This document shows positions 1 to 34,345 of a DNA stretch of 34,345 nt, piece by piece; positions within the stretch are counted from its first letter, which is position 1; each line of letters starts with the position of its first letter. This stretch comes from Lachnospiraceae bacterium (GTDB lineage Bacteria; Bacillota; Clostridia; Lachnospirales; Lachnospiraceae): assembly GCA_024698715.1 (NCBI GenBank), contig JAILRA010000037.1, positions 1 through 34,345 of the forward strand, written 5' to 3'. Made by a program: the position numbers and the translations under genes. The notes beneath the pieces are model-generated. The model made no database searches, was not told the DNA's origin, and saw only the letters and a list, made by a program, of their open reading frames with translations.

Positions 1-1
1 T

Positions 2-57
2 CCTTTCGCTATTTGTTTGGCTTGAACAACCTCATTATAGCGGAAAGGTGATTTTTT
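2..57 (+). terminator. Probable rightward intrinsic terminator at the window edge
   Basis: Arms CCTTTCGCTAT (2-12) and ATAGCGGAAAGG (37-48) pair over 11 bp with one bulged G. Inside the loop, TTGTT (13-17) can pair with AACAA (25-29). A run of seven T (52-58) follows on the plus strand. This is the layout of a Rho-independent terminator for a plus-strand transcript that starts left of the window. The gene it would serve is not visible, so it could instead be part of a palindromic mobile-element end. Confidence 0.4.
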
Positions 58-75
58 TGTATAACACACACCGCG

Positions 76-136
76 CACCCGCATAGCGGGTGGTTTATAT
101 TTCGCACGCTTCGCGAGCTCAACAGGGTCACGACCC
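76..136. repeat. GC-rich cluster of short palindromes, possible REP-like or IS200-type end
   Basis: A perfect hairpin CACCCGC-ATA-GCGGGTG (76-92) is followed by a CG-rich stretch with GCTTCGCGAGC and by GGGTC-AC-GACCC (125-136). The block is clearly richer in G and C than the surrounding AT-rich spacers and contains no reading frame. Short GC-rich stem-loops of this kind are typical of REP elements and of IS200/IS605 ends recognised by Y1 transposases. No transposase is present in the window, so the mobile-element reading is inference. Confidence 0.35.
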
Positions 137-168
137 ATAATAAAAGGAGCACTTATTCAGTGCTCCTT
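137..168 (-). terminator. Terminator downstream of the pilin gene
   Basis: A perfect 10-bp stem, AAGGAGCACT (144-153) with AGTGCTCCTT (159-168), has a 5-nt loop. On the minus strand the stem is followed by a U-rich TTATTATG. It lies about 30 bp past the pilin stop codon, where a terminator is expected. Confidence 0.75.
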
Positions 169-199
169 CTATTCTATTGATTTACTATACTATATCAAA

Positions 200-607
200 T
201 TAGTTGCCTGACTTGATGCTTGAGTTACAGTAAACTGTGATAGCGTTGGAACCAGCGATTGATACATGGATACCAGCAGACTTACCAGCTTTTGATTTAA
301 GCTTGGAACCTTCTGTACCAACTGAGAATCCAAGGATATCTTCAACTGCTGCTTTGTAAGTAGAATCTGTACAGCAAGCAGAAACTGTTGTACCTGTCAT
401 TGTAATTCCGTGACCATCTTTAACTACGTCGGGATCAAGTGCAGCCGTTGTAAGAGCTGATCTGATTGAATCGCAGAGCTGAGTATCGGATGACTCATTT
501 GTCTTCTCGATGTACTTGATGAGCTGAGGTGCGATTACACCAACAAGAATAGCCATGATAGCGATAACGATGATAAGTTCAACTAAAGAGAAACCTTTGT
601 TTTTCAT
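200..607 (-). CDS. Type IV pilin-like protein (class III signal peptide)
   Basis: A 135-residue pilin or pseudopilin, the structural subunit of a type IV pilus. The N-terminus MKNKG|FSLVE is a textbook prepilin peptidase site: cleavage after G5, F6 as the methylated first residue, and E10 as the invariant Glu5 of the mature protein. A hydrophobic assembly helix runs to about residue 30. The remaining ~100 residues form a small head with four cysteines (C45, C78, C79, C127) that could form disulfides. A strong AGGAG lies 9 nt before the ATG. The gene follows pilB and pilC on the same strand but is 690 bp away, behind a terminator and its own likely promoter, so it is probably expressed separately and more strongly. 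No prepilin peptidase is in the window. It could be a major or a minor pilin; the sequence does not decide. Confidence 0.9.
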   Translation of the reverse strand: MKNKGFSLVELIIVIAIMAILVGVIAPQLIKYIEKTNESSDTQLCDSIRSALTTAALDPDVVKDGHGITMTGTTVSACCTDSTYKAAVEDILGFSVGTEGSKLKSKAGKSAGIHVSIAGSNAITVYCNSSIKSGN

Positions 608-661
608 TTTTTAAATCTCCTTTTAAAATTATTTTGTGACGTTTGTTTTTTCTGTAAGATT

Positions 662-690
662 ACTTTAACAAATTAAAAACAATTTGTAAA
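662..690 (-). promoter_or_regulatory. Possible promoter of the pilin gene
   Basis: On the minus strand TTTACA (685-690) and TAAAGT (662-667) are separated by exactly 17 nt, about 55 nt before the pilin start. Each matches the sigma-A consensus only moderately, and the region is so AT-rich that chance matches are common. Confidence 0.3.
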
Positions 691-869
691 CAAAAATTTA
701 TATATTTTTTATTTTTTTTGTTAATTTTGTACAAAGTTAATAACTATTTTCTGAGTAATTGTGTATAATATACAAGCAAAATTCCAAATTATAAACAAAC
801 TATGAATAAAATGTAATGAACTAAAATTTTTTATATTTACAAATGATTTTTGATCGCATTATTTTGGAT

Positions 870-938
870 TTTTTATCCCGATTTTTAATTTTTATCCCGA
901 AAATTTTTATTTTTTACTATTATTTTTCCGGATAAAAA
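870..938. repeat. Repeated 12-mer TTTTTATCCCGA in the pilin upstream spacer
   Basis: The spacer 608-1204 holds no gene. It is extremely AT-rich with long T runs. Within it TTTTTATCCCGA occurs at 870-881 and 889-900 (starts 19 bp apart). An inverted copy with one mismatch (TCCGGATAAAAA) lies at 927-938, and a shorter relative, TTTTTATCCAA, at 1085-1095. The repeats could be protein-binding sites or could fold as a weak hairpin. They lie about 260-330 bp upstream of the pilin start. Confidence 0.45.
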
Positions 939-1204
939 CACTGATTTTTTTAATTTTTTGTATTTTTAAACATCGAATTTTAAAAAATTATAATTTTTAA
1001 AGTTAAAATATGCTTTTTCAATTTTTTTATTTTTTTATTTTTCTTTGAATCCGCAATAAATATTTATTTATATTATAATCTCCATTTTTATCCAATGCAG
1101 ATATTCGATCTCTCTTCCATCACTATTACTGTTTATAATTCCCGCATCCATTCCCTCATACCCTTTTAGTTTCGGATTAAAGAATACATATTATGTAATA
1201 AATG

Positions 1205-1238
1205 AACCCCTCTTTAATATTTTTCTTAAAGAGGGGTT
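1205..1238 (-). terminator. Terminator of the pilB-pilC unit
   Basis: A perfect 13-bp stem, AACCCCTCTTTAA (1205-1217) with TTAAAGAGGGGTT (1226-1238), has an 8-nt loop. It lies about 60 bp past the pilC stop. On the minus strand it is followed by CATTTATT, a modest U tract. It separates pilBC from the pilin gene. Confidence 0.75.
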
Positions 1239-1296
1239 ATATATCAATTAACAAGAAAGATCATAATCCAATTCTTTCTTTATGTTTATTTTTTTC

Positions 1297-2508
1297 TCAG
1301 CCACCGAGCGCTTCGTACAGAGTGAACATAGGACTAAGAATAGCGAGAATAAGGAAACCAACGATAAATGCCATCGCGATAATGATTACGGGCTCCATCA
1401 GGGCCATCATGGATTCGGTAGCATTCTGAACGTCTTCCTCATAATATGTAGCAACGTTCTCAAGCATTGTTTCGATATTACCTGTCTCTTCACCGATAGA
1501 AGTCATATGTACAACCATTGGAGGGAACAGGCCGCTTGTCTTAAGCGGTCGCGATAGGACGACGCCTCGGGCGACTTGTTCTTTGGCTTCCTTCATGGCA
1601 TTTTTATAATTATTGTTATCCATGGACTTGGCCGTTATATCCAGCGCATCGATCATCGGAACACCGGCACCGAGAAGTGTTGTAAGTGTACGTCCGAGTT
1701 TTGCACAGGCTTTCTTTTGCTGAATGGGTCCGAGGACGGGGATTCTCAAAACAAGTCTGTCAATGATCTCTTTACCCATGGCGGATGCCTGGAATGCTTT
1801 GAAAGCTACAAATAAAAGTGCACCAACAATGAGGATCAACCACCAGAATCTCACGAAGAAATGTGAAATGTTTACAATAACCATTGTGATTGCAGGCATT
1901 TCCGCATCCAAACCTTCAAACATACCCATGAATCTGGGAATAACAAACGTCATCATCGCGAAGATAACACCGATCAAAACAAAGATCAATACTATAGGAT
2001 AAATTACTGCTTTTTTAACAGCTGCTTCAAGCTGTGCATCCTTCTCGAACTGAGTTGCCATTCTCGAGAATGATTTATCCAAAGAACCTGATGCCTCACC
2101 GGCTTCAACCATGTTGCAGAGCATTGAAGGGAATACGCCGTTTCTTTTTCTCATGGCAACCGCAAGCGGTTCACCTTTCGAAATATCATCATGAACTTCC
2201 TGGATAGCAAATTTCAAAGCTTTATTTTCAGTCTGTTCACCGAGCATCTGGAATGCTTCAACGATAGTAACACCTGCCTGAATGATAGAAACAAACTGAT
2301 GACAGAATACGGAGAAATCTCTGGCTCTAACTTTCTTACCGAAAGAAAAGTTAATTTTTCTGCCCAAACCACCTGCTTCCTCAATATTAAGAACAGTGTA
2401 CTTTTCCTGTTTCAGATTGGCTACTGCCATTTCTTTTGTTTTAGCTTCAACGTGACCTTTTTTCTTTTTACCGTCAGGACCGACGGCAGTGTAAACATAC
2501 TCAGCCAT
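1297..2508 (-). CDS. pilC: Type IV pilus inner-membrane platform protein PilC (GspF family)
   Basis: A polytopic membrane protein that forms the assembly platform on which the PilB motor acts during pilus extension. The 403 residues match the family length. Two T2SSF domains are visible, at about 66-189 and 270-392, each opening with the usual FCxQ(F/L)-like or LGRTL-like helix. Hydrophobic segments lie near 168-193, 221-237 and 373-397. The N-terminal ~50 residues (YVYTAVGPDGKKKKGHVEA) are the typical PilC/GspF leader. The gene starts 21 bp after pilB with a GGTGGG ribosome site, so the two form one operon. A GspF of a type II secretion or Com pseudopilus system is an alternative, but the PilT in this window favours a true retractable pilus. 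Confidence 0.92.
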   Translation of the reverse strand: MAEYVYTAVGPDGKKKKGHVEAKTKEMAVANLKQEKYTVLNIEEAGGLGRKINFSFGKKVRARDFSVFCHQFVSIIQAGVTIVEAFQMLGEQTENKALKFAIQEVHDDISKGEPLAVAMRKRNGVFPSMLCNMVEAGEASGSLDKSFSRMATQFEKDAQLEAAVKKAVIYPIVLIFVLIGVIFAMMTFVIPRFMGMFEGLDAEMPAITMVIVNISHFFVRFWWLILIVGALLFVAFKAFQASAMGKEIIDRLVLRIPVLGPIQQKKACAKLGRTLTTLLGAGVPMIDALDITAKSMDNNNYKNAMKEAKEQVARGVVLSRPLKTSGLFPPMVVHMTSIGEETGNIETMLENVATYYEEDVQNATESMMALMEPVIIIAMAFIVGFLILAILSPMFTLYEALGG

Positions 2509-2529
2509 TTTTTCCCACCTTTACTTTTT

Positions 2530-4239
2530 TTAACCTACTTCTTCGTCCATATCGTAAGCAACTCTTACCATTTCTTCGATGGATGTAATACCCTCTTTAA
2601 CATTTCTGGCACCTGCCATACGAAGAGTGTTCATACCTTCTCTTACTGCAACTTCCTGAATTTCATCAGCAGTTACTTTTTGATGGAGTATCTTACGAAT
2701 TCCCGAAGTTATCGGCATTATTTCGTAGATAGCCTTACGGCCTTTATATCCTTTGTTGCATTCATCGCAACCAACGGGATCATAGATGATAAGACTTTCG
2801 TTCTGAGGGATACCAAGGATTTCTTTCTCTCTGTCGGTAGCCTCATGAGGAGCTTTGCATTTCGGACAAAGTCTTCTTACAAGTCTCTGTGCAATGATAC
2901 CTACAACGGCATCACCTATAAGATAAGACTCAACACCCATGTCTATAAGACGGGTAATGGATGCAGATGTTGAGTTTGTATGCAGTGTAGAGATAACCAA
3001 GTGACCGGTGATAGACGCTTTTACAGCGATACCTGCAGTTTCACCGTCACGGATCTCACCGATCATGATAATGTCAGGGTCCTGACGAAGAATGGAACGA
3101 AGAGCCGATGCGAAAGTAAGTTCAGCCTTTACGTTAACCTGTACCTGGTTGACACCGGGTACGTTTGCTTCTACAGGGTCCTCAACAGTAATGATATTAA
3201 CTGTTTCTTTATTCAATTCATGCAATACCGTGTAACAGGTGGTTGATTTACCGGAACCGGTAGGACCCGTTACAAGGATGATTCCGTGAGGGTTGTGAGT
3301 GATCGAATCAAGTTTCTTTTCATCATCGGGATAAAGACCCAGATGCTTCTTTTCTCTGGTAAGACCTCTCTTCTTCGTCATACGCATTACGGTTTTCTCG
3401 CCGTAAACGGTAGGAAGGATTGAAACACGGACGTCGTATTCTTCTCCGTCTACGATACGGGTAAGACGACCGTCCTGAGGTTTACGTTTTTCGGAAATAT
3501 CAAGACCTGAAACGATTTTGATACGTGCAACCATTGCCGGAAGAACGTTTGAAGGATAAACGAATACTTCCTGCAAAACACCGTCGACTCTGAATCGAAC
3601 CCTGACCTTGTCTTCCATGGGCTCGATATGAATATCGGAAGAATCCATACGCACGGACTCGTCAAGGATCGTATTGACGATCTTTACGATAGGTGCATCG
3701 TTTAAGGATTCATCTTCTTCCTCTTCATCAAGGCTTCCGAATTCTCCGGCATGCTCCGCCTGGAACTGTTCAGCTGCCTCCATAGCCTGCTTTCTTCCGT
3801 AGATCTTATCAATATTCATATTGATAGCCGTACTGGAAGCATATACAGGTGTTACTTCCATGCCTGTTACTATCTGAACGTCATCGATAGCAGCAAGGTT
3901 CATGGGATCTGACATCGCAACCTTGATCTTGGAATAATCGTTCTCGTCATATCCAATCGGGAAAAGAACATCCTTACGCATAATATCTTCGCCGATCGTA
4001 TCGAGAAGCTGCTGGTCAGGCTTAAAATTCTTTAAATCAACTGATTCAATGCCTAACTGATCGCAGATAACCCCCGAGAACTGTTCCTCGGTTACAAGTC
4101 CCATACTGATAAGAACTTCACCGAGTTTGCCCTTCTGCTCTCTCTGAGCTTCGAGAGCCTGGCTTAACTGATCGTCGGTAATGTACCCTTTCTGTACCAA
4201 TAAATCACCGACACGAATTCTGTTACCAAAAATCGCCAT
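2530..4239 (-). CDS. pilB: Type IV pilus extension ATPase PilB (GspE family)
   Basis: A hexameric cytoplasmic ATPase that powers pilus assembly with PilC. The 569 residues show the full family architecture: an N-terminal MshEN/T2SSE_N domain (about 1-150), a Glu-rich linker near 170-180, then the motor domain. The Walker A motif GPTGSGKS is at 325-332, and the Walker B-like segment (DPDIIMIGEIRD) and His boxes follow. A zinc-binding tetracysteine is formed by C458/C461 and C491/C494. An AGGGG ribosome site lies 9 nt before the ATG. The gene starts about 100 bp after thiN on the same strand with no clear terminator between them, so readthrough from thiN is possible. The intact tetracysteine and MshEN domain separate it from PilT. 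Confidence 0.95.
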   Translation of the reverse strand: MAIFGNRIRVGDLLVQKGYITDDQLSQALEAQREQKGKLGEVLISMGLVTEEQFSGVICDQLGIESVDLKNFKPDQQLLDTIGEDIMRKDVLFPIGYDENDYSKIKVAMSDPMNLAAIDDVQIVTGMEVTPVYASSTAINMNIDKIYGRKQAMEAAEQFQAEHAGEFGSLDEEEEDESLNDAPIVKIVNTILDESVRMDSSDIHIEPMEDKVRVRFRVDGVLQEVFVYPSNVLPAMVARIKIVSGLDISEKRKPQDGRLTRIVDGEEYDVRVSILPTVYGEKTVMRMTKKRGLTREKKHLGLYPDDEKKLDSITHNPHGIILVTGPTGSGKSTTCYTVLHELNKETVNIITVEDPVEANVPGVNQVQVNVKAELTFASALRSILRQDPDIIMIGEIRDGETAGIAVKASITGHLVISTLHTNSTSASITRLIDMGVESYLIGDAVVGIIAQRLVRRLCPKCKAPHEATDREKEILGIPQNESLIIYDPVGCDECNKGYKGRKAIYEIMPITSGIRKILHQKVTADEIQEVAVREGMNTLRMAGARNVKEGITSIEEMVRVAYDMDEEVG

Positions 4240-4340
4240 ATTAAAATACCCCTAATCGAATTTGTATGAATAAGCATGAACACGCACACTCATACACCAA
4301 TATATTATTACATAATATTGATTATAAATAAACACTTTTT

Positions 4341-4982
4341 TTATTTTTTTATAAATTGTTTATATATCACCTTAACCAGCAGTAAATTACCGTTTTCAAC
4401 CCTCACGTGTGCGGTCTTTCCTTTTATTACCTCGTTACTTATCCCATATTGAAAACCGGATTTGATCGAAGCATTTTCAAGCGGATATTTGGCATCTTCG
4501 ATGTAAATACCATCAACCACATCGCTTAACGCCAAAATTGAAAAGAAAGAATATTTATCCTCTATGGCAACCCCTTTATCTCCGACAATGCTGATCTCCG
4601 AATAATCGTCCAGTATAAATCCGTCGAGACCCTTTTTCTTTAACGAAACAAGCAGATAAAGATTCCCGAGAGTATGGTCCATTCTCTCACCGATGCATCC
4701 CAAAAACATAAAATCCCTATACCCGCGCGCTATACATTCATTAAGAGCATGGCAGGTATCGGTATCATCTTTTTCACAGGGTAAAACTATGGTTTCGATA
4801 TCCGTTTCGGGTTTTTCATGCGAATCAAAATCACCGACTATCAGATTCGGTTCCTTTCCTATTCCGGAAACATGTTTGAGTCCCCCGTCGCAAAATACCA
4901 TATAGTCATCGTCTTTTAAATATTCTTTAACTGTTTCATAATCATTTATCTCGGCACTGCCGACAATTACACATCTGTTCAT
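4341..4982 (-). CDS. thiN: Thiamine pyrophosphokinase
   Basis: Transfers pyrophosphate from ATP to thiamine to make thiamine diphosphate, a cytoplasmic cofactor-salvage step. The 213 residues are normal for the family. Visible motifs are CDGGLKH (31-37), VGDFDSH (49-55), the acidic KDDTDT cluster (71-76) and GERMDHTLGN (98-107), which together form the thiamine and Mg-ATP site. The C-terminal ~80 residues fit the vitamin-B1-binding beta domain but are less conserved. The gene follows birA by 19 bp and is probably co-transcribed with it. Both act in B-vitamin cofactor use. It has no link to the pilus genes downstream beyond shared direction. Confidence 0.9.
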   Translation of the reverse strand: MNRCVIVGSAEINDYETVKEYLKDDDYMVFCDGGLKHVSGIGKEPNLIVGDFDSHEKPETDIETIVLPCEKDDTDTCHALNECIARGYRDFMFLGCIGERMDHTLGNLYLLVSLKKKGLDGFILDDYSEISIVGDKGVAIEDKYSFFSILALSDVVDGIYIEDAKYPLENASIKSGFQYGISNEVIKGKTAHVRVENGNLLLVKVIYKQFIKK

Positions 4983-5001
4983 AAAAATACCAATCCGATC
5001 A

Positions 5002-5838
5002 TCAATTAAAAATCAGGCTTATCTCTCCGGAATCAAACCGCAGGCTGTCTCCATCCTTATTTTCCAATATAAGCGCTCCGTTTGAATCAAAATCTTTCAC
5101 CCGCCCTTTGGCTACAGGACCTTTTGCGTCATACAGTTCAGCATTGTTTCCGAGAACTATCGACGAGTTTTTATATTCTTCCATATACGGCTCAAGTTCA
5201 TTGTTTTCAAAGAAACATGATAAACCGTTAATGATCCCGACAGCCAGATCATCATAAATATCAGTATTCAGACTTTCATCATACTCAATCTGTTTTTTTG
5301 ACATCCGCTCGGAATTCATATCATCATTATTCGTATCCCATCCAGCCATCAGGGACCCGGCTTTGTCTTTAATATCTTCGGGAAAGATTTGAGTGGACAG
5401 ATTTATTCCGATGCCGACAATGATAACATTACTGTCATTTCCGTATGTTCCTTTAAGCAAACACTCGCAAAGTATCCCGCAAACTTTTTTCTTATTATAA
5501 TACAGATCGTTGACCCACTTGATACCGCATTCCAATCCAAGCGCAGCCTGAATCGCTCTTTTAACGATCACAGCCGAAGCAACAGTTACTTTCAGATCAT
5601 CTTCAGCAGCGAGTTCCGAAAAATGGGAATACGTCAAATAAATACCCGTATCTTTCGGAGAGTAGAATTCTCTTCCTTTTCTTCCTTTTCCGGCAGTCTG
5701 TTTCTTTGAAATCAGAACAAAATCTTCTTTTGCACCTTTAGAAACCCTTCTTTTTGCCTCTTCATTGGTTGAATCGACTGTTTCAAGAATTTCAGTATAT
5801 ATATTAACGGATTTATTGATTAATTCCTGATCATACAT
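5002..5838 (-). CDS. birA: Biotin-[acetyl-CoA carboxylase] ligase, class I (no DNA-binding domain)
   Basis: Activates biotin to biotinyl-AMP and attaches it to a lysine of biotin carboxyl carrier proteins. The 278 residues begin directly with the catalytic BPL_LplA_LipB fold. The biotin/ATP loop GKGRKGR is at 50-56, KWVNDL at 107-112 (usual form KWPNDL), and a lysine at 118 sits in the KKKVCGIL segment. A C-terminal SH3-like domain ends the protein. There is no N-terminal winged helix, so unlike E. coli BirA it should not repress transcription. A low-complexity polar insert lies around 158-185. An AAGGAAGT ribosome site lies upstream of the ATG. The gene leads into thiN. Confidence 0.9.
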   Translation of the reverse strand: MYDQELINKSVNIYTEILETVDSTNEEAKRRVSKGAKEDFVLISKKQTAGKGRKGREFYSPKDTGIYLTYSHFSELAAEDDLKVTVASAVIVKRAIQAALGLECGIKWVNDLYYNKKKVCGILCECLLKGTYGNDSNVIIVGIGINLSTQIFPEDIKDKAGSLMAGWDTNNDDMNSERMSKKQIEYDESLNTDIYDDLAVGIINGLSCFFENNELEPYMEEYKNSSIVLGNNAELYDAKGPVAKGRVKDFDSNGALILENKDGDSLRFDSGEISLIFN

Positions 5839-5909
5839 TGACCAATACTTCCTTTTTATGAATTTTCAGCGTTGTAAAATCAATAATAATTTCAATATAT
5901 TCTACTATC

Positions 5910-5937
5910 ATTATAGATATTATTGCAAACAAAACAA
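5910..5937 (-). promoter_or_regulatory. Possible promoter for birA-thiN
   Basis: On the minus strand TTGTTT (5932-5937) and a perfect TATAAT (5910-5915) are 16 nt apart in the dprA-birA gap. The -10 is strong and the -35 weak. Confidence 0.4.
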
Positions 5938-5948
5938 AAGATTTAGCA

Positions 5949-7202
5949 TCAATTTGCGAAATACTTGTTTCCTCGTTTTTTTATTCTTCCTTCGGTTTCT
6001 AGATCGATAAGCGCTACACTCATATCTTCTATTGTAAATTCTTCATTAAACATAAGATACAGGCCATCCAGCGACATATCATTATATGAAAGTGCGGAAA
6101 TTATCCTTTCGGCCAGACTTTCTTTTACGGAAACGTATGTTTTTCCAATCGATCCTTTTTTATCAGTATTTTTAACTTGTAAATCTGCATTCCCGGACGT
6201 TACTGTTTCCTTAAATTCTGAAGTTTGTACATTATTTATCTTATTCTTTTTAAATATCTCCCTCAATTCTTCCAAAACCGCATTCGGATCTACCGCAACT
6301 CCCGCCCCTGAAGCGATCAGATTATTGCATCCGTCAGAAAGAGCGTCCGTAATCCTTCCGGGAACCGCATATACTTCTCTTCCCTGTTCAAGAGCCTGTG
6401 TAACTGTAATGTAAGTCCCGCTTCTTTTTCTCGCTTCTACAACCAGAACTATATCCGAAAGCCCGGAGATTATTCTGTTTCTTGACGGAAAATACTGTCT
6501 TAAAGGCTGCGTGCCCGGTTCAAATTCGCTCAAAAGACCTCCGTTTATAAGTATATCATTAAAAATATCATCGTTTTCTTTCGGATATATGACATCAACT
6601 CCACATCCCAGAACCCCGAAAGTTGAACCTCCGGCCTTGATCGAATTTCTTTGGGCAATACCATCTATTCCTCTCGCCAGTCCGCTTATGATCTGCACAC
6701 CCGATATACTTAATTCTTTTGCAAACATTGTCGCTGTCTTTTCTCCGTAGGGTGAACACTCCCTTGCCCCTATTATCGAAACGCAGGGTTTATCCTCTTT
6801 CGGTACTCTCCCTTTATAGTATAAGATCATCGGAGGATCCGGAATATCCAATAGCCTTTTCGGATAGTCATCCATAAAAACACCGGTCCATTTAATATCT
6901 TTAGATATGATTTCATCATAAAACATTTTTGCTTCTTCAATCAGGATATTTTCTTTATCTCTCGCTTTATTCAGAATCTTTATCACTGCAGCGATCTCAG
7001 CATCATTAAAATTTAGCAAAAGCATATTTTCCGGGCATTCATCGGAAGGCATGCCAAAACCTTTAAACAACAACTGATCCGGGTCTATTTCAAATATTGC
7101 CCTGCAGTTTTTAAATAGTTTACATAACTTCAATGCCAGTCTGTTTGTTAATCCCGATTTTTTTAATATATATAAATAAATGTCATCATTTTCAATCTTC
7201 AT
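5949..7202 (-). CDS. dprA: DNA-processing protein DprA
   Basis: Binds incoming single-stranded DNA and loads RecA during natural transformation; it is also widespread in bacteria without proven competence. The 417 residues contain an N-terminal helical (SAM-like) region to about 95, then the Rossmann-like DNA_processg_A core (about 100-310). The core includes GARECSPYG (145-153), SGLARGIDGIAQ (173-184) and GVLGCGVDVIYP (196-207). A poorly conserved linker follows, and then a C-terminal winged-helix domain (about 360-417). AAAGGATG precedes the ATG. It diverges from mnmA. The nearby comM, pilB, pilC and pilT make a role in DNA uptake plausible. Confidence 0.93.
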   Translation of the reverse strand: MKIENDDIYLYILKKSGLTNRLALKLCKLFKNCRAIFEIDPDQLLFKGFGMPSDECPENMLLLNFNDAEIAAVIKILNKARDKENILIEEAKMFYDEIISKDIKWTGVFMDDYPKRLLDIPDPPMILYYKGRVPKEDKPCVSIIGARECSPYGEKTATMFAKELSISGVQIISGLARGIDGIAQRNSIKAGGSTFGVLGCGVDVIYPKENDDIFNDILINGGLLSEFEPGTQPLRQYFPSRNRIISGLSDIVLVVEARKRSGTYITVTQALEQGREVYAVPGRITDALSDGCNNLIASGAGVAVDPNAVLEELREIFKKNKINNVQTSEFKETVTSGNADLQVKNTDKKGSIGKTYVSVKESLAERIISALSYNDMSLDGLYLMFNEEFTIEDMSVALIDLETEGRIKKRGNKYFAN

Positions 7203-7233
7203 TTTTCATCCTTTCTTTTATTATCTGTTCGGA

Positions 7234-7262
7234 TTGCTTTATATACTTATTCGAATTATAAT
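7234..7262 (+). promoter_or_regulatory. Likely promoter of mnmA
   Basis: TTGCTT (7234-7239) and a perfect TATAAT (7257-7262) are separated by 17 nt, about 28 nt before the mnmA start codon. Confidence 0.55.
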
Positions 7263-7289
7263 TTGTAGAGAAATAACGAGGTTACGATA

Positions 7290-8369
7290 ATGGAAAAAGT
7301 ATTAGTCGGATTATCAGGAGGCGTGGACAGTGCCGTTTGCGCTTATCTTTTAAAGCAGCAGGGTTACGATGTTGTCGGTGTTACATTAAGAACATGGCTT
7401 AATTCCGAAACCGAAGTAAGCAAATGCTGCGAGCTTGAAGACGCTGCCGATATCGCAAAGAAAATAGGTATTCCTTTCCACATCCACAATGTGGGAAGTC
7501 TTTTTTGCAGTTATGTCACTACCCCTTTCGTTTCCGACTATATTCACGGTCTCACTCCGAGCCCTTGTGTCGAATGTAACCGGCATGTCAAATGGGAAGG
7601 TCTCATTTATCTGACACATGTCTTCAATGCCGATCTTGTTGCTACAGGTCATTACGCCAATATTATCAAACTGGAAAACGGACGCTACACCGTCAAGCAG
7701 TCCGAAGGTTCAAAAGACCAGACTTATATGCTTTACCGTCTTTCACAGGAACAGCTCTCCAAAACCATCATGCCTCTCGGAAATATGTCAAAAGACAGAG
7801 TTCGCGAAATTGCATCGGAAGCAGGATTGCATGTTGCTCAGAAACCCGATTCACAGGAAATCTGTTTTGTTGCAGACGGATGCTACGCGGATTATGTTGA
7901 AAGTCATGCAAAAGAATATGGTTTCGATTCCTTATTAAAAGGAGAAGGAAATTTTGTTGACGAGGAAGGAAACATTCTCGGCAGACATAAAGGCATAATC
8001 AATTACACCATAGGCCAGAGAAAGGGACTCGGTATCGCCTTCGGTCATCCTGTATTTGTAAAAGAAATAAGACCGGAGACTAACGAAGTCGTACTCAGTG
8101 AAGACGAAGCGCTTTACACAAAAGAAGTATATTGCAATCGCCTTAATTTCCTCAGCATTCCCGGATTATCAACGAACGAAGAAATCCGCGCAAACGTAAG
8201 AATACGTTATCGTCACAAAGGTGAAAATGCTACTCTCCGATTAACAGATAATGATACTGTTCTCATATCATTCGAAAACGCAGTCCGTGCATCAACTCCC
8301 GGGCAGTCCGCAGTCTTCTACGACGAAGAAGGATGTGTTATAGGCGGCGGAGTCATAATAAAGCGATAG
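7290..8369 (+). CDS. mnmA: tRNA-specific 2-thiouridylase MnmA
   Basis: Makes 2-thiouridine at wobble position 34 of Lys, Glu and Gln tRNAs by activating the base with ATP and transferring sulfur. The 359 residues carry the PP-loop GLSGGVDS (7-14), SPCVECN (91-97), ATGHYA (118-123), KDQTYML (142-148), QKPDSQEICF (184-193) and the HKGIINYTIGQRKG segment, all family hallmarks. C96 and C192 match the catalytic pair of E. coli MnmA (C102, C199). C93 sits where E. coli has Asp99, giving a CxxC plus a distant Cys. GAGG precedes the ATG. It is the only plus-strand gene in the first 24 kb, apparently monocistronic and convergent with comM. Confidence 0.95.
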   Translation: MEKVLVGLSGGVDSAVCAYLLKQQGYDVVGVTLRTWLNSETEVSKCCELEDAADIAKKIGIPFHIHNVGSLFCSYVTTPFVSDYIHGLTPSPCVECNRHVKWEGLIYLTHVFNADLVATGHYANIIKLENGRYTVKQSEGSKDQTYMLYRLSQEQLSKTIMPLGNMSKDRVREIASEAGLHVAQKPDSQEICFVADGCYADYVESHAKEYGFDSLLKGEGNFVDEEGNILGRHKGIINYTIGQRKGLGIAFGHPVFVKEIRPETNEVVLSEDEALYTKEVYCNRLNFLSIPGLSTNEEIRANVRIRYRHKGENATLRLTDNDTVLISFENAVRASTPGQSAVFYDEEGCVIGGGVIIKR

Positions 8370-8419
8370 AATTCCCATTAAATCAACACGCATACCTTGT
8401 TTAATACCGAATACCGATC

Positions 8420-9967
8420 TTATTGGATATATTCATTGCCCATTCTGTAGTTCAACGCTTCCGCCAGATGTCTTTTTGTGATCCTCTCCTTACCATCGAG
8501 ATCTGCAATAGTTCTTGCCACTCTGAGTATTTTATGATATGCTCTGGCACTCAACCGCATGTTTCTGAATGCTTTCTCCAGGAATACTTCATCTGCAGGT
8601 TCAAGTTTGCAGTATTTTTCAATTTCACGGATCGTCATTTCACTGTTAAATCTGATCTTATTTCCCTTAAATCTCTCTTCCTGAATATTTCTCGCTATAA
8701 TGATCTTTTTTCTTAGCGAAGCCGAATCTTCTTCATTGTTACCGGCATTTTTCAGATTGTCATATTCGATCGCTTCAGAATATACACAGATATCAATCCT
8801 GTCCATGATCGGACCGGATAATTTTCCTATATAGTTTTTAATCTGATTTTCACTGCATCTGCATCTGTTCCTGTCCGGATAAAATCCGCAGGGGCAGGGA
8901 TTTACCGCAGCGATAAGCATAAAATCCGACGGATATTCGAAAGTACCGGCGCTTCTGCTAATAACGATCTTTCTGTCCTCCAGCGGCTGTCTCAGAATTT
9001 CAAGTGCTCTTTTATCGAAATGGACTGCTTCATCCAAAAACAGAACACCCCTGTGTGAAAGAGATATCACACCCGGTTTAGGTACATTACCCCCTCCCGA
9101 TAGTGCATTTTCCGTAATTGTATGATGCGGAGAATTATATGGTCTTTTTACCATAAGAGACCCGAACTTCTTAATATACCCGGAAACGGAATAAATCTTG
9201 CTTACCTCAAGACTCTCTTCATACGAAAGAGGAGGCAGAATCGTCGGCATTCTTTTTGCAGCCATTGTTTTCCCGCATCCCGGCGGCCCGATCATCAAAA
9301 CATGATGAAATCCTGCTGCAGCGATCACGCATGCTCTTTTTAATTCTTTTTGTCCTGTAATATCAGCGAAATCCACATCGTAATCATACTGGTGACTTTT
9401 AAACAGTTCATCAATATCAATCTTAACAGGCGGATAATCATTTATCCGTTCATTTTCTTCCAAAGATAAAAACCTTACCACTTCCAGCAATGAGCTTAAT
9501 CCGAAAACTTCTATTCCTTCTATTGCAGCCGCTTCAAAAGAGTTTTCTTTAGGAACAATGATCCTTTTAAATCCCTGTTTTTTCGCTTCTATAACGATCG
9601 GTAAGACACCTTTTACGAATTTGAGCTCGCCGTCAAGTCCCAGTTCTCCAAGGAAAACCGTTTCTTCTGTACTCTTCTGTTCAATTTCTCCCAGGGATAT
9701 CAAAAGAGAAATCGCAATCGGCAGATCGAATTTGGTTCCGTCTTTTCTAATATCAGCCGGTGATAAATTTACAGTTATCCTAAGCGGCGGAATCGAAAAA
9801 CCGTTATTCTTTAAAGATACTTTAACCCTTTCTTTAGCTTCCCTTACTTCAGAGTTCAGCATTCCGACCATATCAAAGGTCGGCAAACCGTTCGAGGTAT
9901 CCGTCTCAACACAGATGATGTAACTTTCAATGCCAAAGACCGTTCCCGAATTCACGTAACTAACCAT
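8420..9967 (-). CDS. comM: ComM/YifB-type AAA+ ATPase (Mg-chelatase-like)
   Basis: In competent bacteria ComM is a hexameric helicase that drives branch migration of incoming DNA during recombination. The 515 residues have the usual layout: an N-terminal Lon-protease-like fold (about 1-170), an AAA+ module with Walker A GPPGCGKT (227-234) and the GGGNVPKPGVISL segment, then a C-terminal Mg_chelatase_C helical domain. The Walker B region reads GVLFLDEAVHF, where most relatives have LDELPEF; the catalytic D-E is kept. The NPCPCG and CRCS cysteine cluster typical of YifB is present. GGGAGG lies 5 nt before the ATG. The gene sits between mnmA and pilT on its own. In Firmicutes the function is less tested than in Vibrio or Haemophilus. 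Confidence 0.92.
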   Translation of the reverse strand: MVSYVNSGTVFGIESYIICVETDTSNGLPTFDMVGMLNSEVREAKERVKVSLKNNGFSIPPLRITVNLSPADIRKDGTKFDLPIAISLLISLGEIEQKSTEETVFLGELGLDGELKFVKGVLPIVIEAKKQGFKRIIVPKENSFEAAAIEGIEVFGLSSLLEVVRFLSLEENERINDYPPVKIDIDELFKSHQYDYDVDFADITGQKELKRACVIAAAGFHHVLMIGPPGCGKTMAAKRMPTILPPLSYEESLEVSKIYSVSGYIKKFGSLMVKRPYNSPHHTITENALSGGGNVPKPGVISLSHRGVLFLDEAVHFDKRALEILRQPLEDRKIVISRSAGTFEYPSDFMLIAAVNPCPCGFYPDRNRCRCSENQIKNYIGKLSGPIMDRIDICVYSEAIEYDNLKNAGNNEEDSASLRKKIIIARNIQEERFKGNKIRFNSEMTIREIEKYCKLEPADEVFLEKAFRNMRLSARAYHKILRVARTIADLDGKERITKRHLAEALNYRMGNEYIQ

Positions 9968-10179
9968 TTTAACCTCCCAAGATCAATATATTTTTGAACG
10001 CAAAAAAGACCGATAACAAATTATCATCAGCGGCAGGTATTAAAACTTATCGGGAAAAATCAAAAGGATTTGGAATATCCTGTAAAGATTAAGAAATAAA
10101 ACTAAAAAAATCTGATTTAAAAGAAAAATTTATAAAAACAATGATTCAAAATCAGTATTGGAATTAATCCGTAAAATAT

Positions 10180-10201
10180 CGGGCGGGATCGTTCCCGCCC
10201 G
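10180..10201 (-). terminator. Terminator of pilT
   Basis: A perfect 9-bp GC-rich stem, CGGGCGGGA (10180-10188) with TCCCGCCCG (10193-10201), has a 4-nt loop and starts 12 bp past the pilT stop. On the minus strand it is followed by ATATTTTA. The rest of the pilT-comM gap (9968-10179) shows nothing else I can support. Confidence 0.8.
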
Positions 10202-10212
10202 TTGAATTAATA

Positions 10213-11292
10213 TTAAATAGGCGCCTGAATACCCTTGAGACCGAGTTTCTGGATCATTCCGACAGGATCCTGTGCGAACTGAACTACGTTCTCCTGGTCG
10301 ATCTTACCTTCAAGATAAAGCTGAGTAAGAGCTTCATCCATTGTGATCATACCCATCTTTCTGTTTGTCTGCATAACTGACTGTAACTGATGTGATTTAC
10401 CTTCACGGATAAGGTTTCTGACAGCGTGGTTACCAAGCATAACTTCAAATGCAGCAACACGGGAACGTCCGTCAGCTGTAGGAATAAGCTGCTGAGAGAT
10501 AACTGCTTCCAAAACGTTGGCTAGCTGTACTCTGATCTGCTGCTGCTGATGAGGCGGGAAAACGTCGATGATACGGTCGATGGTCGAAGCAGCACCGATT
10601 GTATGGAGTGTAGATAATACAAGGTGTCCCGTTTCGGCTGCGGTTACAGCTACGGAAATTGTTTCGTAGTCACGCATTTCACCTACGAGGATGATATCGG
10701 GATCTTCACGAAGAGCAGCTCTAAGTGCGTTAGCATAACTCATGGTATCAAATCCGACCTCACGCTGGTTAACCATTGCAACTTTATGAAGATGCAGGTA
10801 TTCGATAGGGTCCTCAAGTGTGATGATATGAGCATCACGGTTGTTATTAGCTTTATCAATGATCGAAGCAAGTGTTGTAGATTTACCTGAACCTGTAGGT
10901 CCTGTAACGAGAACAAGTCCTCTCTTACGGTTGTAAAGTTCTACAACTGCATTGGGAACACCTAACTGAGCCGGTGTAGGAATTACGGTATTAACGGCAC
11001 GGAGAGCCATTGCAACCGAACCACGCTGACGGAATGCATTAACACGGTAACGTCCGAGGTTGGTAACTGCGAATGACATATCGAGTTCACCTCTCTCTTC
11101 GAACATCTGCTTCTGATGCTCCGTCATGATCTGACCTACAATATCCAAAGTATCTTCGGGTTTAAGAACAGGAAAATCCATATTTAAAAGATGACCGTTA
11201 ACACGCATCTTAGGCGGAAGTCCGGCTGTCAAATGAATATCTGACGCTCTGGAATCCATTGCAACCTGTAAAACCTCTTCGATTCTAACCAT
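10213..11292 (-). CDS. pilT: Type IV pilus retraction ATPase PilT
   Basis: A hexameric ATPase that depolymerises the pilus. It is needed for twitching and, in many species, for DNA uptake. The 359 residues include an N-terminal PAS-like domain opening with SRASDIHLTAGLPPKMRVNG, Walker A GPTGSGKS (131-138), the Asp box (ITLEDPIEY), Walker B (EDPDIILVGEMRD), the His box (STLHT) and the PilT-specific AVRNLIREGK motif near the C-terminus. There is no tetracysteine, which separates it from PilB. AAGGGG lies 9 nt before the ATG. It stands alone with its own promoter and terminator, 6 kb from pilBC, so extension and retraction motors can be regulated separately. Confidence 0.95.
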   Translation of the reverse strand: MVRIEEVLQVAMDSRASDIHLTAGLPPKMRVNGHLLNMDFPVLKPEDTLDIVGQIMTEHQKQMFEERGELDMSFAVTNLGRYRVNAFRQRGSVAMALRAVNTVIPTPAQLGVPNAVVELYNRKRGLVLVTGPTGSGKSTTLASIIDKANNNRDAHIITLEDPIEYLHLHKVAMVNQREVGFDTMSYANALRAALREDPDIILVGEMRDYETISVAVTAAETGHLVLSTLHTIGAASTIDRIIDVFPPHQQQQIRVQLANVLEAVISQQLIPTADGRSRVAAFEVMLGNHAVRNLIREGKSHQLQSVMQTNRKMGMITMDEALTQLYLEGKIDQENVVQFAQDPVGMIQKLGLKGIQAPI

Positions 11293-11347
11293 ACTTAATG
11301 TCCCCTTTTCGTAACATTACAAAATTTTCGCGCAACACGACTTATTT

Positions 11348-11376
11348 ATTATACCTTTTTATATACAATCTTTCAA
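11348..11376 (-). promoter_or_regulatory. Promoter of pilT
   Basis: On the minus strand TTGAAA (11371-11376) and TATAAT (11348-11353) are 17 nt apart, about 55 nt before the pilT start. This is a near-consensus sigma-A promoter. Confidence 0.7.
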
Positions 11377-11446
11377 GACATAAAAAGGCATCAACGCATA
11401 AATAATTCATAAACATTTTGAAAAATTTATTTTCATATTATTTGAA

Positions 11447-12745
11447 TTAATATAAGTTTTTTTGAACATTCGAAATTACTTTTTGTATTTTATTATATGT
11501 TTTTTCGTTAATGCCGGCTTTTTCAAAGTAAATATTTAAATTATCTGAAATATCTTTAATTTCGTCAATTATCCTTTCAGCCGTATTCTTTTTTATATTC
11601 ATTTTTGAAGCTGATTCTATTAAATCAGAATACGTTATTTCTTCTGTTTTCCCATTGACCATCATTTGATGAGCTTTAAGCCACATATTATTCAGATTAT
11701 ATGAGAACGTTATATCATAAGCAGGCGCAAGTTTCCAAACTCCCTGTCTGTTCATCAAAAACGAAATATTCTTCACATGATCATCTTGATTTACCATCAT
11801 CACATTAAAAATCATTCGACGATAAAGCTGAATTATATCTTTTTGAGATATATTCATATTCCTCATTAATCCTGAAGCTTGTTCATAACTGCATAATCCG
11901 GGGAAATTATAATCTATATGAGAAATTGCACCCAGCGTCTGCATATGCATTTTCTGATTATTTATTCTGTCAAACCTTTTTGTCATGAAATGATGAAATC
12001 CATTGTCTTCAAATAATCTGCATTCATTCATATCAATCCCTGAGTCTTTTGCCATCAAATAATATGCATATTCTATAAGAGTATACTCAGTTCCGTCTTT
12101 GAGATTATGATCACCGTTTTTGCTTACCCCGTCAAATTTCATAAGCCAGTACTCAAACCCATTTTCCGCTTCTATCTGACCACTTCTAATCTCTTGTGTT
12201 TTTTCATTCCATGCAATCAGGGCTTTAGCTCTTGCACCTCCTGCAGATGTTCCCAACTGAAGCAATTGACCATAATCGGAATCTTCTCGAGAAATGTTTA
12301 TTTTATTACGTGATGAAAGTATTTCAGAAGCAAAATCAACCATCTTTTGAATAATTATAGGTTCATCAGTTTTAGATGCGGGCCCGACAGCCGGAATGTA
12401 TTCCAATGCTCCCATTCCTCTCGTTCCGGTATAGCAAAGCCTGTCTATTACGCCAAATTCTTCCAAGCTCCTTCCTTGTTCAGATAGCCATCTCTCAATT
12501 ATACTGTTACCGAATTTATCGGGAAGAGAATCTGCCACAAGTCCGGGTGCACCATGGAATGTGCCACCGATAAGTTCAGGAAAGGAATAAACCTTGTCTG
12601 ATAAAGGCATTTTTATTGGTGAAAGATTAATATTACTTCTCAAAAAATCTTTATCATATTCAAAAGAAATATATGAAATATTTGAAGAATGATGCAAAAT
12701 TCCTACTCTTGTACCCCATAACATCACTTCTGCTGTATCAATCAC
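11447..12745 (-). CDS. hipA: HipA-family serine/threonine kinase toxin
   Basis: Toxin of a HipBA-type module. E. coli HipA phosphorylates glutamyl-tRNA synthetase and causes growth arrest. The 432 residues are close to the usual length and cover both the HipA_N-like region (about 1-110) and the kinase-like HipA_C region. Visible key positions are the glycine-rich loop GTSAGGARAK around S167 (counterpart of the autophosphorylated Ser150 of E. coli), D321 in QDDHVKN and D344 in AYDIT. The 23-residue spacing of these two aspartates equals that of E. coli D309 and D332. The start is GTG, overlapping the hipB stop by 4 nt (GTGA), with GGGGGGAT upstream. It is apparently intact and active. The true target may differ from that of E. 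coli. Confidence 0.9.
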   Translation of the reverse strand: MIDTAEVMLWGTRVGILHHSSNISYISFEYDKDFLRSNINLSPIKMPLSDKVYSFPELIGGTFHGAPGLVADSLPDKFGNSIIERWLSEQGRSLEEFGVIDRLCYTGTRGMGALEYIPAVGPASKTDEPIIIQKMVDFASEILSSRNKINISREDSDYGQLLQLGTSAGGARAKALIAWNEKTQEIRSGQIEAENGFEYWLMKFDGVSKNGDHNLKDGTEYTLIEYAYYLMAKDSGIDMNECRLFEDNGFHHFMTKRFDRINNQKMHMQTLGAISHIDYNFPGLCSYEQASGLMRNMNISQKDIIQLYRRMIFNVMMVNQDDHVKNISFLMNRQGVWKLAPAYDITFSYNLNNMWLKAHQMMVNGKTEEITYSDLIESASKMNIKKNTAERIIDEIKDISDNLNIYFEKAGINEKTYNKIQKVISNVQKNLY

Positions 12746-13065
12746 ACTTCATCCCCCCATTTAAAATCAGAAACAGTCTTTTTCTTTTTTCCAACCCTGG
12801 ATCTTTCATGCGGCTTTTCCAAATAATATGAAGGCCTGTCTCTTTGATCCGGAATTAATATTTTTAAATTTTCATCTAATTCCAAAGCTTTTAATAGTTT
12901 TATGAAATTACTAAGATTAATATCTTCTCCATTTTCAAATCGGGATATACTTCTTTCGGAAACACCGCTTTTTTCAGCTAATTCCTTTTGAGTCATAGGG
13001 TAATAAATCCTGTACAGTTTTAACTTTTCTCTTAATTCATTTATATTTGTATCATAATTATTCAT
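12742..13065 (-). CDS. hipB: HipB-like XRE-family antitoxin and repressor
   Basis: Expected to neutralise HipA and to bind the operon promoter. I choose the ATG at 13065 (107 residues) over an upstream start at 13113, because GAGG lies 8 nt before it and the extra N-terminal residues look unrelated to the family. A Cro/C1-type helix-turn-helix spans about 9-62, with MTQKELAEKSGVSERSISRFE as its core helices. The tail from about 70 on is basic (RVGKKKK) and ends WGDEV, possibly the HipA-contacting or degradation-prone part. Translational coupling to hipA through the GTGA overlap is typical of toxin-antitoxin pairs. The long palindrome just upstream supports autoregulation. Confidence 0.85.
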   Translation of the reverse strand: MNNYDTNINELREKLKLYRIYYPMTQKELAEKSGVSERSISRFENGEDINLSNFIKLLKALELDENLKILIPDQRDRPSYYLEKPHERSRVGKKKKTVSDFKWGDEV

Positions 13066-13113
13066 AAAGCAATCCTCATGAAAACCATTAATCAATCGCA
13101 AACAGCATTTCAA

Positions 13114-13188
13114 AAAAATAAATAGACAAATATTGCAGTTTGATATTTAAATATTATATCAACCAGTAAAATTTGTCTACTTATTTTT
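13114..13188 (-). promoter_or_regulatory. hipBA promoter inside nested palindromes (probable operator)
   Basis: The outer arms 13114-13131 and 13171-13188 are inverted repeats matching at 17 of 18 positions, with core TAGACAAAT. Inside them, TTGATAT (13140-13146) and ATATCAA (13156-13162) form a second inverted repeat. On the minus strand TAGACA (13174-13179) can act as -35, and TATAAT (13153-13158, spacing 15) or TAATAT (spacing 17) as -10. Each promoter box thus lies inside one palindrome arm, as expected for HipB repression. The outer repeat could also act as a weak terminator for hemW. Confidence 0.65.
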
Positions 13189-13211
13189 GTATTTATAAAA
13201 ATATTTCTAAA

Positions 13212-14417
13212 TCAAATGAAATCTTTCCAGACGTAATTCGCCAGATCACGTCCCTTTTTCGTTAAATAAATATATCCTTCCTTATCCTCCAACAGACCTT
13301 CTTTTAAATGTTTATTTATTTCATTCCCAAATATCTCATAAATATCCTTTTCAAAAGTTCCGGTAAAATCCTTTTTTGAAATACCTCTATTCATTCTGAG
13401 TCCAAGAATCATATATTCTGATTTAATATCTTCCGTTCCAAGCAGAAAATTCTCATTATAAAATCCCGATTTAAAATCGACAAAATTATTACTTTTAATA
13501 TAATCTGTTTTTAAAACATCAGTAACATCTTCTTTAAGGTTTTTAAGTATTTCAATATATTCTGTAATATTATCGGTATTTTTTAATCTTAAATTGCATA
13601 TGCCGTTCGTCTTTAACAAAGAGGCAGCCGAAACGCCAAACCCCAGATATGCATCTCTATTCCAGTACTTTATATTATGCCTGCATTCAAACCCCTTTTT
13701 TGCATAATTTGAGATTTCATATTGAGAATACTCATCACCAAGAATCTCCGGGATACAATGTATCATTTCACGTTCCGAATCCTCATCGGGCAGATCCGGC
13801 TTCATTTCATAAAACGGCGTGCCTTCCTCAATGATCAGGCTGTAGATTGAAATATGTTCCGGATCGAGTGATTTTACCTTATTTAAACCTTCCGAAAAAG
13901 ATCTCAGATCCTGCCCCGGAACGGCACTGATCAGATCGATATTTATATTATCAAATCCGGCTTCACGTGCATTATTATAGTTTTCCTCGAAATCTTCATA
14001 AGTATGAATCCTTCCGAGTATCTTAAGCTGATCTTTATCGGTACTTTGCAATCCTATACTAATCCTGTTGATCCCAAACCCTCTGTACGCCTTTAGCTTA
14101 TCGGCGTCAAGCGTACCGGGATTTGATTCAATGGTGATCTCTGCATCTTCATTAACATTATAAAAAGAGCGTAAGGTATCAAATACTCTTCCCGTCAGAT
14201 CAACAGGAAGAATACTCGGAGTACCTCCGCCCATAAAAATCGTATCTATCTTATAATTTTTGAAATAATCGGATTTACATTCTATTTCTTTACATAAAGC
14301 ATCAATATATTCAGACTTAATACTGTCAGAATATACGCCGGAATTAAAATCGCAGTAATTGCATTTTTTTACGCAAAACGGTATATGAATATAAATTCCG
14401 AGTTTTTCATTTATCAT
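13212..14417 (-). CDS. hemW: HemW, radical SAM heme chaperone
   Basis: A radical-SAM protein once called oxygen-independent coproporphyrinogen oxidase; HemW homologues bind heme and deliver it to respiratory proteins. The iron-sulfur motif is C15-x3-C19-x2-C22, followed by D-F. The fourth cysteine of true HemN (CxxxCxxCxC) is absent, which marks it as HemW. GGGTP of the SAM site is in MGGGTPS, and the HemN_C winged-helix-like domain lies at the C-terminus. The 401 residues are a usual length. It follows lepA by 53 bp, a gene order well known in Firmicutes. The ribosome site (GGAT) is weak. No other heme gene is visible here. Confidence 0.9.
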   Translation of the reverse strand: MINEKLGIYIHIPFCVKKCNYCDFNSGVYSDSIKSEYIDALCKEIECKSDYFKNYKIDTIFMGGGTPSILPVDLTGRVFDTLRSFYNVNEDAEITIESNPGTLDADKLKAYRGFGINRISIGLQSTDKDQLKILGRIHTYEDFEENYNNAREAGFDNINIDLISAVPGQDLRSFSEGLNKVKSLDPEHISIYSLIIEEGTPFYEMKPDLPDEDSEREMIHCIPEILGDEYSQYEISNYAKKGFECRHNIKYWNRDAYLGFGVSAASLLKTNGICNLRLKNTDNITEYIEILKNLKEDVTDVLKTDYIKSNNFVDFKSGFYNENFLLGTEDIKSEYMILGLRMNRGISKKDFTGTFEKDIYEIFGNEINKHLKEGLLEDKEGYIYLTKKGRDLANYVWKDFI

Positions 14418-14470
14418 AATAATCCAAAAATATTTCTTCCGTTTTAAAACAATATCAAAAAGAATAAATT

Positions 14471-16282
14471 TTACTTTTTGTCATCAAGTTTCAAAACAGA
14501 CATAAATGCCGCCTGAGGTATTTCCACATTACCGATCTGCCTCATACGCTTCTTTCCTTCTTTTTGTTTCTCAAGAAGTTTCTTCTTACGTGTGATATCA
14601 CCGCCGTAGCATTTGGCAAGTACATCTTTTCTCATTGCCTTAACAGTCTCTCTGGCAATAATCTTTCCGCCTACTGCAGCCTGAATGGGTATCTCAAAAA
14701 GATGTCTGGGTATCTCATCCTTTAGTTTTTCACACATCTTACGACCGCGTTCATATGCCGTGTCTTTATGTACAATAAATGATAAAGCGTCGACTTCTTC
14801 GTGATTAACAAGAATATCCAGTTTGACCAGATCTGACCTTTCATAGCCTTTCAGATCATAATCAAACGAAGCATATCCTTTCGATCTGCTCTTAAGTGCA
14901 TCGAAAAAGTCATAAATGATCTCATTTAACGGAAGTTCGTATTTCAAAAGAGCTCTGGTTTCTTCCATATACTCCATTCCGAGATATCTGCCTCGTCTCT
15001 CCTGACACAATTCCATGATCGAACCTATAAACTCAGTCGTAACCATTATTTCAGAGGAAACGATCGGTTCTTCCATATAATCGATCAAAGAAGGATCCGG
15101 AAGATTTGAAGGATTTGTAAGTTCTATCATCTCTCCTGCCGTGGTATGTACATGATAAACAACTCCGGGAGCCGTTGTGACAAGATCAAGATTATATTCT
15201 CTCTCAAGTCTCTCCTGAATTATCTCAAGGTGAAGAAGCCCCAGAAAACCGCAACGGAAACCAAATCCCAAAGCTATCGAAGTCTCAGGCTCATAATTAA
15301 GCGAAGCATCATTTAACTGAAGTTTTTCAAGAGCATCTCTCAAGTCAGGATATTTTGCACCATCCGCAGGATATACGCCGCAATAAACCATCGAATGCAC
15401 TTTCTTGTAACCGGGGCACGGTTCTTTGCAGGGATTTTTCGCATCGGTTACCGTATCTCCGACTGCCGTATCACGTACATTTTTAATTGAGGCGGTAAAA
15501 TATCCTACCATTCCGGCTGTCAGTTCGTCGCAGGGAATAAACTGACCAGCGCCGAAAGTTCCCACTTCAACAACCTCGCATGTCGCTTTTGTTGCCATCA
15601 TCAGTACATTGGTACCTTTGGATATTCTTCCTTCCATCATACGACAGAATACAATAACACCCTTATATGAATCATATAAAGAATCAAAGATCAAAGCTTT
15701 AAGAGGCGCGTTAACATCGCCTTTCGGAGCAGGAATCTTATGTACAATAGCTTCAAGTACTTCATCTATTCCTATTCCGTTCTTGGCTGAGATCAGAGGA
15801 GCATCCTGCGCTTCAATACCGATTACATCTTCTATTTCATCTATAACCCTCTTAGGTTGAGCAGAAGGAAGATCGATTTTATTTATTACGGGAAATACAT
15901 CAAGATTGTGATCAAGCGCAAGATAAACATTGGCAAGAGTCTGCGCTTCTATCCCCTGTGCAGCATCAACGACAAGAATGGCACCGTCACATGCAGCCAA
16001 AGAACGGCTGACTTCATAATTAAAGTCAACATGTCCCGGTGTATCGATCAGATTAAAAATATACTCATTACCGTCTTTAGCTTTATATACTGTTCTGACG
16101 GCCTGTGATTTGATCGTAATCCCACGTTCTCTCTCAAGATCCATATTGTCCAGCACCTGCGCCTGCATTTCTCTGCTTGTCAAAAGACCGGTGCTTTCAA
16201 TAATTCTGTCAGCCAAAGTTGACTTGCCGTGATCTATATGAGCGACTATACAAAAATTTCTGATTTTACTTTGATCTGTCAT
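14471..16282 (-). CDS. lepA: Elongation factor 4 (LepA), ribosome-associated GTPase
   Basis: A translational GTPase related to EF-G, linked to ribosome biogenesis and translation under ionic or cold stress. From the ATG at 16282 the protein has 603 residues, the family norm. The G1 motif AHIDHGKS is at 14-21, switch I ([10 protein letters not shown]), G3 (DTPGHVDF) and G4 (NKID) follow, and the C-terminal LepA-specific domain ends with the basic [16 protein letters not shown] region. A longer reading from a GTG at 16336 is possible but starts inside the rpsT terminator; AAGGA 7 nt before 16282 decides the start. With rpsT upstream and hemW downstream it forms the classic block, although the terminator after rpsT limits co-transcription. 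Confidence 0.95.
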
Positions 16283-16324
16283 TGTGCTTCCTTGAATAAA
16301 TACTCTTGTCTGCTTGTGCATAAA

Positions 16325-16356
16325 AAACTCTTCCACATGACGGTATGGAAGAGTTT
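16325..16356 (-). terminator. Terminator between rpsT and lepA
   Basis: A perfect 11-bp stem, AAACTCTTCCA (16325-16335) with TGGAAGAGTTT (16346-16356), has a 10-nt loop. On the minus strand the stem ends in a run of six T. It starts about 27 bp past the rpsT stop. Only about 40 bp remain before lepA, too little for a good separate promoter, so lepA probably relies on partial readthrough. Confidence 0.85.
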
Positions 16357-16382
16357 AATAATTTCCAAGTTTTTTATTACAA

Positions 16383-16646
16383 TTAGTTCATTTTATTAAC
16401 AGCAAGACTTAAACGGGAAATCTTTCTTGAAGCGTAATTCTTATGATATACGCCCTTGGATGTTGCTTTCTCGATAACGCTTGTAGCATTGGTCAATGCT
16501 GCTTTTGCCGCTTCCTTATCGTTAGCATCGATTGCTGCGTAAACTTTCTTAACAGCAGTCTTAACGCCTGAACGAATGGCTTTATTTCTCTCAGCGTTTC
16601 TTGCAGAAACTTCAATTCTCTTCTTTGCAGATTTGATATTAGCCAA
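16383..16646 (-). CDS. rpsT: Small ribosomal subunit protein S20
   Basis: A primary 16S rRNA-binding protein of the 30S subunit. It is 87 residues, highly basic and helical, opening MANIKSAKKR, which is the S20 signature. The start codon is TTG: GGAGG lies 8 nt upstream and no ATG in frame fits the family N-terminus. A UUG start is also known for E. coli rpsT, where it takes part in autogenous control, so the same could apply here. It has a strong own promoter and terminator, and the downstream gene is lepA. Confidence 0.95.
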   Translation of the reverse strand: MANIKSAKKRIEVSARNAERNKAIRSGVKTAVKKVYAAIDANDKEAAKAALTNATSVIEKATSKGVYHKNYASRKISRLSLAVNKMN

Positions 16647-16722
16647 GACCTACACCTCCATTTTAATAATCTTGAACATTAAAGCCGGACACGGACGATT
16701 TAATGTTTACATACATTGTTAT

Positions 16723-16750
16723 ATTATCCGCAATTTAAAAATTTTGTCAA
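16723..16750 (-). promoter_or_regulatory. Promoter of rpsT
   Basis: On the minus strand a perfect TTGACA (16745-16750) and GATAAT (16723-16728) are 16 nt apart, followed by a leader of about 70 nt. This fits the strong promoter expected for a ribosomal protein gene. Confidence 0.75.
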
Positions 16751-16772
16751 TAGTCAATTACATCTGTGCCTG

Positions 16773-19700
16773 TTAAATCTTAAAATTGCGCTGTCTGGAA
16801 ATCGGCGACTCCAAAGGTTCTGTCATTTCGGCAGCCTCTTTCGCATCAAGCATAACGCTGATCGGCGGCTGTACGATATCTTCTTCGGTTTCAGTCACTT
16901 CATTATTCCATTTGGATTTTTTACTCTTTTTTTTATTTTTCTTTGATTTGAAAAACGGATTTTCCTTCTTCGGAGTTTCTTTTACTTCATTTGTTTCAGC
17001 TATAGCCTCCGTTACCTGTTCGGAAACGATATCGGTATTTTCTGCAGCAAATTCGGTATTCATATTAAGATCATCAGCATTCAGTTCGGAAGTAATTCCC
17101 GAAGAAACAGATGAATACTCTGTCGAATTAACAGCATTACCGGAAATAACCGAAGCATCAGAAGACAATCCTGAAAAAGTATTGATACTCTGTTTTTCTT
17201 CGTTTTCAATCTCAGATCTTGTGTGCAGATTTACAAATCCGAAATCACCGGAATTGTCGGATTTCTGAACAGGATTCTTCTTTTCATCACCTACGGGAAT
17301 ATACTCGCCGTTTTTGATTATAGCGATAACTCTCTGTTTGTCACTGTAAACTTTTTCGGGTTTTTCTTCCCTGGTTTTACTCGGTTCTTCCTCAATATTT
17401 CTGCTTATTTTCGTAGATTTGATAACCCTTGCATTTTTAAAAACAATCGAAGTATCAATCTTACTGTTTAGCAAATTTGCCTTGGATCCGTCACTTTTTT
17501 CCGTGATTATCTCTTTTTTTTTAAACCCTCCGAATAAAGACGGTTTTTCTTTTCCGGCACTGTATGAATTCTCGGTATTGTTTTCTGCCGGTTTTTCTTT
17601 TATCGGATCATTTGTACTGCCTTCCGGAGCATCACCGAATACTCTATATGTTTTTTTAGGGATAGGTCTTTCATCAAAAACATAATCAACATCGTATTCA
17701 TTGTTTTCAAGATTTTTCTTTCTGGCAATTTCCGATGCGGAAAAATCGTATCTATTTGCAGATTCTTTTACGATATGGAAATCATCGCCTGAACTGTTGG
17801 CAGGCTTTTCTTCTTCAATCTTAGTTTCGCTTTTAACTATATTGCTCGAAGGAATATTGTTATTTCCTAAATTATCCCCACCGTCGTATTTTTCTACCAT
17901 CTGATTCATCGCTTCTCTCTTATTGGTGTAACTGAGAGCAAAATCAGAACCGTAAATATCGTTTGAATTCGTTCCGCTTCTTATGATGTTTTCGTCTTTC
18001 TTAGCATCTTCGGATGTAGGAACAGAAGGCTGATATTTATTGGACCAGCTTTTAACTATCGCTCTTCCCGCAGCCTGTTCATCGAGTTTCGAAAGAGTAT
18101 CATCTTCTTCAACATTCTTAACTTCCTTATCATCTTCAGATTCTTCAATAACATCTTCTGACTCGTCAAATGATTCAAAATCAGACTTTGAAGATTCTTC
18201 GTTTACGTTAAAAGTTTCAGAAGCGCTGACCGGCGAAGGAGCAAAAGCATTGTATCTGTCCGTGCTGACATCTTCAAATTCAAGAGGAACATCATCATCC
18301 TGATAAGTTACTTCTTCGAATTCTTCTTCCTCTTCTTCATCAATAAATTCAGCATTATCGTTTACAGCAAATTCTGCATTATTAACTGATTCAACATCAA
18401 ATTGATCGTTAGCGTTTTCAAAAGAAATCTCCGATTCTTCTTCGATTTCTTCATTTTTAACTTCTTCCGAAACTTCATTATCATCTTCGGAAGTTTCTTC
18501 TGTTACATCGTCATTTGACTCATCAGCATTATCATCCGATGCATCTTCAGGTTCTGAAACTTCAGCAGTTTCTTCCTGCTCTGCAACAGATTCTTCTTCG
18601 GTAACTTCTTTCTCAGTTTCGGATTTGTCGGATTCTTCCGATGAATCTTCCGGCTCGGAAGCTTCAGCAGTTTCTTTCTGCTCTTCAGCGGATCCTTCCG
18701 TTACTTCTTTCTCGGTTTCCTCAACATCAATCTTATCTGATGCTTCTTTACTTTCGGAAACTTCAGCAGTTTCTTCCTGCGTATCTTTATTTTCGGATAC
18801 TTCTATGGTTTCATCCTTCTCAACGACAGTTTCCTGTTCAGTTGCTTTGTTTTCAGTTTCTTTTTCGTTAGAAACATCAACGGTATCTTTAGCCTTGTTT
18901 TCAGAAACTTCAGCAGATTCCTTTACCTCAACAGCCTTATCATCTTCAACGACAATTTCAACCACATCAGCTTTTTCCGCAACGTTAAGTTCTATTTCTT
19001 TTGACTTTCCGGCTGCTTCTTCAAGTTCACGTGCAACCTCGGAAGGTCTTCTGATGACCTTTTCTTCAACAAACTTGAAATTAGGATCGCGTTTTACATT
19101 GGCTATATCCTCTTTGGTAACTACTCTTTCATGAGGATTTGTAATATCTATTACATCATCTCTTTCAAAAGTCTCTACTCTGATAAAGGAAACAGGATCG
19201 CCTTCTATGCTGTTTTCAAGCACTTTCTCTCTGGAAATGATCTTTTCGTCATGAAGTTTCTGTAAAATCTCGGGATCAGTTTCATTCTTGAAACTTTCAA
19301 CGGTTTCGAAATTATAAATACTTCTTGATGAAGAATTATGACGTCTCTCGTTTTTGTATCTTGCCGAATTATTCATCGTACGACGAGAGAATACTCTGTT
19401 GCCGAATCCGGGCAGGCTGATGGATTCAACTTCGCCTTTTTCTTCTTCCTCTGTTTCACCGGAGCCCTTAACATTAAATACAACTTTATCGGAACCCTTG
19501 GTTTCAGAATCTTTTTCAGACTTCTTTTCAGAAGATGCTTCTTCGGATTTTTCTTCAGCTTCAGACGACTCATCTTTTGATTCAGAATCATCCTTTGACG
19601 AAACTTCTTCGGTTTCTTCTTCAGCTTTTTCTTCTTCTGCCTTCTCTTCGGAAGAATCTGCATCCTTTATTTCAACTGATTCAGTTTCTTCAATTTCTGA

Positions 19701-22700
19701 AGTTTCTTCAGGGTCAACATTCTCTTTTTCTTCTGCAATTTCTGCATCGTCTTCAGAAGTAACTGCTAATGTTTCCTCTTCGTTTTCTGAAGTTTCCTCA
19801 AAAGCAACACTTTCGTTTTCTTCCGAACTGTCTACGCTGTCTTCAAACGTATCCTCAACCGTTACTTCTTTTTCTTCTGATGTTTCTTCAAAAGTTTCTG
19901 CAGATTCGGCATTTTCAGTCTCTGCCTTTTCTTCAAAATCAACGCTTTCAGCTTCTTCTGTTTCTAAGCTTTCTTCAATAAGCTCAGTGTTTGTTTCTTC
20001 CGCATCGGCTTTTTCTGTTTCTGCAGTTTCCTCTATGTCGGAATTCTCAGTCACTTCCGCAGATTCGATCGTTTCATCCGAAACTTCTTCTTTCTTCTTA
20101 TCGGATTTATGTTCCTGTTCAAATTCACTGTATAAAGCATTCAAAGCTGCATCCAAAGGATCCAGTTCTTCCACGGGAATTTCAACTGCGGGTGTTTCGA
20201 CTGCAGGAGTTTCAGCCTTACTTACAGCTTCTTCACTTTCTTTTACATCATCAGTTTCAACAGGGTTCTCCTGAACAGCAATTTCTTCTGCAACAGGAAT
20301 TTCAGTCGAAGCAGTTTCAACGATTTCAGGTTCTTCTGCTTTGACTTCAACAGAACTTTCTTTATCAACTTTGGATTTCTTATTATCCTTGGCTGCCTTT
20401 GTGCTTGATTTTTTCTTTTTCTTAGTAGTTTTCTTTTTGCCGGATTTCTCTTCGAACTCTTTGTATAATTCATTCAGTTCTCTGTCGAGAGGATCCATAT
20501 ATTCTTCGGGAATCTTGTTTTCTTCTTCGGAATCGGCATCATCGGAATCCTCTCCTGACGAATCTGGATCATCCGAAGTTTCTTCATTCGTATCAGTCAA
20601 TGTTTCCTCTTCAGTCTTCTCTTCTGCAGAAGTTTCAATCACTTCATCTGATACGATGTTTTCATCTGCCGTTTCTGTCTTTTCTTCCGTCTCAACAGAA
20701 ATATCTTCTACATCTGCAATAGTATCTTCAACCGATTCAGCAGGCGCTTCTTCAACATCAGTCTCAACAGCCTCTTCAGATATTTCTTCTTCGGATATCT
20801 CTTCAACAGGTTCAGAAATTGCCTCTTCATTAATTTCTTCTGCCGGTTCAGCTACTGCTTCTTCAACACTGTCTTCATCAGAATCTGCTGAAATCTCTTC
20901 AACTGTTTCAGTTATAGTTTCTTCAACATTTTCTTCAACCGAATCTTCGGATATCTCTTCAACAGGTTCAGCAATTGACTCTTCAATAATTTCTTCTGCC
21001 GGTTCGGCAATTTCTTCTGCTATTTCAGCAACTGCTTCTTCAACACTTTCTTCTTCAGATTCTGCCGAAATCTCTTCATCCGCTTCAAGCACTGCTTCTT
21101 CAAAGATATTTTCTTCAGACTGAGCTATTACTTCGTCAACAGTTTCTACTGCTGTTTCTTCCGTTTCAACAGTTTCGCTAACGATATCTTCTGCAACGGA
21201 ATCAGCAGCTTCTTCAACTCTTTCAGTCATTGTATCTGTTGTCATTTCAAAAGCATTCTCTTCCGAAACGGCACTAAAGTTCTCTTCAAGAATTTCTGTC
21301 TTGGCATCATCAGTAACATCGATGATTTCTTCATTTATGATTTCTGTTACAGGTTCTTCAACCGTCTCTGTAACTTCTTCTTTGATATATTCTGTCTTAG
21401 GCTTAGGAGGAACATACAAAGCTTTTCCGATATGAGCATTCTCTTCGGGTGTAAAGGAAGATCTTACATTTTCTTCCGCAACTTCCTGCTGAGCATCGGT
21501 GCCGAAAGGTATAGACTTTTGAGGGCGTGCAGCAATAACAACCGAATTATTTAAAATAACCGGCTCTGTCAGTTTGGCATCGGGATCGGCCTTCTTAATG
21601 GGCGTCATCATCGGACGTCTCATTCTTCTGGGAGGAACGTATTCCGAATTCTCACCGTCATTGGGTTTGATCTGCTTCTGGATAGGAACGGCATTTCCTC
21701 TGTATTCACCTTCACCCGAAAGCAAAGCTGAATTGTAGGATTTTTCAGCATTGTCATCATTCGAAACTTCATTGATATTCCAAACCATCTCCTTGTTTTG
21801 AGAAAGTCCGAGAATATTCTTTACAGCCTCGAAAGATGTCTTCATGGATTCATCGATCGAACTGAATCTGTGCTGTCCGTTACGTCCGATACAGTACAGA
21901 TTATCAAAAGTTTTAAGGAATTTAACAACTTTATCACGTTTTTCATATCCGTTGTCATATGAAGGGAACGCTTTATTGTATTTAATCTTTGTATACGAAA
22001 TAAGAGAATCTTCCGACTTAATGATGCCGAGTTTATTAAGATCACCGAGAATGGCTTTCTTCCAGTCACGGTCATTCATTGACCAGTAATAATCGCCTTC
22101 GTTGCAGTAATAGTTCATACCGAGATAGATATGATCTTTGTTTCTGATCATATAAGGCGAAAAGTTATTATAGATCTGAATTCTTGAAACTTTTACATTG
22201 GGATTGGAAATATAAACAAAAGAATCGGGAGCAATATTGTCGATAGACTTATGCTCTTCGGTATCGTTTTTCCAAACCATATCTTTAAGTTCAACGCAAA
22301 CACTGACAAGGCCTCTGTAGGATAAATCCTCAGCGGCAATCCTGATCTTATCGTCAACTTCATCCATTCCCATGACCAGATCCCTGATAGGCATGGAAGA
22401 AATAAGATAATCGCAGGCAACTATAAACTCATCTCCGTCTGCGTAGCATTTAACGGATGTGATCTTTTTACCGTTTGTGGTAATACCTTCAACTTTACAG
22501 TTCTTATGAATGCTTCCGCCCATTTCAATGAATCTGTCGGCAACATTCTCCCACATCTGGTACGCACCGAATTTGGGATAATAATATCTTCCCGCAAAAG
22601 GAGCAGGCAGTTTTTCATAATCTTTTTTGGTCTTATCCGTACTTATAACGGGAGCAATGAGGCTTTTCTCGGAAATCGGTCCCCACGCTGACGACATTCT

Positions 22701-23279
22701 CGAAGGTTTTGTACCCCAGATCTTTTCAAGGTACTCTTCCTGGAACATTGTGAATAACTGTTTTCCCGATCGGTTTACATAATAATCCTCAAGGGATTCT
22801 TCTTTATGTTTAAATACATTACCTCCGATCTGGGAAAAACCGGATTTAATGGATGTGGCAATTCCGAAATTCTTTACAGCCTCTTTATTGTTGAATATAA
22901 CAGGGGAATCATAAAATTTATTCTCTTTGTAGATCCTCGTTACTTTTTCACGCGACAAAAGAACGTCTTCCGTATCCTCGGGATCCGGACCGCCGTTTGC
23001 AATCTTGCAATATCTGTCCAATATTAAATCGTCACTGGAAGGTTTACCCTGAGCCGGAAGAATGGAATTCCAGAATTTCTTAACCTCAGAGTTGTTAGAA
23101 ATAAACATATGACCGCCCGGATCCAAAACGTTTCCTTCGTTCTCGAAACGGGCACAAAGGCCGCCTACGACAGGCGTTTCCTCTATTATCGTAACTTCAT
23201 AATCAGATGATTTAGAAATTAAATCGTATCCTGCTGTGAGACCCGCAGGACCGGCACCGATAATTATAACTTTTTTCAT
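16773..23279 (-). CDS. Giant fusion: FAD-dependent oxidoreductase (UGM/amine-oxidase-like) plus long acidic low-complexity tail
   Basis: One uninterrupted 2,168-residue frame. Residues 1-495 are a flavoprotein: the dinucleotide-binding GAGPAGL (8-14), then an acidic E-E at strand 2, VGGLCARF, a central YYPKFGAYQMWE segment and a C-terminal RNGQHRFSSIDESM motif. It resembles the FAD oxidoreductases related to UDP-galactopyranose mutase and protoporphyrinogen oxidase; the substrate is unknown. A basic patch (about 546-560) leads into very Glu/Ser/Val/Thr-rich sequence (about 620-1285 and 1420-1733). Inside this lie a Lys-rich patch (945-970), two copies of a DPLDxxLNxLYxEFE motif (929, 1040) and a less acidic island (1285-1420). 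The last ~435 residues are mixed, with a basic NPFFKSKKNKKKSKK near the end. There is no signal peptide or obvious membrane helix. It lies 17 bp after the DUF1836 gene. The tail's function is unknown. Confidence 0.85.
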   Translation of the reverse strand: MKKVIIIGAGPAGLTAGYDLISKSSDYEVTIIEETPVVGGLCARFENEGNVLDPGGHMFISNNSEVKKFWNSILPAQGKPSSDDLILDRYCKIANGGPDPEDTEDVLLSREKVTRIYKENKFYDSPVIFNNKEAVKNFGIATSIKSGFSQIGGNVFKHKEESLEDYYVNRSGKQLFTMFQEEYLEKIWGTKPSRMSSAWGPISEKSLIAPVISTDKTKKDYEKLPAPFAGRYYYPKFGAYQMWENVADRFIEMGGSIHKNCKVEGITTNGKKITSVKCYADGDEFIVACDYLISSMPIRDLVMGMDEVDDKIRIAAEDLSYRGLVSVCVELKDMVWKNDTEEHKSIDNIAPDSFVYISNPNVKVSRIQIYNNFSPYMIRNKDHIYLGMNYYCNEGDYYWSMNDRDWKKAILGDLNKLGIIKSEDSLISYTKIKYNKAFPSYDNGYEKRDKVVKFLKTFDNLYCIGRNGQHRFSSIDESMKTSFEAVKNILGLSQNKEMVWNINEVSNDDNAEKSYNSALLSGEGEYRGNAVPIQKQIKPNDGENSEYVPPRRMRRPMMTPIKKADPDAKLTEPVILNNSVVIAARPQKSIPFGTDAQQEVAEENVRSSFTPEENAHIGKALYVPPKPKTEYIKEEVTETVEEPVTEIINEEIIDVTDDAKTEILEENFSAVSEENAFEMTTDTMTERVEEAADSVAEDIVSETVETEETAVETVDEVIAQSEENIFEEAVLEADEEISAESEEESVEEAVAEIAEEIAEPAEEIIEESIAEPVEEISEDSVEENVEETITETVEEISADSDEDSVEEAVAEPAEEINEEAISEPVEEISEEEISEEAVETDVEEAPAESVEDTIADVEDISVETEEKTETADENIVSDEVIETSAEEKTEEETLTDTNEETSDDPDSSGEDSDDADSEEENKIPEEYMDPLDRELNELYKEFEEKSGKKKTTKKKKKSSTKAAKDNKKSKVDKESSVEVKAEEPEIVETASTEIPVAEEIAVQENPVETDDVKESEEAVSKAETPAVETPAVEIPVEELDPLDAALNALYSEFEQEHKSDKKKEEVSDETIESAEVTENSDIEETAETEKADAEETNTELIEESLETEEAESVDFEEKAETENAESAETFEETSEEKEVTVEDTFEDSVDSSEENESVAFEETSENEEETLAVTSEDDAEIAEEKENVDPEETSEIEETESVEIKDADSSEEKAEEEKAEEETEEVSSKDDSESKDESSEAEEKSEEASSEKKSEKDSETKGSDKVVFNVKGSGETEEEEKGEVESISLPGFGNRVFSRRTMNNSARYKNERRHNSSSRSIYNFETVESFKNETDPEILQKLHDEKIISREKVLENSIEGDPVSFIRVETFERDDVIDITNPHERVVTKEDIANVKRDPNFKFVEEKVIRRPSEVARELEEAAGKSKEIELNVAEKADVVEIVVEDDKAVEVKESAEVSENKAKDTVDVSNEKETENKATEQETVVEKDETIEVSENKDTQEETAEVSESKEASDKIDVEETEKEVTEGSAEEQKETAEASEPEDSSEESDKSETEKEVTEEESVAEQEETAEVSEPEDASDDNADESNDDVTEETSEDDNEVSEEVKNEEIEEESEISFENANDQFDVESVNNAEFAVNDNAEFIDEEEEEEFEEVTYQDDDVPLEFEDVSTDRYNAFAPSPVSASETFNVNEESSKSDFESFDESEDVIEESEDDKEVKNVEEDDTLSKLDEQAAGRAIVKSWSNKYQPSVPTSEDAKKDENIIRSGTNSNDIYGSDFALSYTNKREAMNQMVEKYDGGDNLGNNNIPSSNIVKSETKIEEEKPANSSGDDFHIVKESANRYDFSASEIARKKNLENNEYDVDYVFDERPIPKKTYRVFGDAPEGSTNDPIKEKPAENNTENSYSAGKEKPSLFGGFKKKEIITEKSDGSKANLLNSKIDTSIVFKNARVIKSTKISRNIEEEPSKTREEKPEKVYSDKQRVIAIIKNGEYIPVGDEKKNPVQKSDNSGDFGFVNLHTRSEIENEEKQSINTFSGLSSDASVISGNAVNSTEYSSVSSGITSELNADDLNMNTEFAAENTDIVSEQVTEAIAETNEVKETPKKENPFFKSKKNKKKSKKSKWNNEVTETEEDIVQPPISVMLDAKEAAEMTEPLESPISRQRNFKI
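20091..20162 (-). repeat. Second copy of the DPLD motif in the giant protein
   Basis: Encodes residues 1040-1063, DPLDAALNALYSEFEQEHK followed by SDKKK. It pairs with the copy at 929-950; both begin DPLD, keep L-N-x-L-Y-x-E-F-E and end in a Lys cluster. It looks amphipathic and helical, unlike the surrounding disordered sequence. Confidence 0.7.
20430..20495 (-). repeat. First copy of the DPLD motif in the giant protein
   Basis: Encodes residues 929-950, DPLDRELNELYKEFEEKSG followed by KKK, 111 residues before the second copy. The conserved spacing of Leu, Leu-Tyr and Phe suggests a short binding helix rather than random low complexity. Confidence 0.7.
20793..20900 (-). repeat. Acidic repeat unit B (36 residues)
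   Basis: Encodes residues 794-829, running from EEISADSDEDS to ISEPVEEIS. It is a near copy of unit A (735-777) with conservative Glu/Asp and Ala/Ser changes, and it lacks a 7-residue insert. Similarity is also visible at the DNA level, so it is a duplication rather than mere composition bias. Confidence 0.7.
20949..21077 (-). repeat. Acidic repeat unit A (43 residues)
   Basis: Encodes residues 735-777, running from EEISAESEEES to IAEPVEEIS. It differs from unit B mainly by a 21-bp in-frame insert that adds a second IAEE-type step. This points to expansion of the tail by local duplication or slippage. Confidence 0.7.
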
Positions 23280-23296
23280 TCCCCCAAAACCCCTTT

Positions 23297-23977
23297 TTAA
23301 AACTTTTTGCTTTGTTTGTCTTTCTTCTTATCGGAAAGACTTTCTTTTTCGTTCTTTCGAACTTCGTCTATAAGCTGTTCGATAAGCATCTTTTTTATAA
23401 ATACATCATAGCTTAAAAGACTTATGAGAAGGAAAAGTCTTAAATAATCTCCGTCCTCTCCTTCAATCTCTTTAAAAGATTTCATGCTGGCTTCATATTT
23501 ATCCCGGATATCATGACTCAGAAGACTGATTCTTTCTTCTCCTATTTTAAGGATAGAGTCATAAATTTCGCTGAGCTTTATATCATCGTTGCCGTCAAAA
23601 TATTTGTCGGTTATCGGATTGACCAGCGTCTGAACATCATTTATGGAAAGAAAATTCTTAAAGTAATAGATGAATATCAAAGTCATCATATGCTCTTTTG
23701 AATATTTCTTTTTAACAGGCGGCGGAAGCAGATCGTTTTTCGCGTAATTGTTTATCATTGTCTTGGTAAAGATCTTCTCGTCACCCGATGCGGAATTTCT
23801 GCGTGTATAATTTAATTTTTCATCGAGAAAGGAAAGTACCTGATCCATATAAAGATCAATGTTCGGAATCTCTCCGCTTTTGATATTCAATACGCTTCCC
23901 ATTTCGGAAAGTATCGAATTCAAAACCTCATCAAAATCTCTTCCTTCATCATTTTCGATAATTCTATTTGTACTCAT
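23297..23977 (-). CDS. DUF1836 family protein
   Basis: A 226-residue cytoplasmic protein of unknown function. Residues about 45-155 match what I know of the DUF1836 family of Firmicutes: MDQVLSFLDEKL, then KIFTKTMINNYAKNDLLPPP, then KKKYSKEHMMTLIFIYYFKN with LSINDVQTL. The MINNY-K-LLPPP segment resembles the recognition part of MerR-like helix-turn-helix proteins, so DNA binding is possible but not shown. The C-terminus is Lys-rich (KKDKQSKKF). The ribosome site before the ATG is weak. It is first in a two-gene unit with the giant flavoprotein, whose AAGGGG ribosome site sits in the 17-bp gap. Confidence 0.8.
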   Translation of the reverse strand: MSTNRIIENDEGRDFDEVLNSILSEMGSVLNIKSGEIPNIDLYMDQVLSFLDEKLNYTRRNSASGDEKIFTKTMINNYAKNDLLPPPVKKKYSKEHMMTLIFIYYFKNFLSINDVQTLVNPITDKYFDGNDDIKLSEIYDSILKIGEERISLLSHDIRDKYEASMKSFKEIEGEDGDYLRLFLLISLLSYDVFIKKMLIEQLIDEVRKNEKESLSDKKKDKQSKKF

Positions 23978-24025
23978 ATTCCATTCGATTCCGCATAAGC
24001 AAAATGCATCACATATTCAAATAAA

Positions 24026-24054
24026 ATTATAATAATATTTGTATGAAAAGTAAA
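24026..24054 (-). promoter_or_regulatory. Likely promoter of the DUF1836-flavoprotein unit
   Basis: On the minus strand TTTACT (24049-24054) and a perfect TATAAT (24026-24031) are 17 nt apart, about 48 nt before the DUF1836 start. Confidence 0.55.
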
Positions 24055-24156
24055 GGACAGACACCCCAATTAATAAAATATTGAAACGAAATCCGGGCAC
24101 ATTTTTTCAATTGGTAAACATAACTATTTTACATAATTTTATATATCAAAATTTGA

Positions 24157-24185
24157 TTGAATTCCGAAGGAACATGTGCTATACT
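24157..24185 (+). promoter_or_regulatory. Promoter of yerC
   Basis: TTGAAT (24157-24162) and TATACT (24180-24185) are separated by 17 nt. The predicted start of transcription falls in the palindrome 24183-24200. Confidence 0.65.
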
Positions 24186-24200
24186 TTACAAATGTAAAGT
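24183..24200. promoter_or_regulatory. Perfect 18-bp palindrome at the yerC transcription start (operator candidate)
   Basis: ACTTTACA-AA-TGTAAAGT is a perfect inverted repeat overlapping the -10 box and the expected +1. It is followed by imperfect repeats of TTAAAGT (24193-24228: GTAAAGTT, TTAAAGTT, TTTAAGTG, TTAAAGTC) up to the ribosome site. A dimeric repressor would block the promoter here; YerC itself, being TrpR-like, is the first candidate. Confidence 0.6.
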
Positions 24201-24236
24201 TTTAAAGTTTTTAAGTGTTAAAGTCAGGAGGCCAAA

Positions 24237-24539
24237 ATGAATCCCAAATTAAAAACCAACGCAATGGATTCCCTTTTTGATGCAATTCTTTGCCTTGAAA
24301 CAAAAGAAGACTGTTATACTTTTTTCGAAGATTTGTGTACCATAAACGAGCTTTTATCTCTTTCACAGCGTTTCGAAGTGGCAACAATGCTTCGCGACAA
24401 GAAAACATATATGGAAATTGTAGAAAAAACCGGAGCTTCTACCGCTACGATAAGCAGGGTAAACAGATCTCTCAATTACGGATGCGACGGATATGAAATG
24501 ATATTCGAACGTCTCAATTCCAAAAAATCAAAGCCTTAG
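24237..24539 (+). CDS. yerC: YerC/YecD family TrpR-like DNA-binding protein
   Basis: A 100-residue helical protein of the YerC/YecD family, related to the Trp repressor fold. Visible are LTSQRFEVA-type residues (here LLSLSQRFEVATML, about 41-54) and the helix-turn-helix KTYMEIVEKTGASTATISRVNRSL (about 56-79), in which A-S-T-A-T-I-S-R-V is the family signature. The regulated genes are not known for certain. AGGAGG lies 5 nt before the ATG. The palindrome at its own promoter suggests autoregulation. It diverges from the DUF1836 unit, 259 bp apart, and is convergent with the LytM-like gene, with only 4 bp between the stops. Confidence 0.88.
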   Translation: MNPKLKTNAMDSLFDAILCLETKEDCYTFFEDLCTINELLSLSQRFEVATMLRDKKTYMEIVEKTGASTATISRVNRSLNYGCDGYEMIFERLNSKKSKP

Positions 24540-24543
24540 GATA

Positions 24544-25266
24544 TTAACCCGAAATCTCTATAAGGTCAAAAGGATTGATATAGGTATTCTCGTATAAAAT
24601 ATGATACGCGAGAGTACCTTTTCTTTGTGTAACTTCATATATCATCTGTCCTTTAAGGACTTCGTCATCCTGCTTGATCTTCGGTTCTTCGCTGTAACGA
24701 TACACGCTGACATAACCGTTCTGGTGGTCTATTTTTACGAGATAGCCGTAAGTATCGTCCTTGCTGACTTCCGATACTACCCCGTTACCTGTTGCTATTA
24801 TCTTTGTACCCTTTTCCAGTGAAATTTCAAGAGTATATGGATTGATCAGAGTATCTTCAAACGTGGCGGGATTGTTAGCATCCGAAGAATTACCGTTTTG
24901 CGACGAACCACCCTGAGTCAGCAACGCATTCTCTCCGTCCTCTTCGGGTTCGGAAATGATCGTGGCTTTACCGCTAACAGGTATTCCTATGGGATTTTTC
25001 TTGGCTTCCTCAAGTGATTTGCTTTCATTTTCCTGAGTAACATGTTCTGCCAGCAATGCAACTTTCTGCTGAAGATTTTTTATCTCCGTTTCATACATGG
25101 AATTCTGTTGTTCGGTCGTTTCTTTAAGGTTATTAAAGTCGCTTGTGATGCTAAGCAGACTCATGGCAAAAACCACGTTAACCGCAAGAAAAATCAAGGT
25201 AAGACTGAGCAGCCAATATAATATTGCACGGCCGTTTTTCCTGTGATTACCATTGTCTTTTTTCAT
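24544..25266 (-). CDS. Membrane-anchored degenerate LytM/M23 domain protein
   Basis: 240 residues from the ATG at 25266. A longer frame from a TTG at 25299 is unlikely, because GAAGGA lies in good position for the ATG. The protein has a basic N-terminus, one membrane helix (about 14-39), a coiled coil (44-80), a polar linker and a C-terminal LytM fold (about 96-240) with [16 protein letters not shown] and [18 protein letters not shown]. Active M23 peptidases need HxxxD and HxH zinc ligands. Here the first pair is missing, the usual YAHL is YRYS (189-192), and only H222 in YHILYE remains. It is therefore probably not an enzyme but a regulator of cell-wall hydrolysis, or, like SpoIIQ, a partner protein. 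Confidence 0.8.
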
Positions 25267-25288
25267 AATCAATTTTCCTTCAAATAAC

Positions 25289-25317
25289 TTTACATTCAAT
25301 TTTTATTATGATATTCT
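25289..25317 (+). promoter_or_regulatory. Likely promoter of the cold-shock gene
   Basis: TTTACA (25289-25294) and TATTCT (25312-25317) are 17 nt apart. The leader of about 40 nt contains a small hairpin, GTTGC-GTTT-GCAAC (25324-25337). The promoter overlaps the divergent one for the LytM-like gene. Confidence 0.5.
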
Positions 25318-25336
25318 AAATATGTTGCGTTTGCAA
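25308..25336 (-). promoter_or_regulatory. Possible promoter of the LytM-like gene
   Basis: On the minus strand TTGCAA (25331-25336) and TATCAT (25308-25313) are 17 nt apart. Its -10 box overlaps the -10 of the opposing cold-shock promoter. Confidence 0.45.
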
Positions 25337-25363
25337 CTTAATTTTTTACGGAGGTATACCGGC

Positions 25364-25561
25364 ATGAAAGGTACAGTTAAGTGGTTTAACAACCAGAAGG
25401 GTTACGGATTTATTTCTGACGAGTCCGGAAAAGACATTTTCGTACACTACTCAGGAATCGTTTCCGAAGGATTTAAGACCCTTGAAGAAGGTGCTGCCGT
25501 TGAATTCGAAGTAATCGAAGGCGATAAAGGCGTTCAGGCAGTAAATGTAACCAAGTTATAA
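25364..25561 (+). CDS. Cold-shock protein, CspA family
   Basis: A 65-residue single-domain OB-fold RNA chaperone that melts mRNA structure. [17 protein letters not shown] carries RNP1 (KGYGFI, 13-18), and DIFVHYSGI carries RNP2. I choose the ATG at 25364 because GGAGG ends 9 nt before it and the domain starts there; the longer upstream frame is untranslated leader and promoter. It has its own promoter and a strong terminator shared with the opposite hisA-like gene. A small stem-loop in its leader may affect translation at low temperature. Confidence 0.95.
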
Positions 25562-25640
25562 TTAGTCATTTTAAATGTGCCTTAATATATTGTTTTAATA
25601 TAGAGAGCAAGTGTAAAAGGATTAAAGTTTAACGAGATTC

Positions 25641-25668
25641 AAAAAGGACCGGATTTACGGTCCTTTTT
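25641..25668. terminator. Bidirectional terminator between the cold-shock gene and hisA
   Basis: A perfect 11-bp stem, AAAAAGGACCG (25641-25651) with CGGTCCTTTTT (25658-25668), has a 6-nt loop. T runs exit on both strands, so it ends both convergent transcripts. Confidence 0.88.
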
Positions 25669-25671
25669 CTT

Positions 25672-26439
25672 TTACTTTACTCTCTCGAGCACTTCTTCAA
25701 ACTTAAGATCTCCGCCGAAAAGATCAAGTGCGGAACCGATCGTGATATCGATCTTTCCTTCAGAAGCTTTTCTTATTGATTCGATATCATCAAAAGAATG
25801 AATTCCGCCGGCATAAGTCACTTTATTGCCGGAGTACTTAGCGATTTCTCTTATGATATCCTCTTCAGGGCCGTTGCATTTGCCCTCAACGTCAACCGCA
25901 TGGATCAGATACTCGTCACAGAATTCATCAAGTTTACATAACAATCCAGAATTCATCGTTGTTTCGGTTACGGTCTGCCATCTGTCTGTCGTAACAAAAT
26001 ACTTGTTACCGACTTTTTTACATGAAAGATCAAAAACTATCTTCTCTTTGGAAACCGCATCTTTAAGCTTTTTCATTCGTTCAAAGGACAGATTTTTGTT
26101 TTCAAAAATGTATCCCGTAACTATAACGTGCGACGCACCGGCTTCAATAAAATCTTTCGCGTTTTTATCGTTTATTCCGCCGCCTATCTGAAGTCCACCC
26201 GGAAAAGCCGAAAGGCCTTTTTTTGCTTCTTTTTCGGACAGAGCATATTCGGGTGTGCCGGCCTTGTTCAGCATTATTATATGGCCGCCCGTAAGATCAT
26301 ATTTTTTGTAAAGATTCGCAAAATAAACTGAGTCTTTATCGGATATGAAATTTTCTTTGGCAGAACTGTCAGTCAGGGAAGATCCAACAATTTGTTTGAC
26401 TTTCCCGTCATGAATATCTATGCATGGTCTGAAATTCAT
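25672..26439 (-). CDS. hisA: HisA isomerase of the eukaryotic (yeast HIS6) type
   Basis: ProFAR isomerase of histidine synthesis, a TIM barrel that performs the fourth step (Amadori rearrangement). The sequence follows yeast HIS6 rather than usual bacterial HisA: CIDIHDGKVKQIVG (6-19), LQIGGGIND (83-91), IVFDLSCKK (134-142), a DRWQTVTE block (152-159), YLIHAVDVEGKC (177-188) and an IGSALDLFGG end (234-243). Catalytic acids are likely D8 and D137. Its 255 residues are a normal length. It starts 5 bp after the dapB stop, with its AGGAT ribosome site inside dapB, so the two are translationally linked. No other his gene is near. A related isomerase role on another substrate cannot be excluded. 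Confidence 0.85.
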   Translation of the reverse strand: MNFRPCIDIHDGKVKQIVGSSLTDSSAKENFISDKDSVYFANLYKKYDLTGGHIIMLNKAGTPEYALSEKEAKKGLSAFPGGLQIGGGINDKNAKDFIEAGASHVIVTGYIFENKNLSFERMKKLKDAVSKEKIVFDLSCKKVGNKYFVTTDRWQTVTETTMNSGLLCKLDEFCDEYLIHAVDVEGKCNGPEEDIIREIAKYSGNKVTYAGGIHSFDDIESIRKASEGKIDITIGSALDLFGGDLKFEEVLERVK

Positions 26440-26444
26440 ATTAT

Positions 26445-27200
26445 TTATCCTATTACATCCTGCATATTATAGTATCCGGGTTCTTTTCCGACAATATATT
26501 TTGCCGCAGCGATAGCACCTTTGGCAAATATCGCTCTTGAATATGCGGTATGTGAGAAAGTTACCACCTCGTCTTCGCCCGCAAAGATAACATCATGATC
26601 TCCGACGATCGTACCGCCTCTTACCGCGGAAATTCCGATCTCATTGGAACGTCTTGCTTCCAGTCTGTCGGATCTGTCAAATACATATTCGTATTTGTTG
26701 TCCATTGATTCGTTAATGGAATCGGCAAGCGCAAGTGCCGTTCCGCTGGGAGCGTCTTTTTTCATTTTATGATGTTTTTCAACTATCTCAATATCAAATC
26801 CCGCATCCGCAAGTACTTTTGAATTTGCTTTGAGTATTTTGATAAGAAGGTTCACACCTACCGACATATTTGCAGATTTAAGAACAGGAATTGTTTTGCT
26901 GATTTCTTCAAGTTTTGCAAGCTGATTTTCGTTAAGACCCGTTGTACATAATACTACGGGAAGTTTTTTCTCCGTACAGTAATCAAGAAGTTTGTCTACC
27001 GCCATTGCAGATGCAAAATCAATTACCGCATCAGCAGCAATATCACATTCCATAATATCTTTATATACAGGATACTCATTAACGATCCCGTCAAAAGGAT
27101 CTACACCTGCGACTATACTTACCTCGGGATCCTCTTTGACAAGTCTTGTGATCGCCTGTCCCATTCTTCCGTTACATCCGTGCATTATTATTCTGACCAT
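26445..27200 (-). CDS. dapB: 4-hydroxy-tetrahydrodipicolinate reductase
   Basis: The second step of the diaminopimelate/lysine branch: NAD(P)H-dependent reduction of the DapA product in the cytoplasm. The 251 residues show the nucleotide-binding HGCNGRMGQ (7-15), CTTGL (85-89), and the catalytic EKHHKMKKDAPSGTA (141-155), in which H144 and K148 match E. coli H159 and K163. The C-terminal AKGAIAAAKYIVGK segment is typical. GAGAGG precedes the ATG. It follows dapA by 61 bp, with a terminator-like hairpin in the gap, and leads directly into the hisA-like gene. The product feeds peptidoglycan and lysine. Confidence 0.95.
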   Translation of the reverse strand: MVRIIMHGCNGRMGQAITRLVKEDPEVSIVAGVDPFDGIVNEYPVYKDIMECDIAADAVIDFASAMAVDKLLDYCTEKKLPVVLCTTGLNENQLAKLEEISKTIPVLKSANMSVGVNLLIKILKANSKVLADAGFDIEIVEKHHKMKKDAPSGTALALADSINESMDNKYEYVFDRSDRLEARRSNEIGISAVRGGTIVGDHDVIFAGEDEVVTFSHTAYSRAIFAKGAIAAAKYIVGKEPGYYNMQDVIG

Positions 27201-27225
27201 ATCATTTACCTCTCTTAAAAGTTAA

Positions 27226-27251
27226 AAGGGCGCCGAAAACTCGGTGCCCTT
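27226..27251 (-). terminator. Terminator or attenuator hairpin between dapA and dapB
   Basis: An 11-bp stem with one G-U pair, AAGGGCGCCGA (27226-27236) with TCGGTGCCCTT (27241-27251), has a 4-nt loop and is followed on the minus strand by TTTTAAC. Only 25 bp lie between it and the dapB start, so dapB and hisA must be reached by readthrough or from a promoter within dapA. Confidence 0.7.
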
Positions 27252-27261
27252 AAGTTTGCTT

Positions 27262-28146
27262 TTATAATAAACCGTAAGCTTTCATCTCTTCCTTAAGAGC
27301 TTCGGCTTTTCCTTCATCCATCGTACAAAGCGGTGCTCTGTAAACATCCTTGCAGAATCCCATATAATTCATTGCTTTCTTTATGGGAATAGGATTGACT
27401 TCGCTGAACAGTGCATCGATCAAAGGAACAGCCTTAATCTGTAATGCTTTTGCTTCTTCAATCTTGCCCTCACTGAATTTAGCGCACATATCATGAACAT
27501 CTTCGGGAGCGATATTCGAAAGAACCGAAATAACACCCTTTGCACCGACCGACATGAACGGAAGAGTCATAATATCATCTCCGCAGTAAATATCGATCTT
27601 TCCGTTTGTAAGATATTCAAGTCTTGCTGTCTGGGCAAGATCACCTGTTGCTTCCTTAACACCTACAATGTTTTCTACTTCATTGCAAAGTTTTGCAATT
27701 GTCGCGGGGAGAATGTTCACGCCCGTACGACCTGGAATATTGTAGAGAATGCAGGGAATCTTAACTGAATCCGCAATTGCCTTAAAATGAAGGAACAAAC
27801 CCTTCTGTGTAGCTTTATTGTAATAAGGTGATACAAGTAAAAGCGCATCCGCTCCTCTCTTTTCAGCCTCAGTTGACAAATGAATTGCTTCGGCTGTGGA
27901 GTTGGAACCGGTTCCGGCAATTACCGGTACTCTGCCATTCACACGCTTGACACATGCCTCAATAACGTCCAGATGTTCTTCATGGCTCATTGTTGATGAT
28001 TCACCTGTTGTACCGCATACAACGATGGCATCAGTCTTATGAGCGATCTGGAACTCAATATTCTTGTAAAACTGTTCGTAATCGACTTCCTGGTTTTCAT
28101 TAAACGGCGTTACTATGGCAACGGCCGCGCCTGTAAAAACTGACAT
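27262..28146 (-). CDS. dapA: 4-hydroxy-tetrahydrodipicolinate synthase
   Basis: Condenses pyruvate and aspartate semialdehyde, the committed step toward diaminopimelate and lysine. It is a TIM-barrel tetramer of 294 residues, the family norm. Visible are CGTTGES (44-50), SPYYNKATQKG (106-116), Y135 in ILYNIPGRTG, and the Schiff-base K164 in GVKEATG. A strong ribosome site (AGGAGAGG) precedes the ATG. The promoter upstream is near perfect. I see no lysine riboswitch: the leader is under 40 nt. It heads dapA-dapB-hisA and diverges from the diguanylate cyclase gene. Confidence 0.96.
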   Translation of the reverse strand: MSVFTGAAVAIVTPFNENQEVDYEQFYKNIEFQIAHKTDAIVVCGTTGESSTMSHEEHLDVIEACVKRVNGRVPVIAGTGSNSTAEAIHLSTEAEKRGADALLLVSPYYNKATQKGLFLHFKAIADSVKIPCILYNIPGRTGVNILPATIAKLCNEVENIVGVKEATGDLAQTARLEYLTNGKIDIYCGDDIMTLPFMSVGAKGVISVLSNIAPEDVHDMCAKFSEGKIEEAKALQIKAVPLIDALFSEVNPIPIKKAMNYMGFCKDVYRAPLCTMDEGKAEALKEEMKAYGLL

Positions 28147-28181
28147 ATTTCACCTCTCCTTTCAAAAATTTAACACTTCCC

Positions 28182-28209
28182 ATTATAACTAATGAACTTT
28201 AATTGTCAA
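28182..28209 (-). promoter_or_regulatory. Strong promoter of dapA
   Basis: On the minus strand a perfect TTGACA (28204-28209) and a perfect TATAAT (28182-28187) are 16 nt apart, about 36 nt before the dapA start. Confidence 0.8.
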
Positions 28210-28215
28210 TTAAAA

Positions 28216-28244
28216 TTGAATGAATATTGAATGTATGGTAAAAT
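28216..28244 (+). promoter_or_regulatory. Likely promoter of the diguanylate cyclase gene
   Basis: TTGAAT (28216-28221) and TAAAAT (28239-28244) are 17 nt apart. Its -35 box lies only 6 bp from the -35 of the divergent dapA promoter. Confidence 0.55.
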
Positions 28245-28272
28245 TTTATTAATTGAAGCAGGGGTATAACTT

Positions 28273-29364
28273 ATGCCGAACATATTTATTAGAATAAAAA
28301 AATTCCTCACAAAAGATGTCAAAAACGAATCCGAAGCCAAAGATCTGGCCGTTCTGCTTCGTCTTTTATGTATTCTTTCCGCATTATACATTTTTTGCAA
28401 TTCCATTTATTTTGCATGTATAGGTTCGTATCTTTTCGCTATCCTCTCGGTACCTATCATATGTCTTTACTGCGGAGTTTTCATCGAAACATACGAAAAC
28501 AAAACCAGATTTGCTTTGAATCTTTTTAATTACACATCAATCGCAACAGCCGTTATCTTTACGATATTCACGGGATGGGACAAGGATTACCAATGGCTTT
28601 TGTGTATCGTTTGCCTTCTGGTCTTCTTCTCTATCGAACAGGATGAAAAATATAAAAGAAACAATATGGAATTCATTTTGATAACAATGATAGTGATCGC
28701 CATTGTTTCTCATATCTTCGGTCCGTTCAAAAAAGGCAACAATATTGAAAATACGATATTTTCCGTCATTTCCGCTCTTTATTACGGCATATCGGTAATA
28801 TTGATCTCATACAATTTCAGCCGTAAATTCAATGCATCTGAAATAAAGCTGAGAAATTATAATCAGAGACTTCAGGAAATGGCTTCTCTGGATGCGCTTA
28901 CTCAATTACCAAACCGAAGAAGCATGAATGAGTATATGGCGCAGATGGTATTTGAAAAAGAGAAAAAAGGCGATATTTTCTGCGTAGCGATCGCCGATCT
29001 GGATTTTTTCAAAAAAATCAATGACCAGTACGGACATGATGCAGGTGATTTTATTCTTACCGAATGTGCGAAGATATTCACAAAAACCATGGAAGGCAGA
29101 GGAAAAGTCGCACGTTGGGGAGGCGAAGAATTTCTGTTTTGCTTTAATGATTTAAATATAGATCAGAGTTTTAAGATCCTCGATGAAATGCGTAAAAACA
29201 TTGACGAAAAAGTTTTCACTTATAAAGAGAACAATATTCACATTACGATAACCATCGGTCTCGAGGAATTCTATCATATAACCGGAATTGAAGGTACAAT
29301 ATCAAATGCCGACAAGAAGCTGTATGAAGGAAAACACACCGGCAGAAACCGAGTCGTCATATAG
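28273..29364 (+). CDS. Membrane-bound diguanylate cyclase (GGDEF)
   Basis: Predicted to make cyclic di-GMP from two GTP. The 363 residues begin with about six hydrophobic segments (27-47, 51-72, 84-102, 107-121, 133-150, 160-180), an unrecognised membrane sensor. A short linker (185-205) leads to the GGDEF domain, with DALTQLPNRRSM (207-218), ADLDFFKKIN (241-250), YGHDAGD and the signature GGEEF (283-287), an active form. The usual RxxD inhibitory site ahead of the signature is absent, so product inhibition is probably weak. AGGGG precedes the ATG. It is monocistronic, ended by a hairpin shared with folA. Since c-di-GMP often controls type IV pili, a link to the pil genes is possible but unproven. 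Confidence 0.9.
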   Translation: MPNIFIRIKKFLTKDVKNESEAKDLAVLLRLLCILSALYIFCNSIYFACIGSYLFAILSVPIICLYCGVFIETYENKTRFALNLFNYTSIATAVIFTIFTGWDKDYQWLLCIVCLLVFFSIEQDEKYKRNNMEFILITMIVIAIVSHIFGPFKKGNNIENTIFSVISALYYGISVILISYNFSRKFNASEIKLRNYNQRLQEMASLDALTQLPNRRSMNEYMAQMVFEKEKKGDIFCVAIADLDFFKKINDQYGHDAGDFILTECAKIFTKTMEGRGKVARWGGEEFLFCFNDLNIDQSFKILDEMRKNIDEKVFTYKENNIHITITIGLEEFYHITGIEGTISNADKKLYEGKHTGRNRVVI

Positions 29365-29386
29365 TTTTTTCATAAACTTATCATAA

Positions 29387-29412
29387 AAAAAAGAACCTGA
29401 CGGTTCTTTTTT
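29387..29412. terminator. Bidirectional terminator between the cyclase gene and folA
   Basis: A perfect 11-bp stem, AAAAAAGAACC (29387-29397) with GGTTCTTTTTT (29402-29412), has a 4-nt loop. T or A tracts lie on both sides. The folA stop codon (29411-29413) overlaps the stem. Confidence 0.85.
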
Positions 29413-29902
29413 AAATTCTTTCATATTCTGTAAACTCAAAAGTATTGTCAAAATACGTCTGTTCTTCGGACTCTCTGACCATCTTCCACTCTTCGTCTTT
29501 GTCAAGATTCGGAAAATATGCATCCGCACTGAACGCACGATCGACTTTGGTTATCAGAGCCTTATTGCAATACGGCAAAAACTCCTTATATACGCTTGAG
29601 CCTCCTATGATATAAATATCTTCATCATCATACTGCTTCAAAAGTTCAAGACACTCTTCCAATGAGTTTACATAAATCTCTCCATCTTTCGGTGTCATAT
29701 TTTTTGAAGAAGTGATAACAATATTGGTTCTGTTTTTCAAAGGTTTTCCTCCGGGAAAAGATTCGAGTGTTTTTCGACCCATAACAACAACTTTTCCAGT
29801 AGTAGTTTCTCTGAAAAACTTCTGATCCGAAGGAATGCGAACAAGAAGTTCATTCTTATATCCGATACCCCAATTGGAATCCACACAGGCAATCAGTTTC
29901 AT
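29411..29902 (-). CDS. folA: Dihydrofolate reductase
   Basis: Reduces dihydrofolate to tetrahydrofolate with NADPH; it is the target of trimethoprim. The 163 residues match the family. Visible are IACVDSNWGIGYKNELL (4-20), the catalytic acid D26 in IPSDQKFF, VVMGRKTLESFPGGKPLKNR (about 38-57), and IYIIGGSSVYKEF near position 100. GAGGAG precedes the ATG. It follows thyA by 26 bp, which fits their function: ThyA makes dihydrofolate and FolA recycles it. The TAA stop lies inside the terminator stem. Confidence 0.95.
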   Translation of the reverse strand: MKLIACVDSNWGIGYKNELLVRIPSDQKFFRETTTGKVVVMGRKTLESFPGGKPLKNRTNIVITSSKNMTPKDGEIYVNSLEECLELLKQYDDEDIYIIGGSSVYKEFLPYCNKALITKVDRAFSADAYFPNLDKDEEWKMVRESEEQTYFDNTFEFTEYERI

Positions 29903-29928
29903 TTTATGTTTCTCCTCTGTTAATATAT

Positions 29929-30777
29929 TTAAATCGCTATAGGAATATTTTCTACCTGAGGTCCGGTAATGTAGTTATCCACCCTGACATCATTTCTCGT
30001 AAACTCATAAAAATCATGAATCTCGGGATTAAGCCAGAATGTCGGAGCATCATAAGTCGGACGTTCGATAAGTTCTTTTATAATAGGAATATGTCTGTCA
30101 TAAATATGAGCATCGGCGATAACATGAACCAGTTCTCCCACTTTCATATCGCAAACCTGAGCAAGCATGTGAACAAGCACGGAATACTGAACAACATTCC
30201 AGTTATTGGCCGCAAGTACATCCTGTGAGCGCTGATTTAAAATAGCATTCAAGGTAAGCTTGTCATCGCCTTTCTTTTGTGTAACATTGAAAGTCACACT
30301 GTATGCACAGGGATAAAGATTCATTTCATGAAGATCCTGATGTACATAAATATTGGTCATGATCCTTCTGCTGAAAGGATTATTCTTTAAATCGTAGATA
30401 ACCCTGTCAACCTGATCCATCATTCCTTCTTTATACTGATGTTTTACACCAAGCTGATATCCGTATGCTTTTCCGATAGAACCGTTTTCATCGGCCCATT
30501 CATCCCAGATATGACTGTGAAGATCGTTTATGTTGTTTGATTTTCTCTGCCATATCCAGAGTATCTCATCAGTTGCCGATTTTAATGCCGTCTTTCTCAA
30601 TGTAATGAGCGGAAACTCTTTTGAAAGATCGTATCTGTTTACCACTCCGAAACGTTTGATGGTATACGCACTGGTTCCATCTTCCCAGTGAGGTCTTACC
30701 TTTTCTCCTTCCGTACTGGTACCGTTTTCAAGGATATCCTTACACATATTAATAAAAATCTGATCTGCGTAACTCAT
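29929..30777 (-). CDS. thyA: Thymidylate synthase, Bacillus ThyA type
   Basis: Methylates dUMP to dTMP using methylene-tetrahydrofolate. The 282 residues resemble the B. subtilis/phage phi3T ThyA class more than E. coli ThyA: IWDEWADENGSIGKAYGYQLG (90-110), LKNNPFSRR (130-138), and the nucleophile C157 in LYPCAYS, where E. coli has PCH. Substrate residues R183 and D186 (NQRSQD), N194 and the DAHIYDRH segment (222-229) are kept. The usual GxPFN loop reads ANNWN here. GGAGAAAAA precedes the ATG. It is in a unit with yigZ upstream (37 bp) and folA downstream. Confidence 0.95.
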   Translation of the reverse strand: MSYADQIFINMCKDILENGTSTEGEKVRPHWEDGTSAYTIKRFGVVNRYDLSKEFPLITLRKTALKSATDEILWIWQRKSNNINDLHSHIWDEWADENGSIGKAYGYQLGVKHQYKEGMMDQVDRVIYDLKNNPFSRRIMTNIYVHQDLHEMNLYPCAYSVTFNVTQKKGDDKLTLNAILNQRSQDVLAANNWNVVQYSVLVHMLAQVCDMKVGELVHVIADAHIYDRHIPIIKELIERPTYDAPTFWLNPEIHDFYEFTRNDVRVDNYITGPQVENIPIAI

Positions 30778-30814
30778 TTTTTCTCCATTTCCTGAATATA
30801 TTCAATATTAATTC

Positions 30815-31429
30815 TTACAGTTCATAAAAGCATTTAACTTCGTCAAGAATCTCAATGCTTCCTTTTGTCAGATTGTTTAGATCCCCGCACACGGTCTCTT
30901 TCTTATCAGACGGAATTACCGTTTCGACAATCACGGCATCCGAATAATCCGAAGATAAAATCTTGACTTTATCATCACGAAAATAAGCGGATATCTTGGT
31001 ATCGTAATTGTACGCATACCGGAATTTTAAAATATACGCTTCACTCTCTGAAGCAAATTCCGATTTACTTAATGAATCTTTCAATGCTTCCGAATATGCT
31101 CTTACAAGACCGCCCGTTCCCAAAAGAGTGCCGCCGAAATACCTGGTAACCACACAGAGAATATTCGTGACCTCTTCTCTTTGCAGGATCTCAAGCATCG
31201 GTCTTCCCGCGGTACCGGAAGGTTCACCGTCATCACTGCATTTCACATTGCTGCCGTCCTCTCCGATCACATAAGCATAGCAGTGATGTTTTGCATCAAA
31301 ATATTTCTTTTTTTCGGATTTTAAAATCTCCTGAACATCATCATTATTTTCAACATTAAAAAGATGACAGATAAATTTTGATTTCTTTTCAGTGTAAAAT
31401 CCTTCGGAAGCTGTTTTTAACTTTTTCAT
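30815..31429 (-). CDS. yigZ: YigZ/IMPACT family protein
   Basis: A 204-residue protein of the UPF0029/IMPACT family, whose bacterial role is unsettled (eukaryotic IMPACT regulates Gcn2). The N-terminal domain contains KKSKFICHL (15-23), AKHHCYAYVIG (46-56), the DDGEPSGTAGRP motif (66-77), and RYFGGTLLGTGGLVRAYSEA (96-115), the family signature. The C-terminal DUF1949 ferredoxin-like domain fills about 135-204. It leads the yigZ-thyA-folA unit and has a promoter about 75 nt upstream. It diverges from the penicillin-binding protein gene. Confidence 0.92.
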   Translation of the reverse strand: MKKLKTASEGFYTEKKSKFICHLFNVENNDDVQEILKSEKKKYFDAKHHCYAYVIGEDGSNVKCSDDGEPSGTAGRPMLEILQREEVTNILCVVTRYFGGTLLGTGGLVRAYSEALKDSLSKSEFASESEAYILKFRYAYNYDTKISAYFRDDKVKILSSDYSDAVIVETVIPSDKKETVCGDLNNLTKGSIEILDEVKCFYEL

Positions 31430-31502
31430 ATTATCCGTATAAATACACTATACCGACAACTGTTATCGCTTCGGTATGACATTCGGGTTTGTAACCGTAT
31501 AT

Positions 31503-31531
31503 ATTGTATCAAAGCAAAATCAATTGTACAA
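31503..31531 (-). promoter_or_regulatory. Likely promoter of yigZ-thyA-folA
   Basis: On the minus strand TTGTAC (31526-31531) and TACAAT (31503-31508) are 17 nt apart. The leader contains an inverted repeat, ATACCGA (31450-31456) with TCGGTAT (31471-31477), which could be a small hairpin or a binding site. Confidence 0.5.
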
Positions 31532-31563
31532 GTTATATGATAAATCTGTATATTTTAGTCGTA

Positions 31564-31592
31564 TTAACAAAAATAAAATTCTGTGGTAAAAT
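31564..31592 (+). promoter_or_regulatory. Likely promoter of the penicillin-binding protein gene
   Basis: TTAACA (31564-31569) and TAAAAT (31587-31592) are 17 nt apart; each box has one mismatch to consensus. The leader is about 105 nt. Confidence 0.55.
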
Positions 31593-31702
31593 ATATATTT
31601 GATTTATTATGAACTGATGAAGAATACTTTTCTGATAATCGATAATCCGTTGTTATTCGCGGAAACAATATAAGAATAACATGTTTTTTGAAAGGTATCA
31701 TT

Positions 31703-34279
31703 ATGAATTTTTCGAAACTCGGAATCAAAAGAACATTAAGGCAGATGCGTTCAAAAGGAATCAAAATTTCCAACCTTTTTAAAGTATCATTTTTGCAGCT
31801 GCTTTTCATAGGAATGGTTACCGCCTGCATACTCATGCTCTGTGTGGGAATAGGCGCTTTTAACGGAATACTTGCAAGTTCGCCTGAGATCAACGAATTC
31901 GATCTGATCCCTACAGGCTACGCAACTCTCGTTTACGACTGTGAAGGTCATGAAATGACAAAACTCGTATCTTCAAACGCAAACAGAAGTTATGTAACCC
32001 TTGACAAAATTCCTCAGTATCTTCAGGATGCCGTTGTTGCAGTCGAAGACGAACGTTTTTACGAACACAACGGTATTGATATTAAAGGTATCGTTCGTGC
32101 CGGTTTTGATGGTATCAAGAACGGCGGTAAATTCCATCAGGGTGCTTCAACCATCACACAGCAGCTTTTAAAGAACAACGTTTTCGACAGCAGCTGGGTT
32201 ACAGAAACCAAGGATCTTAACAGATTTAAAAGAAAAATACAGGAACAGTATCTGGCCGTTGAAGTTGAGAAGAAAATGGATAAAAAACAGATTCTCGAGT
32301 ACTATCTCAACACCATCAACCTCGGTCAGAATACCCTTGGTGTTCAGGCTGCTTCTCAAAGATATTTCGGTAAACCCGTTTACCAGCTCACATTATCTGA
32401 AAGCGCAGTTTTGGCAGGTATCACACAGAACCCTTCCAAATACAATCCTATCAGAAACCCTGAGAAAAACGGTGAAAAACGTGCGGTCGTTCTTAAGAAA
32501 ATGTATGAGCAGGGTTATATTTCCAAAGATGAATACGCCGCCGCTCTTGCAGACGATGTATATTCAAGAATACAGAAGATCAATGAAGTTACCGGTGCCA
32601 GCAACGTTAACTCTTATTTCGTTGACGAACTGACTGACCAGGTTGCCGAAGATCTTGTTAATATCGCAGGCTATGATCAGGATAACGCGTACAGACTTCT
32701 TTATGCCGGCGGTCTTAAGATCTACTCCACTCAGAATCCTGAGATCCAGGCTTATTGTGATGAAGTATTCGGAAACGAAGAAAACTACGCAGGAAAGACT
32801 AAATACCTTCTCAGTTATCAGTTAACCATCGATAAGGCAAACGGAGATGTAGTAAACCATTCTTCCGAAATGTATGAAGCACATTTCAAAGAAACCAACT
32901 CGAATTTCAATATGATCTACGCTTCCGAAGAAGATGCACTGGCAGCTATTGAAGAATATAAAGCAGCCGTTATGGAAGAAGGCGACGAAGAACGTGCGGA
33001 AAATATTGTACTTACTCCTCAGCCCCAGGCTTCCATCACCGTAATGGATCAGTCAAACGGATATGTTCTCGCCATGGTCGGTGGTCGCGGTGAAAAGATT
33101 GCATCCAAGACCTTAAACAGAGCCACAAACACAATGAGGCAGCCCGGTTCACTGTTTAAAGTACTTTCTACATATGCGCCCGCTCTTGACTCCTGCGGAT
33201 TTACTTTGGCAAATGTTCAGTATGACGGACCATTCACATACACAAACGGACGTCCGATTTCCAACTGGTACGGGCAGGCTTACAGAGGAATCTGTTCATT
33301 AAGACTCGGTATCATTCAGTCTCTTAATATCGTAACCGTTAAGGTGCTTACACAGATAACCCCTCAGATGGGATTTGATTACCTTCTTAAATTCGGTTTC
33401 ACAACTCTTGTAGACAGAGAAGTCACCAAAGACGGTCAGGTTATGACGGATGTCACTCAGGCACTTGCTCTCGGCGGTATTACTCACGGCGTTACCAATA
33501 TGGAAACAAATGCCGCTTTTGCATCAATCGCAAACAACGGTATTTACAACCGACCTCTCCTCTATTCAAAAGTTACGGATGCAGACGGAAATATCATTCT
33601 CGACAGTTCTATGAACGAAACACATAAAGTTATTGAAGAAACCACTGCATATCTTCTCACAAGTGCCATGGAAGACTGTGTATTAAAAGGTACGGGTGCC
33701 GAGGTTAATTTCGGAAACATGGCAATTGCAGCCAAAACCGGTACCACATCTTCATATAATGATATCTGGTTATCAGGTTATACTCCCTACTATACCGCTA
33801 CCGTGTGGGTAGGATTTGACAATAACGTTGACCTTGCAAACGATCAGCACAAAATCGCAAAACACCTCTGGCGTGAATGCATGTCAAGAATACACTCAAA
33901 TCTTCCTTATGCATCATTTGATATGCCTAACGGAATAACCAAATGCGCTGTCTGTTCCCTGTCGGGCAAATTGCCCAATGAAGGCCTTTGCAATGATTGT
34001 ATAAGAACCGAAATATTTGCCGAAGGAACCGAGCCTTTCGAAAGATGCGATATTCATTATAAAGGCATTGTATGCGGCTATGACGGAAAGATTGCCTGTG
34101 ATACATGTCCGTTCCAGGTTGAAGGAATTGCCACACTTCCTCTCAGAGAAGATCCTTGTCTGGATTACGGTCAGAATTCCGTTCCGAACAATTACTGTAT
34201 GCACAACAGTTCATTCTTCGCACAGCCCAATTTCCAGGAAATACTCAATCAGCAGATGTGGGAAATGCAAAACAGATGA
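31703..34279 (+). CDS. Bifunctional class A penicillin-binding protein (PBP1A type)
   Basis: Polymerises and cross-links peptidoglycan outside the membrane. I choose the ATG at 31703 (858 residues; GAAAGG upstream) over a TTG 15 bp earlier. There is a basic cytoplasmic N-terminus and one membrane helix (about 32-55). The GT51 glycosyltransferase has catalytic E115 in VEDERFYEH, QGASTITQQLL and the YLNTINLG segment. The transpeptidase has S483-xx-K486, S540-x-N542 and K678-TGT. A polar insert with EEDALAAIEEY lies between the two domains. The last ~110 residues hold ten cysteines, starting with C748-xx-C751 and C763-xx-C766, which is unusual. The gene stands alone at the right end; 34280-34345 holds nothing I can support. 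Confidence 0.93.
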   Translation: MNFSKLGIKRTLRQMRSKGIKISNLFKVSFLQLLFIGMVTACILMLCVGIGAFNGILASSPEINEFDLIPTGYATLVYDCEGHEMTKLVSSNANRSYVTLDKIPQYLQDAVVAVEDERFYEHNGIDIKGIVRAGFDGIKNGGKFHQGASTITQQLLKNNVFDSSWVTETKDLNRFKRKIQEQYLAVEVEKKMDKKQILEYYLNTINLGQNTLGVQAASQRYFGKPVYQLTLSESAVLAGITQNPSKYNPIRNPEKNGEKRAVVLKKMYEQGYISKDEYAAALADDVYSRIQKINEVTGASNVNSYFVDELTDQVAEDLVNIAGYDQDNAYRLLYAGGLKIYSTQNPEIQAYCDEVFGNEENYAGKTKYLLSYQLTIDKANGDVVNHSSEMYEAHFKETNSNFNMIYASEEDALAAIEEYKAAVMEEGDEERAENIVLTPQPQASITVMDQSNGYVLAMVGGRGEKIASKTLNRATNTMRQPGSLFKVLSTYAPALDSCGFTLANVQYDGPFTYTNGRPISNWYGQAYRGICSLRLGIIQSLNIVTVKVLTQITPQMGFDYLLKFGFTTLVDREVTKDGQVMTDVTQALALGGITHGVTNMETNAAFASIANNGIYNRPLLYSKVTDADGNIILDSSMNETHKVIEETTAYLLTSAMEDCVLKGTGAEVNFGNMAIAAKTGTTSSYNDIWLSGYTPYYTATVWVGFDNNVDLANDQHKIAKHLWRECMSRIHSNLPYASFDMPNGITKCAVCSLSGKLPNEGLCNDCIRTEIFAEGTEPFERCDIHYKGIVCGYDGKIACDTCPFQVEGIATLPLREDPCLDYGQNSVPNNYCMHNSSFFAQPNFQEILNQQMWEMQNR

Positions 34280-34345
34280 TCGGTTTGCTTTATCAGACAA
34301 GTCAGAATAGTATCTAAACTTATAAACAGATTTATATGAAAAAAG

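Follow-up and report, generated by a model that had tools for sequence, protein, structure and literature searches.

A UDP-galactopyranose mutase-like flavoenzyme with a long acidic, predicted-disordered C-terminal tail in one genus of Lachnospiraceae

Among the disordered arms carried by enzymes, the ancient arm of RNase E is the best known. The C-terminal half of the E. coli enzyme is described as large and mostly natively unstructured, with small linear motifs whose partners are RhlB, enolase and PNPase (PMC8546579). PopZ of Caulobacter and CsoS2 and CsoSCA of alpha-carboxysomes are described as bacterial proteins that are disordered, or have disordered domains, and that bring together or bind partners; in CsoSCA it is the N-terminal part that is disordered (PMC9512792; PMC10614612). 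It is by description that these three are likened to the protein presented here, the common trait being disorder together with the gathering or binding of partners; unlike in CsoSCA, the disordered part of the present protein lies at the C-terminus. PopZ and CsoS2 are not known to contain an enzyme domain. On the enzymatic side, the systems compared are NAD(P)/FAD oxidoreductases of the PRK07208 type (NCBIfam NF005546) and UDP-galactopyranose mutases, which use their flavin for the rearrangement of a sugar with no net redox change.

The DNA analysed here, referred to as the window, is a stretch of 34,345 nucleotides from a Lachnospiraceae bacterium (contig JAILRA010000037.1), and one of its genes continues from a flavoenzyme domain into a tail that extends 1,668 residues beyond residue 500. 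We propose, with a probability of about 0.5, that in the product a UDP-galactopyranose mutase-like flavoenzyme carries a disordered scaffold arm at its C-terminus, and that this arm works in the mode of RNase E. The enzyme would retain FAD binding, its substrate being a sugar linked to a nucleotide or a lipid; the spacer, with its strong charge, would hold the arm extended; and the conserved islands close to the enzyme, two elements termed VI and a C-terminal helix would each dock a partner protein. In this way the arm would keep enzyme and partners assembled, or at a single place in the cytoplasm. Such a mode would resemble that of the disordered half of RNase E, sequence and enzyme being unrelated. 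The likeness consists in an N-terminal enzyme followed by a long disordered non-catalytic part, here predicted only, and in short conserved motifs amid a poorly conserved region, a pattern seen here within the window's clade and partly across clades. The motifs of RNase E have known partners, whereas those of the tailed flavoenzyme are putative, and the two proteins are likened by description.

An earlier note on this DNA, made from the sequence alone, had reported a flavin enzyme that runs without a stop into a long tail, and exactly this frame was found, intact from the ATG at 23279 to the stop at 16773; the coordinates given in that note hold, and the minus strand, which it left unstated, has to be added to them. 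The plus strand of the same interval contains many stops. The features of the gene and its surroundings are collected in Table 1.

Table 1. Features of the tailed flavoenzyme gene and of its neighbours in the window (positions of the window; residues of the tailed protein).
Feature	Position	Strand	Basis
Whole gene: flavoenzyme and acidic tail, 2,168 codons in one frame	16773..23279	-	open reading frame, also open in relatives
Residues 1-500, PRK07208-type FAD domain, UDP-galactopyranose mutase-like fold	21780..23279	-	NCBIfam NF005546, AlphaFold2, Foldseek
Residues 501-2168, acidic predicted-disordered tail	16776..21779	-	charge-hydropathy, AlphaFold2 pLDDT, no Pfam/PDB match
Island 512-535, EKSYNSALLSGEGEYRGNAVPIQK	21675..21746	-	five-representative alignment
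Island 543-567, basic YVPPRRMRRPMMTPIKK inside	21579..21653	-	five-representative alignment
Island 572-588, SVVIAARP inside	21516..21566	-	five-representative alignment
60-bp tandem repeat, 4.6 copies, acidic spacer	20832..21103	-	repeat scan
Residues 928-970, DPLDRELNELYKEFEE then lysine-rich patch	20370..20498	-	by eye
102-bp repeat, 1.8 copies, acidic spacer	18535..18719	-	repeat scan
Island 1733-1746, DEQAAGRAIVKSWS	18042..18083	-	five-representative alignment
Island 1940-1960, RVIKSTKI, first VI element	17400..17462	-	alignment, profile
Residues 1979-1998, two islands, RVIAIIKNGEYIPV, second VI element, predicted beta hairpin	17286..17345	-	alignment, AlphaFold2
Residues 2104-2124, basic lysine patch	16908..16970	-	sequence
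Island 2135-2162, C-terminal PPISVMLDAKEAAEMTEPLESPI, predicted short helix	16794..16877	-	alignment, AlphaFold2
DUF1836 gene	23297..23977	-	stop 17 bases upstream of tailed gene's ATG
YerC/YecD-type TrpR-related gene, syntenic marker	24237..24539	+	family match
rpsT, syntenic marker downstream	16383-16646	-	
lepA, syntenic marker downstream	14471-16336	-	

After residue 510 the protein is composed of 23% Glu, 10% Ser, 8% each of Asp, Lys and Val and 7% each of Thr and Ala, with a net charge of -325, and the tail after residue 500 has a pI of 4.1, no Cys, seven His and two Trp. The acidic character claimed in the earlier note is thus confirmed, while its suggestion of a metal-binding tail is not supported, with no cysteine and so few histidines. 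The tail had also been called repetitive; the repeats are real and modest, the largest being the 60-bp and 102-bp ones of Table 1, and the acidic spacer between the islands shows both tandem repeats and large changes of length. Two predictions favour the disorder that was to be checked. All 17 charge-hydropathy blocks from residue 501 onward fall on the disordered side, in a test that is crude, since the folded block 401-500 also falls just on that side, and AlphaFold2, whose models covered residues 1-600 and 1935-2168, gave a pLDDT below 50 over residues 528-600. For residues 1935-2168, modelled on nine rows, confidence is low on the whole (mean pLDDT 55, pTM 0.15). A Pfam scan of the window's tail yielded no match at E 0.01 and a search of PDB sequences none at E 0.1; one of the other four tails scanned matched Extensin_1 at 19.3 bits versus a cut-off of 105. 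A plain hydropathy scan gave a highest 19-residue mean of 1.35, at the FAD-binding start, and of 0.66 within the tail, and the protein has no LPxT[G/A] motif, in agreement with the claim that there is no export signal.

When five representatives of the window's clade were aligned, with no shuffled control, eight islands could be distinguished, which together comprise 148 of 1,673 tail residues; three lie beside the enzyme, one near residue 1740 and three within 1940-1998, and the last is C-terminal. The motifs were chosen by eye before testing, and it was likewise by eye that DPLDAALNALYSEFEQ, ending at residue 1055, was seen to resemble DPLDRELNELYKEFEE. Within the AlphaFold2 model of residues 1935-2168 two places stand out by their values, the predicted hairpin of the second VI element (block mean 82) and, at about 70, the C-terminal region in which part of PISVMLDAKEAAEM is modelled as a short helix. 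Such a pattern is what one would expect of docking motifs on a disordered arm, and the scaffold or tether idea of the earlier note gains support from the short islands and predicted binding elements retained in the tail.

The strength of selection differs along the frame. Ten pairs from five close relatives, compared without a neutral control, show a dN/dS of 0.02-0.04 in the FAD domain, of 0.00-0.07 over residues 500-600 and of 0.17-0.22 in the remaining tail; four further pairs, several of them with saturated dS, gave 0.02-0.06, 0.05-0.20 (one undefined) and 0.08-0.24, respectively, and in two other clades the constraint on residues 500-600 is looser (0.16 and 0.20). Synonymous changes greatly outnumber replacement changes, and by these computations the tail is under purifying selection. 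The values bear on the possible, if unlikely, explanation that the tail is an entropic bristle, i.e., a long negative brush that serves solubility, spacing or osmotic buffering and has no specific partners. The large net charge, the 1,525 of 1,673 tail residues that lie outside the islands and a tail length that, among the 20 copies read complete, varies from 474 to 1,668 residues would all suit a brush. However, residues 500-600 of the window's clade are nearly as constrained as the enzyme, and the VI elements are common to three clades and were recovered in a fourth, of which a pure brush requires neither.

Conservation of tail motifs between clades is only partly supported. The module formed by the first 99 tail positions was found in 12 of 99 genomes, once in each and only in the window's own clade; a shuffle (0.055) outdoes its best match in the tails of other clades (E 0.23), and searches of those tails did not recover the C-terminal helix motif. 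The N.ALL core of island 512-535 does occur soon after the enzyme in four clades, the window's included, and when each clade was left out in turn 4, 0, 0 and 17 of 1000 local shuffles scored as well, the last value being weak. The VI pair (RVIKSTKI ... RVIAIIKNG in the window) aligns over three clades, and a clade-A profile of the VI region matched the other tails at E 1.3e-7 (L059) and 0.0028 (L043 and L044), the best shuffle reaching 0.06. A two-element profile, made of seven rows from three clades and searched in six frames of 31 genomes, matched 28 places, namely 19 in tailed frames, one on a separate contig of G007, which may hold the remainder of that genome's tail, and eight weaker places elsewhere (E 0.10-0.80). 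In the B1 clade, which was unused in the profile, the best place of the genome fell inside the tail in 7 of 8 genomes, by matches that are weak (E 0.009-0.041) and span 14-19 positions only; the eighth (G028), in which a contig end truncates the copy, and the four B2 genomes gave no match to this profile. A single 14-residue VI motif failed when clades were left out, 616 of 1000 shuffles being as good for B1 and 757 of 1000 for B2. Two observations made on other tails may be added. A possible motif SIW(E/D)(E/D)VA was seen by eye in three clades (protein positions 798 in L043, 805 in L059 and 646 in L049) and is not clear in the window's clade. In yet another clade (L046, L050) the tails end in lysine/proline-rich stretches, e.g., KPKRTYKRKPK and KRGRKPK, which resemble AT-hook-like or nucleic-acid-binding patches.

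The enzyme that carries the arm is easier to place. Its residues 2-505 match NF005546 with 484.9 bits, above the curated cut-off of 418, which bears out the statement that the FAD-dependent N-terminal part is complete, and residues 1-500 were modelled by AlphaFold2 with mostly good confidence (block means 60 to 96, alignment of 35 rows). Among solved folds, Foldseek placed UDP-galactopyranose mutases (T. cruzi, A. fumigatus) first and porphyrinogen oxidases next; the best match, 4dsh_B (E 5.2e-27, TM 0.79 by target length and 0.63 by query length), shares 18% identity, with the GGH flavin motif and the phosphate arginine aligned. Because this nearest fold belongs to an enzyme that rearranges a sugar without net redox change, the term redox enzyme, used earlier for this protein, is doubtful. 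TIGR00031 and PF03275 are absent among the family matches of the tailed enzyme (E 0.001), and PF03275 is matched above its cut-off by a 395-residue frame on another contig of the same genome, so the tailed enzyme is probably dispensable for the mutase reaction.

Residue equivalents were taken from the alignment to the T. cruzi mutase, at about 18% identity and with a numbering offset of 3 set by hand. His62, Arg327 and Arg423 of that enzyme correspond to His57, Arg366 and Arg466 of the window's enzyme; all 85 untailed rows have them, and so do, respectively, 29, 28 and 29 of the 29 tailed ones. Two positions differ from the mutase in the window, where Lys205 stands for Arg176 and Phe472 for Tyr429. 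The lysine is general (85/85 untailed and 28/29 tailed rows), whereas the Tyr429 position is Tyr in all 85 untailed rows and is replaced in 14 of the 29 tailed ones, by Phe (11), Cys (2) or Met (1). All 11 Phe rows belong to one clade, the window's, thus the replacements amount to few events. Tyr429 of the T. cruzi mutase is reported to contact the substrate phosphate, and Tyr-to-Phe exchange at such tyrosines reduced a kinetic constant (PMC4192007). It may be, then, that the tailed enzymes of some clades have an altered activity. One could go further and suppose that the flavin domain of the window's clade binds FAD and has lost its ancestral chemistry, remaining as a structural or sensing part of what is mainly a scaffold. 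To this we give little credence, in spite of the lost tyrosine and the separate mutase-family gene, as the three equivalents named above are retained almost throughout the tailed rows, dN/dS of the flavin domain is 0.02-0.06 in 14 pairs, and the replacements are few events read from a distant alignment.

A sugar or glycan role for the flavoenzyme family, suggested by the mutase-like fold, would find mixed support in the surroundings of tail-less relatives. The tail-less paralogue in L060 is flanked by a nucleotidyl transferase, a PMT-type transferase and two sugar epimerase/dehydratase genes, L048 has a PMT-type neighbour and L063 a nucleotidyl transferase nearby. Other relatives have surroundings of a different sort: the neighbours include release factor RF3 in L064, a lipid kinase in L055, a radical SAM protein and DUF6044 in L062, and a histidine kinase and a flavodoxin-type protein in L094; in L061 two neighbours were scanned and neither had a Pfam match.

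The tailed gene is present in 30 of the 31 genomes of the window's genus, and the remaining one (G010, 80% complete) has a weak match only (E 1.4e-5, 29% identity, 260-residue frame). In 29 of the 31, the window counted, the frame continues beyond residue 700; the copy of G015 is cut by a contig end after 201 residues, and contig ends also cut the copies of several relatives. Twenty copies, the window's included, were read complete, the proteins having 974 to 2,168 residues. A tail of this size is hardly a turnover signal that shortens the life of the enzyme or leaves its level to proteolytic control. Bacterial proteases can readily seize a protein by a long disordered C-terminus, yet a degron requires tens of residues, not 500-1,700, and the conserved module beside the enzyme would be left unexplained. 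The extent of the frame in 29 genomes together with purifying selection puts the tailed frame beyond chance, and on a plain reading the whole of it is translated and maintained. An artefact, whether two genes joined by a sequencing or assembly error, which the earlier note had named as a refutation, or an untranslated frame, can be dismissed on the same grounds and because the first tail module was encountered in none of 99 genomes as a gene of its own, even though the genome is a draft of 108 contigs and relatives' copies break at contig ends.

Outside the genus the enzyme ends where the window's tail begins. No tail was found among 70 matching genomes of a family sample of 397 (72 matches at E 1e-50, two of them inside the genus), nor among 31 other matching genomes of a class sample of 391 (32 matches at E 1e-30 including the window; three genomes are common to both samples). 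This survey rests on stop-to-stop frames, of which only those above 600 residues were opened individually; they measure 233-591 residues except for three of 662, 721 and 724. In two of these three the protein ends 520 and 523 residues after the match start, the surplus lying upstream, and the third contains a run of N and has the usual end motif at its end. Some weaker matches (E >1e-8), which cover roughly the initial 75 residues and sit in frames as long as 1,028 residues, were attributed to other flavoproteins and left uncounted. Within the genomes searched, the tailed form is restricted to one genus. Likewise, in 75 of 80 named relatives the protein stops 506-539 residues beyond the start of the match, whereas the window's protein has 1,668 residues past residue 500. 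The other five, Lachnospiraceae metagenome bins of which one is from water buffalo rumen and one from roe deer rectum, are tailed; their contigs equal in length those of five genus genomes, so that they are not independent. The earlier note had regarded homologues that always end near residue 500, with an unrelated gene downstream, as an argument against a fused architecture; such an end is the rule among relatives outside the genus and untrue within it.

How the tail arose can be approached from the junction. Untailed relatives mostly stop just past ...NIWNVNTE.EYHE, and several tailed copies keep this motif and then enter the tail, the window's clade having an altered motif before it; the tail therefore seems to be an extension of the natural end of the enzyme. 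In a tree of the enzyme domain, from which long rows and the outgroup were excluded, one branch with support 100/98 separates 22 tailed from 25 untailed rows, and a quick tree of 29 tailed and 35 untailed rows gave support 99 with a long-branch warning. All tailed rows being on one side of one branch, the trees fit a single gain of the tail. The alternative origin, a second gene fused on as the tail, was rejected, since the profile of the first 99 positions, searched in 99 genomes, matches this same protein only; that stretch has no match in 72,556 plasmid records either. The search for a donor covered the first tail module and the VI pair (the latter in 31 genomes), and a diverged donor gene is possible.

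The surroundings of the gene bear on its arrival at the locus. The DUF1836 gene upstream and the tailed gene are probably on one transcript. A YerC-like gene adjoins the tailed gene in 30 of 30 genus loci, the window included, with DUF1836 matched between the two in 22; the eight loci with no DUF1836 match (L042, L043, L044, L046, L050, L051, L052 and L056) mean that DUF1836 does not invariably accompany the tailed enzyme. In the window's clade rpsT and lepA come after the tailed gene wherever the sequence examined extends, and in other clades rpsT, where matched, is on the opposite strand. Ten stretches from other genera, taken around DUF1836 matches (present in 13 of 15 genomes searched), contain DUF1836 in 10/10, YerC on the same stretch in 9/10 and the flavoenzyme in 0/10, which suggests that the flavoenzyme probably joined the locus within the genus or its ancestor. 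Elsewhere in the window there are type IV pilus genes, pilC-like, pilB-like and pilT (1297-4239 and 10213-11292, both minus strand), the pilB-like gene with an MshE-type c-di-GMP-binding domain, as well as a GGDEF diguanylate cyclase (28273-29364, plus strand). Between pilT and hemN lies a HipA-like gene with a helix-turn-helix partner (11447-13113, minus strand), and it may be an insertion, since in L037, L039 and L040 the pilT and hemN matches adjoin and leave no space for it.

In the open-licence literature, surveyed by titles and starts of abstracts, nothing was found on the tailed flavoenzyme or on disordered tails of such enzymes; PRK07208 had no match there, and no DUF1836 title concerned the tailed gene. 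For RNase E a disordered arm is documented (PMC8546579), and the tailed flavoenzyme would work in a similar manner. To our knowledge, this combination of enzyme and tail has no counterpart elsewhere, and disordered arms that exceed 1,000 residues are rare among bacterial enzymes. A bolder version of the scaffold reading, which we consider unlikely, would make the enzyme the hub of a new cytoplasmic assembly, its tail gathering partners via the islands, perhaps as a condensate, and the flavin domain of the window's clade being shifted in activity or turned into a flavin-bound sensor. If true, it would mean a degradosome-like enzyme hub in one gut/rumen genus of Lachnospiraceae, and we know of no hub of such kind elsewhere. 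The point at which the arm was gained can be located on a tree, as the family offers tail-less relatives and some of the same genomes hold tail-less paralogues, complete in three genomes of the genus and partial in a fourth. These relatives and paralogues offer a natural test of the way in which an enzyme acquires a disordered arm, and of how that arm grows and comes by its motifs. Does such an arm alter the enzyme that bears it? The same natural test would apply to this question as well.
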